This document shows, piece after piece, positions 1 through 64,000 of a stretch of 64,000 nt of DNA. A program made the translations under genes and the position numbers. Location: NCBI GenBank assembly GCA_019347675.1, contig JAHWKW010000001.1:1-64000 (forward strand). The letters are read 5' to 3'. The stretch's first letter is position 1. Each line of letters starts with the position of its first letter. The DNA comes from Actinomycetota bacterium (lineage in GTDB: Bacteria > Actinomycetota > Nitriliruptoria > Nitriliruptorales > JAHWKO01). A model generated the notes under the pieces. That model was given only the letters and a program-made list of their open reading frames with translations. It made no database searches and was not told where the DNA came from.

Positions 1-339
1 AGCCCGGGGGGGGCGGGCAGGGACCGCTAGGCGCACATCTCATAGTACGCATTTGGATACCGGAGTTATACTTCCGACTAGACGAGCCTGGCGGATCGAT
101 CGCCGGCCACAGATCGCGCCGCGGGGACAGCGGCAATGCAGTCCTCGGGGCAGGCTCCTCCGGGGGTGCGGGTGTTCCAAGCCGCGGGCGCTGAGCCGAC
201 GCTGACCATCTTCGCCGTCTCGGATCACATAGCCCCAGACGGCCCACGCTAGATGTCAACCAAAGCTGGGGCAGTCCCGCTGTTCCATCCAGTGGCCACA
301 GGCGATGGGGAAGACCGGACGGGTGAACAACCGTGAACC

Positions 340-760
340 CTCGATGATGCCTCGTTAGGGGAAGCCCCACCGGATGGGATGTGGCAGGTGGGGTGAAGGG
401 ACTGGCCGCTGGGAAGCGGCGGGTGCCGGCCGGAGACGCGTTTCCGATCGGGTGAGCACCACCGTCCTCGGGGTAGAGAGGGCACCCACCCCGGTCGTGT
501 CTCGCTCGTGTGGAACGTGGCAACCCCGTTGAGGTCCGCCACGCCGATGGCGTGATCGGTAAGCCGACCGCAAGGAAGGCCCAACTCCTCAGCGGGCGAA
601 GGATGACCCACAAGCGAATGCCGGCTTGCCGAAAGGCGACGGGAAACCGCAGGCAGCAGGGGTCGGCCTCCACCGGCGCGTCGGCGGATAACCGGCCGGA
701 TACGGGCTCGTGCCCGACCCGAAAGGGGGCTGACAGGAGTCAGGTGAGCTCGTGGAGAGA
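340..760 (+). ncRNA. Possible 5' part of a group II intron ribozyme
   Basis: This stretch lies directly upstream of a recognisable group II intron reverse transcriptase fragment and has no convincing coding frame. It has the blocky GC-rich inverted segments expected of intron domains I-III. I cannot place the GUGYG 5' end or domains V/VI; the 3' part of the element is missing because the protein gene is cut. The assignment rests on context and needs a covariance-model search. Confidence 0.35.
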
Positions 761-762
761 AC

Positions 763-1226
763 GTGACGAGGACGCTGGAACCGACGGACAAGTTGGACGC
801 CGCGATACCGCCGCTGCCCTCGCAGGCAGATGGCGGCGTAGTGGTGAACGGACCCGAGGGCGAGGTCCTGGACTGGCATGCGATCGACTGGCGTGCGGTC
901 GAGGACGACGTACGGCGGCTGCGTGGCAGGATCTTCACGGCATCGCAGGCAAGGGACCTCAAGAAGGTCCGCAATCTGCGAAGCTGATGCTCCGGTCACG
1001 CGCGAACACGCTGTTGAGCGTGCGGCGGGTGACCGAGCGCAACGCTGGCCGCTTGACGGCAGGCATCGACGGGCAGGTCGTTTCGACTGCTCACGACAAG
1101 GCGCAGCTGGTCGCGTTGATCGATGGCCAGCCGTCGTCTTGGCAGCCGATGCCGGTCAAGCGGGTGTTCATCCCCAAGGCAGGCGGCAAGCAGCGCCCGC
1201 TGGGTATCCCCACGGTCACCGCATAG
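763..1226 (+). pseudogene. Group II intron reverse transcriptase/maturase, N-terminal remnant
   Basis: Translation from the GTG at 763 gives a typical start of an LtrA-like intron reverse transcriptase, ending in KKVRNL. The frame then shifts: the next segment, with LMLRSRANTLLSVRR, GIDG and KRVFIPKAGGKQRPLGIP, lies in the frame that ends at 1226. One missing base near 980 would join the two. The protein stops just after the PLGIP motif that opens the polymerase domain, so the YADD active site, maturase and endonuclease regions are all absent. Full-length relatives have about 400-600 residues. This is a dead fragment of a retroelement. Confidence 0.75.
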
Positions 1227-1263
1227 GGCGAGGTCGTCCAGCCGGTCTTCGGTTTCGGACTGG

Positions 1264-1488
1264 GTGACGGTGACCCATCCGTTCCATCCGCACAGCGGCC
1301 AGCGCTTGCGGGTGCTGTTCGAGCGGCAGCTGGCGTCGGGCCGGCTGCTGGTGTGCGACGACGGGGAGTCGGGCACGGTCACGGTGTCTGAGGCGGCCAC
1401 CGACCGGGCCGGCGCGCCGGCGGATCGGCCGTTGACGTTCGAGCTGCTGGTCAAGCTGCGCGCGGCGGTCGCCGCGATCAAGCGCTGA
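1264..1488 (+). CDS. DUF5372-like small protein next to intron remnant
   Basis: A 74-residue frame from a GTG start begins VTVTHPFHPHSGQ and continues with a segment rich in charged residues (FERQL, DDGESG). The opening THPFHP motif resembles DUF5372 proteins, which are often found in transposon and integrase neighbourhoods; that family assignment is from memory. Function is unknown. The gene follows the break in the intron reverse transcriptase by about 40 bases, so the intron lost its 3' end at or near this junction. The start could lie upstream, because the frame is open back to 1123. Confidence 0.5.
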   Translation: MTVTHPFHPHSGQRLRVLFERQLASGRLLVCDDGESGTVTVSEAATDRAGAPADRPLTFELLVKLRAAVAAIKR

Positions 1489-1717
1489 GGGTGGTTCCAA
1501 GATGCTTGACATCGTTCTCTCCGCTCGTAAGTCTTGTATGTGCAGCCGGCGAGGTCGATGACCGCACCGTCGCGGCGGCCGCCGGCCGGGGCTGGATCGC
1601 GAACGTCGCCAGGTTGGCGAAGAGCACGGTGGCGACGAGCACAGCGCGCAGACGGACCCCGACGACCACGGCGGTTCTCCCGGTTCGGTGCGCCGCTCCC
1701 GTCCCCGACGGCCCCAC
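1478..1717 (-). CDS. Possible remnant of a secreted protein
   Basis: A 79-residue minus-strand frame has a positively charged N-terminus, a hydrophobic core (VLVATVLFANLATFAI) and an Ala-rich stretch that could be a signal peptidase site. Only about 30 residues follow before it stops inside the end of the neighbouring DUF5372-like gene. This could be the 5' stub of a secreted protein truncated by the transposon material to its left. It could also be a chance frame in GC-rich DNA. I do not recognise the mature part. Confidence 0.25.
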   Translation of the reverse strand: MGPSGTGAAHRTGRTAVVVGVRLRAVLVATVLFANLATFAIQPRPAAAATVRSSTSPAAHTRLTSGENDVKHLGTTLSA

Positions 1718-1872
1718 GCGGCGCTTACCTCTAAGTAGTCGGATTACTACGCTTCGTGACTAGCCGTAGAGTCTGTTCATGCAGCGACCGCCCTGTCCAC
1801 AGGTACATGAACCCGCGGCTGTCCGGCCGAGGCGCTGGCGGTCCGAGCTGGTAACCCGCGGCGGCATTGAGA

Positions 1873-1999
1873 TGATTACGCACGACGAGATCCGCACCGC
1901 CCTCGACTCCGACCTCTCACCGACCAGGGCAGGCTGCAAGTGGTGACAGGTGACGGGGAGCTCTTCACTGTCCTACCCGATCCAGACGGACCGAATTAG
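1873..1999 (+). pseudogene. Possible frameshifted small ORF
   Basis: An ATG at 1873 opens a frame starting MITHDEIRTALDSDLS. It hits a stop after 20 residues, but the next frame continues with QGRLQVVTGDGELFTVLPD and stops near 1999. One base change would give a protein of about 40 residues. Nothing else in the 1.49-2.08 kb stretch looks coding on the plus strand. I do not recognise the family, and the call is weak. Confidence 0.25.
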
Positions 2000-2083
2000 T
2001 CCTTGCGTTGAGCAATCACGGACCCAGTGCGCGAGGTCCGCACTCACGGGCGGTGTCGTGAGCGTGTAGGTCGCGACCGAACA

Positions 2084-2494
2084 TCAGTCGGGTAGGGGGA
2101 GCCGTTGGAGGGGTTGGCCGGTGATCTCGGCGATGAGCTCGAAGTCCTTGTCGACGTGAAGGACCCTGAGCTCTGCGAGTTCTGCGGTGGCTGCAATCAG
2201 CACGTCGGGCACGCTGGGCGCTCGGTGCTGCCCGCGGTCTGCGAGTAAGGATTGGACCTCCACAGCACGGTCCTCGATGGCGGGAGTGAGGTACTGCACC
2301 GGCATCGACGCGAGCGGTGGACGCGACCAGTCGTCACGGAGTTCCTCACCGTTGCGTGCACTGAAGCCAACCTCGAGCCGGGTGACGGTGCTGATGCACA
2401 CCAGCCCACGATCGATGCGTTCGGTCCACGCGGTCGCGTCCACGCTGGCGGCCAAGCGCGCCAGTGCCGACTTGTCGATCAGCCACCGGCTCAC
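2084..2494 (-). CDS. vapC: VapC-type PIN-domain toxin RNase
   Basis: The product is a PIN-domain ribonuclease of about 136 residues, the usual VapC length. Acidic positions fit the PIN active site: Asp in WLIDKSAL, Glu in TRLEVGF, Asp in VPDVLIAA and Asp in VDKDF. VapC toxins cut RNA, classically initiator tRNA or rRNA, and are held inactive by VapB. I chose the GTG at 2494 because the same bases in the neighbouring repeat copy overlap the vapB stop in a GTGA arrangement. Here an 85-bp duplication has separated this start from the complete vapB gene, which could change translational coupling. Confidence 0.85.
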
Positions 2495-2635
2495 TCCCAA
2501 GCCGCGCGCATCACGTCAGGGTCGGTGAGGTCAGCGAACCGCTCGGCCACGCCGACTTGTCGATCAGCCACCGGCTCACTCCCAAGCCGCGCGCATCACG
2601 TCAGGGTCGGTGAGGTCAGCGAACCGCTCGGCCAC
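2466..2635. repeat. Exact 85-bp tandem duplication across the vapB/vapC junction
   Basis: Bases 2466-2550 and 2551-2635 are identical by eye. Each copy holds the last codons of vapB, its TGA, the overlapping GTG of vapC and the first vapC codons. Because 85 is not a multiple of three, the vapC start in the vapB-proximal copy runs out of frame after about 22 codons. It ends in TGATG, which offers a restart at a six-residue vapB tail, and that tail ends in the GTGA that starts the complete vapC. The duplication therefore keeps a chain of stop-start overlaps. Confidence 0.9.
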
Positions 2636-2797
2636 CCGCTGAAGATCTTCCACCGTCACTGGGTCGGTCGAGGTGGCACCGGCTTGCAGCATCTGACGGC
2701 GCAGGTACTCCGCGCGCGAGAGACCCAGCCGCTTGGCCTTGGCGTCGATCGCAGCCACGACATCGTCAGGGACGTCTCGGATGAGCAGATCAGGCAT
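2576..2797 (-). CDS. vapB: VapB-type ribbon-helix-helix antitoxin
   Basis: The 73-residue product starts MPDLLIRDVPDDVVAAID, the beta strand and helix of a ribbon-helix-helix DNA-binding domain, and continues with RLGLSRAEYLRR. The C-terminal half, with the PDVMRAAWE tail, is the usual toxin-wrapping region. The antitoxin should bind VapC and repress its own promoter. A good ribosome binding site (AGGAGGG on the minus strand) lies nine bases upstream of the ATG. The stop codon lies inside the second copy of the 85-bp repeat. Confidence 0.85.
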   Translation of the reverse strand: MPDLLIRDVPDDVVAAIDAKAKRLGLSRAEYLRRQMLQAGATSTDPVTVEDLQRVAERFADLTDPDVMRAAWE

Positions 2798-2810
2798 GAC
2801 GCAACCCTCC

Positions 2811-2832
2811 TGATATCACATGCTATCATATC
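2811..2832 (-). promoter_or_regulatory. vapBC promoter -10 box and operator-like inverted repeat
   Basis: Read on the minus strand, a TATGAT hexamer matches the sigma-70 -10 consensus and lies just upstream of the vapB ribosome binding site. It sits inside an AT-rich inverted repeat with GATAT/ATATC and TGATA/TATCA arms. That is the usual place for a VapB operator, since ribbon-helix-helix antitoxins repress their own promoters. I see no clear -35 box. Confidence 0.55.
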
Positions 2833-3165
2833 GTGCGAGTGCGGTCCTACGCGCGCGCCGTAACCGAAACGCCATAGCGGGATAATGCCCGTAGGCACGC
2901 AGGCGGTTATGTGTGCATCCGCCACTCGGCCGCCGGTGCGACGACCGCGCGTATCCCGGTTGGCACTGTCACCGTCAGTTCCAAGGCGCCCAGCGACACC
3001 ATCGAAGTCGCTCCGTCCGCGCGCCGAGGACCCAGCCAACCATGAACAGATCGCGGCAGGGCGAGCGCAACGATGTCGGCCCACGTCGTGCGGCCTCCGC
3101 TGACGGGTACGGAAAGTCAAACTTCGTCAGGGCGGTGCTTGCTGACCGCTTGCCGAGTCGGTCCG
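2833..3165. other. About 330 bp with no supported gene
   Basis: Several short frames cross this stretch but none has recognisable motifs, a convincing ribosome binding site or neighbours that support it. It separates the live vapBC operon from the VapC and XRE remnants and may be decayed coding DNA. Confidence 0.4.
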
Positions 3166-3169
3166 CTCA

Positions 3170-3305
3170 CCAGCGCGCGACTGGCTCGTCGACAAGTCCG
3201 CCCTCATCCGCATCGGCGACTCCACCGCGGTGGCGACGGGGGACCGCATCGAGCGAGGCTGGTGCGGATTAGCACCGTCACCCGGCTCGCGTCGATACGT
3301 CGAGG
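3170..3305 (+). pseudogene. VapC N-terminal remnant
   Basis: The plus strand encodes RDWLVDKSALIRIGDS, then GDRIERG, and in the next frame VRISTVTRL. These match in order the start of a VapC PIN protein, including the catalytic Asp context seen in the intact gene at 2084-2494. The segment has at least one frameshift, no start codon of its own and no C-terminal half. It ends where the sequence becomes a fragment of an XRE regulator on the other strand, so this is a recombination scar. Confidence 0.6.
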
Positions 3306-3431
3306 TTTCGCTGCGTCCGCGACCTGCTGCAGCGCCAGTCCTCGCTCGGTCCGCAGCTGCTTCAGCCGGGTGCGGACCCGCTGGTCCAGGGTCTCGTCGG
3401 GCGGTTCCGCCAAGCCGAACTCCCGTGACAT
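3300..3431 (-). pseudogene. XRE-family regulator, N-terminal remnant
   Basis: From the ATG at 3431 the product reads MSREFGLAEPPDETL, then RLKQLRTERGLALQQVADAA, the opening helices of a Cro/C1-type helix-turn-helix. After about 40 residues it runs into the opposite-strand VapC remnant and loses similarity. XRE regulators with a C-terminal cupin are commonly divergent from an oxidoreductase and methyltransferase pair, as here. This is probably the truncated local repressor of the genes to the right. Confidence 0.55.
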
Positions 3432-3516
3432 CGATGCGTAACTGCCAGTTCGGCGAATCATGTTGCCGGCTGACTCTTGGTTGCGTCACTCTGCGCACCA
3501 CACGAGAGGACCTCGT

Positions 3517-4191
3517 ATGCCTCCCACGTCCTCCTCCCCCCATCGCCAGGTCGACGTCTGCGTCGTCGGCGGTGGCCCGGCCGCGCTGCCCGCCGCGCTG
3601 GTGCTCGCCCGGTCGCGGCGGTCCGTGCTGGTGAGCGACGCCGGCGAACCACGCAACCCCTACGGGTGGGAGGTCCGCGACCGGGTCATCGGCGTCCTGG
3701 CCACCTCCCTCCTGTCGCTGCACCAGGCCGGCCTGTTCCGCCAACTCAGCGACCGCGTGTCGGTGCTGGCCCACACCGGCCCGACGCCCGACGCCGACCA
3801 GGCCGCGACGCTCGCCGCCCGAGACATCGAGGTGGTCGAGGGCGAGGTCGTCGCCCTCGAGGTGGACGACGACGTGCTGGGCGGCGTCCGACTGGCGGAC
3901 GGTCGACGGGTGGCACGTGACGTGCTGGCCGTCGCCCCCCGGTTCGTCGCGCGGTCCGGGCTGTTGGCCGCACTGGGCGTCGACACCGTCGACCATCCCT
4001 CCGGTGCCGGTGCGCACGTGCCCGCCGACGCCATGGGCGCCACGAAGATCGCGGGCGTTTGGGTGGCGGGCAACGTCACCGACCCGAGCGCACAGGTCAT
4101 CACCGCAGCGGCCCAGGGCAACCGCGCCGGCGCCGCGGTCAACGCCGACCTCGTCGCGGAGGACGCCGCTTACGCCCGGGACGGTGCGTGA
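3517..4191 (+). CDS. FAD/NAD(P)-dependent oxidoreductase, internally deleted
   Basis: The 224-residue product has an N-terminal FAD-binding Rossmann motif (VCVVGGGPAALPAAL) and a C-terminal GVWVAGNVTDP segment, as in thioredoxin-reductase-like flavoproteins of about 320 residues. Between GEPRNP and YGWEVRD roughly 95 residues are missing. In relatives this stretch runs up to a CPYCHGWEVRD-type motif, so the first NAD-binding part and both cysteines are gone. The reading frame is intact, so the deletion was in frame. The start ATG follows a GAGAGGA ribosome binding site. The stop overlaps the ATG of the methyltransferase gene by one base. The protein is probably not a working disulfide reductase. 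Confidence 0.75.
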   Translation: MPPTSSSPHRQVDVCVVGGGPAALPAALVLARSRRSVLVSDAGEPRNPYGWEVRDRVIGVLATSLLSLHQAGLFRQLSDRVSVLAHTGPTPDADQAATLAARDIEVVEGEVVALEVDDDVLGGVRLADGRRVARDVLAVAPRFVARSGLLAALGVDTVDHPSGAGAHVPADAMGATKIAGVWVAGNVTDPSAQVITAAAQGNRAGAAVNADLVAEDAAYARDGA

Positions 4192-4826
4192 TGCACGACC
4201 GCCACGACGACGCCCGCGACTGGGACCGGTTCTACACGGGCGATGGCGACGACGTCCCCCACTGGTCGGGCCAGCCGAACGGCACCCTGGTCTCCGAGGT
4301 GTCCGGCCTCACACCGGGCACCGCCCTCGACGTCGGGTGCGGCGAGGGAGCGGACGCCATCTGGCTCGCCCGGCAGGGGTGGCAGGTGACAGCGGTCGAC
4401 CCGTCCCGCGTTGCGCTGGACCGAGCCGCGGCCGCCGCCCGCGCGGTCCGGGTCGAGGTCACGTGGGTCAACGCCGGGCTGCTCGGGATGCCCGACGGGC
4501 CCGGTTCGTACGACCTCGTCTCGGCCCAGTACCCGGTGCTGCTTCGCACGGATGAGGACGCCGCGATCACGACGCTCCTCCGAGCGGTGGCACCCGGCGG
4601 CAGGCTGCTGTTCGTCCACCACCAACGGGACCCCGCGCACGCCGCCGAGCACGGATCCGACACCGCCCCGTACGTGATGCCCGCCGACGTCGAGGCGCAC
4701 CTCGACGACGGCTGGGAGGTCGAGGTCCACGAGGCCCGACCACGCCCCGGACCGGTCGCACACGAGGCACAGCACGTCCGCGACCTCGTCCTGCGGGCCC
4801 GTCGACTCGCAGTGACCACACCCTGA
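4191..4826 (+). CDS. Class I SAM-dependent methyltransferase
   Basis: The 211-residue product starts with WDRFYTG and carries the SAM-binding motif I ALDVGCGEGADAIWLA near residue 47, the acidic end of strand 2 (VTAVDPS) and a motif-III-like GGRLLFVHH. It looks like a complete small-molecule methyltransferase. Its ATG overlaps the oxidoreductase stop in TGATG, so the two genes are translationally coupled. The pairing of XRE regulator, FAD oxidoreductase and methyltransferase recurs in actinobacteria. The substrate is unknown. Confidence 0.85.
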   Translation: MHDRHDDARDWDRFYTGDGDDVPHWSGQPNGTLVSEVSGLTPGTALDVGCGEGADAIWLARQGWQVTAVDPSRVALDRAAAAARAVRVEVTWVNAGLLGMPDGPGSYDLVSAQYPVLLRTDEDAAITTLLRAVAPGGRLLFVHHQRDPAHAAEHGSDTAPYVMPADVEAHLDDGWEVEVHEARPRPGPVAHEAQHVRDLVLRARRLAVTTP

Positions 4827-4981
4827 CGTCCCGGCATCGCGGATCCAGGGAACCGTGGCCATGGGGGGCTGATCGCTGATGTGGTTCGCTCATGCTTGCT
4901 GCGAGCATCCGCTGGCGCTGAGATGGCCGTCCCCCGAGAGCACGGCAGAGCTCAGGCGGTTGCCGACCCGGAGCAGCTGGT

Positions 4982-5521
4982 GTGGACGAACGACGGTGGG
5001 TGGCGTTCCTGCGAGGGATGAACCTCGGTGGGCGTCGGGTAACCAACGACGAGCTGGTCGGTGCCGTGAGGTCCTTCGGCTGCGACGACGTCGAGGCGTA
5101 CCAGGCGAGCGGGAACGTGGTGTTCAACGACCACCGCGACGCCGACGAGCTCGCCGACGCGCTGGAGAACGGCCTCGCGGCCGAACTCGGCTATCCCGTC
5201 CCGGTCTTCCTCCGCGACGCCGACGAGGTGCGGGCGGTCGCAGCGGCGTCCCCGTTCACGGCCGACCAGCTCGCGTCGAGCGATGGCAGACGCCAGGTCG
5301 TCTTCCTCCACGACGAGCCGTCGGCCGATGCGCTCCACGAGGTGGCCGCGCTGTTGCCCGATGGTGACGTGCTGGTGCCCGCGGGGCGTGAGCTGCACTG
5401 GCTCCCAGCGGGGGGGCTGAGCGACAACGGGATGGACCTCCACCGTCTCGACCAGCTCACCGGCGGAACGACGATCCGCACGCACGGCACCGTCCAACGC
5501 ATCGCAAGGAAATACCTCTGA
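4982..5521 (+). CDS. DUF1697 family protein
   Basis: The 179-residue product begins WVAFLRGMNLGGRRVTNDEL and contains YQASGNVVF, the signature of DUF1697. This is a single-domain family with no settled function that is common in actinobacteria. Length is normal for the family. I chose the GTG at 4982, with GGAGC five bases upstream, because it immediately precedes the conserved start. It stands alone, with non-coding DNA on both sides. Confidence 0.85.
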   Translation: MDERRWVAFLRGMNLGGRRVTNDELVGAVRSFGCDDVEAYQASGNVVFNDHRDADELADALENGLAAELGYPVPVFLRDADEVRAVAAASPFTADQLASSDGRRQVVFLHDEPSADALHEVAALLPDGDVLVPAGRELHWLPAGGLSDNGMDLHRLDQLTGGTTIRTHGTVQRIARKYL

Positions 5522-5887
5522 TCGTCACCAGTCGCTCAGAACGGTCAACCGTCTCCATCGGTCCCGCCTCGTTACGGGCGGACTGGTAGAGCCGTCCCTG
5601 AGACAGGGACAGGATGGACATCAGACGGGTCGTCCCCGTTATCCGCGATGACGCGACAGCGGGGCACGTCCCGACATGACGATCGAGTCGCGGACGTCGA
5701 CTGCAGCGCAAGGGTCAACGGCGTCCAGACAGACTGACGCGCACCTGGCTCCCGCGGGTCGCTGCTGACCAGCGGTGTACATCGGACGGACGCTGACCGA
5801 TGTCCATGCCCGTCGCGGAGCCCGGAGGCGTGGTCAGTTCCGGTGGTCGGCCGGATGCGCGTCACCGGCGACAGGTAGCGTCCCACC
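5522..5887. other. Intergenic region with a perfect 7-bp hairpin
   Basis: No gene is supported in these 366 bases. Bases 5594-5610 form an exact inverted repeat, GTCCCTG-AGA-CAGGGAC. There is no T-run, so it is not a standard terminator; it could be an operator or the end of a lost insertion element. The helicase gene starts at the right edge. Confidence 0.4.
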
Positions 5888-8482
5888 ATGCTCACCCCCA
5901 CACCACCCACGGAGCTGGGGCGCAACGTCATCATCCGCCCCGGCCAACCCGTCCCCGACGTCTGGTCGCACGCCCCACAGCTCCACATCACCGCCGCCGA
6001 CGCCACTGACACCCCCCGCCTATCGCAGCTGGTCGAGCGTCTCACCGTCGCCTGGGCCACCCGGACCCCCACCGTGCTGAGGGTCGACCACGACGTCGCC
6101 TTCCCCCGTGACGAGACCACCACACTCGACCCGTGGCTGCTACCCCACGACTTCACGTTCCTCGGAGAACGCGCCCGCTGGCTCGCTGCCGTCAACAGCT
6201 ACGACGCCACCGACGGAAGCCCGACGTGGCCGCACATCCGGCACGCGCTCACCCGCGGCGCCGGACCGTCCGACCGGGCCGACGTCGCCCTGCCCGACGG
6301 CACCCACGTGTGGCTCGACGGCGGTCCACGCACCAGCCGACCGACCGTGCGCACCGTCCACATCGACCAGCTCACCGTCGACCGGCCGCTGACCGTCGAA
6401 CGGTGGGCACCATCCACCGACGGGCTGGCCGCCGACCAACGCGCCGCCGTCGAAGCTGACGAGTACGCCTGCCGGATCGTCTCACCGGCCGGGTCCGGCA
6501 AGACCCGGGTGCTGACCGCGCGGCTGCGTCACCTGCTCGACGGACGTGGCTGGCATCCTCAGCAGGTCACCGCCTTGGCGTACAACAACCGGGCTGCCGC
6601 CGAGATGCGCGACCGCACCGGCGACCTCGACGGCAACGTCCGCACCCTCCACAGCCTGGGCTACGCCATCGTCCGTGACGCCGTACCGGACGTGCGGATG
6701 CTCGACGAACGCGGCCAACGTGACCTGGTGGCCCGTCTCGCACCCGTCCGCCCTGCGGCGAACACCGACGTGTACGCCCCCTACCTCGACGGGTTCAGCC
6801 GCGTGCGGCTGGGTCTGGTCGCACCCGACGCCATCGAGAACGCAACCGACGACGTACCACAGTTCGCACGCGTCCTGCACCGGTACCGCGCCGAATTGTC
6901 CGCCCGTCACCTGATCGACTTCGACGAGCAGGTCCACACGGCGCTGCGGGTGCTGCTCACCGACCCGCAGCGGCGACGCCGCTGGCAGCACAGCTGCACA
7001 CACCTGCTGGTCGACGAAGCCCAAGACCTCACCCCGGCGTTCTGGCTGATGCTACGTCTGCTCGCCGCCCCACAGATGCAGGTGCACGCCGTCGGGGACG
7101 ACGACCAGACCCTGTACGCGTACGTCGGCGCGTCACCCACGTACCTCGTTGACTACGCCAAGCTGTTCCCCGCAGCCGGCAGCCACGCGCTGGAGGTGAA
7201 CTACCGCTCCCCACCCGCGGTCGTTGACGCAGCGATCCACCTCCTCGGACGTATCCCACCCACCGGCCGGGTCGCCAAAACCATCCGCGCCGCACGCACC
7301 GACCGGGACGCGGACGCGCTGACCGTCGCCCGGGTCGACGCCGCGGACCAGGCTCGCTACGTCACCGACAAGATCACCGGGCTGCTCGACCGGGACGTCG
7401 CCCCGGGCGACGTCGCGGTGCTATGCCGCGTCAACGCGCTGTTGCTGCCCGTCCAGGTCGCCCTCAGCGTCGCCGGTATCCCACACACCGCGCCGGTCGG
7501 CCCGCAGGTGCTGTCACGCACCGGCGTGGCAGCCGCGCTGGCGTGGCTGCGGGCCGCCACAGCCGGCAACACCATCCCCGGCGACGCGTTGGCGGAAGCA
7601 GCGAAACGCTCGTCAGCGAAGATCCGCGGCGAGCACCTGCGGACCCTGGCGTCGCGCACGTGGACCGAACGCAACCTGCGGCAGCTGAGCAAGGACGTCG
7701 GCGGCTGGGACGCGACCCAGCTGGTCGACTTCTTCCAGCAGCTGCGTGACGTGCGGGTGGCCGCACGCGTATCGACCGCCGCCGCGTTAGCGGCCGTACG
7801 TGACGTCGGTGGTCTGGACGCCGCCGCCGACGAGCTCGACAGGTCGGTCAGCGCAGCCCGACAGTCGAACTCGCATCTGGACGAGCTCGACGCGTTGACG
7901 CAGGTCGCCGACCTGCATCCGGATGCGCCCACGTTCGTCGACTGGTTGGGCGACCAGCTAGACGCACGAGTCGACCGCGACGGGGTACGGCTGGCGACGG
8001 TCCACTCCACGAAAGGCATGGAGTTCGCGCACGTGTTCGTCTACGCAGCCAACGACGGGATCGTCCCCCACCGGCTCGTCGACGACCTCGACGAGGAACG
8101 ACGCGTGTTCCACGTGGCTATCACCCGCGGGAGGACGTCGGTGGATGTCGTCGCGTCGAAGGCGGCCACGTCGCGGTTCGTGTTCGAGCTGCGACCACCG
8201 TCCAAGACCGACCCGCGACCCACACCGGACAGCGGTCGCCCCGCGCGACGCCGAGGCGGGGCGGGGACGCGCGTGCAACCGACACCCCGGCGACGCGGCT
8301 CGACGGTCGTCGCCGCGGTCGGTGACCGGATCACCGCGTCCGGTGGCATCTCCGGCGAGATCGTCGACATGAGCGACGATGGCGTGTCCATCGCGTTGCG
8401 GTCAGGTGGACGCGTGTCGGTGCGGTACGGGTCGCAGGTCACCGGCCCTGATGGCCGACTTGGCACGCTGACCGCCAGCTGA
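5888..8482 (+). CDS. UvrD/Rep-type superfamily 1 DNA helicase
   Basis: The 864-residue product has a Walker A motif PAGSGKTRV near residue 200, LLVDEAQDL (Walker B) near 375, GDDDQTLYAYVGA after it, NYRSPPAVV, and HSTKGMEFAHVFV with EERRVFHVAITRGR in the C-terminal helicase domain. These are SF1A helicase motifs. About 190 residues precede the helicase core and have no motif I recognise. The last 60 residues (ITASGGISGEIVDMS) look like a small beta-barrel after a basic linker. It is monocistronic. A repair role is likely; defence cannot be excluded, since stand-alone UvrD-like helicases with unknown N-terminal domains often lie in variable regions. Confidence 0.85.
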   Translation: MLTPTPPTELGRNVIIRPGQPVPDVWSHAPQLHITAADATDTPRLSQLVERLTVAWATRTPTVLRVDHDVAFPRDETTTLDPWLLPHDFTFLGERARWLAAVNSYDATDGSPTWPHIRHALTRGAGPSDRADVALPDGTHVWLDGGPRTSRPTVRTVHIDQLTVDRPLTVERWAPSTDGLAADQRAAVEADEYACRIVSPAGSGKTRVLTARLRHLLDGRGWHPQQVTALAYNNRAAAEMRDRTGDLDGNVRTLHSLGYAIVRDAVPDVRMLDERGQRDLVARLAPVRPAANTDVYAPYLDGFSRVRLGLVAPDAIENATDDVPQFARVLHRYRAELSARHLIDFDEQVHTALRVLLTDPQRRRRWQHSCTHLLVDEAQDLTPAFWLMLRLLAAPQMQVHAVGDDDQTLYAYVGASPTYLVDYAKLFPAAGSHALEVNYRSPPAVVDAAIHLLGRIPPTGRVAKTIRAARTDRDADALTVARVDAADQARYVTDKITGLLDRDVAPGDVAVLCRVNALLLPVQVALSVAGIPHTAPVGPQVLSRTGVAAALAWLRAATAGNTIPGDALAEAAKRSSAKIRGEHLRTLASRTWTERNLRQLSKDVGGWDATQLVDFFQQLRDVRVAARVSTAAALAAVRDVGGLDAAADELDRSVSAARQSNSHLDELDALTQVADLHPDAPTFVDWLGDQLDARVDRDGVRLATVHSTKGMEFAHVFVYAANDGIVPHRLVDDLDEERRVFHVAITRGRTSVDVVASKAATSRFVFELRPPSKTDPRPTPDSGRPARRRGGAGTRVQPTPRRRGSTVVAAVGDRITASGGISGEIVDMSDDGVSIALRSGGRVSVRYGSQVTGPDGRLGTLTAS

Positions 8483-8968
8483 CCCGCACCGGACTCAGGC
8501 AGGCCCCGGACCGTCGGATGCTCTCCCTGTTCAGCGCGCGCGAAAAGCGTGGGGCCAGCGTCAGCCACGACGGAAGTCCGCGCAACACCCTGGAGTTCAC
8601 GACGCCGTGGGTGCAGCCGATGGGGAGGGAGGGAGCTATGACGTTCATCTACCCCCAGCCTCGGGACACCGGTCGTGTGCGGAGCTGACACGGTCGCCGC
8701 CGGCCTCGGATCTTGTCGTGGGCGGGCAGGTCCCACCGTGGCGCGCCAATCGCGGTCGTGCCCGTTGCGGGTTGCTTCGGGAACGCGCGGCTGTCGGTCG
8801 GACCGGGTGCATCCACTGCGATGCGGGCGATCGTGGGAAGGCCGGTCGCGGGCTGTAGCCTGACGGCCCGCCTCCGGGTTCCGCCTTTGACGGGCTCCGT
8901 CCGGAGAGCCGGGATGGTGTCGAGCACGGCGGGCGTCGCCGTCGCCGAGCGCCCGGGAGGGTGTGGTC
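8483..8968. other. About 490 bp with no supported gene
   Basis: Neither strand has a frame with recognisable motifs. The bases just before 8969 supply the ribosome binding site of the OsmC gene. The rest may contain its promoter, but I see no convincing -35/-10 pair. Confidence 0.4.
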
Positions 8969-9493
8969 ATGAACGGTGAGCAACTGAGAGCAATGCAGGC
9001 CCCGCTGAAGCAGCGCTACCGCGACGCGCCCCAGAGCGCGCTCGTCACGCTGGAAGCCAGCGGCGATCTCGGCGGCGAGGGACTCACCTGCTCGGTGCGG
9101 ACCGGCCGCGCACTCGTCGAAGCGGGCTTGCACCCGGCCACCGGCGGGGATGGTCTCTCGGCGTGTTCCGGAGACCTGCTCCTCGAAGCGCTCGTTGCAT
9201 GCGCAGGCGTCACGCTGCGGGCTGTGGCGACGGCCCTCGACGTCCCGATCCGTTCAGGAAGCGTCCGCGCTGAGGGAGACATCGACTTCCGCGGGACGCT
9301 GGGCGTCGATCGTGACGCGCCGGTGGGGTTCCGCAGCATCCGCGTGACGTTCTCCCTCGACACGGACGCGGACGACGCGACGCTGGGCCGTCTGATCGAG
9401 CTGACCGAGCGTTACTGCGTCGTTCATCAGACACTCAGCGGCGGAGCCATTCTGTCCATGGGCGTTGACCGGCCAATCTCTTCTCCTTTGTAA
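8969..9493 (+). CDS. OsmC family peroxiredoxin-like protein
   Basis: The 174-residue product carries the two cysteines expected of an OsmC/Ohr fold, in VACAGVTLRAVA and ERYCVVHQTL. OsmC-family proteins use such a pair to reduce organic hydroperoxides. The start is the ATG at 8969, which has a GGGAGGG site about nine bases upstream; an in-frame GTG lies two codons earlier. It is a single gene with non-coding flanks. Assignment to osmotic or oxidative stress is by family only. Confidence 0.8.
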   Translation: MNGEQLRAMQAPLKQRYRDAPQSALVTLEASGDLGGEGLTCSVRTGRALVEAGLHPATGGDGLSACSGDLLLEALVACAGVTLRAVATALDVPIRSGSVRAEGDIDFRGTLGVDRDAPVGFRSIRVTFSLDTDADDATLGRLIELTERYCVVHQTLSGGAILSMGVDRPISSPL

Positions 9494-9879
9494 GAGCAAC
9501 CGCGTCTTCAGCGATCATCTCCACGACATGCCGATCGAGATGATCGGCGATGTCCTGCCCGCGGACCAGCAGCTTTGCAGCGCGCCCTCATGGGACCCTG
9601 AGTCGACGGCTTCACGTCCTCGCCCACGTCTTTGGGCGGCCCTAGGAAAGGGACCACCTCACCGAGGCAGGCAGAACGACGGTCAGGGGACGTCTGGGAA
9701 ATCTCTCCGCCGACGACGACGGCACGACGTGCTGTCGGGTGGCCAGCGACTTCGACCGTCGCGGCGGAGGTGTGTCACGAGCGTTCGTGACGTGACGTCC
9801 GTCTTGGGTGGGGTTGTGGACCGTCCACGGCGACGGGTCTCCCCACGGGGGACCATGGCGACGACACGCGGACTTGCAG
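9494..9879. other. About 390 bp without a supported gene
   Basis: The stretch separates the OsmC gene from the 3' end of the oppositely oriented protease gene. A short inverted repeat, GCCGATC...GATCGGC near 9531-9550, could form a hairpin. It lacks a T-run, so I do not call it a terminator. Confidence 0.35.
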
Positions 9880-11253
9880 TCACCCATCGGCGGATGGGCC
9901 TCCGCGGTCGCCGCCGTCTTCGGGGTCGGGTGGCTCGGGCGGGGCGTCACCCGGCCCGAACAGCGTCGAGGGATCGTCTGGGACCTCCTCTCCGCCGGCC
10001 ATGCGCGCCAGCCAGCGGGGCGGGTCGGCCAACTCGTCGGCATCGGGGAGGTTCTCCGGGTGCGCGAGCGCGCGGCGCAGCCCCTCAGGACCGCGTGCGT
10101 CGACGACGGCCGCGACGAAGCGATCGCCGATGGCCTCGTCGCGCGGGCGCAGGTCGAGGCCCAGCAGCTGCTCGAGCAGTCTCTCACCCTCGCCGGCGGT
10201 CGCGCGCCGGCGTCGCAGCACCTCCTCGACGCGCCCCAGGTTCGGTAGCCGTGGCGTCGCCGCGGCGCGGACCTCGGCGCGGGTCCACGCCTGCAGGAGC
10301 GACACCACTCCCTGCAGACGCTCAAGGACCCGGCGTTGGGCGGCGGTCGGTTCCAGCCGGAATTGGCTGGCCCGCTCCATCGCCTGCTGGAGCGCCTCGG
10401 GATCGTCGGGATCCACCCCGGCCATGACCTCGCGCGAGAGGTCCATCAGACGCTCGGCGTCGATCTCGGTCCCTGCCGCGAACGTCGCAACCAGGCGGTG
10501 GACGTGACCGGCCAGCCAGGGGACGGCGTGGAACTGACGGCGGTGGGCCGCTTCGTGCAGCGCCAGCACCACGCTGACCTCGGTCGCGTCCAGGTCGTAG
10601 CCGGTGAACGCCTCAGCAGCGTTGACCGCGATCCGGTAGGTCGTGGCGGTGTCGGCCGTGGGGATCGCCAGGTCGAACTGTCCCAGCAACTGCCGTGCGA
10701 GTTGACCGATCACCTGGCCGGCCTGCATGCCCATCAGGACCGCCCCCATCGGCTCGAGCATGCGACGCAGGTCGCCCAGCACCGCCCCGAGATCCAGACC
10801 GCCGAGCTCGACGCCGAGCGCCTCCATCGGAGCCTGGTCCTCGACGAGATCGGCGAGCGCAGCGATCTGGGCCTGAGCGACCGGTTCCACCAACGGCCGC
10901 AAGCCGTCCACGGCCGCGTTCACCCACGTCTGGCGGCTGACGACGGCCAGACGCCCCGCATCGGGCGGGGCCGGCAGGGAACCGTCGTCGAGCCAGTGCT
11001 CGGCCAGGCGGAGCGCCTCGGCGGCGCCTGCGACCTCGTCGGGGGTGGGGGGACGGTCGCCGCTGGCGGCCAGGTGCAGCGCGCCCTGGCGGGCCAGGTC
11101 CCAGTTCACCGGAGCACCGCCGGTGGCGGCCATGGCCCGGCGCAGCTGAGCGAACAGCTCGGGGCCGCCCAGCTGCTCGAAGAGCCCGGCGAGATCGCCG
11201 GGGACCTGCGGCTGGTCGTCGCCCGCTGCGTCGTTGCTGTCCTCGGGTGCCAT
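9880..11253 (-). CDS. Zincin_2 (DUF2342) zinc metalloprotease
   Basis: The 457-residue product carries a zincin motif, ALHEAAHRRQF, near residue 230, with the two His and the Glu of HExxH. The surrounding helix-rich regions (GAVLMGMQAGQVIGQLARQ) match the actinobacterial Zincin_2/DUF2342 family, sometimes labelled F420-biosynthesis associated. No natural substrate is established that I know of. I start at the ATG at 11253 because the upstream in-frame extension is basic and low in complexity. The C-terminus is acidic and Pro/Gly-rich. It is divergent from the epimerase gene. Confidence 0.85.
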   Translation of the reverse strand: MAPEDSNDAAGDDQPQVPGDLAGLFEQLGGPELFAQLRRAMAATGGAPVNWDLARQGALHLAASGDRPPTPDEVAGAAEALRLAEHWLDDGSLPAPPDAGRLAVVSRQTWVNAAVDGLRPLVEPVAQAQIAALADLVEDQAPMEALGVELGGLDLGAVLGDLRRMLEPMGAVLMGMQAGQVIGQLARQLLGQFDLAIPTADTATTYRIAVNAAEAFTGYDLDATEVSVVLALHEAAHRRQFHAVPWLAGHVHRLVATFAAGTEIDAERLMDLSREVMAGVDPDDPEALQQAMERASQFRLEPTAAQRRVLERLQGVVSLLQAWTRAEVRAAATPRLPNLGRVEEVLRRRRATAGEGERLLEQLLGLDLRPRDEAIGDRFVAAVVDARGPEGLRRALAHPENLPDADELADPPRWLARMAGGEEVPDDPSTLFGPGDAPPEPPDPEDGGDRGGPSADG

Positions 11254-11439
11254 GGTGAGAGTCTCGCAGGGCCGCAGCGTCAGTGCGACCGCGGCCGGCC
11301 CCGGCTGCACCTGGGGGAGACGGAGCGACCGTCCCCGCACTCAAACATCGCCGTGGAGGCGGCTCCTGTCCCTTGAAGAACGGCCAGGAGAGTGAAGCGA
11401 CTACGCTGACCGGCCAGTCCCGCCGAAGGCTACGCAGAG

Positions 11440-12513
11440 ATGGGCACCAGCGTCGCCATCACCGGCGTCGGCGGCCTGCTGGGGCAGCGCCTGCTGGGAC
11501 GGCTGTCGACCGACGCTGACGTCGAGCGTGTCGTGGGCCTCGACGTGACCCTCCCAGCCGACCTGCCGGTCGGGGACACGGTCGACCTGCAGCAGGCCGA
11601 CGTGCGAGACGCCAACCTCGCCACGCGCTTCGCGGGGTGCGACGTGGTCGTCCACCTGGCGTTCTTGATGGACGAGGTCGGTGACCGTGCGGTGATGCGC
11701 TCTATCAACGTCGACGGGACGCGGAGCGTCTTCGAGGCCGCACGACGGGCAGGCGTCGCCAAGGTGGTGTACCTGTCGTCGGCCGTGGCGTACGGCGCGC
11801 ACCCCGACAACGACGTCCCCCTCACCGAAGACAGCGCCCTGCGGGCCAACCCTGACTTCGCCTACGCCGAGGACAAGCTCGCGGTCGAACGGTGGCTGGA
11901 AGGGTGGCGCGACGAGCACCGCGACGTCGAGGTGGTCGTGTTGAGGCCCTGGATCGTGGCGGGCCGCGACGTCGATAACTGGTTCGTCCGCCAGCTCGTC
12001 GAAGGCACCACCCTGGGTCTGCGGCGAGTGTTCAACGTTCGCGGCTACCGACCGCCGTGGCAGTTCGGCCACGTCGACGACGTTGTCGCCGCGATCACCC
12101 ACGCGATGCGCCACGACCTGTCGGGGCCGTACAACGTCGCGTGCGAGGGGTGGCTGTCCTACGACGAGTTTCTCGCGATCACCGGCTTGAAACCCCTGTC
12201 GATCCCGGAGGGTCAGGCCTTCGCCCTCGCCGAGCAGCTGTGGAAGCTCGACCTGGTCGGTGGGCCTCCCGGAGCGGTGCACTACGTGATGCACCCGATC
12301 GTTCTCAGCGTCGAGCGGCTGGTGGCCACCGGCTGGCGGCCGCGGCACACCAACCGTGAAGCGCTCCGCGAGTTGCGTGAGGCACACGCCGAGTGGCTCC
12401 CCGTCAAGCACGGGGTCCGGGTGCGCCGCCGCGACGTCCGCATCGGTGCCGCGCTCGCCGGGACGCTCGCCCTGCTGGGCACGGCCGCAGCCGTCGTCGG
12501 CCGGGACGAGTGA
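11440..12513 (+). CDS. NAD-dependent epimerase/dehydratase (extended SDR)
   Basis: The 357-residue product has the TGxxGxxG nucleotide motif (ITGVGGLLGQRLL), the strand-4 region VVVHLAF, LSSAVAYG with a likely catalytic Ser, and YAEDK as the YxxxK pair. This is the extended short-chain dehydrogenase fold acting on nucleotide sugars or similar compounds. The last 25 residues form a hydrophobic segment (ALAGTLALLGTAAAVV), suggesting a membrane tether. The following membrane-protein gene begins two bases after its stop, so the two are probably co-transcribed. Substrate unknown. Confidence 0.85.
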   Translation: MGTSVAITGVGGLLGQRLLGRLSTDADVERVVGLDVTLPADLPVGDTVDLQQADVRDANLATRFAGCDVVVHLAFLMDEVGDRAVMRSINVDGTRSVFEAARRAGVAKVVYLSSAVAYGAHPDNDVPLTEDSALRANPDFAYAEDKLAVERWLEGWRDEHRDVEVVVLRPWIVAGRDVDNWFVRQLVEGTTLGLRRVFNVRGYRPPWQFGHVDDVVAAITHAMRHDLSGPYNVACEGWLSYDEFLAITGLKPLSIPEGQAFALAEQLWKLDLVGGPPGAVHYVMHPIVLSVERLVATGWRPRHTNREALRELREAHAEWLPVKHGVRVRRRDVRIGAALAGTLALLGTAAAVVGRDE

Positions 12514-12514
12514 C

Positions 12515-13561
12515 GTGGACCAGGTCGGCCAGCTCGTGCCTGCGTTCGAAGCGCGGGAGGCGTGGACGTTCGGCCTCGTGGTCGTCCTGGCCGTCCTGCG
12601 CCCCGTGGGTCGCCGCGGGTGGCTGGCGGCGGCCGCGCTCCTCATCGTCGCCGTCGGGGCGCTGGGCACCACCCAGCTCGGCGGTCCGGCGTGGCCAGTG
12701 CTGGCAACGGTCGGGGCACTGTCGCTGGCGGGCCTGCTGGCGCTGACGGCCGTCACCGAGCCGCTGCGCTGGGAACCACGGACCGGCCCGAGCGCCGCGA
12801 CCGCGCTGATCGCCGGGGCGCTCGTCGTCCACGTATCCGTCGCGCTGCACACGGCCGACGTCCTGGCGCTTCTCTCCGTCGCCGCGATCGTGTTCGGTGC
12901 CGAGCGGCTGGGGCGCCGGTGGGGGTACGTGGGCACGGCACGCTGCACGGCCGCGGCCGTGGCGTGGGCCCCACCGCTGATCCTCGGCTACCGCAGCCAT
13001 CCGACCGCGCTCGTCGCCGCGGCCGCGCTGGTGTGGTCGTGGTGGGCCCTGGTGGAGATGTGGGGGGGACGCCACCGCCCGGGGCGCCTGGCCGCCACCA
13101 GCGGGGTCCTGTTCGGTGCCGCGGTGGTCGCGGCGCCCTGGTCGCTGGTCGCGACGCCGCCGTGGGTGCGCCGCCTGTCCGCGCGGACCGCCGGCTGGTT
13201 CGCCGGCGGGGCGTTGGCGGCGTTCGCCACGGCGGCAGCGGGACTGATGCTGGTCGATCGGGAACTGCCGGGGCTGCCAGACCTGTCCACCGTCAACGTT
13301 GTGGCGGTGGGTGTGGTCGCCGCCGTCGCGACGGCGGCGTTCGCGGTCCGCCGGCCCCTGTCGCCGACACGGCTGTCCGCGGTGACCGCCGCGCTGCTGC
13401 TGACGGCCCTCCCGTGGTGGCTCGCCGGCGACGTCACGGCCGGCCCGGTCGCAGCGATGCCGTTCGTGCTCCTGGCCGCGGTCGCTCCCGACCGGCCCGA
13501 GGAGCGCTGGCCGCCCGACGCGGCCGTCCCTGGTGACGCTCGGGCCGAGGTCGGGGCGTGA
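12515..13561 (+). CDS. Polytopic membrane protein of unknown function
   Basis: The 348-residue product is Ala/Val/Leu-rich with about ten hydrophobic segments, short basic loops (RPVGRRG, RLGRRWG) and no catalytic motif I can see. The GTG at 12515 is chosen because it follows the epimerase stop by one base and precedes the first hydrophobic segment. Pairing with a membrane-tethered SDR suggests a shared envelope role, which is inference. I do not recognise the family. Confidence 0.75.
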   Translation: MDQVGQLVPAFEAREAWTFGLVVVLAVLRPVGRRGWLAAAALLIVAVGALGTTQLGGPAWPVLATVGALSLAGLLALTAVTEPLRWEPRTGPSAATALIAGALVVHVSVALHTADVLALLSVAAIVFGAERLGRRWGYVGTARCTAAAVAWAPPLILGYRSHPTALVAAAALVWSWWALVEMWGGRHRPGRLAATSGVLFGAAVVAAPWSLVATPPWVRRLSARTAGWFAGGALAAFATAAAGLMLVDRELPGLPDLSTVNVVAVGVVAAVATAAFAVRRPLSPTRLSAVTAALLLTALPWWLAGDVTAGPVAAMPFVLLAAVAPDRPEERWPPDAAVPGDARAEVGA

Positions 13562-13680
13562 CCGCCGGGACCTGTCCGGATGGACGCTGACGCCCTGGCC
13601 GGGACAGCGGTTGTTGGGCCCAGACGCTGGCAGTACCGTCGGTCGTAGACGTCCCACGACCGCGGCAGCGTGGATATCCC

Positions 13681-13869
13681 GTGAGCTTCGTTCTGATCCC
13701 CATCATGGTGATTGTCGTGTGCGTCCTGGCCTGGTCGTGGTGGTCGGGGCGTGTCGCACGGAACCCGGTCACGTCCGTCGACAACTTCCACCGGGCGCTG
13801 GCCGCGATGCAGCCCGGCCATGACACGTCCGCTCCGGCCGAGGCCTCGGCACGCCGCAACGACGGCTGA
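13681..13869 (+). CDS. Small single-span membrane protein
   Basis: The 62-residue product has one N-terminal transmembrane segment (MSFVLIPIMVIVVCVLAW) followed by WWSGRVARNPVTSVDNFHRALAAMQP. Similar short proteins with an NPVTSVDxFxRAL-type motif after one helix are frequent in actinobacteria; I recall no function. Start is GTG. It precedes the subtilase gene by about 160 bases. Confidence 0.65.
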   Translation: MSFVLIPIMVIVVCVLAWSWWSGRVARNPVTSVDNFHRALAAMQPGHDTSAPAEASARRNDG

Positions 13870-14028
13870 CGGCGCGCCCCCCGTCCCCGGCGAGCGCCGG
13901 AAGACGCGGCGACGAGCGCACCGGGCTGTGGGGAGGTGCGCCCGCCGCACCTTCCCGGAGCGTGACGGTCACGACGACCCTACGATCGCGGCTCCCCCGC
14001 CACCGTCTCGTGGGAAACCGGCACCGTC

Positions 14029-15408
14029 GTGAGCCCTCGCCGCGCAATCCTCCTCATCCTCGTCGCCGTCCTGGCATCGGTGTCGCTTGCCGCCGCGCAG
14101 GCCGCACCCAACGATCCGCACTTCCCGGCACAGTGGGGGCTGAAGCAGATCGGTGCCCCCGAAGCGTGGACGGTCTCGCGGGGCGCCGGGGTCGTCGTGG
14201 CGGTGATCGACAGCGGCGTGGATCTCACCCACCCCGACCTGGTCGACGCCTTCGCCCGCCGGCCAGACGGGCGCATCGTCGGCTACGACTTCGTCGACGG
14301 CGACGAGGACCCAACCGACGACCACGGCCACGGCACCATGGTGGCCGGGATCATCGCGGCGCGGACGTCCAACGGGATCGGGGTGGCGTCGGTCGCGCCC
14401 CAGGCCCGGCTGATGCCCATCCGGGTGCTCGACCGCGAGGCGGCAGGCACCAGCGACCACGTCGACGCGGCGATCCGGTGGGCGGTCGACAACGGCGCCC
14501 AGGTGATCAACCTGTCGCTGGAGGTCCACCGCGAGAGCGGCGTGTCGATCCTGCGCGCGCAGCAGGCACCTGACGCGGCGGTGCGCTACGCCTGGCAGCG
14601 TGGCGTCGCGGTCGTCGCCGCCGCGGGGAACGACAGCGACGCGTTCACCGACTTCGCCGCAGACGTCCCCGTGTTGCTGGTCGGAGCGACCGACCAGCAG
14701 GACCGCCCGGCGAACTTCTCCGATTTCGGCCGCCACGACGCGGTCATGGCACCAGGTCTTGAGATCCGCAGTACCTGGTGCGATCCGTGCGGCGCGGGCG
14801 CCCGCCACAGCATCGGCCAGTCGAGCGGAACGTCATACGCGGCGCCTCACGTGGCCGCGACCGTGGCCCTGCTCCGCGCCTCCGGATCCAGCAGCGCTCA
14901 GGCGGTCGAACGCGTACGCGCCACAGCGGTCGACCTCGGCCCGCCCGGACCGGACTCCCACACCGGGTACGGACGGCTGGATGCCGCCGCGGCCGTCGGT
15001 GTGCAAACGACGCGGTCGGAATCCGCCGGGCAGGCGGCCCCATCACCGCCCGGTACCGGGCCGCGACCGCAGACCGCGGCCGCTGTGGAGCCGTCGCCCG
15101 CCGCACCGCCAGCGGCGGTCACCGCGACCCCCGAGCTGTCCGAGCCCGCGCCGCAGCCCCTATCCGCTACACCGCATCCAACGACCGACCCGGCGACGGG
15201 GACCACGGTCGAGTCGCCGCGGGCCACGCGGCTGCCGGCCGACACACCGACCTCACCGCAGGCCGGCCCGGCACGGCAGGGCGAGCGCGCGGCGGTCGGC
15301 CGGTGGGCGGCGCTCGCGGCGGTCCTGCTGGCGGTCGACGTGGTCGCGCTGATCCTCACCACCGCCGCGACGCGGCGCAGGCGGTTGCGGCCTCCGCACC
15401 ACGCGTAA
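14029..15408 (+). CDS. Membrane-anchored S8 subtilisin-like serine protease
   Basis: The 459-residue product has a signal peptide (LLILVAVLASVSLAAAQA), then a subtilase domain with catalytic Asp in VIDSGVD (about residue 61), His in DDHGHGTMVAG (about 101) and Ser in SGTSYAAPH (about 269). A Pro/Thr-rich linker of about 100 residues leads to a C-terminal transmembrane helix and basic tail. This layout resembles mycosins, but no ESX/type VII gene is visible nearby, so a general surface protease is the safer call. It starts at GTG. A small protein gene follows 70 bases later. Confidence 0.88.
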   Translation: MSPRRAILLILVAVLASVSLAAAQAAPNDPHFPAQWGLKQIGAPEAWTVSRGAGVVVAVIDSGVDLTHPDLVDAFARRPDGRIVGYDFVDGDEDPTDDHGHGTMVAGIIAARTSNGIGVASVAPQARLMPIRVLDREAAGTSDHVDAAIRWAVDNGAQVINLSLEVHRESGVSILRAQQAPDAAVRYAWQRGVAVVAAAGNDSDAFTDFAADVPVLLVGATDQQDRPANFSDFGRHDAVMAPGLEIRSTWCDPCGAGARHSIGQSSGTSYAAPHVAATVALLRASGSSSAQAVERVRATAVDLGPPGPDSHTGYGRLDAAAAVGVQTTRSESAGQAAPSPPGTGPRPQTAAAVEPSPAAPPAAVTATPELSEPAPQPLSATPHPTTDPATGTTVESPRATRLPADTPTSPQAGPARQGERAAVGRWAALAAVLLAVDVVALILTTAATRRRRLRPPHHA

Positions 15409-15476
15409 AGTCCGTCGGGGCGACGGCCGAGAACCCCTCTACAACGCGCGCCCGCGCGTGTCAGAACGGAGCCGTC

Positions 15477-15830
15477 ATGGAGCACGTCGTCCGCTACCGC
15501 ACCCCAGCCGGAGAAGACCGGCTCGAGGACGTCCCCAGCGTCGAGGCTGCGCTGGAGCGCGTGGAGCACCTGCGCAACGACGAGGGCGTCGCCGACGTGC
15601 GCGTCTACCGCCAGGTCCCGGTCACCTTCCGCGCCTACTACCGGGCCGCGGTGGTCACCCACGAGACCCCCGTCCCAGCGCCCGTGGTGCCGGTCGTCGA
15701 CCAGCCGTCGCCGCCGGCGGGAGCGATGCCGCTTGCGCCCGCGCCGGTCAGCGTGGCCCACGAGGAGAACGTGGAAGGCACCGACACCCCAGCCGACAAC
15801 CGGAAGATCTCGCTGTTCAACCGCGGCTGA
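15477..15830 (+). CDS. Small hypothetical protein
   Basis: The 117-residue product has an N-terminal alpha/beta-looking half (YRTPAGEDRLEDVPSVEAAL, then VEHLRNDEGVADVRVYRQV) and a Pro-rich, disordered C-terminal half ending NRKISLFNRG. There is no signal peptide. A CGGAGC site precedes the ATG. I do not recognise the family. It lies between two secreted or membrane protease genes on the same strand. Confidence 0.65.
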   Translation: MEHVVRYRTPAGEDRLEDVPSVEAALERVEHLRNDEGVADVRVYRQVPVTFRAYYRAAVVTHETPVPAPVVPVVDQPSPPAGAMPLAPAPVSVAHEENVEGTDTPADNRKISLFNRG

Positions 15831-15898
15831 CGTCTCACCCGTCGGGTACCCTCCACCTGCGTGCCGGCGCCCCGCCGTCCGCTCCCAGGTAAGGTCGC

Positions 15899-16966
15899 GT
15901 GCGCCGTCTGCTGTCGATCCTGCTGTTGTTCTCGGCTTTTGGTCTCCTGGGCCGTGGCCACGTGGGGTGTGAGGCGTTCCCGGCTCAGCCGCGCTGCTTC
16001 GTCGCGCTGCATCCAGGACCCGCTCAGGACGCCTTGACCGCCGTCTTCATCCGCGGCGCGCGGACGTACGCGTCGGCGGGTGAGCTGCTGCTGACGACCG
16101 TCGCGGTCGACCCCGACCTCGCCGCCGCCGAGTGGGTCCGCCACCTGTGGTCCCCACGGGTTCGGCTGGTGGCGCGGACCGAGCTGTATCCTCCAGGAGA
16201 CGACACCGACGAGGTCCGGCGGCGGAACGTCGCCGAGATGGACCGCTCACAGGTCGCAGCCGCGGTCGCGGCGTTACGCACGCTCGGCCACGCGGTGGAC
16301 CTCGCGCCCGACGGGGCGCGGGTCGTCGAGGTCGTTGCCGGGTCGCCGGCCGAGGCGACCCTCGCGCTAGGCGACGTGATCGTGTCGGTCGACGGCGACC
16401 CGGTCCACACCGCCGACGCCGCGACGCAACACGTCCGGGACCGGGCGCCGGGCGACGTGGTGAGCTTGCGCATCCGCCGCGACGGGGATCTCCGCACCGT
16501 CACGGTGCGGTTGGCCCCGCACATCGACGACCCGGACAGGCCGCTGGTGGGAGCGCTGCTGACCGACCACCTCAGCCTCCCGGTCGACGTGCGCATCGAG
16601 GCGGGGCAGGTCGGCGGTCCCTCGGCGGGCCTGATGTTCGCGCTGGCGGTGATCGATGCGCTCACCGCGAAGGACCTGACCGGCGGGGCGGTCATCGCCG
16701 GGACCGGGGTCATCGACGAACACGGTGTGGTGGGTGCGATCGGAGGGATCCAGCAGAAGATCCTCGGCGCCGTCCACCGTGACGACGACCGCGGCGCCTC
16801 GGCGTTCCTGGTGCCGCGCGGCAACCTCGACGAGGCGCGCAGCACGCGGGTGGGCCGCGAGATCCTGGTGATCCCCGTCGGCACGCTGCAAGAGGCGCTT
16901 GACGCCCTGGAGCAGCTGCGCGGGGGGCGCCGCCCCCCCGATGCGGTCGCGCTGGGCCGGAGCTGA
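15899..16966 (+). CDS. PDZ-domain Lon-like protease (YlbL type)
   Basis: The 355-residue product has an N-terminal hydrophobic signal/anchor, a PDZ domain (VVAGSPAEATLALGDVIVSV) at about 140-225, and a C-terminal Lon-type peptidase domain. The Ser in GGPSAGLMF (about 242) and the Lys in GGIQQK (about 287) form the Ser-Lys dyad. YlbL-like proteases of Gram-positive bacteria share this order and act at the membrane. The start is a GTG after AGGTAAGG. Confidence 0.88.
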   Translation: MRRLLSILLLFSAFGLLGRGHVGCEAFPAQPRCFVALHPGPAQDALTAVFIRGARTYASAGELLLTTVAVDPDLAAAEWVRHLWSPRVRLVARTELYPPGDDTDEVRRRNVAEMDRSQVAAAVAALRTLGHAVDLAPDGARVVEVVAGSPAEATLALGDVIVSVDGDPVHTADAATQHVRDRAPGDVVSLRIRRDGDLRTVTVRLAPHIDDPDRPLVGALLTDHLSLPVDVRIEAGQVGGPSAGLMFALAVIDALTAKDLTGGAVIAGTGVIDEHGVVGAIGGIQQKILGAVHRDDDRGASAFLVPRGNLDEARSTRVGREILVIPVGTLQEALDALEQLRGGRRPPDAVALGRS

Positions 16967-16980
16967 TCGCGCGCCGCAGG

Positions 16981-17048
16981 TGGCGGCCACGCTGCCGCGC
17001 ACGCCGACCGGCACGGTCAAGAAGGCCGTGCAGCAGGTCGATAACTGA
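16981..17048 (+). pseudogene. Possible C-terminal scrap of an AMP-forming ligase
   Basis: One frame reads VAATLPRTPTGTVKKAVQQ and then stops. LPRTPTGKVxK is the C-terminal motif of acyl-CoA synthetases, with the catalytic Lys. Nothing upstream belongs to such an enzyme; the DNA before it is the end of the protease gene. With only 22 residues this may be chance. Confidence 0.25.
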
Positions 17049-17096
17049 AGCAGGGCCGCGGGTCGCCGCGACCTCCCCGTACACTCGATCGAACCG

Positions 17097-19826
17097 ATGA
17101 GCAGCGGCGTCGCCATCCCCCTGCACCTGGCGGTGCACATCCTGGGCTTCACCGTGTCAGCCGGTCTGGTCGCGTACGCGACCGCGCGGCGCGACGACGC
17201 CGGGTCGGGTTGGCTGAGCTTCGCCGCGGGCGGGGCGCTCGTTGCCATCAGCCACGCGGTATCCGGTGCTCTCGTCGCGGGCGGTTCGGCGTGGCCGGTG
17301 TCCATCCGCGCTGCCGGCTACGCCGCTTTGGCCGTCGGGGCCGCCGGGGGCCTGCGCCCAGGCACCGGCGGTTGGATCGCACGCGGCCCCGCCTCTGCGG
17401 TGATCGCCGCGCCCGCGGTCGTCGTCGCCCCTCCGCCCGCGGCGGGTCTGACCGCCGCCGTCGCCGGAGTCGCCGCCGCGGTGGCGGTCGTGCGTGGGGC
17501 GTTGGACCGGCGCGACGTGCTCACCCTGGCCGCAGGCATCCTGCTGTGGGCTGTGGCGGACCTGGCCGCGCAGATCGGTGCGACGCTCGCGGCGGCACTG
17601 TGGCTGGCAGGCTCGGTGGCGGTCGGGGGGTGGTTGCTGTGGCGGTCCCGGGAGCACCTGCTCAGCCGTGTCGTCGCCTCGTTCATGGTGGCGCTGCTCG
17701 TCCTCGTGCTGGGGCTGGCGAGCGTCGGCGGTGTGGCGTTCACCGCTGACCTGCAGGCCGATGAGCTCGAGAACCTCGAGACGGCCGTCACCGGCCGCGC
17801 CGGGCAGGTGCTCGAAGATTGGCCCCTGCAGCTGCTGACGACCGCGCAGCTGTTCTCCAGTGGCGCTCTTGCGCAGCGCGTTGCGACCGGTGATCCGCAG
17901 GTCGCCGAGCAGACCGCCCGGACCGTGGCGGCGCTGCCACTGGTCGACGTCGTCGTTGTGGTCCGACCCGGCGGTGACGTCCTGTCGTCCTACGACTGGG
18001 GTGTGCAAGACCGTGGTCGGCTCCCCGCCGGCGACGAGCTGCTGTTGGCCGGCGACCCGTTGGTGCAGCGGGCGCTGGGTGGGAACGACGCCGGCGGCGT
18101 GGTGACTTTGGGCACCGACGTCCTGGCGGTCGCTGCGACGCCGGTCTACCCCACCGAGGGCGGCGAACCACGCCGCGACCGCCTGGTCGGTGTGCTGGTG
18201 ACCGGCCGCCGCGTCACCGATCCGGTCTTCCTCGCCGAGTTCGCTGCGGCCTCGGGCGCAGAGGCCTCGGTCGTGGTCGCGGGCACGGTCGCAGCGTCCA
18301 CCCTGACCCGGGCAACGGCGGACGTGGCCGACGCCATCGCCGGCGGCGAGCGGCGCGGGCTGGTCCAGCTGCGCGGAGAGCCGGCCCTGCTCGTCGCCGC
18401 CCCGCTGGAGTCCGGCGTGGAGACGCTGGGGTGGCTGGTCCTCACCGAGGACGCCGCGATCCTGGCCGGCGCGGAGCGCGACTTCGCGCGGACGCTGTTC
18501 CTGGCCGCCCTCGCCGGTGTCGCCGTCGCGGGACTGCTGGCGGGATGGGCGGCCAACCGCACCACCCGACCGGTTCGACGGCTGACCCGGGTCGCCGAGG
18601 AGGTCGCCGCCGGCAACCGCCAGGTGCGCACCGGGATCGACCAACCCGACGAGGTCGGACGTCTGGCCGACGCCTTCGACGAGATGACCGCCTCCTTGTC
18701 GATCCGCGAGGACGAGCTGCGGGCAGCGGCGGCGGTCGAGTCGGCGCTGCGCGGCCGCCTGGAGGTCCTGACCGCCTCGATCGGTGAGGGTCTGGCTGCT
18801 GTGGGTCCCGACGGGTCGGTGCAGACCCTCAATCCCGCAGCCGAGCGGTTGCTCGGCACCAGCGCCGGGGACGCGGTCGGTCGCGCCGTCGAAGACGTGC
18901 TGGTGGGCACCGACGACACCGGCGCCTCCCTGGTCGCTGCGCTCGGCGGACCCGCGGACCGCCACATCCGCGCGGCGCGGGGCGAGATCGACCGTGACGG
19001 CCGTCGTGTCCCGGTCGCGGCGACCGCCGCCCCGATGGTGGCTGTCGACGGCACCCGGCTGGGTCGGGTGTACGTCCTGCGCGACATCGCCGGCGAGGCC
19101 GAGGTCGAACGCATGAAGACCGAGTTCCTCGCCAACATGTCCCACGAGCTGCGCACCCCGCTGACCCCGATCCGGGGCTACGCCGAGGTCCTGCGCAAAC
19201 GCGAGCTGCCCCACGAGCGTGTGGCCGACTTCGCGAGCAGCATCGTGGCGTCGGTCACGCGTCTCGAACGGATCGTGGGGATGCTGGTCGACTTCGCGGC
19301 GCTGGAGGCCGGTCGGATCTCGGTGCAGATCCAACCCATCGACCTCGACACCGTCGTGGATCAGGTCCTGGCGTCCTGGCGCGAACGTCGTCCCGACCGG
19401 CGGTTCACGCGCCGATTGGCGCGCGACCTGCCGCCCGTCGCCGCCGACGCCGCGCTGCTCGACCGTGTCCTGGAGGAGGTCGTCGACAACGCCGTGAAGT
19501 TCTCGGAAGGGCCGGTCCGGCTGGTCGCGGAACGTGCGGACGGCCACGTGCGTTTGACCGTCCGCGACGCCGGCGTCGGCATCGACCCCCAAGAGGCCAC
19601 CGCGATCATGCGTGACTTCCACCAGCTGGACGGCAGCGCGACCCGCCGGTACGGGGGGCTCGGGCTGGGTCTGTCGCTGGTGCGTCGCATCGCGGACCGT
19701 TTCGGCGCCACCGTCACCGTCGAGTCCGTCCCCGGCGCCGGCACCGACGTCCACCTGCTGCTCCCGACCGACGCCCAGGTCCGCCGCGGACGTCCGCCCG
19801 GTCGCCGACGAGGCGCAGGCCGATGA
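17097..19826 (+). CDS. Membrane sensor histidine kinase with HAMP and PAS domains
   Basis: The 909-residue product has about seven N-terminal hydrophobic segments, then another transmembrane helix, an extracytoplasmic sensor region (about 225-480), a second helix with a HAMP domain (ANRTTRPVRRLTRVAEEVAAG), a PAS domain (about 560-660), a HisKA domain with the phospho-accepting His in NMSHELRTPLTP (residue 683) and a HATPase_c domain (VVDNAVKFS, DAGVGID, YGGLGLGLSLV). No response regulator gene is adjacent. Its stop overlaps the start of the FecR-like gene (ATGA), so the two are co-translated and may sense or build the same envelope structure. Confidence 0.9.
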   Translation: MSSGVAIPLHLAVHILGFTVSAGLVAYATARRDDAGSGWLSFAAGGALVAISHAVSGALVAGGSAWPVSIRAAGYAALAVGAAGGLRPGTGGWIARGPASAVIAAPAVVVAPPPAAGLTAAVAGVAAAVAVVRGALDRRDVLTLAAGILLWAVADLAAQIGATLAAALWLAGSVAVGGWLLWRSREHLLSRVVASFMVALLVLVLGLASVGGVAFTADLQADELENLETAVTGRAGQVLEDWPLQLLTTAQLFSSGALAQRVATGDPQVAEQTARTVAALPLVDVVVVVRPGGDVLSSYDWGVQDRGRLPAGDELLLAGDPLVQRALGGNDAGGVVTLGTDVLAVAATPVYPTEGGEPRRDRLVGVLVTGRRVTDPVFLAEFAAASGAEASVVVAGTVAASTLTRATADVADAIAGGERRGLVQLRGEPALLVAAPLESGVETLGWLVLTEDAAILAGAERDFARTLFLAALAGVAVAGLLAGWAANRTTRPVRRLTRVAEEVAAGNRQVRTGIDQPDEVGRLADAFDEMTASLSIREDELRAAAAVESALRGRLEVLTASIGEGLAAVGPDGSVQTLNPAAERLLGTSAGDAVGRAVEDVLVGTDDTGASLVAALGGPADRHIRAARGEIDRDGRRVPVAATAAPMVAVDGTRLGRVYVLRDIAGEAEVERMKTEFLANMSHELRTPLTPIRGYAEVLRKRELPHERVADFASSIVASVTRLERIVGMLVDFAALEAGRISVQIQPIDLDTVVDQVLASWRERRPDRRFTRRLARDLPPVAADAALLDRVLEEVVDNAVKFSEGPVRLVAERADGHVRLTVRDAGVGIDPQEATAIMRDFHQLDGSATRRYGGLGLGLSLVRRIADRFGATVTVESVPGAGTDVHLLLPTDAQVRRGRPPGRRRGAGR

Positions 19827-21130
19827 GCGTGCACAGCGCCGAGGGGACGCGGCCGGCGGTGGTTCGACGCGGACGCGTCTCCGCGTGGATCGCCGTCGTC
19901 GCGGTGATCGTCGGGGTGGTCGTCGCGCCGCCGTGGCGCACACCGGGGATCCCCGCAGGCTTCGCCGCCCGCCTGATCACGGGTGATCTGCAGCGCCTCG
20001 TCGACGGCCGCTGGGTCGACGTCCGCCTCGAAGAGCTCGTGCCCGACGGCGCCGCGGTGCGGTCGCAGGACGGGGCGCGCCTAGCGGTCGACGGGGGGAA
20101 TATCGCGCTGTCGGGCGAGGCGCGCGCCCGCCTGGCGGATCCGTTGGAGATCACGGCCGGATCCGTCCTGACCGAGGTCCCTGGACGTGAGCGGGTGGTC
20201 GCCTTCTCGCCGTTCACCGTCAGCGGGCGCGGGTCGTGGCGGGTGGACACCGGCGGCGCCGTGCGCGTCGGGGTCTACGACGGAGGGGTGGGGATCCGCG
20301 CCGAGGCCGCCGGCGTCGACTGCGACGGCCCGTGCGTGGCCGTCGGCCGTCTGCAGGACGCCACGGTGGTGGGTGGACGACTCCCCGCGGACCCGCGTCC
20401 GCTGCACTACGAGCCGGTCGATGAATGGGATCGGCGGCTGTTGGCCGACGTCCTGGCGATCGACCGGCAGGTCGCCCAGCTGGCGGCCGGGTTCGCCGCC
20501 CGGTACGGCAGCGCACCACAGCCGCCGGCGTTCTACACCGCTTTCAGTCAGGTGCAGGGGCCGCTCGCGGACGCGTTGCCGCGCCTGGCGACCACCACCG
20601 CCGCGGGGCGGTTCGGGCCGCCAGCTGACGTCCTGGTCGCGGTGGTCGTGACCGACCTGCTGGTGCAGCGCGCCGGGTTGGGTCTCGACGAGGCGGTCGA
20701 CACGATCGTCCGCCTCCGCCACGACGGCGCCACCTGGGGCATCGTGTTGGCGATGCACGATCTGGGGGCCGATGCGCTGAGGCAGGCGGTGACGCTGGCG
20801 GTGGGGCTGGGACCGGCGTTCCCGGCTGTCGTCGGCGGGGCGCCGGGCGCGGACGTCGTGGCCGCCGAGCCCGTGGCGCCGGGCGGCTCGGCGCCTGGCG
20901 CGCAGGCACCCGGCCCGGCCGGTCCGCCGCCACCACCACCACCACCACCACCACCGTCGCCGCCACCGCCGCCGCCCGACGCCGAGCTGTGCCCGCTGGA
21001 GCCGTGCGCCCCGGTCAACGACGTCGTCGACGACACCGTCGATGACCTCACCGGCCTCCTCGACGAGACGGTGTCGGACGTCGGCGAGGCCATCGACGAC
21101 ACCGTCTCGAAGCTCCCGACGCTCCCGTAG
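19823..21130 (+). CDS. FecR-like domain membrane-anchored protein
   Basis: The 435-residue product has one N-terminal transmembrane helix (AWIAVVAVIVGVVVAPPW). Next comes a beta-rich FecR-like region (GAAVRSQDGARLAVDG, SVLTEVPGRERVV), then a helical domain, a run of about 18 prolines near 370-390, a Cys pair (CPLEPC) and an acidic coiled C-terminus with repeated VDD/IDDTV motifs. It overlaps the kinase stop by four bases. FecR domains often relay signals across membranes, so a functional link to the kinase is plausible. The poly-Pro tract may span the peptidoglycan. Confidence 0.75.
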   Translation: MSVHSAEGTRPAVVRRGRVSAWIAVVAVIVGVVVAPPWRTPGIPAGFAARLITGDLQRLVDGRWVDVRLEELVPDGAAVRSQDGARLAVDGGNIALSGEARARLADPLEITAGSVLTEVPGRERVVAFSPFTVSGRGSWRVDTGGAVRVGVYDGGVGIRAEAAGVDCDGPCVAVGRLQDATVVGGRLPADPRPLHYEPVDEWDRRLLADVLAIDRQVAQLAAGFAARYGSAPQPPAFYTAFSQVQGPLADALPRLATTTAAGRFGPPADVLVAVVVTDLLVQRAGLGLDEAVDTIVRLRHDGATWGIVLAMHDLGADALRQAVTLAVGLGPAFPAVVGGAPGADVVAAEPVAPGGSAPGAQAPGPAGPPPPPPPPPPPSPPPPPPDAELCPLEPCAPVNDVVDDTVDDLTGLLDETVSDVGEAIDDTVSKLPTLP

Positions 21131-21207
21131 GCCCTCGGTCGGTGACCGACGGCGGCGCGACCGGGGCGCCTCTATGCTTGCGACCCGCAGCAGGCAACGA
21201 GGGAACC

Positions 21208-22944
21208 GTGCTCACGCCCGAAGAGATCGCGTCCCGCCAGTTCCTGATCGCCCTCCGCGGCTACGACCGTGACGAGGTCACGGCGTTCCTGGAACAGGTC
21301 GCCGACGACTACCGGGCGCTGCAGCGGCAGGTGGAGGAGCTGCAGGCCGAGTCCGGCCAAGCGCCACCCGAGCCGGGTGCTGCCCCGGCGGCGGGCGACA
21401 CCCGCGACGTCTTCCAGCAGCTGGGCGAGGAGACCACCCGGATCCTCGTCGCGGCGCAGGACGCCGCGGCCGAGATGCGTCGGCGCGCCGACGAGGAGGC
21501 TCGCACGGCGCTGGAAGCCGCGCAACGGACCGCGCAGAGCGAGCTGGACTCCGCCCGCATGAGCGCCACGGAGCAGCTCGAACGCGCGCGCAGCAGCGCG
21601 ACCGAGCAGCTCGAGCACGCGCGCAGCACGGCAGCACAGGAACTGCAACGGGCACGCCGGGAGGCGGAGGAGCTGGTCGAAGAGGCCCGCCACCGCCGGG
21701 AGGTGATCCAAGCGGGCGTGCGCGACCTCGAGGCCGCACGCGCCCAGCTGGCAGTCGATCTCGAAGCCGCCATCGGGGCGGTCGCGTCCGCCGTTGAGGG
21801 GCTGCAGCTGCAACCCTCGCAGGAAGCCGCAGCGTCCGAGGCGGTGCCCGCCGAGGCCGAAGCCTCCGACGAGGTCGCGCTGAGCGAGCCGGAGTTCGCC
21901 ACGCCAGGGCCTCCCGAGACCGACGACGAGGCCGAGCGGGAGTGGGCCGTGGAATCCGCGGCCGCCGAAGTCGCGGCGGCTGCCGAAGCAGGCGACGACG
22001 AGGGGATCCCCGGCGGAGGCGGTGAGGAGCGAACCGCCGAGGAAACGCGCGCCGAACAGGGGACGTCTGCCGCCGAGGAGTCGGCGTCAGCTCGCGCCGA
22101 TGAGGAGTCAGCTCCCGCCGATGAGGCCGTGCCTCCCGATGATGAGGCGGCGGCTCGCGCCGACGACACCGCCGAGATCAGGATGGACGAGGCTGTGGTC
22201 GCCGAAGTGGAGACGTCAGCGCCCGCGGTCGAGCCGATGCAAGAGGCCCGCTCCGTCACCGACGTCGCCGCGGCCGAGCTGCGCGAACGCGCGCTGCAGG
22301 AGATCCGCCCCGGGATGGTGCGGCGCCTGAAGCGCACGCTGCAGGACGTGCAGAACGGCGTCCTCGACGCCATCCGCAGGACCGAGGGGAAGTCCGACGT
22401 CACCGTGCTGCTGCCCGGTGACGAGGACCTCGCTCCGTTGGAGGGCGTCGGTGAGGCCTTCCTCAGCGAGGTCTACGGCGCGGGGCTGCGAGACGGCGCC
22501 ACCCTGGCGGACACCGCCGAACCGGACGAGGGCGACCGCGAGCGGATCCGCTCGGCCGCGCGGGATCTGCGTGACGGCCTGGCCCACGAGATCACCACGT
22601 CCTTGGAGGCGACCCTGCGCGCCGGCCTGCAAGCCGAAGAGGAGCTGGGGGTACTGACCGAGCGGGTCGGTGAGGTCTTCCGTGACCTCAAGGGCCCCGT
22701 GGCCGAGGCCGCCGCCGAGACCAGCCTGATCCGCACGTACCAGCTGGGCGTGCACGACGCCTGGCGCGCGGCCGCGCTCTCCGAACGGGTCTGGGTGGTG
22801 GGCGACGAAGCCCGTTGCCCGGAGAACCAGTGCCGTGCCAACGCCTCCGAGGGGCGCGTCACGCTCGACCGAGAGTTCCCCAGCGGCGATCTGGTGCCCC
22901 CAGCCCACCGCGGCTGTGTCTGTACCGTCGCGCCGGCCCAGTGA
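21208..22944 (+). CDS. DivIVA-domain coiled-coil protein with phage head-protein-like C-terminus
   Basis: The 578-residue product begins with a DivIVA lipid-binding segment (SRQFLIALRGYDRDEVTAFLEQV), followed by about 200 residues of Ala/Glu-rich coiled coil, an acidic low-complexity stretch and a helical domain. The last 60 residues carry DEARCPENQC and VPPAHRGCVC, which resembles the metal-binding end of phage Mu gpF-type head morphogenesis domains. The GTG at 21208 follows a GAGGGAA site; the longer in-frame version has no such site. Its stop overlaps the next start (GTGA). DivIVA proteins mark poles and septa; the C-terminal fusion is unusual. Confidence 0.8.
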   Translation: MLTPEEIASRQFLIALRGYDRDEVTAFLEQVADDYRALQRQVEELQAESGQAPPEPGAAPAAGDTRDVFQQLGEETTRILVAAQDAAAEMRRRADEEARTALEAAQRTAQSELDSARMSATEQLERARSSATEQLEHARSTAAQELQRARREAEELVEEARHRREVIQAGVRDLEAARAQLAVDLEAAIGAVASAVEGLQLQPSQEAAASEAVPAEAEASDEVALSEPEFATPGPPETDDEAEREWAVESAAAEVAAAAEAGDDEGIPGGGGEERTAEETRAEQGTSAAEESASARADEESAPADEAVPPDDEAAARADDTAEIRMDEAVVAEVETSAPAVEPMQEARSVTDVAAAELRERALQEIRPGMVRRLKRTLQDVQNGVLDAIRRTEGKSDVTVLLPGDEDLAPLEGVGEAFLSEVYGAGLRDGATLADTAEPDEGDRERIRSAARDLRDGLAHEITTSLEATLRAGLQAEEELGVLTERVGEVFRDLKGPVAEAAAETSLIRTYQLGVHDAWRAAALSERVWVVGDEARCPENQCRANASEGRVTLDREFPSGDLVPPAHRGCVCTVAPAQ

Positions 22945-25838
22945 CCCGAGCGCCCGTGGCGACGCGCCGGTTGCGCGACGCCATCCGCCGACGGCTGGGT
23001 GTGGTCCTGGCCGTCGTCGTCGTGCTCGTGCTGCTGTCCGCCAACCGGGTCGCGACCTTCCTGACCGATCTGTGGTGGTTCCAGGGGCTGGGGTACGAGT
23101 CGGTCTTCCTCGGGCTGTTCAGCGCCCGGATGGGTCTGGGGGCACTGTTCGGTGCGGTGCTCGCACTGCTCGTGGCCGTCAACCTGGTGATCGCCCGACG
23201 TCTGCGTCCGCTGATCCTGCCCGCCACGGCTCGTGAGGCGGCGATCGAGCGGTACCGGCAACTGGTCGATCCTTACGTTCCGTGGCTGATCGGCGGTGTG
23301 GCCCTGCTGTTCGCCCTCAGCGGCGGGGCGGCCGCAGCCAGCCAGTGGGAACCGTTCGTGCTGTGGCGCCACGGCGGGGCGTTCGGCGTCGCTGACCCCC
23401 AGTTCGGGCGCGACGTCGGGTTCTACGTCTTCGACCTGCCGTGGGCGGAGTTCGTCGAGGGCTGGCTGTTCACGTCGCTGCTGATGGTGCTCGCCGTCAC
23501 GGCGGGTGCCCACTACCTGCTCGGCGCCATCCGTCCCGACGCGCCCCGCAACCGCGTGACTCCTCAGGCCAAAGCGCACCTGTCGGTGATGTTGGCGCTG
23601 GTGCTGGCCGTGCGCGGGTGGGGGTACTGGCTGGATCGCTTCGCGCTGAACTTCTCGCCCCGGGGCACGGTCACCGGGGCGTCCTACACCGACGTCAACG
23701 CTGAACTACCGGCCCTGAACCTGCTCCTGCTCGTCACCGCGGTGGCGATCGTGATGGTGCTGGTCAACATCCGCCGGCGCGGGTGGTTGCTCCCGGGCGC
23801 CGCCATCGGCCTGTTGATCCTGGCGAGCATCCTGCTGCAGGGCATCTACCCGGCCGCCATCCAGCGGCTGCGGGTCGATCCCCAGGAACTGACCCGCGAG
23901 CAGCCGTTCATCGAACGCAACCTGGAAGCCACCCGCAGTGCGTACGACCTGCACGAGGTGGAAGGCACCAGGTTCACGGTCCACGACGACCTGGGGCCCG
24001 CGGACGTCGAGGAGCGCGCCGTCACTCTCAACAACGTCCGCCTGTGGGATCCCAGCGTCCTGCTCAAGAGCTACCGCCAGCTGCAGGCGATCCGGCCCTA
24101 CTACGACTTCGCCGACGTCGACGTCGACCGCTACATGGTCGACGGCGAGGTACGCCAGACGATGCTGTCGGTGCGCGAGATGCAGCCCCAGCAGCTGGAG
24201 GAGTCGGCCAAGACCTGGCAGAACCTGCACACGTTCTACACCCACGGCCACGGGGCGGTGGCCTCGCAGGTCAACATCGCAGACCGTGAGGGCTCCCCGG
24301 TCTTCCTCAGCCGCGACATCCCCCCACGCGGCCCGGCCGAGACACTGGTGCCCGACGGCCGCCCCGGCGTGTACTTCGGGGAGCTCCACGGCGACTACTC
24401 GATCGTGCGGGGCGCCGACGAGGAGCTGGATTTCGAAGCCAGCGACACCGGCGAGGCGCAGACGACCGTGTACGACGGGCTCGGTGGCGTCCCGGTCGGG
24501 GGCCCCCTGCAGCGCTTGGCGTTCGCGCTGCGGTTCGCTGACCCCAACCTGGTGTTGTCGGGCCTGATCCAGCCCGAGTCGCGCATCATCTTCGAGCGAG
24601 AGATCAGCCGACGGGTGCAGCGCGTCGCCCCGTTCCTCCTGCTCGACGACGACCCGTACGCCGTCGTGCTCGACGGGCGGATCGTGTGGATCCAGGACGC
24701 CTACACCGTCTCGGCGCACTACCCGTACGCGGAACGCAACCAGTTCATCAACGATCTGCACCGTGCGACCGTCAACTACATCCGTAACAGCGTCAAAGCG
24801 GTCGTCGACGCCTACGACGGGACGGTGACGCTGTACGTGGTCGAGCCCGATGATCCGGTGGTCGCCGCGTGGCGTCAGGCGTTCCCGGAGCCGTTCGCCG
24901 ACGTGTCCGCGGCTGACGATCAGCTGGTGCGGCACTTTCGCTACCCGGAGGACCTCTTCCAGCTGCAAGCCGACGTGTACCGGCTGTACCACATCCCCCA
25001 GGCGCCGGCTTTCTACAGCAAGGCGGACGCGTGGCAGTTCCCCACCGACGCCCCGGCCATCACCAACAGGCAGAAGCCCGAGGGTGCGCCCCTCGAGCCG
25101 TACTACCTGTTGATGCGGCTCCCCGGTCAAGAAACCGAGGAGTTCGTCCTGATCCAGCCGTACCTGGCGCGGAACAAGCCCAACATGATCGCGTGGTTGG
25201 CGGGACGCTCAGATCCGGGGCGTTACGGCGGGCTATACGCGGTGCAGTTCCCCAGCAACCAGACGATCCTCGGGCCGGCGCAGGCGCATGCCAAGGTCGA
25301 GCAGGACCGCACCATCTCCGAGTGGATCACGTTGCGCAGCCAGGCCGGGTCGGAGGTGATCCGCGGCAACCTGCTGGTGATCCCCATCGAGCGCTCGATC
25401 CTGTACGTGCAACCGCTGTTCCTGGTCAACCCGCAGACCGAGATCCCGGAGCTGGCCAAGGTCACGCTCGTGCTCGGCGACAAGGTCGTGATGGCCGACA
25501 CCTTGGATGCGGCGCTCGCGGAACTGATCGGGGCGGCCCCCGAAGACGCGGTGGTCCCCGGCGCCCCCGTGGAGCAGCCCGATCCAGAGCCGGAGCGGGT
25601 GAGCGTCGCGGGCCTGCTGAGCCGCGCGATGGACGCTTTCTCCGCCGCCGATCAGGCTCTGCGTGACGGCGACCTGGCGACCTACCAGCGCCGGGTCGAC
25701 GAGGCACAGGATCTGCTGCGCCGCGCCGCGGAGGAGGAAGGCGTACCGGTGCCCGAGCAGGATGCGGCGCCTTCGGACGAAGCCGCGGCGGCGACCGACA
25801 CCGAGGAAGGCGGCGCTGCGACCGAGGGCGGGGCGTGA
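22941..25838 (+). CDS. UPF0182 family large membrane protein
   Basis: The 965-residue product has about seven N-terminal transmembrane segments (first near VVLAVVVVLVLLSA), then a large region containing motifs I associate with UPF0182, such as NLWWFQ-like TDLWWFQGLGYESVF, RGAD, and QDAYTVSAHYPYAE. The C-terminus is acidic and Ala-rich (EEEGVPVPEQDAAP), probably disordered. Length fits the family of 900-1000 residues. The family is nearly universal in actinobacteria and of unknown function. The GTG start overlaps the DivIVA-like stop by four bases, so they form one operon. Confidence 0.92.
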   Translation: MTRAPVATRRLRDAIRRRLGVVLAVVVVLVLLSANRVATFLTDLWWFQGLGYESVFLGLFSARMGLGALFGAVLALLVAVNLVIARRLRPLILPATAREAAIERYRQLVDPYVPWLIGGVALLFALSGGAAAASQWEPFVLWRHGGAFGVADPQFGRDVGFYVFDLPWAEFVEGWLFTSLLMVLAVTAGAHYLLGAIRPDAPRNRVTPQAKAHLSVMLALVLAVRGWGYWLDRFALNFSPRGTVTGASYTDVNAELPALNLLLLVTAVAIVMVLVNIRRRGWLLPGAAIGLLILASILLQGIYPAAIQRLRVDPQELTREQPFIERNLEATRSAYDLHEVEGTRFTVHDDLGPADVEERAVTLNNVRLWDPSVLLKSYRQLQAIRPYYDFADVDVDRYMVDGEVRQTMLSVREMQPQQLEESAKTWQNLHTFYTHGHGAVASQVNIADREGSPVFLSRDIPPRGPAETLVPDGRPGVYFGELHGDYSIVRGADEELDFEASDTGEAQTTVYDGLGGVPVGGPLQRLAFALRFADPNLVLSGLIQPESRIIFEREISRRVQRVAPFLLLDDDPYAVVLDGRIVWIQDAYTVSAHYPYAERNQFINDLHRATVNYIRNSVKAVVDAYDGTVTLYVVEPDDPVVAAWRQAFPEPFADVSAADDQLVRHFRYPEDLFQLQADVYRLYHIPQAPAFYSKADAWQFPTDAPAITNRQKPEGAPLEPYYLLMRLPGQETEEFVLIQPYLARNKPNMIAWLAGRSDPGRYGGLYAVQFPSNQTILGPAQAHAKVEQDRTISEWITLRSQAGSEVIRGNLLVIPIERSILYVQPLFLVNPQTEIPELAKVTLVLGDKVVMADTLDAALAELIGAAPEDAVVPGAPVEQPDPEPERVSVAGLLSRAMDAFSAADQALRDGDLATYQRRVDEAQDLLRRAAEEEGVPVPEQDAAPSDEAAAATDTEEGGAATEGGA

Positions 25839-25899
25839 CCTCGGGCGGGGCGCCGGCGTTTGCCGCGCTCACGGGGCGGGGGTACCGTCGTCGCCGCGA

Positions 25900-25974
25900 C
25901 GCGGGGTGGAGCAGTTCGGTCAGCTCGCCGGGCTCATAACCCGGAGGTCGCAGGTTCAAATCCTGCCCCCGCTA
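25900..25974 (+). tRNA. Initiator tRNA-fMet (CAT)
   Basis: The cloverleaf is complete: acceptor CGCGGGG/CCCCGCT with the unpaired first position typical of initiators, T arm GCAGG-TTCAAAT-CCTGC, and an anticodon loop with CAT at 25935-25937. The anticodon stem has the three consecutive G-C pairs (GGG/CCC) that mark initiator tRNAs. CCA is not encoded. It marks the left edge of the accessory island. Confidence 0.93.
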
Positions 25975-25980
25975 CTACGA

Positions 25981-26010
25981 GAACCCCCGGTTTCGGGGGT
26001 TTCTCCTTTT
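25981..26010 (+). terminator. Rho-independent terminator after tRNA-fMet
   Basis: An AACCCCCG/CGGGGGTT stem with a short TTT-containing loop is followed by TCTCCTTTT. It begins six bases after the tRNA and faces the 3' end of the TIR-SAVED gene. Confidence 0.8.
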
Positions 26011-26105
26011 CATGGCCGCCGGATGGCCGCCGGAATTGGCACTGCGCATCGCAGCACCGCGTACAGCTTGCCGGTGCTATGCACGGTCGTGCATAGACGG
26101 CGGGG

Positions 26106-27266
26106 TTACGGCAGTTCCCAGAGGCGGCGGTAGGGACCGGTCTTGGCCCAGTCCATGAGGTTGATGCGCCCAGCGGCGTTGGTCCACCAGCCGATCATGA
26201 CGGCCAGTTCGATGGGGGTGGCTAGGAAGAGATCGGTGTGGTCGACATCGGACTGGTCGGCCACGCGCGTTAGCACGTCCCCGATCTGCTGGGCCCAGCC
26301 GTTCGCGATCTCGGAGCTGCCAACGGTCGTGCGCCCGGGTCCGTCAGCGGGGGTGAGTATGACGCGGTGGCGGTATCGGTTGCCTGCGGAGATGTGCGCT
26401 GCCACTCGTGCGTCGACGTTGCGGGTCACCGAGAGCTCGACGCAGGCGCGGCCAGCATCGACCGGGCCGCGCCCGCCGCGGGTTTCGTTCAGCGGCGCTG
26501 GGTTCTCGGGGGCGGCGAGCGTCGTCCATGCGCCGTCTTCGCGGTGCAGCCGCAAGGTGCAGCCGGTGGGTTGCGAGAAGGCGTGGCCAAGCGCGACCGC
26601 TAGCGACAGATGGGCCTTCGCGGCGATGGTCACCTGGCAGGCGCCGTAGGCGGCCTTCAGCGCGCCGGTGGCGGCGTGCAGTGCGGATCGCAGGCGTTGT
26701 TCGGTGTTGGCGGTGAGATTTCCGTCCGTGAGGTGGTGGCGCCAGTCGAGGTTGAGGACGGCGCGGTCCCGCAGGGATGCCGTGTCGTCGTAGGTGACCA
26801 TGCGTACAACGGGGCTTGCGCCTGCCGTGTGGGCGTCCTTCAGGTGCCCGCGCACGTACCGCGAGGCGATCGCGGCGGAGGTGGTGGGCGGGTCGGCATC
26901 GGGGTCGACGACGTGGCCATGGCTGTCGCCGATCTCGACACCCATCCGGCTGACGAGCGCGGCGCCCTCCTGGGGAGTCATCCCGTCGAACACGGGAACG
27001 ATGCGCAGATGCTTGTTGCGGGCGGCGCGGGCGATGGCCGGTAGCTCCACCTTGGCGACGTAGGCGGATTGGATGATTCGTTCGTTAATCCAGAGGATGA
27101 CTCCTGAGCAGTTAGCGAGCTCGGCGAGGATGGTGTCAGTCGTGTCGTCGCCGACGTCCAGGTTCTCGACGTCGCGCCAGGGGTTGATGCCGTGCTCGCG
27201 CAGCGCCTTGACGACCTGACCACGCTCGATTCGGTCGCCGGTGTAGCTGATGAAGGCGCCGTTCAC
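26106..27266 (-). CDS. CBASS effector: TIR-SAVED NADase
   Basis: The 386-residue product starts GAFISYTGDRIERG, a TIR domain, with a probable catalytic Glu at residue 74 in YVAKVELPAIA. The C-terminal 190 residues end DHTDLFLATPIELAVMIGW and then INLMDW...YRRLWELP, typical of SAVED domains that bind cyclic oligonucleotides. Characterised TIR-SAVED effectors polymerise on a cyclic tri-adenylate signal and degrade NAD+ to abort infection. The GTG start overlaps the E1-JAB stop (GTGA), making it the last gene of the operon. Operon and domain order strongly support the role; the signal used here is unknown. Confidence 0.88.
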   Translation of the reverse strand: MNGAFISYTGDRIERGQVVKALREHGINPWRDVENLDVGDDTTDTILAELANCSGVILWINERIIQSAYVAKVELPAIARAARNKHLRIVPVFDGMTPQEGAALVSRMGVEIGDSHGHVVDPDADPPTTSAAIASRYVRGHLKDAHTAGASPVVRMVTYDDTASLRDRAVLNLDWRHHLTDGNLTANTEQRLRSALHAATGALKAAYGACQVTIAAKAHLSLAVALGHAFSQPTGCTLRLHREDGAWTTLAAPENPAPLNETRGGRGPVDAGRACVELSVTRNVDARVAAHISAGNRYRHRVILTPADGPGRTTVGSSEIANGWAQQIGDVLTRVADQSDVDHTDLFLATPIELAVMIGWWTNAAGRINLMDWAKTGPYRRLWELP

Positions 27267-29002
27267 GCGCCTTGTCCTTCGTAGTGGTCGGGGAGGTCCC
27301 CGGTGATGCAGATCTTGGCGCGCTTGAGGCCCGTCGGGCTGGTGGCGTAGGCCCGAAGCTCGGCGGCGGCGTCGCCATCGGGGCTGGGGTGGGCGATGAG
27401 GAGGATGGGAGTGTCGTTGGCGTCCGGGTCGGCGGCGACGGTCAGCATGGTGGCGAGGTCCAGCGGGCTCGGGTCCGGATCCGTCGTGTGGCTGTGCCAT
27501 TCACCGACGTAGCCGATGCGGGAGTCGTGTTCCCGCGCGTCGGCGATGACGGCTGCTGCCGTGTCGCCGGCGATGCGGTAGTTGCGCGGGTCGGCGTCTG
27601 CGTCGGGGATCTCGATGGCGTTGGCCACCAGCGTCCTCCCGTCGATGCGGCATCCGACGAGGACACCGCCGGTCTCGTCGGGCAGGGCGGCGCTGGCGGC
27701 GCCTCGCATGGTCCGCTGGGCGCGTTCGGTCACGTCGACGGTGATGGGCAGGTCCTCGGGGCGGACCCGGCCGGGCCGGTCGAAGGGCGGGTCGCCGGGG
27801 CGGATGACCTCGATGACTTCGTCGGGCTGGTCGTGCCGTCCGGTGAGATGGTCGATGGCGACGTTGGCGGCGACGTTCGCGGCGTGGGCGACAGACGCGG
27901 GTGGGGCGTTGTGGATCTGGGCTAGGCAGCCCGTCTCGGTGCCGACGTACTCCGCCTCGTCGCCGAGCGGCGGGATCTGCGGGTAGGCGTCGAGGTGCGT
28001 GCGAGCGGCGATGGGGGTGTCCCCGACGCCGGCCTGGCGTCGCACGCGCGCCACGGCCCCGCCGCGGAACAGCGCCACCGTCAGGTAGGGCCGGGCTGCG
28101 TCCTGGGCGACCCGCGCTGCGAGTTCGGCGAGACCACCGTGGCCGGTGGCGTCGATGGTGAGGTCCGCCGACTCGACCACGGCGCGGAGCCCGTCGGTGG
28201 TCCACACGTGCCCGTCGTGGGTCTCTTCAGGGATCGCCACGGTGACCCACGGGTATTGCTCGAGCTGCTCCTTGAGGGCGCCGGTCTTGGTGGTACCGGC
28301 GGGAGTGCCGGGGGCGGCCGCGTGGCGGATGAGGTTGGCCGGCCACAACAAGTCGTAGTCGAGCAGCCGCAGGTTACGCATGCCAGAGCGGGCAAGCTGG
28401 TCGGCGACGTGGGAGCCGATCGCGCCGACCCCGATGATCGCGACGCTCTTGCCATCCAGCAGGTCGGCGTCCGGGCCTGCACGTAGCAGCATCTCGTGCA
28501 CTCCCTTGGGGCGAAGGACCACGAGGTACAGGTCCCGGCCGCCGCCGCTGTCGTCGGTGTAGGTCAGCAGGACGGTGGCGACGAGCCCGGCCTGGTTGCG
28601 CCAGAACAGCCCGAACATCACGACCGGGTGGTTGCGCAGGTCGCTGTCCAGACGTTTCCGCTGCTTGTCGGTGAGGAACCGCCTGAACTCGTCGAGGTTC
28701 CGGGGCGGATGGGGGACGGACTCGCGGTAGAAGCACCGTGCACGGACCGCGCGACGGTCCTTGAGTCCGGCTGGGAGGTCGGTCGAAGCCGTGAACGCGC
28801 CGGGGTGTAGGTCGTACACGACGACCGGGCTTGGACGGCCGTCGGCTGACACGGCGTGCGTGAAGTGGAAATCACCGTGCTGTCCGTCGCCAGGGTGGCC
28901 TACCGAGAACTGTGTCGATCTCCACGAGCCCGACGACCTGGGGGATGTCCTCCTGCCAGTAGATCTCCGGGTTTCGGGCGTTCTCGACGTCGGCGAAGCC
29001 AC
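27263..29002 (-). CDS. CBASS E1-like (ThiF) protein fused to a JAB/JAMM isopeptidase
   Basis: This frame has an N-terminal domain of about 180 residues, an E1/ThiF nucleotide-binding fold (SVAIIGVGAIGSHVAD near 190), a candidate catalytic Cys in ETGCLAQI (about 347), and from about 430 a JAB domain with ETGGVLVG and EWHSHTTDPDPSPLD. In known type II CBASS, Cap2 is an E2-E1 fusion that conjugates the CD-NTase and Cap3 is a separate JAB protease that reverses it. Here E1 and JAB are joined. The true start is unclear: similarity appears to begin near QFSVGHPGD (28912), inside the end of the E2 gene and with no good start codon, so this may be one E2-E1-JAB protein split by a frameshift. Confidence 0.82.
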   Translation of the reverse strand: MASPTSRTPETRRSTGRRTSPRSSGSWRSTQFSVGHPGDGQHGDFHFTHAVSADGRPSPVVVYDLHPGAFTASTDLPAGLKDRRAVRARCFYRESVPHPPRNLDEFRRFLTDKQRKRLDSDLRNHPVVMFGLFWRNQAGLVATVLLTYTDDSGGGRDLYLVVLRPKGVHEMLLRAGPDADLLDGKSVAIIGVGAIGSHVADQLARSGMRNLRLLDYDLLWPANLIRHAAAPGTPAGTTKTGALKEQLEQYPWVTVAIPEETHDGHVWTTDGLRAVVESADLTIDATGHGGLAELAARVAQDAARPYLTVALFRGGAVARVRRQAGVGDTPIAARTHLDAYPQIPPLGDEAEYVGTETGCLAQIHNAPPASVAHAANVAANVAIDHLTGRHDQPDEVIEVIRPGDPPFDRPGRVRPEDLPITVDVTERAQRTMRGAASAALPDETGGVLVGCRIDGRTLVANAIEIPDADADPRNYRIAGDTAAAVIADAREHDSRIGYVGEWHSHTTDPDPSPLDLATMLTVAADPDANDTPILLIAHPSPDGDAAAELRAYATSPTGLKRAKICITGDLPDHYEGQGA

Positions 29003-29351
29003 GGTCGGCGTCGGTGGCCCACTCCTCGATGCGGTCGTACAAGCCCTGGAGGGTGGCCCACCGCTGGCTGGCGTCCTCCGTCTGCCACAGGCACAGCCGC
29101 TCCTGGTCGGCGTGCCACGTCGCGATGTCGGGAACGTGGATGAGCGGCGGCAGGTAGGGCCAAGAGGGCCGGACGATGATGGTCATGCGTTCTGCGTCGG
29201 TGTGCGCGCCCTCGAGCAGGGACGGGTGGGTGGGACCTTCCCAGCTGAAGGGCCCGGTCCGTTCGAACCCGTCGGCCTCGAGTTCGGTGACGAACTCGCG
29301 CAGTCGATCGGGGTCCGCGGCTAGGTCGAACGCGTCGGGCTCAGCGCCCAC
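28872..29351 (-). CDS. CBASS E2-like conjugating domain protein
   Basis: The 159-residue product resembles the E2 half of Cap2: WPYLPPLIHVP, then DQERLCLWQ with the likely catalytic Cys at residue 87, and helices after it (LQGLYDRIEEW). The GTG at 29351 overlaps the CD-NTase stop by 11 bases. Its 3' end overlaps the E1-JAB frame by about 130 bases in a different frame. Conserved sequence seems to pass from this frame near VEIDT into the other at QFSVG, pointing to a single polypeptide interrupted by one base, or to ribosomal frameshifting. Confidence 0.75.
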   Translation of the reverse strand: MGAEPDAFDLAADPDRLREFVTELEADGFERTGPFSWEGPTHPSLLEGAHTDAERMTIIVRPSWPYLPPLIHVPDIATWHADQERLCLWQTEDASQRWATLQGLYDRIEEWATDADRGFADVENARNPEIYWQEDIPQVVGLVEIDTVLGRPPWRRTAR

Positions 29352-30474
29352 CGAACGACCTCTCGGCAGTCCCTCCGGTCGCAACGTTCGCTGCCCCGGC
29401 GCCTCCCATCACCACGCCTGTGGATCGGCATCCGGGAGGGAGCGGGAAGACGTTGTCCATCTTGCGGTTGCCTCCCAGGATGTGCCGCCACTCGATGGCG
29501 GCCTGGCACGCGTCCTGCGTCGTGACGGCGCGCTGAGCGCGGCGGGCCAGCGCGTCGAGCGTCTCTCGGGCGGCCGCGACATCGTCGGGTGCAGGCGCCG
29601 GCGCGTAGGGCTGATCGAGCACGGGATCGCAAACCGGACGAGCGTCGACTTCGGCGAGACGGGCGGCCAGGAACTTGAGAGCCGACGCGGTCACGTCCGC
29701 CCAGGAGTCTCCCTGGATGTCGCCTGCGGCGAACCCCTCGTGTAGCGCGAACTCGTAGTACAGGAAGCTGGGCTTGGTGTCCTCGAGGTGGCTGCTCTTG
29801 ACCTGCTTGAGGGTCTTGACGGTCGGCACGAAGCCACCGGCTCCCCCGACGATCACGTCTCCGTTGCGCTCGCGGGTCTCATCGATGAGCTGGACCGGGT
29901 CAGTGCAATGCCAACCCCCGGTGCGCTGCCGATCGGCCCACGGTTGGGGGCGGTGCACCTCTGGGATGCCGTAGTGTCCGTTCCACCGGACCGCTGGGAC
30001 CACGTCGACGGAGAAGTCGAAGCCGAGTTTGTCGAGGTTGGCGATGACCCTGCTGACCCGCGACTGCTTCCAGTTGTACTCCTTGGCGGCGAGCCGGATG
30101 TAGTCGGGGGAGGGAACGCGGTCGGGTCCGAAGCTGACCTTCAGCGAACGTGGCTGTCGGACGAGGCGGCCCTGTTCGTCGAACGGCTTAAGAGCGCTAT
30201 CGAACAGGCCGTAGGCGTCGTCGGGGGCGATCGACTGCACCGTCTCGCCCATCAGTCGACCGAAGACGTCCACGTCCTTGCCGGGCCAGATCGACACCCT
30301 GCGGGCGTAGCTGCCGACGAGGACGTCCTTGAGTTCGCGGTCGCTCAGGGCTCGAGAGCCGTGCAGAACAGAGCGAACCTCCACATGGGCGGCGATCGCG
30401 ACGAGAGCGCGGTCTGCGAGGGCGATGTTCGAGTGCATCTCCCGGAACTGCTTCGGTAGAGGGTGGTTGGACAC
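29341..30474 (-). CDS. CD-NTase (cGAS/DncV-like nucleotidyltransferase) of CBASS
   Basis: The 377-residue product has the nucleotidyltransferase signature VLVGSYARRVSIWPGKDVDVF, with GS at 54-55 and Asp at 67 and 69. A third acidic residue follows in FDFSVDVV. The domain after it (CD-NTase OAS1-like helices, LEDTKPSFLYYEFALHEG) fits enzymes of 300-400 residues. It should make a cyclic oligonucleotide on phage infection that activates the TIR-SAVED effector. Like other CD-NTases conjugated by Cap2 it ends in a flexible Gly/Ala-rich tail, here ...ERSFGGR. Start is GTG, 44 bases after the DUF2188 gene. Confidence 0.88.
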   Translation of the reverse strand: MSNHPLPKQFREMHSNIALADRALVAIAAHVEVRSVLHGSRALSDRELKDVLVGSYARRVSIWPGKDVDVFGRLMGETVQSIAPDDAYGLFDSALKPFDEQGRLVRQPRSLKVSFGPDRVPSPDYIRLAAKEYNWKQSRVSRVIANLDKLGFDFSVDVVPAVRWNGHYGIPEVHRPQPWADRQRTGGWHCTDPVQLIDETRERNGDVIVGGAGGFVPTVKTLKQVKSSHLEDTKPSFLYYEFALHEGFAAGDIQGDSWADVTASALKFLAARLAEVDARPVCDPVLDQPYAPAPAPDDVAAARETLDALARRAQRAVTTQDACQAAIEWRHILGGNRKMDNVFPLPPGCRSTGVVMGGAGAANVATGGTAERSFGGR

Positions 30475-30518
30475 GGACTCGTCCTAGCTGTTGTCGCCGT
30501 TGTCTCACCGAACTGAGG

Positions 30519-30761
30519 TCAGTGCTTCTTGTCGCGGGGCGGGAACGGGTCGTTACCTGGCGCGACGGTGTCCGAGTCCCGGATCTTGCCGTCGCGACCA
30601 TGTACGCGAACCTCACCCCCACTCTGGTTGCGGACGATCTCCTTCGCACGCCGGATGGCGTCGGACTGCGTGTCGGCGTGGCCGCTCGACCGCCGACCGC
30701 CGGGTTTCTTGATGTCCCATCCACCGTCGGGGTTGGGTACGACGTGACGGTTGGTTGGCAT
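30519..30761 (-). CDS. DUF2188 protein, first gene of the CBASS operon
   Basis: The 80-residue product, MPTNRHVVPNPDGGWDIKKPG then THADTQSDAIRRAKEIV-like sequence (GHADTQSDAIRRAKEIV), and GGEVRVHGRDGKIRDSDTV, matches DUF2188, a small domain with a WxVKxxG start and an HGRDGxIxxxxT end. Function unknown. It is on the same strand as, and 44 bases upstream of, the CD-NTase, so it is probably co-transcribed. The family is often near defence and mobile genes; I know of no defined role in CBASS. Confidence 0.75.
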   Translation of the reverse strand: MPTNRHVVPNPDGGWDIKKPGGRRSSGHADTQSDAIRRAKEIVRNQSGGEVRVHGRDGKIRDSDTVAPGNDPFPPRDKKH

Positions 30762-30803
30762 GGCATCGCCCTTTCGGTGTTCGGCCCGAAGGACTGTAGC
30801 ACC

Positions 30804-30832
30804 TTGACAGTATAGTACACAAACGTTATGCT
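30804..30832 (+). promoter_or_regulatory. Near-consensus sigma-70 promoter of the toxin-antitoxin operon
   Basis: TTGACA (30804-30809), a 17-base spacer and TATGCT (30827-30832) make a strong promoter for the toxin gene whose GTG is at 30844. The expected start of transcription lies about five bases before that codon, so the mRNA would be nearly leaderless. The spacer has the dyad GTATAGTAC, a possible operator for the XRE antitoxin. On the opposite strand the same region (TATACT) may also drive the CBASS operon. Confidence 0.65.
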
Positions 30833-30843
30833 GGGAGAGGCTG

Positions 30844-31206
30844 GTGCCGTACGAGATCAACTACACGGACGAGTTCGGGGAGTGGTGGGATGGGCTGTCG
30901 ATCGAGCAACAGGAGGCCATCATCGCGAGAGTCGAACTCCTGGAGGAACATGGTCCGGCGCTCGGTCGACCGACCGTCGATCGTGTCAATGGGTCGGCGT
31001 TCCACAACATGAAGGAGTTGCGGTGCAGCAGCTCCGGGACACTCCGAGTGCTGTTTGCCTTCGATCCGCGTCAAGAGGCGATCTTGCTGCTTGGAGGCGA
31101 TAAGTCGGGTGACTGGGATGCCTGGTACGACGAGGCGATACCTGCCGCCGACGCGCTCTACGCCGAGTATCTCCGAAGCCTGCGCAGGGAAGGGATCATC
31201 GAATGA
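30844..31206 (+). CDS. HigB/RelE-type toxin (Gp49-like)
   Basis: The 120-residue product has the HigB/Gp49 pattern: FGEWWDGLSIEQQEAIIARV, then NMKELRCSSSGTLRVLFAFDP and LLLGGDKSGDWDAWYDEAI. These toxins are ribosome-dependent mRNA interferases, with basic residues around KELR. Length is normal. The stop overlaps the antitoxin ATG (ATGA at 31203). Toxin-first order is typical of higBA. It runs divergent from the CBASS operon across an 83-bp promoter region. Confidence 0.85.
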   Translation: MPYEINYTDEFGEWWDGLSIEQQEAIIARVELLEEHGPALGRPTVDRVNGSAFHNMKELRCSSSGTLRVLFAFDPRQEAILLLGGDKSGDWDAWYDEAIPAADALYAEYLRSLRREGIIE

Positions 31207-32246
31207 GCGGCAGCAAGAAGTTCTCGAAGCTGAAGGCCGACCTCTACGAGCGCAGTCCGGAGTCGCGCCAGCGAGTCGCGGAGAAGGTGGCAGAGCTCAC
31301 AGAGGAGCTCGGTCTCGCCGAGTTGCGCTCGAGGATGCAGAGAACCCAGACGGAACTGGGCGAGCTGATCGGGACCTCGCAGTCAGGCGTCTCACGGCTT
31401 GAGCGTCAGCGTGACATCTTGGTTTCGACACTTCGCGAGTACGTGGTCGCAACGGGGGGGCGACTCCGGATCGTGGCCGATTACCCGGATCGCGCCTATG
31501 AGATTCGTCTGCCCGTGCTCGGCGAGCAAGGCGCCATGGGGCGCTCACCGCGTAGCTTCCATGTCGTCTGGCAGGACCCCCACACGAGACAGCTGGTCCA
31601 CGTTGGCCGCCTGCGGTTCACGGGGGAGAAGTTCCTCTTCGCGTACACACCAGAGGCAGAACTCCACGCCGGGTTCGAGCCCTTCTGTGAGTTCCCAGAC
31701 CTGCGTGCACAGTATGAGTCAGAAGATCTGTTCCCCTTCTTCGCTGACCGGATCGTGTCGTCTGCGCGACTGGACTACGACAGCCAACTCGACGCGCTCG
31801 GGCTGACGAGAGAAGAAGCGACACCGGTGGAGTTGCTCGCCCGCTCGTGGGGACAGAGTCCCCACGACACCATCCAGATTGTCCCAGAACCACAGCCCCA
31901 ACCTGGTGGAGCCGAATGGTTGCCGTTCCTTGTCTCGGGGGTGAGCCATGCCCACGAGGACGCCGAAGGTGATACGCCCGAGGCTGTTACGGAACGAGTC
32001 GCCAGCCTCCAACGCGGCCAGAGACTCGAGTGGCGTGACGAGCCAGCCAACCCCTTCAACGACCGAGCCATTCGCCTGGAAGTCGACGGCTGCCTGGTTG
32101 GATGGATTCCCGATTACCTACTTGACTACGTGCACAAGAAGCGCAATGAGAACTACAGCTTCCAGGTAATGGTGGAGCGGGCGAACGGAGGCGATCGGCC
32201 CTGGCACCTTCGCCTTCTCTGCCGTCTTGAGGTCGTCCCCAGCTGA
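31203..32246 (+). CDS. XRE antitoxin extended by HipA-N-like and HIRAN domains
   Basis: Residues 1-105 are a complete HigA-type antitoxin: SPESRQRVAEKV, LRSRMQRTQTELGELIGTSQ (HTH), SGVSRLERQRDI and LREYVVATGGRLRIVA. Normal antitoxins stop here. This one goes on for 240 residues. The part at about 115-230 (HVGRLRFTGEKFLFAYTP, DLFPFFADRI, DALGLTREEATPVELLA) resembles the N-terminal subdomain of HipA. The part at about 236-345 (RGQRLEWRDEPANPFNDRAI, GCLVGWIPDYLLDYV) resembles a HIRAN domain, which binds 3' DNA ends in HLTF-like proteins. It overlaps the toxin gene by four bases. Confidence 0.8.
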   Translation: MSGSKKFSKLKADLYERSPESRQRVAEKVAELTEELGLAELRSRMQRTQTELGELIGTSQSGVSRLERQRDILVSTLREYVVATGGRLRIVADYPDRAYEIRLPVLGEQGAMGRSPRSFHVVWQDPHTRQLVHVGRLRFTGEKFLFAYTPEAELHAGFEPFCEFPDLRAQYESEDLFPFFADRIVSSARLDYDSQLDALGLTREEATPVELLARSWGQSPHDTIQIVPEPQPQPGGAEWLPFLVSGVSHAHEDAEGDTPEAVTERVASLQRGQRLEWRDEPANPFNDRAIRLEVDGCLVGWIPDYLLDYVHKKRNENYSFQVMVERANGGDRPWHLRLLCRLEVVPS

Positions 32247-32285
32247 GCTGCCGGCGGGGCTACCGCACCGGCGCACGTGTCGACG

Positions 32286-32672
32286 TCAGTCGTCCAGGTC
32301 GGCTTCGCCGCTCTCGTGCGCCTCGCCGAAGATCAGCCCATCGAACCGCGCTGCGGCGTTGGCGTCCATGCCGGGCATGACGTGCTGGTAGGTGTCGGCT
32401 GTGAAGGAGTGGGAGTGGTGGCCGAGGCGCTCCTGAACGACCTTGGGGTTCTCGCCATCGGCCAGGAGAAGGGTCGCGTGGGTGTGGCGGAGATCTTGTA
32501 GGGGCCGGATGCGTGGGAGGCCCGACTCGACGATCATCTCGCGGACGGTCTCGGTGACGTGGTCTGGGTGCCATGGGTTGCCGTCGTCGCGACAGAACAC
32601 GAGATCGTGGTCGTGCCAGATGGGGGACCGCAGCCGAGTCTCGGTCTGACGTCGACGGGCGTCGCGCAGCAC
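32286..32672 (-). pseudogene. Tyrosine recombinase, C-terminal fragment
   Basis: The frame encodes only the end of a phage-type integrase: HDHDLVFCRDDGNPWHP, DLRHTHATLLL (catalytic HxxR), GHHSHSFTADTYQHV (His and the nucleophilic Tyr). The core-binding domain and first catalytic Arg are absent; upstream of about 32685 the sequence is unrelated. It closely resembles the C-terminus of the intact integrase at 44447-45760 but is on the other strand. It shows that another element once sat in this island. Confidence 0.8.
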
Positions 32673-32763
32673 AGATCTTCCCTCTCGTTAGTCTCCGGTA
32701 CGCCACGGCAGCGAGTACCTACTGCCTCCTGATGTTCAAAATGTGCACCGCGCGAAGTGCTGC

Positions 32764-33395
32764 CTATCGCACATCTGTCCTCGCGCAGTCAACGCGGTGA
32801 CGTGGAGGTCGCTCCGTGCGCGTCGGCATCAATCGCCAAGCCGCCTCAACGGATGTATCAGTCATGAAGGGAACGGGGGTGAAGCCTGCAACGGTGGTTC
32901 CTCGCCCCGGCTGTGAGGGCACAGCAACGGCGCCGTCGAGGGCCTGCAGACGGTCGACCATGTTGGTTAGGCCGTGACCGCGCGGGGGCGTGGCCGGGTC
33001 GAACCCCACCCCGTCGTCGACGACCTGGAAGGTGAGGTCGCCAATGGTCTGGGCCAGCGTCACGGTGGACTTGGTGGCCTTGGCGTACTTGCCGGTGTTG
33101 TCCAGCGCCTCGAGCACGCAGAAGTACACCGCCGCCTCGACCTCCTGCGGGTAGCGGCCGACCCCGTCGGCGATGGTCTCCACGGGGGTTGCGGCCTTGC
33201 GGGCCTGACCCTGGAGCGCGACGGTCAGGCCTTCGGCGGCCAGCAGCGGCGGGTAAATGCCGTGCGCCAGCTCCCGCAACGTGGTCACCGCATCACCCGC
33301 GTCGGCGGCCACCTGCTCAACGAGCGCCGCGGTCTTCGTGCGCGTTCGCGTTCCGCCAGGGACTTGGCGATGTCCAGGAAACTCAACGTGAGAGC
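32764..33395 (-). pseudogene. NarL-type sensor histidine kinase, C-terminal remnant
   Basis: The product contains a HisKA_3-like segment (ELAHGIYPPLLAAEGL) and the ATP-binding boxes of a HATPase_c domain (VLEALDNTGKYAKAT, VVDDGVGFDP, GHGLTNMVDRL). The first of these normally reads E-x-L-x-N-x-x-K-H-A. Upstream, another frame reads LSFLDIAKSLAERER, as at the end of a GAF domain, so a frameshift separates them. No sensor region or start is left. It is a broken gene between the integrase fragment and the peroxidase gene. Confidence 0.7.
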
Positions 33396-34681
33396 AGGAG
33401 GTGTGTCCGGCCGAAGCCTGAAACCCGGAGCTTGGCAAGTGGTCCCCCCGCGTGCTGGCCCGCCGCGACAGCCGGAGCATCCGTCTTTCCCGTCGCCCCC
33501 TGTGGGCGGAGCATGGCTGCGCCTCCTGGCGGTGGGGCAGGAGATCCCCCCGGCCCTGGAGGCAACTCGGGCGGTTCCACCCGTACGCTCGTGTCAGTGA
33601 GCGACTTCAGGAATGCCACCAGGGCTTTTTCTTCCTCTGGGCTGAGGTTGAGCGGCTGGATCAAAGGGGACTTGTTGTCGGCGTCGCCGCCACCGCGGTT
33701 GTAGAAGGCGACGACCTCCTCAAGCGTGGGGAAGACACCGTCGTGCATGTACGGACCCGTGAGCTCGGTGTTGCGCAGCGTGGGGGTCTTGAAGGCCCCG
33801 AGTTCCTGCGGGTCACCTGTGACCTCGAACCGACCGAGGTCGGCCGGGACGCGCCGTCCCCTCGGGATCAGGCCCTCAGCGCGCTGCTGGCTCGCCGCCA
33901 CGTCGGCGAGCTTCGGCCCGACCTCTGGGACCCCCAGAACATGGAAGCTGTAATCCGTGAAGTGCGGGGCGGCATGGCAGCTGACGCAAGCAGCCTTGTC
34001 GTTGAAAAGTCTCATCCCCTCCTGAGCTTCCATCGAGAGCGCCGTCTGGTCACCCGCCTGGAAGCGGTCGAAAGGGGAGTTGGCCGTCACGATCGTCCGC
34101 TCGAAGGCGGCGATGGCCCGAATGATCCGGGTGAACGTAATCTCTTCACTCCCGAAGGCTTTGCCGAACAACTCCGGATACTGCGGAATGGCCTTCAGTT
34201 CCTCGATCAGCTCGGGGATCGGTTGAGCCATCTCCACATCGGCCGGGATCGGCTTGGCCGCCTGCTCCTCCAAGCTGGCGACCCGGCCGTCCCAAAACAG
34301 GAAGTCGGCGAACGCCGCGTTCCAGATGGTTGGGGAATTGCGCCCCAGCTCTCCCTTCGGCCCACTGTTGCGGGGAACGCCGTCGCTGAAGCCGTTGTCG
34401 GGTGAGTGACACGTCGCGCAAGCCATCTGGTTGTTCCCAGACAGACGGGGATCGAAGAACAGCATCTTCCCGAGCTCGACCTTCTCGGGAGTCTGGGGGT
34501 TGCCGGGCGGGATGGGGATGGCACCCAGCACGCTCTCGACGGTGCCGACCTCTGCCTGGTCCTCCGGAGCAGTCGCCTTCGGTTCCTCTCCGCCGTTCGT
34601 GCAGCTCCAAGCGACCAGGGTAATGCCAGCCAGAACCAGCCCCCACTCGCCAAGCTTCTTCAAGACACCGGTCGTCTTCAC
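33383..34681 (-). CDS. Di-haem cytochrome c peroxidase / MauG family protein
   Basis: The 432-residue product has an N-terminal hydrophobic export signal (WGLVLAGITLVAWSC, perhaps a lipoprotein). Two haem-binding motifs follow: ACATCHSPDNG near residue 89 and CVSCHAAPHF near 233. FFDPRLSGNN, RNSPTIWN and GAFKTPTLRN are typical of bacterial di-haem peroxidases. These enzymes reduce H2O2 or oxidise protein-bound substrates outside the cell membrane. The last 60 residues are Pro/Ala/Gly-rich and unlike the family. Flanked by a broken kinase and non-coding DNA, it may have arrived alone. Confidence 0.85.
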   Translation of the reverse strand: MKTTGVLKKLGEWGLVLAGITLVAWSCTNGGEEPKATAPEDQAEVGTVESVLGAIPIPPGNPQTPEKVELGKMLFFDPRLSGNNQMACATCHSPDNGFSDGVPRNSGPKGELGRNSPTIWNAAFADFLFWDGRVASLEEQAAKPIPADVEMAQPIPELIEELKAIPQYPELFGKAFGSEEITFTRIIRAIAAFERTIVTANSPFDRFQAGDQTALSMEAQEGMRLFNDKAACVSCHAAPHFTDYSFHVLGVPEVGPKLADVAASQQRAEGLIPRGRRVPADLGRFEVTGDPQELGAFKTPTLRNTELTGPYMHDGVFPTLEEVVAFYNRGGGDADNKSPLIQPLNLSPEEEKALVAFLKSLTDTSVRVEPPELPPGPGGSPAPPPGGAAMLRPQGATGKTDAPAVAAGQHAGGPLAKLRVSGFGRTHLLLSR

Positions 34682-35297
34682 CGTCTAAGACTTTCTGTCG
34701 ACGGGACTTGGCAAGCACGCTCTACACGCGTCGCGCGGCAAAGAGGACGCCTCCTTAAGCTGCCATGGCATCGAGGCGCACCCGTCCGCCAACCTGTCAC
34801 GGTCAACCGCGGGACTACTCGAGCGGGAGGTCCTCGAGGCCGATCTCCGATGCAGTGCCCGGGGACCCTGTCCTCTGCCCCATGCCCCCCGTGCTGACCA
34901 TGAGCCGCAACAGGGAACTCGACGGGAATGAAGTCGTTGGGGCCCAATGTCGCCGTTGTGTCCATTGACGCGATCGTTGGCAAGGTCCTCGCCACAGGCG
35001 TGATTATCAGTGCGTCGGCGACGATCCACTGGCAATGCCATCTGACCGACGCTGCACTTCTTCGAAGATCCGCGTGCCATACGGAAGATGGAAGGGGTCC
35101 GTGAGGCCCACCCGCCTGACCGAGCTCTCCGAGAGCTTGCTTCACCGTCATCGAGCAGGCGTCCCCGAGCGTGGCCGCCCCCTCCCTCAGCTGTAACCAC
35201 GCACACGCTCCGCCGTTTGGTTCGGCTTACCGCCGAACTATCCGAGAAGCGGACGACCCACCACCTGCAGGACTCTAACGTTGCACCAGATGCCTGT
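34682..35297. other. About 615 bp, no supported gene
   Basis: Minus-strand frames include a stretch reading MDTTATLGPNDFIPVEFPV near 34910-34970, which looks protein-like, but it has no recognisable domain and is followed by low-complexity sequence. I treat the region as decayed coding DNA between the peroxidase gene and the insertion element. Confidence 0.35.
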
Positions 35298-36988
35298 CTA
35301 GCCCCAATCCTTCAATAGGCCGCTCGGGTGGCGTTCTGAGCATTGAGGGTGGCCGGTGAGGACGGCGTGGCCGGGTTTGGGGGTCTCGGGGGAGGGTCGG
35401 GGCGCCGTTTGGTCCGACGACGGGTGCTTGTTCGCCGACCATTTCGCGGTGTCGAAGTGGTGTGCAGCGTGAGGTGGGCGGGCGAGGCCCGCCATGGCCG
35501 CAAGCGGGCCGGGTCAGCCGGGGGCGGGTTGGAGGGCGGCCAGCCGGTGGTAGGCGCCGAGCAGTTGGGGGCTCCAGGGCCAGTTGTCGGCCAGCCGCAG
35601 CCAGGTCTGGCGTGATCGCCGGGCGACGCGTGCGGCGGCGTGGAGGATGGTGTGGCGCAGCCGTCGGGGTTCGGCCACGGCCAGCTCACCCTCGAGCAGC
35701 AGGGTCTGGGTGGCGGCCAGCAGCAGCGCGGCGACGAGCATCAGCTGCAGCCAGGCCGCGTTGGACGTGAACCGGGCGAACGGGAAGCGTGACTGGCCGA
35801 TGTCCTTGAGGTTCTTGATGCGGTTCTCGACCTGGGCGTGGGCACGGTGGCGGGCCTCGAGCAGCGTCGGGTCACCGGTCTGGTTGGTCACGATGACCTG
35901 GTGCCGCCAGCCGTCGTGGTCCCACAGCTTGAGCTGCGCGCCCGGGTGGGGCCGCTCACGACGCACGATCACCCGGGTGCCTTCTGGCATCCAGTCGGGG
36001 ACGGCCTCGAGCTCGGCGACCTGCGCACCTTTGCGGGGACGGCCGTCACCGTCGAGCGCCGGACGCCAGTCGTCGTGCCCCAAGCGGTGGATGTGGCCGT
36101 CGAACGCCTCGTTGGCGGGCATCCCGATCGAGAAGGCCAGGTTGCGCCCGTGGAGCCCGCCGATGACCTTGTGCGAGTAGCCGGCGATGTCGGTGCGCAC
36201 CACGATTTGGTGCACCACCTCGCCAGGATCGTCACCGTCGCGGTGGCCTGCCTGCCACTGGTCGGGCAGTGCGGCGATCGCGTCGTCGATGACCTGCAGC
36301 TGGTCGGTGGCGTTGTTGGCGTTGGCGTTGCCCGGCCGCAGCCGGCCTGCCAGCGGCACCCCGACCGGTTCGGCGAATACGAACAGCGGGTGGAACCCGA
36401 ACCCGCCCTTGAAGTGCGGCGCGGCGCCCTCCTTGTTCTCCGAGTGGACCTCGAACACCGACGCGTCCACATCCAAGATCAGCTCGCCGGGGTCGAGGCG
36501 GTCCAACAGCGACGCGGTCACGTTCGCCCGCGCCGATCGCAGCTCGTCGCGGACCTCGTCGTCGATGGCGTCGACGACTCGCCACACCGTCGCGTCCGAG
36601 GCGACCTGCCCGAACAGGCTCGGCTGGTTGCGCAGCACCGCGACGTCCGAGATGCACCGGCCGCCGGCCGCTAGCGTCATCGCGATCTGGGTCAGCACCC
36701 GGCCCCGGTCGTGCCGGGAACGGCGCTGCACCGTTGTCGACATCGCCGCCGACAGCGCCGAAGGGATCCCGAGTTTCTGGGCCAGACCACCCACAAGGTG
36801 GGTACCGACCTGCGAGGCGATCTGGCGTCCGCCGTCGGCTACTCGAACCCGCTCCACCACACTGGTAGCGTTCATCAACGAGGTGCCCTCCGCCCGCGGC
36901 TCTGGTTCTTCAGACAAACCACAGTCTCGCGGCGCTGGAGGGCACTTTCACGTATCTCGCGCAGCCCCTACTGCAAGATCACGGCTAG
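35298..36988 (-). mobile_element. IS1380-family insertion sequence
   Basis: A single transposase gene is flanked by imperfect terminal inverted repeats. The left end (plus strand) starts CTAGCCCCAATCCTTCAATA, and the right end read on the minus strand starts CTAGCCGTGATCTTGCAGTA; about two thirds of positions agree. I see no matching 4-bp target duplication (CTGT versus GAGG). The right end interrupts the 3' end of the GIY-YIG-like gene. Confidence 0.75.
35514..36875 (-). CDS. IS1380-family DDE transposase
   Basis: The 453-residue product shows IS1380 features: QIAMTLAAGGRCISDVAVL, GELILDVDASVFEVHSENK with the first catalytic Asp, KGGFGFHPLFVFA, RTDIAGYSHKV and a late HAQVENRIKNLKD with the probable catalytic Glu. 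I chose the ATG at 36875, which follows a GGAGGG site; an upstream in-frame start would add 14 residues. The gene looks intact, so the element may be mobile. Confidence 0.9.
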   Translation of the reverse strand: MNATSVVERVRVADGGRQIASQVGTHLVGGLAQKLGIPSALSAAMSTTVQRRSRHDRGRVLTQIAMTLAAGGRCISDVAVLRNQPSLFGQVASDATVWRVVDAIDDEVRDELRSARANVTASLLDRLDPGELILDVDASVFEVHSENKEGAAPHFKGGFGFHPLFVFAEPVGVPLAGRLRPGNANANNATDQLQVIDDAIAALPDQWQAGHRDGDDPGEVVHQIVVRTDIAGYSHKVIGGLHGRNLAFSIGMPANEAFDGHIHRLGHDDWRPALDGDGRPRKGAQVAELEAVPDWMPEGTRVIVRRERPHPGAQLKLWDHDGWRHQVIVTNQTGDPTLLEARHRAHAQVENRIKNLKDIGQSRFPFARFTSNAAWLQLMLVAALLLAATQTLLLEGELAVAEPRRLRHTILHAAARVARRSRQTWLRLADNWPWSPQLLGAYHRLAALQPAPG

Positions 36989-37550
36989 GAGGGTCCATGG
37001 GTTCGCGGTCGAAGTTGCTGAGGAGAGATATGCAGCCACTCTCGATCGCTGCGCGGGACCCGCGGTCCGGCACGGCGACATGGACCACGCTCATAGCTCC
37101 GATGTGCCGGCTGACCGCCCTCTCGAGCTGCATTTCCTTGTCTCGGACGTCTCGCGGTGCGCTCGATCCGCTGGCCCAGGACGTCGCAGCCTCCGGGTAG
37201 CCGTCGCGCTGGATCAGCGCCGTCCCGACGTGGAGCCGGAAGACCGATCCGCGATGGTTCCCCCCGCCGGGGTTGCGGCCCCCTACACGGCCTTTGTGTG
37301 CTCGGAGGCGGGTCCAGAGCCTCGTCTTCGACGATTCGCTGAGGGCGTGGGTACCGACGCGCACGACGCGGGGCGTCTCACCATCCTCTCGCAGCTCGCC
37401 CGACTCGAAGAAGAAGTAGACACCGTGAGTTGGCCATCCGTCCCGACCCGTCGCCTCCCCGAGAAGACGAGGTCCGCCGTGTAAGGTGGCCGCAGCGTGC
37501 AGGAGCGAGTACAGCTCGTTGAGGGTGTTGAATCGCTCCGTCAGCTCCAC
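36948..37550 (-). pseudogene. GIY-YIG-like protein truncated by the insertion sequence
   Basis: The product starts VELTERFNTLNELYSLL and has HGVYFFFESGE, then RVVRVGTHAL and LWTRLRAHKG, which resembles a degenerate GIY-YIG nuclease core. Its last native residues are about SNFDREPMDPP; after 36988 the frame reads into the insertion element and stops at 36948. The GTG start overlaps the stop of the DUF6884-like gene, so it was the last gene of a three-gene operon. Nuclease activity is uncertain because the usual GIY...YIG residues are altered. Confidence 0.6.
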
Positions 37551-38298
37551 GCCCCGCTCCTCCGGAACCGAACCCGTTCGGCGCCGAGTTTTACCCGCGA
37601 CGTCTCCCAACCCGCGGCGAGCCATCCCCGAGCGTGGCTGTGACTTCCGCTGCCGTCGTTCGCCCACCAAGCGGAGTACTCCCTGGCACTCCGCGGAAGC
37701 GGGCTGCCGCGGATGTGCTCGATGTCCGACAACCTCGCGTCCCACCTCTCGTCGGCACGCGACGAGAGGTGGTCGAACACCGGCCGATACTTGCCGCGCG
37801 GCGGAGCGTACGTGCGACCGACGGAGCCAGGCTCTCCCCTGCGGCTACCGCGCCGCTCACGTGACGAGATTGCCACGTCCGGCCCACCGGCGTAGTGGGA
37901 GAGCTTCCGTCCCATCGACATGCCCTCCGTGGGGACGACGACTTCGGCACCCGCATCTTCGACTCCTCGCCTGAGTCCGTGGCCGTAGAACGCCTTCCCG
38001 GCGTGGATCTCGAACGTGTGCATACCGAGTCACCCAACTTGTCGCCGAGTGCACTCAGGACCGCAGCCCTCCATTCCCGTCGACGGCGCCGCGACACCGT
38101 CGCGAGAGTCCGGTCGTACGGCTCAGTCACCGTGTCCGGATCCAACAGCCCATGCTCGGCCGACAGGATGAACCACAGGTTGCAACCGGACTCGACGGCT
38201 CGACGTGCTCCCGTGAACACCGGCGAGGTGTAGAGCTCCTTCGCCGGTGACGGCGGGCTCCGCTTCGACTTCACGCACCCCACCAAGCCGATACGCAC
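37541..38298 (-). pseudogene. DUF6884/YaaA-like protein with a frameshift
   Basis: From the GTG at 38298 (preceded by GGGGAGG) the product reads VRIGLVGCVKSKR, ELYTSPVFTGARR and WFILSAEHGLLDPD, which matches YaaA/DUF6884-like proteins. Near 38010-38025 the frame must change to continue as FEIHAGKAFYGHGLRRGV and onward to a C-terminal domain (KYRPVFDHL, AREYSAWWAND) that ends at 37541. One base gained or lost explains the break, unless these are two overlapping genes. It starts 22 bases after the STAND NTPase gene and overlaps the GIY-YIG-like gene. Confidence 0.65.
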
Positions 38299-38320
38299 GC
38301 CCAAACCTCCCCGCCTGGTC

Positions 38321-40927
38321 TTACGACCTCAAGCGCTCCGCCAGGTTCTGGCAGTGCCTGTTAGCTGCATCGAGTTTTAGGCCCATCTCCGCGTAGCGCA
38401 ACGCCCCTGCGGTGTCTTTCAGATGCATGTGCAGCCACGCCAGTCGCGACAGGTCCGTGGCGTCGGCCTCCGAGCGCCTCAGGACGAACACGTCACGCAA
38501 GCGTTCAGCGATGATGCGCTTCTCGTCCGTGTCGACGCTCAGCTGGCCCTCCGCGAGCAGCTGGTTCAAGCGGTTAGCAGCCGCGCTGACGTCAGTGATC
38601 GTCGCATCTGGCCGCTGTGCCAACTCAAGGCGTGCCTGGACTTCTCCGAGAGGGTCACCGGCTCGCTCCTTTAGCGCCGTGAGCTTCCTCCACGCCATCA
38701 CGTCTCCCGGGCGGTCCTCGATGTACCTCTCGACTTGCTGGACGGCTCGTTTGAGACCTTGTGGACGGGGGAGTTGCTGCAGATAGAGATCTGCGAGGTG
38801 GAGGCGTGCCGGGGCGTACTTGCCTGAGACGTACCGAAGTACCGGCTGTACATCGTCCAGCGATTCCCCGGCCTCCAGCTTCTGAGCTATCGATGACATG
38901 AGCCGTTCGACTCGTGGCTCGACACCTCTCTCGGAGTGAATCGTCTTCGATGCGCCGAAGAGTCGAATGATCTGCGTGTCCGCCTCGATAGCCGTCTTGT
39001 AGGGGTGAACCGTTAACTTTCGTCTGCCGAACACGGCAGCGGCGAGCGGCACACTGATTACTTCCTCCCCGTCTACCGGCGATGACGCGACCTCAATCAG
39101 CGAGGCCCTCTGGAGCGTCCTGAGGGCATGTGCGACATCTATACGTTCCTGGTTCTCCGGCCGAAGGACTGCCGCCTCCAGCGCCAGGCGAGGCACGTTC
39201 GACCTCCAGTTGCTCAACGTCAGGAAGACTCGCTGGACGGGGGCGGCAAGCGCCTCGAACGTCCGCTCAAAGAGAGCATCGAGCAGTTCCTCCTTGCTCG
39301 CCATGATCCGCTCGACATCAACACGATGCCCAGCGGTGGCAGCTTCGCCCAGCAGAACCTTTACGACGTAGGGGTGACCGTCGCTTTCTTCATAAACCGC
39401 GGCCAAGTAATCCTCTATGAGTAGCTGACCTATCCCTAGCCGGGTCCCCGTGGCCTGTGCGAGCTCGCGGAACTCGGGCTCCTCCATTCCGCGAACCTCG
39501 ACCGGGTAATCCGACTTGTACTCGCTCTGACGCGTCGTTATGAGGACCTTGTTCGGAAGACGAATCGCCGTATCGAGGAAGTGGTAGAGCTCGCTCTTCT
39601 CCTGCACCGTTTCAAAGTTGTCAAGGACGAAGAGCGCGGGACCACCGAGCCGATCCGTGCCGGAGAGACACTCGCGAAGGTAGTCTTGGGCAGAATCCCA
39701 CGTGCCATCCGGCATGGCCTCGATCACCGAGACGAAGTCCTCGGCGACCTCCGAGATTGTAAGCACTTGAGGTCGCACGACACGGGGGCCGTGTTCCAGA
39801 AGATCAATGTCACGCGCGCTGAACCACAGGATGAACTCGTACGTCTCGGTCGCCGTACCTAGGTCGTGCAGCACTTGCAGTGCCAGCGAGGTCTTGCCGA
39901 TGCCGCCTCGACCGAGCAACGTGACCATGGGGTGGCGATGTTCATTCTCGAGAACCTCCCGCAGTTCTTGCTCAAGCCGGGGGCGCCGCACGTAATCAGG
40001 GCGGGGCGGCGGCAGCGTGGCGAAGGTGTTGCCCACCACGTCAAGGTTCGGCGGCGGAGCGGTCTCGCTCGTGGGTCGGGCACTCGGGGGTGTCTTCCAA
40101 CGGCTTGTGTCAAGGGCAACACGATCGTCCGAGTGGTACGAGAGCCCCTCACATGTGTTCCCGCTGCACTTCCCGTTCGCTACGTAGATGTCCCTGATGT
40201 CGACGTCCGTCGTTATGAGGTTCACGGGGCGTGGCGCATCCCAATAGATGTAGATCCCATCCCGGTAGTTATAGTCCGGGGATGACTTGAGGTGGGCGAG
40301 AGCGCTCGCATCGCCACCCAACTCGATGACTCGGAACTTGCCGGACAAGTTCTGATGCAAATACACCCAAGGACGACGGAAGAGCTCTAGCTCATCGGTG
40401 ATTGCCGTTAGGCTCGCCTGCAGCGGTCGGGCCGCCTTGGAACACGCTGCAGCCAGGGGAGCCCCATGCCCGCGCGTCGCGTTGCGCAGCCTCGCGAAGC
40501 TGTCCAACCAGCGCCTCAATGAAACCTTGCCTTGGGACGGTTCGACCTTCTCGAACTCACCTAGAGCCGACTCCAGGGCGGTGACGCAACTTCGCTGCCA
40601 GGCCCCGGAGTCCTCAGCGAACCCCTGCGTGAGCTGAGCCCGGACGGTGCGACTCTCGTACAGAGCTACGGCCGCGGCAGGACCTTGCAGCACTTCGTGG
40701 AGAACCTTGACCCAGGACCCGATGGAGTCTGCACGCACGAGTTCGTGCTCAAGGGCGTAACGGTGCTGCTGCCGCTCGCCCGGCACGGAACTCAGTAGTC
40801 CGAGAGCGATTAGCTTCGTTGCTAGCTCGCCCAGATAGAGCAACTCGTAGAAGTAGGCGGTATCCGAGTCGCCTCTGGCCTTCTCGACGCGGTCCCAGCT
40901 GCGCGCGATCGGTATGAACTCCCCCAC
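38321..40927 (-). CDS. HEPN-STAND NTPase-TPR protein, probable anti-phage sensor
   Basis: The 868-residue product has an N-terminal helical domain (1-190) with LRNATRGHG at 147-155, the R-N-x4-H motif of HEPN RNases. A middle segment (200-290) is unrecognised. A STAND/NB-ARC NTPase follows: Walker A GRGGIGKT (339-346), Walker B ALFVLDNF (431-438), VLITTRQ (461-467) and a winged-helix region. The C-terminal third is helical and TPR-like (AWRKLTALKERAGDP, ALRYAEMGL). STAND proteins oligomerise on ligand binding; fused HEPN domains usually cut RNA. This fits NLR-like immune proteins such as Avs relatives, though I do not place it in a named type. Confidence 0.8.
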   Translation of the reverse strand: MGEFIPIARSWDRVEKARGDSDTAYFYELLYLGELATKLIALGLLSSVPGERQQHRYALEHELVRADSIGSWVKVLHEVLQGPAAAVALYESRTVRAQLTQGFAEDSGAWQRSCVTALESALGEFEKVEPSQGKVSLRRWLDSFARLRNATRGHGAPLAAACSKAARPLQASLTAITDELELFRRPWVYLHQNLSGKFRVIELGGDASALAHLKSSPDYNYRDGIYIYWDAPRPVNLITTDVDIRDIYVANGKCSGNTCEGLSYHSDDRVALDTSRWKTPPSARPTSETAPPPNLDVVGNTFATLPPPRPDYVRRPRLEQELREVLENEHRHPMVTLLGRGGIGKTSLALQVLHDLGTATETYEFILWFSARDIDLLEHGPRVVRPQVLTISEVAEDFVSVIEAMPDGTWDSAQDYLRECLSGTDRLGGPALFVLDNFETVQEKSELYHFLDTAIRLPNKVLITTRQSEYKSDYPVEVRGMEEPEFRELAQATGTRLGIGQLLIEDYLAAVYEESDGHPYVVKVLLGEAATAGHRVDVERIMASKEELLDALFERTFEALAAPVQRVFLTLSNWRSNVPRLALEAAVLRPENQERIDVAHALRTLQRASLIEVASSPVDGEEVISVPLAAAVFGRRKLTVHPYKTAIEADTQIIRLFGASKTIHSERGVEPRVERLMSSIAQKLEAGESLDDVQPVLRYVSGKYAPARLHLADLYLQQLPRPQGLKRAVQQVERYIEDRPGDVMAWRKLTALKERAGDPLGEVQARLELAQRPDATITDVSAAANRLNQLLAEGQLSVDTDEKRIIAERLRDVFVLRRSEADATDLSRLAWLHMHLKDTAGALRYAEMGLKLDAANRHCQNLAERLRS

Positions 40928-41059
40928 CTCTAGTCTCCCTTGGCGAAACGCCGATGCGGTCCAGCATGATCCAGTCCCACTGCAAGCTCCAGCATGAACC
41001 TAGAGGTTCAGTGTGACGACGTCTCGCTGCCGAAGTCCGGCCGCGTCCCTGCGAGCGTG

Positions 41060-41491
41060 TTACAGCAACTCGGTTCCGTCGTGGGCGCGGATTGCTGTTT
41101 CTGGGGCAGCTCGGACAGCGTCGAGCATGCGGACGGCGTAGGCCTCGTCCATGCGTTGCGCAACCCCGTCCGCATCGAGCCACGCAACGGCCGTAACCTC
41201 ACTCGTCGGGGCCGGGTCCCCGTCAGCGAGCCGACACCGAAACATGAGTGCGACGACGCCGAGCTCCATGTTCTTGTAGACCCCCGTGAGACCATCGACC
41301 TCGATCTCGATACCGGTCTCCTCTCGGACCTCTCGTCGAAGGCCGTCCTCGATGGTCTCATCGAGTTCGAGGACCCCTCCGGGCGGCTCCCAGTGAGCGT
41401 TGTCGCGGCGCTGGATCGCTAGGACGCGCCCGTCGTCGCGGACCACGGCAGCCGCCACGCTGACCGAGTGCTTCGGCGTCTCCTCGCCCAC
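41060..41491 (-). CDS. Nudix hydrolase
   Basis: The 143-residue product has a complete Nudix box: GGVLELDETIEDGLRREVREETG with surrounding strands (AAAVVRDDGRVLAIQRRD). The box pattern G-x5-E-x7-R-E-x2-E-E-x-G is intact, so it should cleave a nucleoside diphosphate-linked compound. It is divergent from a GntR gene. In pSAM2-like integrative elements, a Nudix protein (Pif) and a GntR repressor (KorSA) accompany xis and int, so it may belong to the mobile element. Start is GTG. Confidence 0.88.
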   Translation of the reverse strand: MGEETPKHSVSVAAAVVRDDGRVLAIQRRDNAHWEPPGGVLELDETIEDGLRREVREETGIEIEVDGLTGVYKNMELGVVALMFRCRLADGDPAPTSEVTAVAWLDADGVAQRMDEAYAVRMLDAVRAAPETAIRAHDGTELL

Positions 41492-41515
41492 GAACGTCTC
41501 CGGGATGTATCGTCA

Positions 41516-41531
41516 ACTGGTCCAGACGAGT
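41516..41531. promoter_or_regulatory. Putative GntR operator
   Basis: ACTGGTCCAGACGAGT matches at 13 or more of 16 positions the ACTGGTCTAGACCA-type site bound by HutC-subfamily GntR repressors such as DasR. It lies 13 bases before the GntR start and upstream of the Nudix gene, so the regulator may control both. Confidence 0.45.
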
Positions 41532-41543
41532 GTAGGAGTAGCG

Positions 41544-42317
41544 GTGGCCGACCGTCTCGATCGGCGAAGCGACCGTCCGGCCTACCACCAGATCGCCGAC
41601 TGCCTGCGCTCCGACATCACCGAGAGTGTTCTCAAGCCTGGGAGCAAGATCCCGAGCGAGCGCTCCCTCATGGACAGGTATGACGCTGCCCGAGGCACGG
41701 TCCGTCAAGCTCTTGCTGTGCTGCGAACCGAGGGGCTCATCGAGGTGCACCACGGCAAGGGCGCGTTCGTCCGCGATCGTCCGCCGATCCGGCGACTGGC
41801 CCACGACCGGTTCGCGCGACGGCACCGAGAAGCAGGCCGGGCCGCGTTCCTCGCTGAGATGAAGAGCGAGGACCGCAAGCCGACGGTCGAGGTCGAGTAC
41901 GTCGGACCCGATTCCGCGCCATCGGAGATCGCGAGGATGCTGGGCGTGAAGAAGGGCGCCAAGATCCTCGTGCGAAGACGGCGGTACCTCGCTGACGGTG
42001 ATCCGGTCGAGATCGCGACGTCGTACCTCCCGTGGGACGTTGCCTCTGGCACTCCAATCGAGGAGGAGGACACCGGTCCCGGCGGCATCTACGCCCGTCT
42101 CGAGGATCTCGGGCACACACTGGTGAGCTTCACCGAGGAGGTCTCAGCGCGGATGCCACACCCGGAGGAAGCTCGGGCGTTGGACCTTCCCGCTGGCGTA
42201 CCGATCATGCGGGTCGTCCGACGTGCTGTGGCCGACGACGGCGCCGTCCTGGAAGTGTGCGACACGATCAAGGCCGCCGATCGGTACGTGTTGTCCTACG
42301 AGCTGCCCGCCGACTAG
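41544..42317 (+). CDS. GntR/HutC-family transcriptional regulator
   Basis: The 257-residue product has an N-terminal winged helix (PAYHQIADCLRSDI, PGSKIPSERSLMDRYDAARG, TVRQALAVLRTEGLIEVHHGKGAFV) and a C-terminal UTRA effector domain (RRRRYLADGDPVEIATSYLPWD). This is the HutC branch. Start is a GTG after TAGGAG. Divergent placement from the Nudix gene and proximity to xis/int recall KorSA of pSAM2, which represses element excision and replication. Whether it controls xis here is inference. Confidence 0.88.
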   Translation: MADRLDRRSDRPAYHQIADCLRSDITESVLKPGSKIPSERSLMDRYDAARGTVRQALAVLRTEGLIEVHHGKGAFVRDRPPIRRLAHDRFARRHREAGRAAFLAEMKSEDRKPTVEVEYVGPDSAPSEIARMLGVKKGAKILVRRRRYLADGDPVEIATSYLPWDVASGTPIEEEDTGPGGIYARLEDLGHTLVSFTEEVSARMPHPEEARALDLPAGVPIMRVVRRAVADDGAVLEVCDTIKAADRYVLSYELPAD

Positions 42318-42462
42318 CGCGTGGATTCAGGGTCCCGTTCGGCGGCGCCTCGGGCTTCGGGCACTTCCAGCCCGAGGTCCGCCCCGAGCTCTTCCGCACT
42401 CGCCGTCCGCCACCCTCTGTCACAGGCCGGCCGTAGCTTCAGGTTGACGGCGAAAGGGCCTC

Positions 42463-42743
42463 TTGATGAGTCGGGAACAGCTTCTCGATGTCCGCATCCG
42501 ATGCCGCTGCGGGGCGAACTCCCTGGCTGCGTGCGGGTCGAGCGACAAGTACCTCCAGAGCTGCGATGCACGCCATCCGGTGGTCGTCGTGGCCAAGACC
42601 CTCGGATCCGATGTCCCCGGTGCAACCACGTGTGCTTCCAGAGCTACGAACGCCTTGAGAAGGTGGCCAACGAAGTGGTCCGGGCTCCCGGGTGGGGGCA
42701 CTACAAGGCCGATGGATTCGTCCCCATCCCGTGCGCGGGGTGA
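42463..42743 (+). pseudogene. Possible frameshifted zinc-ribbon protein
   Basis: One frame begins MSREQLLDVRIRCRCGANSL with Cys pairs; another, ending at 42743, contains IRCPRCNHVCFQSY and VVRAPGWGHYKADGFVPI. Joined by a frameshift near 42590 they would make a small Cys-rich protein. I do not recognise a family, and the segment may be non-coding. It occupies most of the 490-bp gap between the GntR and DUF4062 genes. Confidence 0.3.
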
Positions 42744-42803
42744 CCCGTTTTCGATCGCGCATCCCCGCGACGATTTGCGTCACGGTCACTCGGAGAAACG
42801 CGC

Positions 42804-43970
42804 TCACACGCTGATCGTGCCTTCCACCTGTCGCCGTTGCCCGCGTTGGCCGTATCGGGTCGGCCCCTCCCATTCGAGGAGGAGGCGACGCTGACCGTCT
42901 CTGGTACGCGGTCCCACGAGCAGCCGCACGATGCGTGACGCACGGCCGGAGCCGACCAGTGCCTCGACAAGCGCCAGGCGGAGGATGGGCCGCAGGTTCT
43001 CCTCGGTCACGCCGGTGTGCCGGAGCGGACCCAGGGGTTCTGGAACGTGGGCCAGGAATCCCATCTGCCCGAGAGGGTTCGGTTCGTCGAAGAGCGCCCT
43101 TCGGATACCGATCTCCGCGAGGTCATCGGGCGAGTACGTTGAGGTTCCGGTGTTGAAGGACACCTCACCCAACACTCCCGGCCCCCGCTGACCTCCGTCT
43201 CTGGTGAGCGTCACGACGACCCGGGTCGATGACCCGGCCGTCACCTCGTTCTCGACCGATGTCGGTCGGGCGGCTCCGACCGTGTCGCCGAAGACAACCT
43301 GCACCGGCCGTGCCGCACCGACCCCGTCAGGCCGGAGACGCTGGAGCGCGTGGGCCACGTCTCGGTCGCGAACGTTCGCTTCGACGGTGATGGTCGTCCC
43401 GTCGTCGCGGATGGATGATGCGCGAAGGATGACGTTGCCGATCTTGCACCACGGGGCGACGTCCTCGGAGGCGATCGCATCAAGCCGGGCTGCTACCCGC
43501 GTTGCCAGTCGCTCAGGGCTATCGACGGTCTCCGTCGTGAAGTACGTGCGGACCTCGCTGAGGAAGTCGCGTTGGTGACCAGCCATGTCATCCACGTCCA
43601 GCACCCAGACCCCGACTCGGAGGCCCCGCTCGATCGCACGTAGGTACTCGGCATGCGTGGCCGAGTAGCCCGTGGCGGCGTCCTGACTGCCGTACCGCGA
43701 ACCTAAGATCCCGACGTAGACGTCGCTCAGCTCCACCTCGCTCAAGTAGGCCTGCTCGGGGTCCTGATCGCGTGCGCCGAACTCCTCGAACCAGATCGGC
43801 TCCGCTCCCAGCTCGCGGATCGCCTCCGCCACCGCGCGACGTTCGTCTTCCAGTCCGTCCATGACACTGGAGATGAACACACGCTTGTCGGCGGCCCAGT
43901 CGCGGACCTGCTCGCGAGAGAGGCGGGCCGCCGCAGCGGCGCGATCGATGATCAGCGACTCGTCGTTCAC
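42804..43970 (-). CDS. DUF4062-domain protein
   Basis: The 388-residue product has near residues 30-120 a DUF4062 domain: KRVFISSVMDGLEDERRAV, AEPIWFEEFG, LSDVYVGILGSRYG. DUF4062 is a Rossmann-like domain seen at the start of STAND ATPases and other defence-linked proteins. The C-terminal 230 residues form an unrecognised beta-rich region and a final domain (TGVTEENLRPILRLAL, LLVGPRTRDGQ). No NTPase motif is present. The GTG at 43970 precedes the conserved part; a longer version from 44102 is possible but lacks support. Confidence 0.7.
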   Translation of the reverse strand: MNDESLIIDRAAAAARLSREQVRDWAADKRVFISSVMDGLEDERRAVAEAIRELGAEPIWFEEFGARDQDPEQAYLSEVELSDVYVGILGSRYGSQDAATGYSATHAEYLRAIERGLRVGVWVLDVDDMAGHQRDFLSEVRTYFTTETVDSPERLATRVAARLDAIASEDVAPWCKIGNVILRASSIRDDGTTITVEANVRDRDVAHALQRLRPDGVGAARPVQVVFGDTVGAARPTSVENEVTAGSSTRVVVTLTRDGGQRGPGVLGEVSFNTGTSTYSPDDLAEIGIRRALFDEPNPLGQMGFLAHVPEPLGPLRHTGVTEENLRPILRLALVEALVGSGRASRIVRLLVGPRTRDGQRRLLLEWEGPTRYGQRGQRRQVEGTISV

Positions 43971-44155
43971 AGGTCGAAGGTTACGGTCACGCGCTGCCGT
44001 CGCGGTGACCTCCACATGGTCTGTACCGAGGGTCGTTGACTCGCCTCCACAACTGGTATAGACATGTGAACCAGTTGGCATCGAGGGACGGAGCTTCGGC
44101 ACAGGCAGGCGGGTAACCGTCGCGCCGGACCGGCCGGAGCAGAGGGAGACGAACC

Positions 44156-44395
44156 ATGACCGTGATGGACGTGCCGGCCACGATCTCGCTGGAGCAGGCG
44201 GGCGAGCTACTCGGCGTCAGCCGGCGGACCGCCTACCGGGCAGCGGCCCGCGGGCAGATCCCGACGATCCGCATCGGGCGGCGGTGGTTCGTGCCGACCG
44301 CGAGGCTCCTGGATCTCCTCGGGCTGTCCCCTGAGGACGTCGACTTCGGTCCTGCCGCGGACGAGGGCGACGAGCTCGTGGCCGAGGCGTCGTGA
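44156..44395 (+). CDS. xis: Excisionase-type helix-turn-helix protein
   Basis: The 79-residue product has a MerR-like winged helix (ISLEQAGELLGVSRRTAYRAA, then RIGRRWFVPTARLLDLLG), the usual form of excisionases encoded upstream of tyrosine integrases. GGGAGACG precedes the ATG. The integrase starts about 50 bases downstream on the same strand. It should bend the attachment DNA and favour excision. Confidence 0.8.
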   Translation: MTVMDVPATISLEQAGELLGVSRRTAYRAAARGQIPTIRIGRRWFVPTARLLDLLGLSPEDVDFGPAADEGDELVAEAS

Positions 44396-44446
44396 GCCTC
44401 GCCTCTCGCCCCGCCTGCCCTGCCGCCGACGCGCGGGGGTAGCCGC

Positions 44447-45760
44447 ATGCCGGGGAACGTCTTCAAGCGCTGCCGCGGATGCGGCCGTCGCATCAAGCCC
44501 AAGAAGCGAGGCTGCGACAACCCGAAGTGCGCCAAGCCGGGCGTCCGCTGGTCGTTCGTGATCGACCTCGGCCGCCGGGGCGACGGGAAGCGTCGGCAGG
44601 TGCTCCGATCGGGCTTCGAGACCAAGGGCGAGGCCGAGCGCGCGCTGGAGGAGTTCGTCAACCAGAGCCGCCAGGGCGTCGAGCCGACCAACATCACGGT
44701 GAAGGACTACCTCCTCGATCGGTGGCTGCCCCGGACGCGGACGTCGGTCAAGACGCGCAATGACCGCGAGACCCACATGCGCGCCTACGTCATCCCGCGC
44801 ATCGGTGGCTTCAAGCTCGTGAACCTCACGGGGGAGGAGCTCAACGAGATGTACGACGACCTCGCCGTGCGGGGTCGCACGCAGCGCCGCGACCCGGAGC
44901 TCGGCTGGGGACTGTCGCCGACGACGATCCGGCGCATCCACACCCAGCTACACAAGGCCTTCGCCGACGCGATGCGCTGGGGCCTTATCATCCGCAACCC
45001 CTGCGACCAGGCCGACCCGCCGTCCACGACCGAGGTAAAAGCGCGGGCCCTCGCCTCGCGTAACGTCTACTCGTGGGCGCAGCTGCAGCGCCTCGTCCGC
45101 GCGGCCGCGGAGGACCGGCTCTTCGCGATGTGGCAGCTGTTCGTTTCGACCGGCATGCGCCGCAGCGAGATGGCCGCCCTGCGCTGGGACCACGTCGACC
45201 TCGAGGCCGCGATGCTCTCGGTCGTGCGCGGAGCGGTGGAGGACCGCGGCAAGGTCTACGAGAAGGAGTTCCCCAAGTCCTCCTCGTCACGGCGCGCCGT
45301 CGAGCTGGCACCCGCCGACGTCGACGTGCTGGACCTCCACCGCAAGGTCCAGGAGGAAGAGGCCAAAGCCGCCCAGGAGGCCTGGAAGCACAAGGGCCAC
45401 GTCTTCACCTCACCGGTCGGCGGCCGGCTCTACCCGCCGGACATCACCAAGATGTTCCACGCGTTGACCGACGCGGCCGGTCTGCCGCGGATCCGCCTCC
45501 ACGACATGAGACACACCCACGCGACGCTGCTGCTCAAGGCCGGGGAGGTCACCAAGGTCGTCACCGAGCGCCTCGGCCACTCAACGACCGCCTACACCCA
45601 GGACGCCTACCAGCACGTCCTGCCCGGCATGCAGCGCGACGCCGCCACCCGCTTCCACGAGCGCCTCGCCAAGGGCGACGGCGACGACGAGGACGCCGCC
45701 GACGAGCCCGAAACGCGACACCAGGAACAGCCCGAGAACGACCCCGAGGGGGATGCATGA
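44447..45760 (+). CDS. int: Tyrosine-type site-specific integrase
   Basis: The 437-residue product opens with a Cys motif (CRGCGRRIKPKKRGCDNPKC), then a SAM-like core-binding domain (NITVKDYLLDRWLPRTR) and a catalytic domain with Arg in STGMRRSEMAAL, HDMRHTHATLLL (HxxR), LGHS and Tyr in AYTQDAYQHV. All catalytic residues are present. The C-terminal tail is acidic. Its 3' end lies about 135 bases from tRNA-Ser, the standard arrangement for an element integrated into that gene's 3' end. Confidence 0.93.
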   Translation: MPGNVFKRCRGCGRRIKPKKRGCDNPKCAKPGVRWSFVIDLGRRGDGKRRQVLRSGFETKGEAERALEEFVNQSRQGVEPTNITVKDYLLDRWLPRTRTSVKTRNDRETHMRAYVIPRIGGFKLVNLTGEELNEMYDDLAVRGRTQRRDPELGWGLSPTTIRRIHTQLHKAFADAMRWGLIIRNPCDQADPPSTTEVKARALASRNVYSWAQLQRLVRAAAEDRLFAMWQLFVSTGMRRSEMAALRWDHVDLEAAMLSVVRGAVEDRGKVYEKEFPKSSSSRRAVELAPADVDVLDLHRKVQEEEAKAAQEAWKHKGHVFTSPVGGRLYPPDITKMFHALTDAAGLPRIRLHDMRHTHATLLLKAGEVTKVVTERLGHSTTAYTQDAYQHVLPGMQRDAATRFHERLAKGDGDDEDAADEPETRHQEQPENDPEGDA

Positions 45761-45779
45761 ACACGCACGCGGACCCGCG

Positions 45780-45835
45780 TCTGATCACCGGTTTCCGGAC
45801 CTCATGTGATCAGGATGTGATCAGAGCGCTCGGAG
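45780..45835. repeat. Three TGATCA repeats between integrase and tRNA-Ser
   Basis: The motifs TCTGATCACC, TGTGATCAGG and TGTGATCAGA occur within 50 bases. Short repeats between int and its attachment site are often arm-type integrase or excisionase binding sites. This assignment is inference from position. Confidence 0.45.
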
Positions 45836-45895
45836 CCCCCGAAGCGGTCGAGGCAGCTTCCTGGCGGAAACCGCCTCTGACCTGGGAAAACGCGG

Positions 45896-45984
45896 CGGAG
45901 GGAGAGGGATTCGAACCCTCGAGACCCTCACGGGCCTACCCGCTTTCGAGGCGGGCGCACTCGGCCGGACTATGCGATCCCTCC
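45896..45984 (-). tRNA. tRNA-Ser (CGA), likely attachment site of the island
   Basis: On the minus strand the gene runs from GGAGGGA (5' acceptor strand) to TCCCTCC-G. It has a T arm GAGGG-TTCGAAT-CCCTC, a long variable arm as in class II tRNAs, and the anticodon loop CTCGAAA flanked by CCCGC/GCGGG. CCA is not encoded. Its 3' end faces the integrase gene, so the crossover is likely within the T arm and acceptor sequence. Confidence 0.92.
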
Positions 45985-46042
45985 GGAGCGACCCCTGACG
46001 AGGCCGTGGAACGCCCGTAGACGGACAGCCGAGCGTACCCGG

Positions 46043-46513
46043 TCACGGAGCCAGCGGCGAGACACCAGCCGGGCCGCGACGCTCTTGGAAGAACCCGCGG
46101 AGCAGGGCCGCGCATTCCCCGGCTTCGACGCCGCGAACGACCTCGACGGTGTGGTTCAGGCGCGGGTCGCGCGGGATGTCCCATATTGACCCCACCGCCC
46201 CGCCCTTTGGGTCGTCGGCACCGAACACCAGCCGGGAGACGCGCGCGAGGACCGTGGCGCCGGCGCACATCGCGCACGGCTCGAGCGTCACGTACATCGT
46301 GCACCCCTCGAGCCGCCAGCTGCCCAGGCGCCGCGCCGCGCCGCGTAGGACGAGCAACTCGGCGTGGGCGGTGGGATCGTGGTCGACCTCCCGCCGGTTG
46401 TGGGACCGGGCCAACTGGCGGCCGTCCGGCCCGACGACGACCGCGCCGATCGGCACGTCGTCGTGGGCGGCAGCGTCGTGCGCCTCGGTGAGGGCCAAGC
46501 GCATCCAGCTCAC
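46043..46513 (-). CDS. tadA: tRNA-specific adenosine deaminase
   Basis: The product of about 156 residues has the cytidine deaminase zinc motif: HAELLVLR (His and catalytic Glu) and TLEPCAMCAGA (two Cys). DPTAHAE and GSIWDIPRDPRLNHTVEV fit TadA, which converts A34 to inosine in tRNA-Arg(ACG). I use the GTG at 46513; a TTG at 46528 would add five residues. It is a conserved chromosomal gene and marks the right flank outside the island. Confidence 0.92.
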   Translation of the reverse strand: MSWMRLALTEAHDAAAHDDVPIGAVVVGPDGRQLARSHNRREVDHDPTAHAELLVLRGAARRLGSWRLEGCTMYVTLEPCAMCAGATVLARVSRLVFGADDPKGGAVGSIWDIPRDPRLNHTVEVVRGVEAGECAALLRGFFQERRGPAGVSPLAP

Positions 46514-46732
46514 GTCGTCACGTCTCAACGACCGTCCTGTCCCCGGTGCGCCCCGCCCTGCGCGTCCGCAACCCGTCCAACGTCAGCGGCGCTCGATCCC
46601 ATCCGGCGACCACGCCAGCAGCGTCGCCCCGGACCAGCAAGTCGCCACGTCGGCTCGTCCGGGCGTCGACCTCCCGTCGGAGCGCCAGCGCTGGCCCCCC
46701 GGCATGCTGGAGAGGGTCGAAGGGAGACGAAC

Positions 46733-46960
46733 GTGCCACGGTTCGAGATCCGCGAGGGAGAACATCCGGCCGACGCCAAGCCGCGGTTCGCGGTCGTCGA
46801 CACCCACAACCGCGACCTTCCCGTGGCCAACTTCGCGTCCCGGGATGACGCGGAGGCCCATGCCGAGAAGCTCGAGCAAGGACCCCTGGACTGGGACGAA
46901 CAGCAACAGTGGGAGGACGAGTGGGACGACGACTGGGGCGACCAGGGCACACAGAGCTGA
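46733..46960 (+). CDS. Small acidic hypothetical protein
   Basis: The 75-residue product begins PRFEIREGEHPADAKPRFAV and ends in a strongly acidic, Trp-rich tail (EDEWDDDWGD). AAGGGAGACGAAC precedes the GTG start. No family recognised, though similar short proteins with an opening strand and acidic end occur in actinobacteria. It lies 140 bases upstream of aceE. Confidence 0.6.
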   Translation: MPRFEIREGEHPADAKPRFAVVDTHNRDLPVANFASRDDAEAHAEKLEQGPLDWDEQQQWEDEWDDDWGDQGTQS

Positions 46961-47101
46961 GCTGGGCCGACTGCAGGACGCCGGCGGGACGGACCGGGAC
47001 CTCCGAGACCCGCAGGGGCACGGTCGCGAGCGGGGTGGCCACCAACGACCGTGCGGACTCGGGTGGCGTAGGGTTGCGTGAGCCACGAGGAAGGATGCGG
47101 G

Positions 47102-49834
47102 ATGGTCGACGACCGGCGGCACGTCATCACCGACGGCCTGCCCAGCCAGATCCCCGACATCGATCCGCAGGAGACCGAGGAGTGGCTCGATTCGCTCGAC
47201 GCGGTGATCACACAGCGGGGGCGGATGCGCGCCCGGTTCCTGCTGCTCAAGCTGCTCGAACGGGCTCGTGACCAGCAGGTCGGGGTTCCCTCGCTGATCT
47301 CGACCGACTACGTCAACACGATCCCCTCGGAGCGTGAGCCCTGGTTCCCCGGCGACGAACACCTCGAACGACGGATCCGTGCCTTCATCCGGTGGAACGC
47401 CGCCGTGATGGTCACCCGCGGCAACCTCCGGTACGGCGTCGGCGGGCATATCGCGACCTACGCCTCGGCGGCGGCGCTGTACGAGGTCGGGTTCAACCAC
47501 TTCTTCCGCGGCAAGGACGAAGGTGGCGGTGATCAGGTGTTCATCCAGGGGCACGCGTCACCGGGTATCTACGCCCGGTCCTACCTGGAAGGGCGTCTCA
47601 CCGAGGAGCAGCTGGACGCCTTCCGACGCGAGACCGCTCCGGGCGGCCTGTCCAGCTACCCGCACCCGCGTCTGATGCCCGACTACTGGGAGTTCCCCAC
47701 CGTCTCGATGGGGCTGTCCCCGCTGAACGCGATCTACCAGGCCCGCTTCAACAAGTACCTGCACAACCGTGGGGTCAAGGACACGTCCAAACAGCGGGTG
47801 TGGTGCCTCCTTGGAGACGGCGAGACACGCGAGCCAGAGACGTTGGGTGCCCTGTCGGTCGCCGCCTACGAGGAGTTGGACAACCTGATCTTCGTGGTCA
47901 ACTGCAACCTGCAACAGCTCGACGGCCCGGTCCGCGGCAACGGGAAGATCATCCAGGAGCTCGAGTCGGTGTTCCGTGGCGCCGGCTGGAACGTGATCAA
48001 GGTCGTCTGGGGACGCGACTGGGACCCGTTGCTGGCACAGGATGCCGACGGTGTGCTCGTCAAGCGCATGAACGAGGTCCCCGACGGGCAGTTCCAGACC
48101 TACACGGTGGAGTCCGGGAGCTACATCCGCGAGGACTTCTTCGGTGTGGACCCGCGGCTGCGAGCGATGGTGGAGGACCTCAGCGACGAGGACCTGGAGA
48201 AGCTGTCGCGCGGTGGACACGACTACCGCAAGGTCTACGCCGCGTTCGACGCGGCCGTGAACACCACCGGGCAACCCACGGTGATCCTCGCACAGACCAT
48301 CAAGGGGTGGACGCTCGGTCCGGACTTCGAGGCCCGCAACGCCACCCACCAGATGAAGAAGCTGTCGGTCAAGGCGCTGAAGACCTTCCGGGACCGGCTG
48401 TTCCTGGACATCTCCGACCGCGAGCTCGAGGAGGAGCTGCCGCCGTACGTGCACCCGGGCGAGGACAGCGACGAGTACCAGTACATGATGGAGCGCCGCC
48501 AGACGCTGGGCGGGGTGCTGCCCAAGCGGGTGGTCAACTACCACCACATGCCGCTGCCCAAGAGGGACGCCTACCAGGAGCTGAAGGGCGGGTCAGGCAA
48601 CCAGGAGGTGGCCACCACCATGGCGTTCGTGCGCCTGCTGAAGGATCTGATGGACGACGCGGACTGGGGGCCGCGCTTCGTCCCGATCATCCCCGACGAG
48701 GCGCGCACGTTCGGGATGGACTCGCTGTTTCCCAAGCGGAAGATCTACTCACCGCACGGGCAGAACTACGAGCCGGTCGACCGGGAGATGCTGCTGTCCT
48801 ACAAGGAGGCGCGCGACGGGCAGATCCTGCACGAGGGAATCACCGAGGCAGGCTCGATGGGGTCGATGGCAGCGGCCGGCACCAGCTACGCCACCCACGG
48901 CGAGCCGATGATCCCGATCTTCGTCTTCTACTCCATGTTCGGCTTCCAGCGGGTCGGGGACCTGATCTGGAGCGCCGCCGACCAGCGCACGCGTGGCTTC
49001 CTGATCGGGGCGACCGCCGGCCGGACCACTCTCAACGGGGAGGGGCTGCAGCACGAGGACGGTCACTCGCACCTTCTCGCGGCGAGCAACCCGGCGGTGA
49101 TCAGCTACGACCCATCCTTCGCCTTCGAGATCCCGATCATCGTCGAGCACGCGCTCGACCGCATGTACGGCGAGAACCCCGACGACGTGATGTGTTACCT
49201 GACCGTCTACAACGAGCCGGTCCGCCAGCCCCCGATGCCCGACGGTGTCGACGAGCAGCACGTCATCCGTGGGATGTACCGCTACCGCGCTGCGGAAGAG
49301 GAACGTCGCCACCGCGCGCAGATCCTGACCAGCGGGACCGCGATCCACTTCGCGCTCGAGGCGCAGCAGCGCCTTCTCGACGAGTGGGACGTGGCTGCTG
49401 ACCTTTGGAGCTGCCCTGGCTGGAACGAGCTCACCCGTGACGGGATCGCGTGCGATTCGTGGAATCGCCGCCATCCGCTCTCCGAGCCACGCGTGCCGTG
49501 GGTCCGCCAACAGCTGGAAGGCACCGAAGGACCCTACATCGCGGTTACCGACTGGATGAAGGCGGTCCCGGGGCAGATCGCTGACTGGGTCCCCGGCGCT
49601 TACGGGGTCCTGGGGACCGACGGCTTCGGGCTGTCGGACACCCGTCCGGCGCTGCGGCGCCACTTCCGAATCGACGCCGAAAGTGTCATTATCTGCACTC
49701 TGGCGATGCTCGCCCAACAGGGCGACCTCAAACCGGAGCTGGTCCAGGAGGCGATCGACAGGTTCGAATACGACGTCGAGCGTGAACCGGTTCACCACCC
49801 CGACCTGCCGCCGCCGCACTGGGACGGGGGCTGA
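47102..49834 (+). CDS. aceE: Pyruvate dehydrogenase E1 component, homodimeric type
   Basis: The 910-residue product matches the large single-chain E1 of pyruvate dehydrogenase, which decarboxylates pyruvate with thiamine diphosphate and passes acetyl to E2. The cofactor motif is clear: [12 protein letters not shown] and, about 30 residues later, [36 protein letters not shown] and [10 protein letters not shown] are also typical. I start at the ATG at 47102, six bases after GAGGAAGGA. No E2 or E3 gene is adjacent. Confidence 0.95.
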
Positions 49835-49941
49835 CCGGGCGCTACGGCTCACGCGCGACGAACGGCCAACGGCGGCGCAGTCGCCATGACCGGTCGGGGC
49901 GGCGATCCGTCGCCGCGGGCGGTTGACAGAACGGAGACGTC

Positions 49942-50022
49942 ATGCCACGAGGAGGGATCTGGACGGTCGTCGGTGTCCTGCTCGCGATCGCCTTGCTGAT
50001 CTGGATCATCCAGGCGCTGTAA
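49942..50022 (+). CDS. 26-residue hydrophobic membrane peptide
   Basis: ATG at 49942 after ACGGAGACG encodes MPRGGIWTVVGVLLAIALLI and six more residues (WIIQAL) before TAA. It is one transmembrane helix with a short basic start. Single-helix peptides of this size with W-x-x-V-G-x-L-L patterns are common but rarely annotated in actinobacteria. It lies between aceE and the penicillin-binding protein genes. Confidence 0.55.
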   Translation: MPRGGIWTVVGVLLAIALLIWIIQAL

Positions 50023-50131
50023 CAGCCGTCGGCGTCAGCCACGCCCCGCTGCGGCGACACGCGTGGCGTCCCGATGGTCGGTCGCCTCCCACGGCCTGGG
50101 AGTGGTCGTCCGGTTACGGTCGAGGGGCGAT

Positions 50132-52099
50132 GTGCTCCCTGCTCGACGAAACCACGTGCCCCACGATGGAAACTCCACCGGGTGGTACCAGCGACTGCTG
50201 CGGCGGGATGAACGCTGGTACGTCCGCTGGGCGCCGCTGCTACTCCTCCCGGTCGCGGTCGTGGCTGCCGTCCTGCTCGCTGGAGCCGCCGTGTTCCTCC
50301 ACGCGTACGTGACGATGGAGCTGCCTGCGCCTGAGGACCTGACGATCCCCGATCCCACCGTCGTCTACGCATCCAACGGGCAGCGGGTGGCGACGCTGGA
50401 TCCAACCGCCATCCGGCGCAACGTCGACGTCGAGCAGCTGCCCGACCACGTCTGGCAGGCGGTGCTGGCCGCCGAGGATCGTGGGTTCTTCTCGCATCCG
50501 GGGTTCGCCTGGAGCGCCTTGCTCCGCGCCGCGTGGGTCAACGTCAGACACGGAGAGATCGAGCAGGGCGGGTCGACCATCACGATGCAGTACGTCGAGT
50601 TGGCGATCCGCGACGTCCCGCGCACCACGGTCGGGAAGATCCGCGAGATCGCCGCGGCGGTGAAGCTCGAACGACGACTGCCGAAAGAGGAGGTGCTCGA
50701 GCACTACCTCAACGCCGCGCCGTTCGGGCGGGGCGCGATCGGCATCGAGGCGGCAGCGAAGACCTACTTCGGCGTCCCCGCGAGCCAGTTGAGCGTCAAC
50801 CAGGCAGCCACGCTCGCAGGCATGATCGCGGCGCCGTCGCGGTACGAGCCCGAGCGCGATCCCGGAGCGGCGAACCAGCGGCGGACCTACGTCCTCGACG
50901 GCATGGCCGAGCAGGGCTGGATCAGCGACCAGATGCGCTCGCGGTTGGTCGCCGCCGGACTCCCCGCGGTCAGCCAAGAGCCGCTGGTTCAGTACGGGCC
51001 CCACTCGTACTACGTCGATGCCGTCCGCGACGTCCTCGCCGACGAACTGGGAGACCGGCGCGACGTGGACATCGGCCTGCGGGTGTTCACGGAGATGAAC
51101 CCTGGGCTGCAACGTGTGGCGCTCGACACGTTGAACGCCCACCTGGAGGGGACCGCCTACACCGGCGCCATCGTGACGATCGACCCGCGCAACGGTGCCG
51201 CTCGAGCGCTGATCGGCGGACGGGGGTTCCCCGCAGAGCAGTTCAACCACGCCACGCACGGTGGCAACCAGGCCGGGTCGGCGTTCAAGCCGTTCGCGCT
51301 CGCGGCGTTCGTGGCGGCCGGGAACTCCCCGACGCGGTCGGTGTTTGCCGCACCGGCCACCATGAAGGTGGACTTCGACCGGTACCCCGACTACAGCGTC
51401 TCCAACTTCGGCCGTCGAGGCTTCGGTGCCCAGGACGTGTACGAGGCGACCCTGACGTCGACCAACGTGGTGTACGCCCAGTTGACGTCCGAGGTCGGGC
51501 CGGCTGCCGTGGCGGAGGTCGCGACGAGCCTCGGGATCGCCGACGATGAGGATCTGCGTCGAGCCACCGCCCCGGCGATCGCTCTGGGCACCGCCGACGT
51601 GACGCCGCTGAACATGGCACGGGCCTACTCGGGCTTCGCCAACGGTGGGTCCCGCGTCGCACCACAGTTGATCCGACGCGTGGAGACGACCGACGGCGAC
51701 GTCCTGCTCGACGCCAGTCGACAGCCGACGCGGGTGCTGCAACCCAACGTCGCTCATGTGGTGACCGACGTGCTGCACGCCAACGTCCGCCGTGGCACCG
51801 GGACGGCGGCTCAGATCGGTCGGCCGGCGGCGGGGAAGACCGGGACGACAGACGACTTCCGTGACGCGTGGTTCGTGGGGTACGTCCCGCAGCTCGCCAC
51901 CGCCGTGTGGATCGGGACGCCGGACAACACGCCGATGGACGGCGTGACCGGAAGCGGCATCCCGGCGGAGACCTGGGGTGACTACATGGGGGATGCGGTC
52001 GCGAACCTGCCGGTGGCCGACTTCCCCGACCCGGACCTCGCCGTCCTGTCTCCGGTCGCTCCCGAAACCGTCACCAACCGCGCGGCGGTGGCGCGATGA
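50132..52099 (+). CDS. Class A penicillin-binding protein (first of tandem pair)
   Basis: After one transmembrane helix (APLLLLPVAVVAAVLLAG) comes a GT51 glycosyltransferase domain (AAEDRGFFSHPGF with the catalytic Glu, GGSTITMQYVE, RRLPKEEVLEHYLN). A transpeptidase domain follows with SxxK in GSAFKPFAL, SxN in TSTNVVYAQ and KTG in AAGKTGTTDDF. It polymerises and cross-links peptidoglycan. The start is uncertain; I use the GTG at 50132 after GAGGGG, though the frame is open to 50063. The stop overlaps the next gene's ATG. Confidence 0.9.
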   Translation: MLPARRNHVPHDGNSTGWYQRLLRRDERWYVRWAPLLLLPVAVVAAVLLAGAAVFLHAYVTMELPAPEDLTIPDPTVVYASNGQRVATLDPTAIRRNVDVEQLPDHVWQAVLAAEDRGFFSHPGFAWSALLRAAWVNVRHGEIEQGGSTITMQYVELAIRDVPRTTVGKIREIAAAVKLERRLPKEEVLEHYLNAAPFGRGAIGIEAAAKTYFGVPASQLSVNQAATLAGMIAAPSRYEPERDPGAANQRRTYVLDGMAEQGWISDQMRSRLVAAGLPAVSQEPLVQYGPHSYYVDAVRDVLADELGDRRDVDIGLRVFTEMNPGLQRVALDTLNAHLEGTAYTGAIVTIDPRNGAARALIGGRGFPAEQFNHATHGGNQAGSAFKPFALAAFVAAGNSPTRSVFAAPATMKVDFDRYPDYSVSNFGRRGFGAQDVYEATLTSTNVVYAQLTSEVGPAAVAEVATSLGIADDEDLRRATAPAIALGTADVTPLNMARAYSGFANGGSRVAPQLIRRVETTDGDVLLDASRQPTRVLQPNVAHVVTDVLHANVRRGTGTAAQIGRPAAGKTGTTDDFRDAWFVGYVPQLATAVWIGTPDNTPMDGVTGSGIPAETWGDYMGDAVANLPVADFPDPDLAVLSPVAPETVTNRAAVAR

Positions 52100-54225
52100 T
52101 GCGCGCCTGGCCGGTGCTGCCGCTGATCGCTTTGGCGATCGTCGTGTCCTTCGTGGTGGTGGTCTTGTTCACGGCGATCTTCTTCCTCAGCAACTACCGG
52201 GCGGGCCCGCTGCCCAGCCCCGACGAGCTCCAGCTACCCGAGCCCAGCATCGTCCGAGACGCCGCGGGTGACGTGATCGCCAGGCTGGACCCGGGCGCGG
52301 TCCGGTCGAACATCGAGTTGGATCAGCTGCCCGACCACGTCTGGCAGGCCATCCTGGCGGTCGAGGACCGCAACTTCTACGAGCACGAGGGGTACTCGAC
52401 GCGAGGCATCGTCCGCGCCTTCTGGACCAACCTGATCCACGGCGGGATCCGCCAGGGCGGCTCGACCATCACGCAGCAGTACGTCGACATCGCCATCCGG
52501 GAGGTCCCGCGCACCTACCGGGGGAAGCTGCGCGAGCTCGCGTACGCCCGCAAGCTCGAGAACCGACTGCCCAAGGACGAGATCCTCGAGTACTACCTCA
52601 ACGCGGTCCCGTTCGGGCGCGGGGCGATCGGGATCGAAGCGGCTGCCCGGACCTACTACGGGAAGGCCGCGACCGAGCTCAGCGTCAACGAGGCTGCGAC
52701 GCTCGCCGGGATGGTGGCGGCCCCCTCCCGTTACGACCCCGGACGCCACCCCGAGACGGCCAACGAGCGGCGCGAGATCACGCTGCGGGGCATGGCGGAG
52801 ATGGGATGGCTACCGGACGCGGAGGCCGACCAGCTGATCGCGGAGGGGCTCCCTGAGCTCCGCGAGGAGCCACTGGTCGAGTACGGGACGAACGCGTACT
52901 ACCTCGACGCGGTGCAACAGGCCCTCGCCGAGGAGCTCGGCGACGAGCAGGACATCTACCTCGGCCTCGATGTGACCACCGAGCTCGACGTGCGGCTGCA
53001 GGAACTGGCGCTCACGACGTTGAACGCCCACCTGGCGGACGTTCCCTACACCGGGGCGGTCGTGTCCATCGACCCGACCAGCGGTGCGGTGAAAGCCGTG
53101 GTGGGGGGACGGGATTTTCGCACCGAGCAGTTCAACATCGCGATCCGGGGCGGCAACCAGGCCGGGTCGGCGTTCAAGCCGTTCGGTCTGGCGGCGTGGC
53201 TGGACCAGGGTCGGTCCCTCGAGGAGGTGTTCCGTGCCCCGGCGCAGATGGTGGTCAACTTCGACCAGTTCCCGCCGTACGACGTGTCGAACTTCGGTGA
53301 CGCGGGGTTCGGTCAGCAGAACGTGCGCCAAGCCACGCTGACGTCCACCAACGTCGTGTACGCACAGATCGCGTCGGAGATCGGCCCCGAGGCCGTGAAG
53401 GAGATGGCGATCGCAGCGGGCATCGACGACACCGAGGACCTCGTCGCCGTCCCGTCGCTGATCCTGGGCACGGTCGACGTCACACCGCTGGACATGGCGC
53501 AGGGGTACGCGACGTTCGCGGCGGGCGGGGAGCGGCACGAGCCGCGGTTCATCAGGACCGTGCGCGACATCGAATCGGGGCAGGTCGTCCTCGATGCCGA
53601 GCGCGCTCGGCCGGACCGGGCGATGCAGGCCGCCGTGGCCCACGGGGTCACGGACGTGCTCGTCAACAACATCCAGGAAGGGACGGGGACGTCCGCACAG
53701 CTCGGACGGCCGGCAGCCGGCAAGACTGGCACCACCGACGACTTCCGCGACGCGTGGTTCGTTGGGTACGTCCCGCAACTTGCGACCGCGGTGTGGATCG
53801 GGAACGCCGACAACACACCGATGGCCCGGGTCACCGGGGGCTCCATCCCCGCCGAGACCTGGGGCGACTACATGCGCGAGGCGGTCGCGTCGCTCGCCGT
53901 GGAACAGTTCCCCGAGCCGAACTGGGACACGCTGGTCCCCCGGTCGCCGACGCCCGACCGGTCGCCGACGCCCGACCGGTCGCCTGCACCGATCGACACC
54001 TTTGGCGGGACGGCGCCGGGGATCAGCCCGACGCCGACCTCCGGTCCCGACCTTGGGCCCGAGACGGATGAGGAGACGACTCCGACGGGCGAGCCGACGT
54101 TCGGCACCACGCAGCCGACGTTCGGGAACACCACGCCGAGCTCGCCGCAGCCCGAACCGGACGACTCCCCGACGACGCGCCGTCCCGGACCGGTCGAGAC
54201 GTTGACGCCGATCCTGCCCGGTTGA
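52096..54225 (+). CDS. Class A penicillin-binding protein (second of tandem pair)
   Basis: The 709-residue paralogue has the same layout: N-terminal helix (IALAIVVSFVVVVLFTAIFF), GT51 domain (AVEDRNFYEHEGY, GGSTITQQYVD), transpeptidase domain (GSAFKPFGL, TSTNVVYAQ, AAGKTGTTDDF). It adds a Pro/Thr-rich tail of about 90 residues with a TPDRSP repeat that may lie in the wall. The ATG overlaps the previous stop (ATGA). The pair clearly arose by tandem duplication. Confidence 0.92.
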   Translation: MMRAWPVLPLIALAIVVSFVVVVLFTAIFFLSNYRAGPLPSPDELQLPEPSIVRDAAGDVIARLDPGAVRSNIELDQLPDHVWQAILAVEDRNFYEHEGYSTRGIVRAFWTNLIHGGIRQGGSTITQQYVDIAIREVPRTYRGKLRELAYARKLENRLPKDEILEYYLNAVPFGRGAIGIEAAARTYYGKAATELSVNEAATLAGMVAAPSRYDPGRHPETANERREITLRGMAEMGWLPDAEADQLIAEGLPELREEPLVEYGTNAYYLDAVQQALAEELGDEQDIYLGLDVTTELDVRLQELALTTLNAHLADVPYTGAVVSIDPTSGAVKAVVGGRDFRTEQFNIAIRGGNQAGSAFKPFGLAAWLDQGRSLEEVFRAPAQMVVNFDQFPPYDVSNFGDAGFGQQNVRQATLTSTNVVYAQIASEIGPEAVKEMAIAAGIDDTEDLVAVPSLILGTVDVTPLDMAQGYATFAAGGERHEPRFIRTVRDIESGQVVLDAERARPDRAMQAAVAHGVTDVLVNNIQEGTGTSAQLGRPAAGKTGTTDDFRDAWFVGYVPQLATAVWIGNADNTPMARVTGGSIPAETWGDYMREAVASLAVEQFPEPNWDTLVPRSPTPDRSPTPDRSPAPIDTFGGTAPGISPTPTSGPDLGPETDEETTPTGEPTFGTTQPTFGNTTPSSPQPEPDDSPTTRRPGPVETLTPILPG

Positions 54226-54250
54226 TGTTTCCCACTCAGGCGCGCGTCGT

Positions 54251-55027
54251 TCAGTCGCGGGAGCCCTGGCTGCGCCGCTCCTCGTTCTGTCGGGCGATCA
54301 TGGCGGCCGCTTCCTCGACGGTGGGGGCGGTCCCGCCCAGGTGCGCGGGGAGCCACCAGCGGTCGTCGGGACCGGCGGGCTGGTCGGGGTAGTCGTCCTG
54401 GGCCTGCTTGAGCAGCTGCTCGATCCGGGCCATCAGCTCGTCGGTGGCCTGGCGGCTGTCGGCGCGACGTTCGACCAGCAGCGGTTCCCCGTAGCGGACC
54501 AGGATCGGGATCCCGCGGGCGGGTCGCGGGTCGCGGCCCTTGGTCAGGACCCGCTGGCTGCCCCACACCGCCACCGGGACGATCGGCGCCCCGGCGGCGG
54601 CCGCGAGCCGAGCCGCGCCGGCCCGTCCCTCCATCGGGACGAACGACGGGCTGATCGTGCCCTCGGGGAAGATCCCGACGACATCCCCGGCGCGCAACGC
54701 CCCGAGCGCGTCGCGGTACCCGGGCCTGGCGTCGCCGTACGGATCGATCTCGATCTGTCGCAGGGCCCGCAGGGCGGCGCCCACCACCGGCGTGTGCATG
54801 ACGTCGCTGCGGACCATGTACCGGATGCGCCGCCGTCGCTGGCACAGCGCCACGAACGAGAAGTCGAGGTAGCTGATGTGGTTGCTGGCCACGATGACCG
54901 GACCGGTCGCCGGGATGTGCTCCTGGCCGCGAGCGTCGAACGACCACCTGAACAGGCGGAAGCCGAGCCGGAAGAGGCCCGCGACGACGTCGTAGAGGAC
55001 GTCCCTCACCCGACGCTCGACGTGCAC
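54251..55027 (-). CDS. 1-acyl-sn-glycerol-3-phosphate acyltransferase (PlsC family)
   Basis: The 258-residue product has PlsC motifs: ASNHISYLD (HX4D), GIFPEGTISP and VPVAVWG. These enzymes move an acyl chain to lysophosphatidate at the membrane. The C-terminus is a charged extension (EEAAAMIARQNEERRSQG). Start GTG. It is convergent with the penicillin-binding protein operon. A second PlsC-type gene lies 3.9 kb away. Confidence 0.87.
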   Translation of the reverse strand: MHVERRVRDVLYDVVAGLFRLGFRLFRWSFDARGQEHIPATGPVIVASNHISYLDFSFVALCQRRRRIRYMVRSDVMHTPVVGAALRALRQIEIDPYGDARPGYRDALGALRAGDVVGIFPEGTISPSFVPMEGRAGAARLAAAAGAPIVPVAVWGSQRVLTKGRDPRPARGIPILVRYGEPLLVERRADSRQATDELMARIEQLLKQAQDDYPDQPAGPDDRWWLPAHLGGTAPTVEEAAAMIARQNEERRSQGSRD

Positions 55028-55119
55028 CCCGGCGTCCTCCTCTGGCGTGTCGAACCCTACGGGAGCACGGGTGCCTCGTTGCCCGCCCCACTACCCCTTC
55101 GGTTCGGAGGTGACGGTCG

Positions 55120-56301
55120 TCAACCCGAGCGGTCCCAGGACGCGACAACGTGGCGGGCCAGCTCGGCGGCGTGGGCTTGCACCTCGCGGGCGGGGCGGTC
55201 CAGCGCCTCCGCGACGGCGCGCACGTCGTCGAACTCCGCTGCGGTCGTGACGATCTGGCCGTCGAACTCCGCCACCTTGACGCGGACGTCGTGGCCTTCG
55301 ACCTGCACGGTCACCCAGCGCCGCGGCAGCGGTCGCCTGTTGATCTGAAACCACCGAACCCCGATGGTGGTGCTCTCGCGGAACAGCACGGCCTGGGTGG
55401 CGGGGATGTCCGCGGCGTCGACGAGCGCGGTTAGCGTGTAGCCAGGGCGCCCTTTCTTCATCAGCACGGGCGTCGCCCAGGCATCGTGCGCGCCGGCGTG
55501 GCGGAGCCCGTCGAGCACCACCGGGACCAGCTCCGGTGAGAGGTCGTCGACCGTGGCCTCGATCAGCACCGCCGGGTCAGCTGCCGCCCCCGCCTCTGCG
55601 TCGCCGACCAGGACGGTGAGCACACCGGCGTCGGCGCGGTCGGGATCGCTCGCGCCCCGCCCGCGGCCGGTCAGGCGGACGGCTGGGAGAGGCGCTCCGA
55701 TCGTCAACGTCGCGAGCAACGCCGCCCCGGTCGGTGTGGCCAGCTCGCGCGATCCTCCGCCGAACACCGTGAACCCGCGGAGCAGCTCGATCACCGCGGG
55801 GGCTGGGACAGGCAGGTCCCCGTGGTCGGTGGCAACGGTCCCCGAGCCCACCGCGACCGGCCCGGAGGTGAGCCGCTGCAGACCGAGGGCGTGCACGCCG
55901 GTGCAGGCCCCGACGATGTCGACGACGGTGTCGAGGCTGCCGAGCTCGTGCAGGTGGACCCGGTCGAGGTCGGTGCCGTGCGCGGCCGCTTCCGCCTCGG
56001 CGAGCCGACGGAAGACCGACAGCGCCGGATCACGCACCGCCGCCGGCAGGTCGGCGCCGTCCAGTAGCGACCGGCCCTCTGCCCAGGTGCGCACGGTCGG
56101 CGCCCCGGCCGGCAGCCGGACGTGGACCTTGACCGCAGCGACCCCCCGGACGCGGACCGTCGCGGCGTCGAGCCGGGCGCCGGCATCGAGGGCGTCGACG
56201 GCGGCCTGCAGCGTGGACAGGGGCGCGCCGGCGTCGACCAGCGCCCCGAGCCACATGTCACCGGCGACGCCGTGATCGCAGAGAAGATGAGCGACCTTCA
56301 C
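55120..56301 (-). CDS. larC: Nickel-pincer cofactor nickel insertase LarC
   Basis: The 393-residue product starts VAHLLCDHGVAGDMWLGALVDAG, the LarC N-terminal motif. It also has VHLHELGSLDTVVDIVGACTG-like sequence (HLHELGSLDTVVDIVGA) and STTIGVRWFQINRRPLPR near the end. LarC inserts nickel into the pyridinium bis-thiocarboxylate precursor, using CTP. Some bacteria make LarC by a frameshift between two ORFs; here it is one frame. Its start overlaps the larB stop by four bases. Confidence 0.9.
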   Translation of the reverse strand: MKVAHLLCDHGVAGDMWLGALVDAGAPLSTLQAAVDALDAGARLDAATVRVRGVAAVKVHVRLPAGAPTVRTWAEGRSLLDGADLPAAVRDPALSVFRRLAEAEAAAHGTDLDRVHLHELGSLDTVVDIVGACTGVHALGLQRLTSGPVAVGSGTVATDHGDLPVPAPAVIELLRGFTVFGGGSRELATPTGAALLATLTIGAPLPAVRLTGRGRGASDPDRADAGVLTVLVGDAEAGAAADPAVLIEATVDDLSPELVPVVLDGLRHAGAHDAWATPVLMKKGRPGYTLTALVDAADIPATQAVLFRESTTIGVRWFQINRRPLPRRWVTVQVEGHDVRVKVAEFDGQIVTTAAEFDDVRAVAEALDRPAREVQAHAAELARHVVASWDRSG

Positions 56302-57098
56302 CCGGTCGGCACCTCACTCACCTTCCGCGCGTGTCGGGCCCGTCCCGCCAGTCGCAGCATCCGCAGGGTCACCATGGCGGCGGCGAAGCCGCCGTCGATG
56401 TTCACCACGGCGATCCCGGGGGCGCAGGCGGTCAGCATGCCCAGCAGCGCCGCGAGACCGTCGAACGACGCTCCGTACCCCACACTGGTCGGGACCGCGA
56501 CGATCGGGGCGGCGACCAGTCCGGCCACCAGCGACGGCAACGCACCCTCCATGCCGGCCACCACCACCGCGACGTCGGCCGTGTCGATCTGGTCGCGCAC
56601 CGCCAGGAGCCGGTGGACGCCGGCGACACCCACGTCGGCGACGACGGCGACGTCGACGCCGAACGCGTCGAGGACCGTGGCGCACTCCCGGGCGACCGGC
56701 AGGTCGCTGGTCCCGGCGCAGGCGACTGTGACCACGCCGTGCACGCGTGCGGCCGGCGCGGCGCGGCGGGCAACCACCACCCGGCCCACCTCGTCGTGGC
56801 GGGCCGCGGGGGCGACCTCGTGAACGGCCGCGGCCTGTTCGTCGCTGACCCGGGTCACCAGGACGGGACCGTCTCCGGCCCGCAGTAGCTGCTGCACGGC
56901 GCGGGCGCACTGGTCGGCGGTCTTGCCCTCCCCGAAGACCACCTCGGGGTCACCGGTGCGCAGCTCACGGTGGTGGTCGAGCTTGAGATCCCCCAGGTCC
57001 GCGAACGGCAGGTCGCGGAGAGCCGCCGCGGCGGCTGCGACGCTGACCTGTCCCGACCGGACCGCACCGAGCAGTTGCTGCAACGTCCCTGACGGCAC
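56298..57098 (-). CDS. larB: Nickel-pincer cofactor biosynthesis carboxylase LarB
   Basis: The 266-residue product ends in a PurE-like fold: GTSDLPVARECATVLDAFG, DVGVAGVHRLL, VVVAGMEGALPSLVAGL and TSVGYGASFDGLAALLGML. The N-terminus has DHHRELRTGDPEVVFGEGK. LarB carboxylates and hydrolyses nicotinic acid adenine dinucleotide to start cofactor synthesis. It overlaps larC and is divergent from larE. Confidence 0.92.
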   Translation of the reverse strand: MPSGTLQQLLGAVRSGQVSVAAAAAALRDLPFADLGDLKLDHHRELRTGDPEVVFGEGKTADQCARAVQQLLRAGDGPVLVTRVSDEQAAAVHEVAPAARHDEVGRVVVARRAAPAARVHGVVTVACAGTSDLPVARECATVLDAFGVDVAVVADVGVAGVHRLLAVRDQIDTADVAVVVAGMEGALPSLVAGLVAAPIVAVPTSVGYGASFDGLAALLGMLTACAPGIAVVNIDGGFAAAMVTLRMLRLAGRARHARKVSEVPTG

Positions 57099-57229
57099 CG
57101 AGCTCCTCCCGGATCACGCCGAGTCGGACGGCGACCGCGCCCCGTCCTGGTGGCCTGCCCGTCCGACGCTACCGCCAGCAGGCACCGTTAGGCTCGGCGG
57201 GACACGCGACGCACCGACGCAGGGCCACC

Positions 57230-58054
57230 GTGTACGACGATGAGCGCCTCGATCGGCTCCACGCGATCGTGGAGGAACTCGGCAGCGTGGTCGTCGCCTT
57301 GTCGGGCGGGGTCGACTCCAGCCTGTTGGCGCACGCCTGTCACGCTGTCCTCGACGATCGGGCACTGGCGGTGGTGGCGTGGTCACCGTCGCTTCCGCGC
57401 CGCGAACTGGACATCGCCGGCCGGGTGGCCGAACACATCGGGATCGCCTGCGAGGTGATCGACACGGCGGAGGTCGACGATCCCCGTTACGCCGCGAACC
57501 CGCGCAACCGCTGCTACTTCTGCAAGGACGAGCTGTTCTCGCACCTCGACCGCGTGGCCGCCGAACGCGGCCTCGCGTGGGTGGCGTACGGGGAGAACCT
57601 CGACGACGACGGCGACCACCGTCCCGGCCGCGCTGCCGCCGTCCGCCACGGGGTCCGCGCCCCGCTGCGCGAGGCGGAACTGACCAAAGCCGACGTCCGC
57701 GATCTGGCCCGCGCCCTCGACCTTCCGGTGTGGGACAAGCCGGCGTTCGCGTGCCTGGCGTCACGCTTCCCGCACGGCACGGAGATCACCCCGGCAGCAC
57801 TGCGGCAGGTGGAGGAGGCCGAGGACGCACTGTGGAGGTTGGGTGTCCGCCAGCTCCGGGTCCGGTACCACGGCGACCTGGCCCGCATCGAGGTGGACCC
57901 GGCCGACCTCGAGCGGGTGGTCGCGCAGGCCGACGCGGTCGTGGTGGCGTTGCGCCGGGCCGGCTTCGTGCACGTAACGTTGGACCTGGCCGGTTACCGG
58001 CGGGGCGGGTCGGGCGCCACCCCCGGGGAGGGGCTCCTGCCCCTGGTGGATTGA
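57230..58054 (+). CDS. larE: ATP-dependent sulfur transferase LarE
   Basis: The 274-residue product has a PP-loop ATP site (VVALSGGVDSSLLAH), NRCYFCKDELF near residue 90 and PAFACLASRFPHGTEI, whose Cys near 175 aligns with the sacrificial sulfur-donor position of LarE. Extra cysteines (CYFC) could instead support an iron-sulfur, non-sacrificial mechanism, as in some LarE proteins. It adds sulfur to the cofactor precursor. Divergent from larB across 130 bases. Confidence 0.9.
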   Translation: MYDDERLDRLHAIVEELGSVVVALSGGVDSSLLAHACHAVLDDRALAVVAWSPSLPRRELDIAGRVAEHIGIACEVIDTAEVDDPRYAANPRNRCYFCKDELFSHLDRVAAERGLAWVAYGENLDDDGDHRPGRAAAVRHGVRAPLREAELTKADVRDLARALDLPVWDKPAFACLASRFPHGTEITPAALRQVEEAEDALWRLGVRQLRVRYHGDLARIEVDPADLERVVAQADAVVVALRRAGFVHVTLDLAGYRRGGSGATPGEGLLPLVD

Positions 58055-58098
58055 GCCAGGCTCGGCGCATCGGCCTGTGCCGGCGCACCCGGACCGGT

Positions 58099-59007
58099 TC
58101 AGCGTCGCCAGGCGCGCCGCCCGTCGCCTGGTGGGGGGAGCGGTCGTGACGACTCCCAGACCCTGCGCCACCGAGCCACGTCGGGCGCACGGGCCGACGG
58201 GGTCCGATCCTCGGTGGCCCGGCGCAGCGACGCCCACCAGCTGGTCTCGTCCTCGTCGAGCAGGCGCGCGACCGCGTTCTCCAGCCGCTGTGCGAAGTCG
58301 CCGCTGCGCTCCCCGTCGCGGGGCTTCACGGGAGGGCCGTAGTGCACCGTGACCGGCAGCCGCCCCGGGCGCGGCCAGCCCCGGCCCGGTGGCATCGCGG
58401 CGAACGCGCCGCGGATCGCCACGGGCACCGCCGGGACCCCGTGGCGCAGGCACAGGAAACCCGCACCACGCAGGAACCCCTGCACCCACCCGTCGTCCGA
58501 GCGGCCGCCCTCGGGGAACAGCAGCAGGTTCCACCCGTCGTTGAGCAGCTGACCGGGCAGTTCCGACAGCCGACCGCTTTCGCGATCGATCGGGAAGGCG
58601 TTGAACAGCAACGTCGTGGCGGTCCCCCGCCACCACACGGTGAAGAAGTAGTCCGAGGCGGCGTTGACCGCAGTTCGCCGCCGCCACGCGGGCGGGAGTG
58701 AACTCAGCACCAGCGGCGCGTCGAGGTGGCTGGAGTGGTTGCTGGCGAACACGACCGGCCCGGTGAGGCTGTCGAGGTTGTCGAGCCCGCGGACCGAGGG
58801 GGTGACCTGGGACCACACCAGGGGCTTCAAACCGAACCGCTGTAGGGCGTCGCGTGCGATCTGGGCCGATGGCGTCCGCGCCCAGGCGGTGGGGAACTCG
58901 TCGTCCTCACGCTCGTCGACGTGGGGGGCGGCGGAGCCGGGCACCAGAGGCCGGCGGGTCCACCGCCAACCCCGGGCGATGTCGCGGATCTGGCCGACCA
59001 GCGACAT
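58099..59007 (-). CDS. PlsC-type acyltransferase, last gene of lipid operon
   Basis: The 302-residue product has ASNHSSHLD (HX4D), FNAFPIDRESGRLSE, LLLFPEGGRSDDG and VPAVPVAIRG, acyltransferase blocks I to IV. No transmembrane helix is obvious; the N-terminal 60 residues are charged. Its ATG overlaps the stop of the LarA-like gene (TGATG), so it is translated together with that gene. It is only distantly like the PlsC at 54251. Confidence 0.88.
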   Translation of the reverse strand: MSLVGQIRDIARGWRWTRRPLVPGSAAPHVDEREDDEFPTAWARTPSAQIARDALQRFGLKPLVWSQVTPSVRGLDNLDSLTGPVVFASNHSSHLDAPLVLSSLPPAWRRRTAVNAASDYFFTVWWRGTATTLLFNAFPIDRESGRLSELPGQLLNDGWNLLLFPEGGRSDDGWVQGFLRGAGFLCLRHGVPAVPVAIRGAFAAMPPGRGWPRPGRLPVTVHYGPPVKPRDGERSGDFAQRLENAVARLLDEDETSWWASLRRATEDRTPSARAPDVARWRRVWESSRPLPPPGDGRRAWRR

Positions 59008-60584
59008 CAGCGCACCTCGGCGAGTGTCAGCGGTGGTGTGTGGAGGTAGGTCAGCGTGGGGCTGGGACCCACCGTGTCGCTGAGCATCTCCAGCGCGTCG
59101 TCGAGGGTCGAGGCGCTGCGGAACCCCATCCGCGCCACCGATCCGCGGTCACCGCCGATGAAGATCACGTCGCTCAAGTGGTCGAGAGCGTGCGCTCCCC
59201 AGTACCACATGTAGAACGGATGCACGCCGTGGTAGGCGTACGACGTGCGGTACAGGTGGATGTACCACGGGTCGGTCGCGTACTGCTCCTCGTACTTCGC
59301 CTCGATCGTCGCCGGGTCGGTCGACTCGGCCAGGACCTCTTCGAAGAAGTCGACGTAGCTGGGGTGGTGGACCTGGTGGAAGTCCCGCGGCACCGGGTGG
59401 TAGCAGATCATCGCCCCGCCGGGGCGCACCAGCGGCTTGCCGCGGTAGCTGTTGAAGAAGTACCCCAGCCCCAAGCACATCGCCAGGATCGGGTTCATGA
59501 TCGAGTTGACGTTGTACGGGCAGATGTAGGGCAACCCCACCACCAGCACGTCCGACTGGCCGTCTACCTCGACCAGTTGCTGGCGGTGCACGCTCGCCAG
59601 CGTGCGCTCGTGGACGGCCTCGGTCTCGCCCGCGTTGACCCCGGTCACCCCGTACGGGGCGATCGTGCGGTGGAAGATCGGTCGCCGGGCTCGGCGGGGC
59701 AGCACCGACAGGCCCTGGCGGACCGCGAACATCGTGGCCTGGTCCTTCAGCGACCATTCCCACTCGCGCTTGTTGAGGAACCCGTACGGCTCCGGGAACG
59801 TGTCGTTGTTGAGCGTCGTCTCGACCGTGAAGACCTTCAGGTGGTCGGCCAGCAGCCGACCCATGCGCGTGGCTGACTCGTGCAGCGCCGAGTGCGACGG
59901 GTCCATGAAACTGGTGGAGCGCACCATGGTGTGGACGTTGTGGTGGGGTCGCAGGCTGCGGTAGGACGCCAACCCGACGGGGACGGACTTGTGCCCGCCG
60001 TCCATCGCGACGAGGTTGATGTTGACGTACACCAGCAGGTCGGACTCGGCCGCGCGCCGGTTGATCTCGACGTCCTCGCCTCGGTCGGTCTCCCCCACGT
60101 GCAGCAGGTTGTCGGGATCTTCGGCGTCGTGGTTGACGAGCCGGTCGGGCCAGAACGAACGGAAGACCCGCTCGCCGACCACCCGGTGGATCTCGGCAGG
60201 GGTCATGCGCCGGTGGAGTGAGTTCGCGACGATCAGCATCACGTCGTCCACCCCGGCTTGCACGGCGAGCTCGAGGACGGCCTCGATCACCCGTTGGCGG
60301 ATGTCGGGCGTCTGCATCGGAGGCAGGGGCAGGGAGATGTCGTCGAACGCGATCGTCAGCCGCATGCCCGGGCGGAGCAGTTCGGGGAGGGGTTCGCTGT
60401 CGCGTGGGTGCAGGAGCGCCTCACGGACGGCCGAGTCGACGTCGTCGATGCCCGGCAGTGAGTCGGGCGGGTACACCACCCGTGTCCCGAGCGGGAACCG
60501 CTCCAGGCGGAAGTCCAGTCCTTCGTGAACCAGGAGTGGCGGCGTGCGCTCGTCGACCTCCAGCACGAACCCCGGTCTTCCCAC
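59007..60584 (-). CDS. LarA-like (DUF2088) racemase-family protein
   Basis: The 525-residue product belongs to the lactate racemase fold: ANSLHRRMTPAEIHRVVG carries the first conserved His region, and VNINLVAMDGGHKSVPVGLA the Lys/His region that holds the nickel-pincer cofactor in LarA. It is about 100 residues longer than LarA and divergent, so the substrate is probably not lactate. The start GTG has AAGGAGGC six bases upstream. Nearby larB, larC and larE supply the cofactor. It lies between genes for an alcohol dehydrogenase and an acyltransferase. Confidence 0.82.
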   Translation of the reverse strand: MGRPGFVLEVDERTPPLLVHEGLDFRLERFPLGTRVVYPPDSLPGIDDVDSAVREALLHPRDSEPLPELLRPGMRLTIAFDDISLPLPPMQTPDIRQRVIEAVLELAVQAGVDDVMLIVANSLHRRMTPAEIHRVVGERVFRSFWPDRLVNHDAEDPDNLLHVGETDRGEDVEINRRAAESDLLVYVNINLVAMDGGHKSVPVGLASYRSLRPHHNVHTMVRSTSFMDPSHSALHESATRMGRLLADHLKVFTVETTLNNDTFPEPYGFLNKREWEWSLKDQATMFAVRQGLSVLPRRARRPIFHRTIAPYGVTGVNAGETEAVHERTLASVHRQQLVEVDGQSDVLVVGLPYICPYNVNSIMNPILAMCLGLGYFFNSYRGKPLVRPGGAMICYHPVPRDFHQVHHPSYVDFFEEVLAESTDPATIEAKYEEQYATDPWYIHLYRTSYAYHGVHPFYMWYWGAHALDHLSDVIFIGGDRGSVARMGFRSASTLDDALEMLSDTVGPSPTLTYLHTPPLTLAEVR

Positions 60585-60598
60585 GGTAGCCTCCTTGT

Positions 60599-61795
60599 TC
60601 ACTGGGTGACGTCGAAGACGACCTTCACCGTGCCCAGCCGTCCCGCATCCAGCGCGTGATCGATGGCCTGGCGCCAGCGTGGCAACGGGTACGGCGAGGC
60701 GACCAGCCCATCCAGCGGGGCGTCGCCGGCCATCTGCAGCGCAAGTTCGAACGTCGCCATCTGCTGGCCGTTGACCTGCTCGGTGGAGCTGGCGTACGCA
60801 CCCACCACCTCCAGCTCCCGGAACCAGGCGGGGGCGAGGTCGGTCCCGGCCGCGGGCATGCCGGCCAGGACGACCCGTCCACCGGCGCGCGTGGTGCGCA
60901 GCGCCGTGTCCAGCGAGCTGGCCGACCCGACGCAGTCGATCGCCACGTCGACGCCCCCGAGCAGGAAGGATCGGCCACGCTCGGGATCCAGCCGCAGCGC
61001 GCGTGTGGCGCGCCGGACGGCGTTCATCGACCGAGCCGGGGCAACGACCTCGGTCGCCCCGAACGCGCGGGCGAGCTCGGCCTGGCGGCGGTGCTTGGCG
61101 ACGACGATGATCTCTGCGGCTGCGGTGAGCTCCTTCAGCGCCAGGAGGGTGAGGAGCCCGACCGAGCCGGCGCCGACGACCAGCACCCGCTGTGTGGACG
61201 TCACGCCGGCGCGGAGCGCGACGTGTGCCGCACAGGCCAGCGGCTCGACCAGCACGGCCCGCTCGTCGGGTAGGCCGTCGGGGACCGGGTACAGCTGCGA
61301 GCGGTGGGCGACGAACTCGTGGCTCCAACCACCGCCTGTGTCCGCGCAGAAGCCGGTCTGCAGGCCCGGGGACAGGTGCCCAACCGTGATCCGTGCGCAG
61401 CGGTTGCGTTCCCCGGCCGCGCAGGCCGCGCAGGCGCGCACACCGCGGGCGTCGCAGTTCAGCAGTGGATCCAGCACCACTCGCGTGCCGGCAGGGATGT
61501 CCTCGACCTCGTCGAGCAGCTCACCGACCACCTCGTGACCGGGGACGAACGGCAGCGAGATCAGCGGTGAGAAGTACAGCGAACTGCGCCCGGCGATGGT
61601 TGCCAGGTCCGACCCGCAGATGCCCGACAGCCGCGGGCGGACCCGCCCCCAGCCCGGCCGGTCGGGACGGGGCGCGTTGCGGTCGACCAGTCGCAGCGGT
61701 GCCAGGGGCCCGGCGATCGCGCCGGGGACGCGACGCCCCACCACCCGCGACGCCACGTAGCGGGGGACCGAGCGGTACAGCTCCAGCGCCTTCAC
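60599..61795 (-). CDS. Zinc-dependent alcohol dehydrogenase family protein
   Basis: The 398-residue product has GICGSDL, the GHE zinc motif in FVPGHEVVGEL, a structural zinc loop (CAACAAGERNRC) and a Rossmann motif (VLVVGAGSVGLLTLLAL), the medium-chain dehydrogenase layout. It would oxidise or reduce an alcohol/aldehyde with NAD(P). The LarA-like gene begins 14 bases after its stop, and the reductase-HAD gene ends 67 bases before its start, so all are one operon. Confidence 0.9.
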   Translation of the reverse strand: MKALELYRSVPRYVASRVVGRRVPGAIAGPLAPLRLVDRNAPRPDRPGWGRVRPRLSGICGSDLATIAGRSSLYFSPLISLPFVPGHEVVGELLDEVEDIPAGTRVVLDPLLNCDARGVRACAACAAGERNRCARITVGHLSPGLQTGFCADTGGGWSHEFVAHRSQLYPVPDGLPDERAVLVEPLACAAHVALRAGVTSTQRVLVVGAGSVGLLTLLALKELTAAAEIIVVAKHRRQAELARAFGATEVVAPARSMNAVRRATRALRLDPERGRSFLLGGVDVAIDCVGSASSLDTALRTTRAGGRVVLAGMPAAGTDLAPAWFRELEVVGAYASSTEQVNGQQMATFELALQMAGDAPLDGLVASPYPLPRWRQAIDHALDAGRLGTVKVVFDVTQ

Positions 61796-61862
61796 GGCCG
61801 CGCTCGCGGCGTCGGTCGGCCGCTCGCGGCGGGGCGACGACCTCGCGTCCGCAGGGCGACCG

Positions 61863-64000
61863 TCATGGGCCGTCCGCCACGTACCGGGCCGGGAGCAGCA
61901 CCCGAGGGGTGCCTCCGGCCAGGTCCCACCGCTCCACCGGCCAACGCCGGCTACTGGCGCGGCGGAACAGGTGGACGTCAGGGTTGACGGCGACCGGGTT
62001 GCCGACCGCCTCGAGCAACGGCAGGTCGGAGTGGTTGTCGGCGTACGCGTACGAGGCGGCCAGGTCCGCCCCGGTCCTGTTCGCGTAGCGCCGCAGCCAC
62101 GCGGAGCGGGCCTCGCCGACCAGCGGTGGGCGGATCAGGATCCCGGTGCAGATGCCGTCAGCGTCGGTGGCCAGCTCCGCGGCGACGATCTCGTCGAAGA
62201 GCGGAGCCAGCGGAAGCGCCAGCAGATCGAGGGCACCGGTGATGAGGATCGTGCGGTGGCCGGCGCTACGGTGGGCACGGATGCGGCGGATCGCCTGCGG
62301 TGATGCCCGTTGGAGGATCAGCTCGGCGACCTGGTCCTCGACGAGCCGACGCAGTGCCGCCAGGGACGCACCTTCGTAGCGGCGGTAGAAGTGACGCAGG
62401 AACCCCTCGCGGGTTCGTCGCTCGGCAATCAGGTACCGGGGAGCATCCCATGCCAGCGTGCCCGCGTGGCGGACCCAACCCGCGCCGTCGGCCTCGGCCA
62501 TGCGCAGCCACAGGTACGACTCGACCACGTTGGTGGCCACCACGGTCCCGTCGAGGTCGAAGATGGCCACCGCGGAACCGTTGGAGGGCAGTCCGTCGGC
62601 GGGAGTCATCGACGGCCGCGACCGCGGCTGCGGCTCACGCAGCGACGCGGACACGCTGGGGCAGTGCACGTCCTTGAGGTAGTGGGGCCAGTCGAAACCG
62701 GCCGCGTCGAACGGGAAGCGGCGTTGATCGTCCGGGTCCAGTGACCGCAGCAGCCTGTGGGTGCGATCGTCGGTGTAGATCACCTCGATGTCGACGTAGG
62801 CACCGTAGAGGTCGGCGTACCGGCGCATGAACTCCACCTGGCGGCGGCGGCGGTAGATGCGCCGAGCGAGCGTCCGCGTCCGTTCCGACCGCGGCAGCCA
62901 CTCCACGGCCGTGTCGGCGAACTCGACCAGCCGCTCGCCCGCACGCAGCAGCCGCATCACCCGGGAGGTGCCCGGGAACTCCCAGCGGGGCGGGTCGACC
63001 GGACCGTGGTCGCGGTCAGGGATGGGATGTTCGACGAAGTACTCGCGGACCAGCTCGTACAGCGTGCGGAAACGCAACGGGTTCCGTGCGCCGGAGCACA
63101 CGTGGTAGTAGGCATGTCCCGAGTCCTGCGGCGGGTTGGCGGCGATCGCGATCAGGGCGTTGACGACCAGGTCGACCGGGATGAAGTCGATCACGCCGTC
63201 GGGGATCCCGGGGAACTCGACCAGCGCCCCGCGTCCGAAGCCGAGGATGATCGGCTCGGCCATCTTGAACCCCACGATCCATCCCGGCCGCGGATGGCGC
63301 AGCGCCGACTCGATGATCGAAGGCCGCACGACCGACAGCGGCAGGTCGGCGCAGACCTCCTCGGCGCAGCGCTCCCCCAGCGCCTTGGTGAAGGTGTACA
63401 CGTCCGGCCAGCCCAGGCTCTGGGCACGCTTCCGCCCCCGCTCGACGAGGTGGTCGTCCACCCACTCGCGGCGGCGGCGCTCCGCGTCATCGGCAACCGC
63501 TTTGGGACCGGCCTTGCGGTTCTCGCCGCGCGCGTCGTCCAGCAGACGCTCGAGGAGCTCGGACTCGCGCGAACGGCGCTCGACGTGCTGGCGGGCGTGG
63601 CTGGCAGCGTCCGCTTCCGCCCGCCAATCGACAGCGTGCTCGAGCGGCGATTCCGGGATCACGCCCTGGGTCACACCGGCGACGTAGGCGGTGGAGACGT
63701 GCACGACGTGCGGTGCGCCACCGGCCTCCTGCACCGACCGGTACAGCCGCTGCACCCCGACGACGTTCGTGCGGAAGGCCGCATCGATGGGCGAATCGAA
63801 CTCGACGCTGCCGGCGAGGTGGATCACCACGTCGATGTCGCCGGGGATGGACGGCGGCTCACCGGTGACGTCGCCCTCGACGACCTCGATGCGTTCGTCG
63901 AGGAACGCGTCGACCGCCTCTGCACCGATCCGGTCACGCAGCGGCTCGAACACGGGTGCGGTCAGCAGCTGGGCGACCCGGTCGCGGGCGGCCACCCCAT
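61863..64000 (-). CDS. Fatty acyl-CoA reductase-like SDR fused to HAD-IB phosphatase (5' end outside window)
   Basis: The visible 710 residues lack the N-terminal nucleotide-binding motif, which lies beyond the window edge. They show the rest of a NAD_binding_4 (male-sterility) reductase: VVIHLAGSVEFDSPI, HVSTAYVAG, YTFTKALGERCAEE (YxxxK) and VVRPSIIESA. From about residue 480 a HAD-IB phosphatase follows: AVAIFDLDGTVVATN, ILITGALDLLALP and YADNHSDLPLLEAVG. Reductase-HAD fusions of this sort are known in actinobacterial lipid loci. The substrate is probably an acyl-CoA or acyl-ACP. Confidence 0.85.
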   Translation of the reverse strand, partial: GVAARDRVAQLLTAPVFEPLRDRIGAEAVDAFLDERIEVVEGDVTGEPPSIPGDIDVVIHLAGSVEFDSPIDAAFRTNVVGVQRLYRSVQEAGGAPHVVHVSTAYVAGVTQGVIPESPLEHAVDWRAEADAASHARQHVERRSRESELLERLLDDARGENRKAGPKAVADDAERRRREWVDDHLVERGRKRAQSLGWPDVYTFTKALGERCAEEVCADLPLSVVRPSIIESALRHPRPGWIVGFKMAEPIILGFGRGALVEFPGIPDGVIDFIPVDLVVNALIAIAANPPQDSGHAYYHVCSGARNPLRFRTLYELVREYFVEHPIPDRDHGPVDPPRWEFPGTSRVMRLLRAGERLVEFADTAVEWLPRSERTRTLARRIYRRRRQVEFMRRYADLYGAYVDIEVIYTDDRTHRLLRSLDPDDQRRFPFDAAGFDWPHYLKDVHCPSVSASLREPQPRSRPSMTPADGLPSNGSAVAIFDLDGTVVATNVVESYLWLRMAEADGAGWVRHAGTLAWDAPRYLIAERRTREGFLRHFYRRYEGASLAALRRLVEDQVAELILQRASPQAIRRIRAHRSAGHRTILITGALDLLALPLAPLFDEIVAAELATDADGICTGILIRPPLVGEARSAWLRRYANRTGADLAASYAYADNHSDLPLLEAVGNPVAVNPDVHLFRRASSRRWPVERWDLAGGTPRVLLPARYVADGP

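Follow-up and report, generated by a model that had tools for sequence, protein, structure and literature searches.

A 64,000-nt stretch of an actinomycetotal genome (GCA_019347675.1, contig JAHWKW010000001.1, positions 1 to 64,000; hereafter the window) has three tandem genes on its minus strand. In the order of transcription they encode a STAND NTPase, M57A, and M57B, and the last of them runs into an insertion sequence. The features are as follows, in coordinates of the window:

38321..40927, minus strand: STAND (NB-ARC) NTPase gene, 868 aa, intact (Pfam NB-ARC, E 8.7e-11; full-length homologues)
37541..38298, minus strand: PDC-M57A, consisting of DUF6884 (YaaA-like) and a C-terminal DUF7662, frameshifted near 38020-38030 (Pfam, PADLOC, alignment with homologue L027)
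36985..37550, minus strand: PDC-M57B, of a GIY-YIG-like nuclease family, 3' end gone (PADLOC, comparison with L027, family conservation)
35302..36984, minus strand: IS1380-family insertion sequence with its transposase at 35514-36917, which ends M57B (transpos_IS1380 match, match to contig C38, CTAG flanks)

M57A starts at GTG 38298, behind GGGGAGG, and M57B at GTG 37550. These starts confirm the spacing given in the initial annotation, a gap of 22 bases followed by overlapping genes: 22 bases separate the STAND gene from M57A, and M57B overlaps the end of M57A (stop codon 37543-37541) by 10 bases. With so short a gap and a common strand, the STAND gene and M57A may share a transcript here. 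The same annotation had assigned positions 36948-40927 to a possible three-gene defence operon. The three tandem genes are real, but 36948-36984 belongs to the IS1380 element. Base composition is 61.9% GC in the STAND gene, about 67% in the M57 genes, and 69.8% in the window as a whole.

The transposase matches the NCBIfam model transpos_IS1380 with E 2.3e-88. Another contig of the same genome, C38, starts with 127 bases that are 100% identical to window positions 36862-36988. This match marks the end of the element, and with CTAG on both sides the element is delimited to 35302-36984. The lost C-terminus of M57B was found neither beyond the far side of the element nor elsewhere in the window. 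That it is missing there despite CTAG at both ends points to recombination between copies of the element, or to a loss that came earlier, rather than to one simple insertion. Two copies of IS1380 in the genome, the one in the window and the one at the start of C38, border on CTAG, suggesting a preference for this target.

The two M57 genes are both broken. M57A is divided between two frames, of which the first matches DUF6884 (E 1e-28, over positions 1-88 only of a 135-position profile) and the second matches DUF7662 (E 1.4e-14). The break falls within DUF6884, the N-terminal part running from 38298 to about 38025 and the C-terminal part being the overlapping open reading frame 38023-37541. 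The intact M57A homologue in L027, a genome of the same taxonomic order, aligns straight over the break. The PADLOC model of PDC-M57A matches with E 1.7e-22, in the first-frame part only, and the motifs CxxxK and LSAxxG are both present. M57B matches its PADLOC model with E 2.9e-49 over positions 2-192 of 238. It is 63% identical to the intact copy in L027 over 186 aa, at which point homology stops in the window. The conserved end of the family, WLG...SGLWNxxH, is gone, and the residues lost are kept in 36-38 of 38 family members. In their place the annotated protein ends with RDLAVGAARDT, which derives from the IS1380 element. To judge from the sequence, the M57 pair as annotated is non-functional, a degraded member of PDC-M57. 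It resembles this PADLOC candidate in that both genes match the models and are adjacent on one strand, and it differs from PDC-M57 generally in that both genes are broken and in that M57A carries the uncommon C-terminal DUF7662.

The initial annotation had described the locus as apparently decaying. This applies to M57A, which is frameshifted, and to M57B, which is truncated, but not to the STAND gene, which is intact over its full length. Nor does it apply to the sequence RVG that M57B has in place of YIG. I considered this substitution as a sign of decay and rejected the idea, since RVG is common to the whole M57B family and the departure from YIG is therefore a family trait. A nuclease-like third gene was rightly seen by and large, and the feature that made it look degenerate is shared family-wide. 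It might also be argued that decay of the pair has gone less far than it seems, the frameshift in M57A being an error of sequencing or assembly, or else the mark of a functional split gene. The assembly is a draft of 76 contigs, and the two frames overlap, so that a single base is at issue. I consider this quite unlikely. The site has no homopolymer run, and in any event the truncation of M57B by IS1380 is independent of it and removes invariant residues, so that the pair is broken even if the frameshift is an error.

The STAND protein can be divided into four regions:

about 1-180: helical N-terminus, containing R148-N149-x4-H154
about 185-300: beta-rich middle
about 315-530: NTPase
C-terminus: TPR-like

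Intact Walker motifs had been claimed for this protein, and they are there, Walker A as GRGGIGKT and Walker B as LFVLDNFE. In a Pfam scan NB-ARC is the best match and NACHT falls below its cut-off. The TPR match is weak in the window protein (E 0.059) and clear at the same place in a homologue, L149 (TPR_1, E 7e-5). The PADLOC families, Avs models included, give no match at E 10. The protein thus resembles the NLR-like defence proteins of the Avs/bNACHT type in joining a STAND NTPase to C-terminal helical repeats, and like them it is likely to be an oligomerising sensor. It differs from them in finding no match in PADLOC, in scoring better as NB-ARC than as NACHT, and in its N-terminal domain.

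Then there is the question of what that N-terminal domain might be. It contains R148-N149-A-T-R-G-H154, the HEPN-type R-N-x4-H that had been noted in this domain at the outset, and three homologues, each from a different phylum, all have R148, N149, T151, R152, G153, H154, G155, and A156. In their alignment no other block of the domain is as well conserved as RNxTRGHGA. The arrangement Rx4-6H, with a polar residue after the arginine, is the signature of HEPN RNases (PMC3710099). AlphaFold2 predicts residues 7-179 to be all helical, with low pLDDT, and in this low-confidence model the motif closes a helix and comes ahead of the last long one, as it does in HEPN domains (PMC3710099). It is probable, on the motif and this low-confidence prediction, that the N-terminus is a HEPN domain.

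An alternative view is that it is some other helical effector or adaptor domain and no RNase at all. Pfam and profile searches and PDB sequence searches with the N-terminus returned no HEPN match, the confidence of the structural model is low, and every Foldseek match found with it had E > 0.3. Against this view stand the R-N-x4-H itself with its invariant polar asparagine, its position in the part of the domain that varies least, and its HEPN-like placement among the helices (PMC3710099). I regard the alternative as unlikely. The label HEPN-STAND-TPR given to the protein in the initial annotation can be kept in part: NB-ARC and a HEPN-type motif are present, TPR is weak here and clear in L149, and the fold and profile searches did not return HEPN. 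Bacterial fusions of HEPN, STAND, and TPR were tabulated as early as 2013 (Anantharaman et al. 2013, PMC3710099), and the window protein follows the same order, a helical N-terminus with Rx4-6H, a STAND NTPase, and TPR. The comparison is with the fusions as described there; the window N-terminus is placed in HEPN by its motif only, and no S1 domain is seen in the window protein.

The STAND gene is most likely a self-contained suicide RNase sensor of HEPN type. The TPR-like C-terminus, or perhaps the middle domain, would sense a signal of infection, and the NB-ARC module would then oligomerise with ATP. The R-N-x4-H site in the N-terminus would thereby become an active RNase, cutting cellular or phage RNA and leading to dormancy or death.

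The family to which it belongs is rare and scattered over three phyla. Three full-length members were found in total, the window copy included. One of the other two is L149, from Pseudomonadota (39% identity), which stands alone amid housekeeping genes. The other is L142, from Chloroflexota (28-30% identity), which lies with a transposase fragment on a contig of 5.5 kb, offering little context. Neither has M57 genes beside it. A search of 397 Actinobacteriota genomes with the N-terminus gave no real match, and a two-row profile run against 347 Actinobacteriota genomes gave nothing except the window protein itself. No close relative turned up when genome contigs and viral contigs were scanned for sequence patterns, or in tblastn of plasmids and phages with the window protein. 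When the homologues served as queries, plasmids gave matches to the NTPase region only. L142 and L149 came from samples of Chloroflexota and Pseudomonadota, and searches at the level of class yielded no further full-length relatives.

The M57 genes, for their part, are widespread. An alignment of nine M57B sequences was searched against genome contigs, and the best 80 of 286 relatives, from bacteria and archaea, were kept. M57A is the same-strand neighbour of M57B in 68 of these 80 loci, preceding it in 24 and following it in 44, and in three more (L091, L092, L116) the two are fused, fusions occurring in both orders. M57A is therefore adjacent or fused in 71 of the 80. The search used M57B alone, so the adjacency of M57A is an independent result. 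In loci where both were called as genes, they most often overlap by 4 bases, and such overlaps, along with the fusions, imply a complex. Adjacency in either order and fusion strongly suggest, on genomic grounds, that M57A and M57B form one complex. DUF7662 occurs near only 8 of the 80 loci.

The surroundings of the pair are varied. McrBC and HNH genes are found in L027, GmrSD with Eco57I- and SNF2-type genes in L033, and HNH with a NERD-UvrD helicase in L028. Among 120 neighbours sampled, a few belong to restriction or mobile-element families and many are ordinary genes, so that the enrichment in defence genes around M57, a check proposed along with the three-gene operon, turned out to be modest, with McrBC, GmrSD, and Eco57I-type genes beside some pairs. 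The notion that the pair always needs a third gene was rejected in view of this diversity. An HNH nuclease family lies beside the M57 genes of two genomes that belong to the same taxonomic order as the window (L028:9320-11182 and L027:9146-11723), only one of which has M57A. In three genomes of Nitriliruptoraceae (L054, L059, L060) M57B is divergent and M57A is missing, and the neighbourhood, which is conserved, is not one of defence. PADLOC lists PDC-M57 as a candidate for phage defence without a mechanism. A literature search found no paper naming PDC-M57 and, in the sources searched, no phage test.

What might the pair do where it is intact? The structure of the L092 fusion was predicted from 68 sequences with a mean pLDDT of 90.7, and the top fold match of its first half is YaaA (5caj, probability 1.00), with viral DUF6884 proteins also matching. 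The YaaA-type partner proposed for this locus is thus upheld, by the DUF6884 match and by a fused homologue that is predicted to fold like YaaA of E. coli. DUF6884 shares the DNA-binding cleft of YaaA, along with the CxxxK and LSAxxG motifs, according to the authors of the Pfam family (PMC11701544). Of its relatives, YfjM binds abasic sites and RNA-base lesions, YaaA acts in oxidative stress (PMC11701544), and DpdC acts in the 7-deazaguanine modification of DNA (PMC12839542). M57A has the motifs and the predicted fold of this DUF328-DUF6884 group. It differs from DpdC, which modifies DNA as part of a large dpd cluster, in being paired with M57B, with no dpd genes.

M57B is less easily placed. 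By fold, all matches of the fused model fell on the M57A half. The invariants of the family, GxY, RVG, R, E, and N, follow the order of those in GIY-YIG nucleases, and in the second half of L092 GVY, RVG, R258, E321, E352, and N lie on a predicted beta-beta-alpha core with pLDDT > 90. When M57B was aligned by hhalign with 26 true GIY-YIG domains, the motifs came into register, weakly (P 0.038). Pfam GIY-YIG matched none of nine members at E 1. The tyrosine of YIG is arginine throughout the family, so catalysis, if any, must be altered, and the change could even mean that M57B is not a nuclease.

I propose, tentatively, that intact M57A and M57B constitute a self-contained defence of two proteins. 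M57A, with its YaaA/DpdC-type fold, would recognise a DNA base that is modified or damaged, probably by flipping it into a pocket, and M57B, a divergent GIY-YIG-like nuclease without the tyrosine of YIG, would cut where that base is recognised. The pair would then correspond to a modification-dependent restriction enzyme divided between two proteins, a form of restriction not described before in its mechanism. There is a working precedent in CMoRE (PD-T4-3), which defends its host by means of a GIY-YIG nuclease joined to a base sensor (PMC12923530). The likeness to the proposed M57AB is one of function: CMoRE is a single protein, its sensor has another fold, and its YIG tyrosine is intact.

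The main rival to base recognition and cutting is a role in repair. The pair may serve mainly in the repair or modification of DNA, as YaaA, YfjM (PMC11701544), and DpdC (PMC12839542) do, and merely travel on mobile elements. The roles of these DUF6884 relatives speak for this, as do weak matches to DpdC, the occurrence of DUF6884-type proteins in phages, and the many neighbours of M57 that are ordinary or mobile-element genes. It is less easily reconciled with the sporadic and mobile distribution of M57, with its presence inside clusters of McrBC and of GmrSD/Eco57I, and with its standing as a PADLOC defence candidate. I regard a repair role as possible, if somewhat doubtful.

It remains to ask whether the STAND gene and the M57 pair are one system or two neighbours. 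The genes called in the 80 M57B loci include no STAND relative, the nearest thing being one insignificant P-loop match, and 40 genomes bearing M57B, searched whole, contain no full-length STAND relative. Both STAND relatives lack M57 neighbours, as described above. An intact trio in another genome was thus looked for from both sides, through M57B loci and through STAND relatives, and none was found. That STAND homologues are not linked to M57 genes was named beforehand as the outcome on which a three-gene claim fails, and the claim is given up here. The STAND gene is intact and the other two are dead, so the three have not been kept together.

One may still imagine a genuine operon, a rare combination peculiar to this lineage, in which M57A and M57B are effectors that the STAND protein activates on sensing infection. 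The genes are in tandem, the gap of 22 bases allows for co-transcription, and pairs containing a nuclease have repeatedly been recruited by unrelated immune systems, including the STAND system AVAST (PMC12799240). Against such a partnership are the lack of linkage in the 80 loci and the 40 genomes and beside either STAND relative, the loss of M57A and M57B with the STAND gene retained, and the difference in GC content. I consider it very improbable. The view I think probable is that two independent candidate defence units, an intact STAND gene and a degraded PDC-M57, each with its own proposed mechanism, came to be neighbours by chance in a mobile defence island.

The first annotation did not recognise the combination as a described system. 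Its parts were on record, the M57 pair as PDC-M57 in PADLOC and the HEPN-STAND-TPR fusions in the list of 2013 (PMC3710099). The STAND gene and the M57 pair each belong to a known kind, and the locus offers no new category of system. The three-gene NLR system can be struck from the list as a false entry, and two leads take its place. One is a rare, stand-alone STAND family of HEPN type over three phyla. The other, and the most useful, is the intact M57AB pair found elsewhere, which is widespread. As the fold of M57A is one that reads or edits unusual DNA bases, a trial of M57AB on phages whose DNA is modified could bring to light modification-dependent restriction in two parts, and the natural fusions L091, L092, and L116 are good targets for structures and assays.

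The rest of the island contains further genes of interest. An apparently complete operon resembling CBASS type II, with a CD-NTase, E1/JAB, and SAVED-TIR, occupies 26106-30474 on the minus strand, with another gene adjoining it:

29341-30474, minus strand: CBASS CD-NTase
28872-29351, minus strand: CBASS small gene
27263-29002, minus strand: CBASS E1-JAB fusion
26106-27500, minus strand: CBASS SAVED-TIR effector
30519-30860: DUF2188/PDC-S16 gene adjoining the CBASS operon

A pair resembling a toxin and antitoxin follows at 30844-32246 on the plus strand, a Gp49/RelE-type protein and then a 347-aa HTH protein that is much extended at its C-terminus. A tyrosine integrase (44447-45760, plus strand) lies beside tRNA-Ser (45894-45984, minus strand), with an excisionase-like HTH gene at 44156-44395, and a further integrase fragment occupies 32286-32672. 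No exact repeat of at least 14 bases, as might mark att sites, connects the tRNA-Ser or tRNA-Met regions with the rest of the window. Also inside the island is a gene for a DUF4062 protein of 432 aa (42804-44102, minus strand), which matches nothing in PADLOC. Fusions of DUF4062 with STAND NTPases are frequent.
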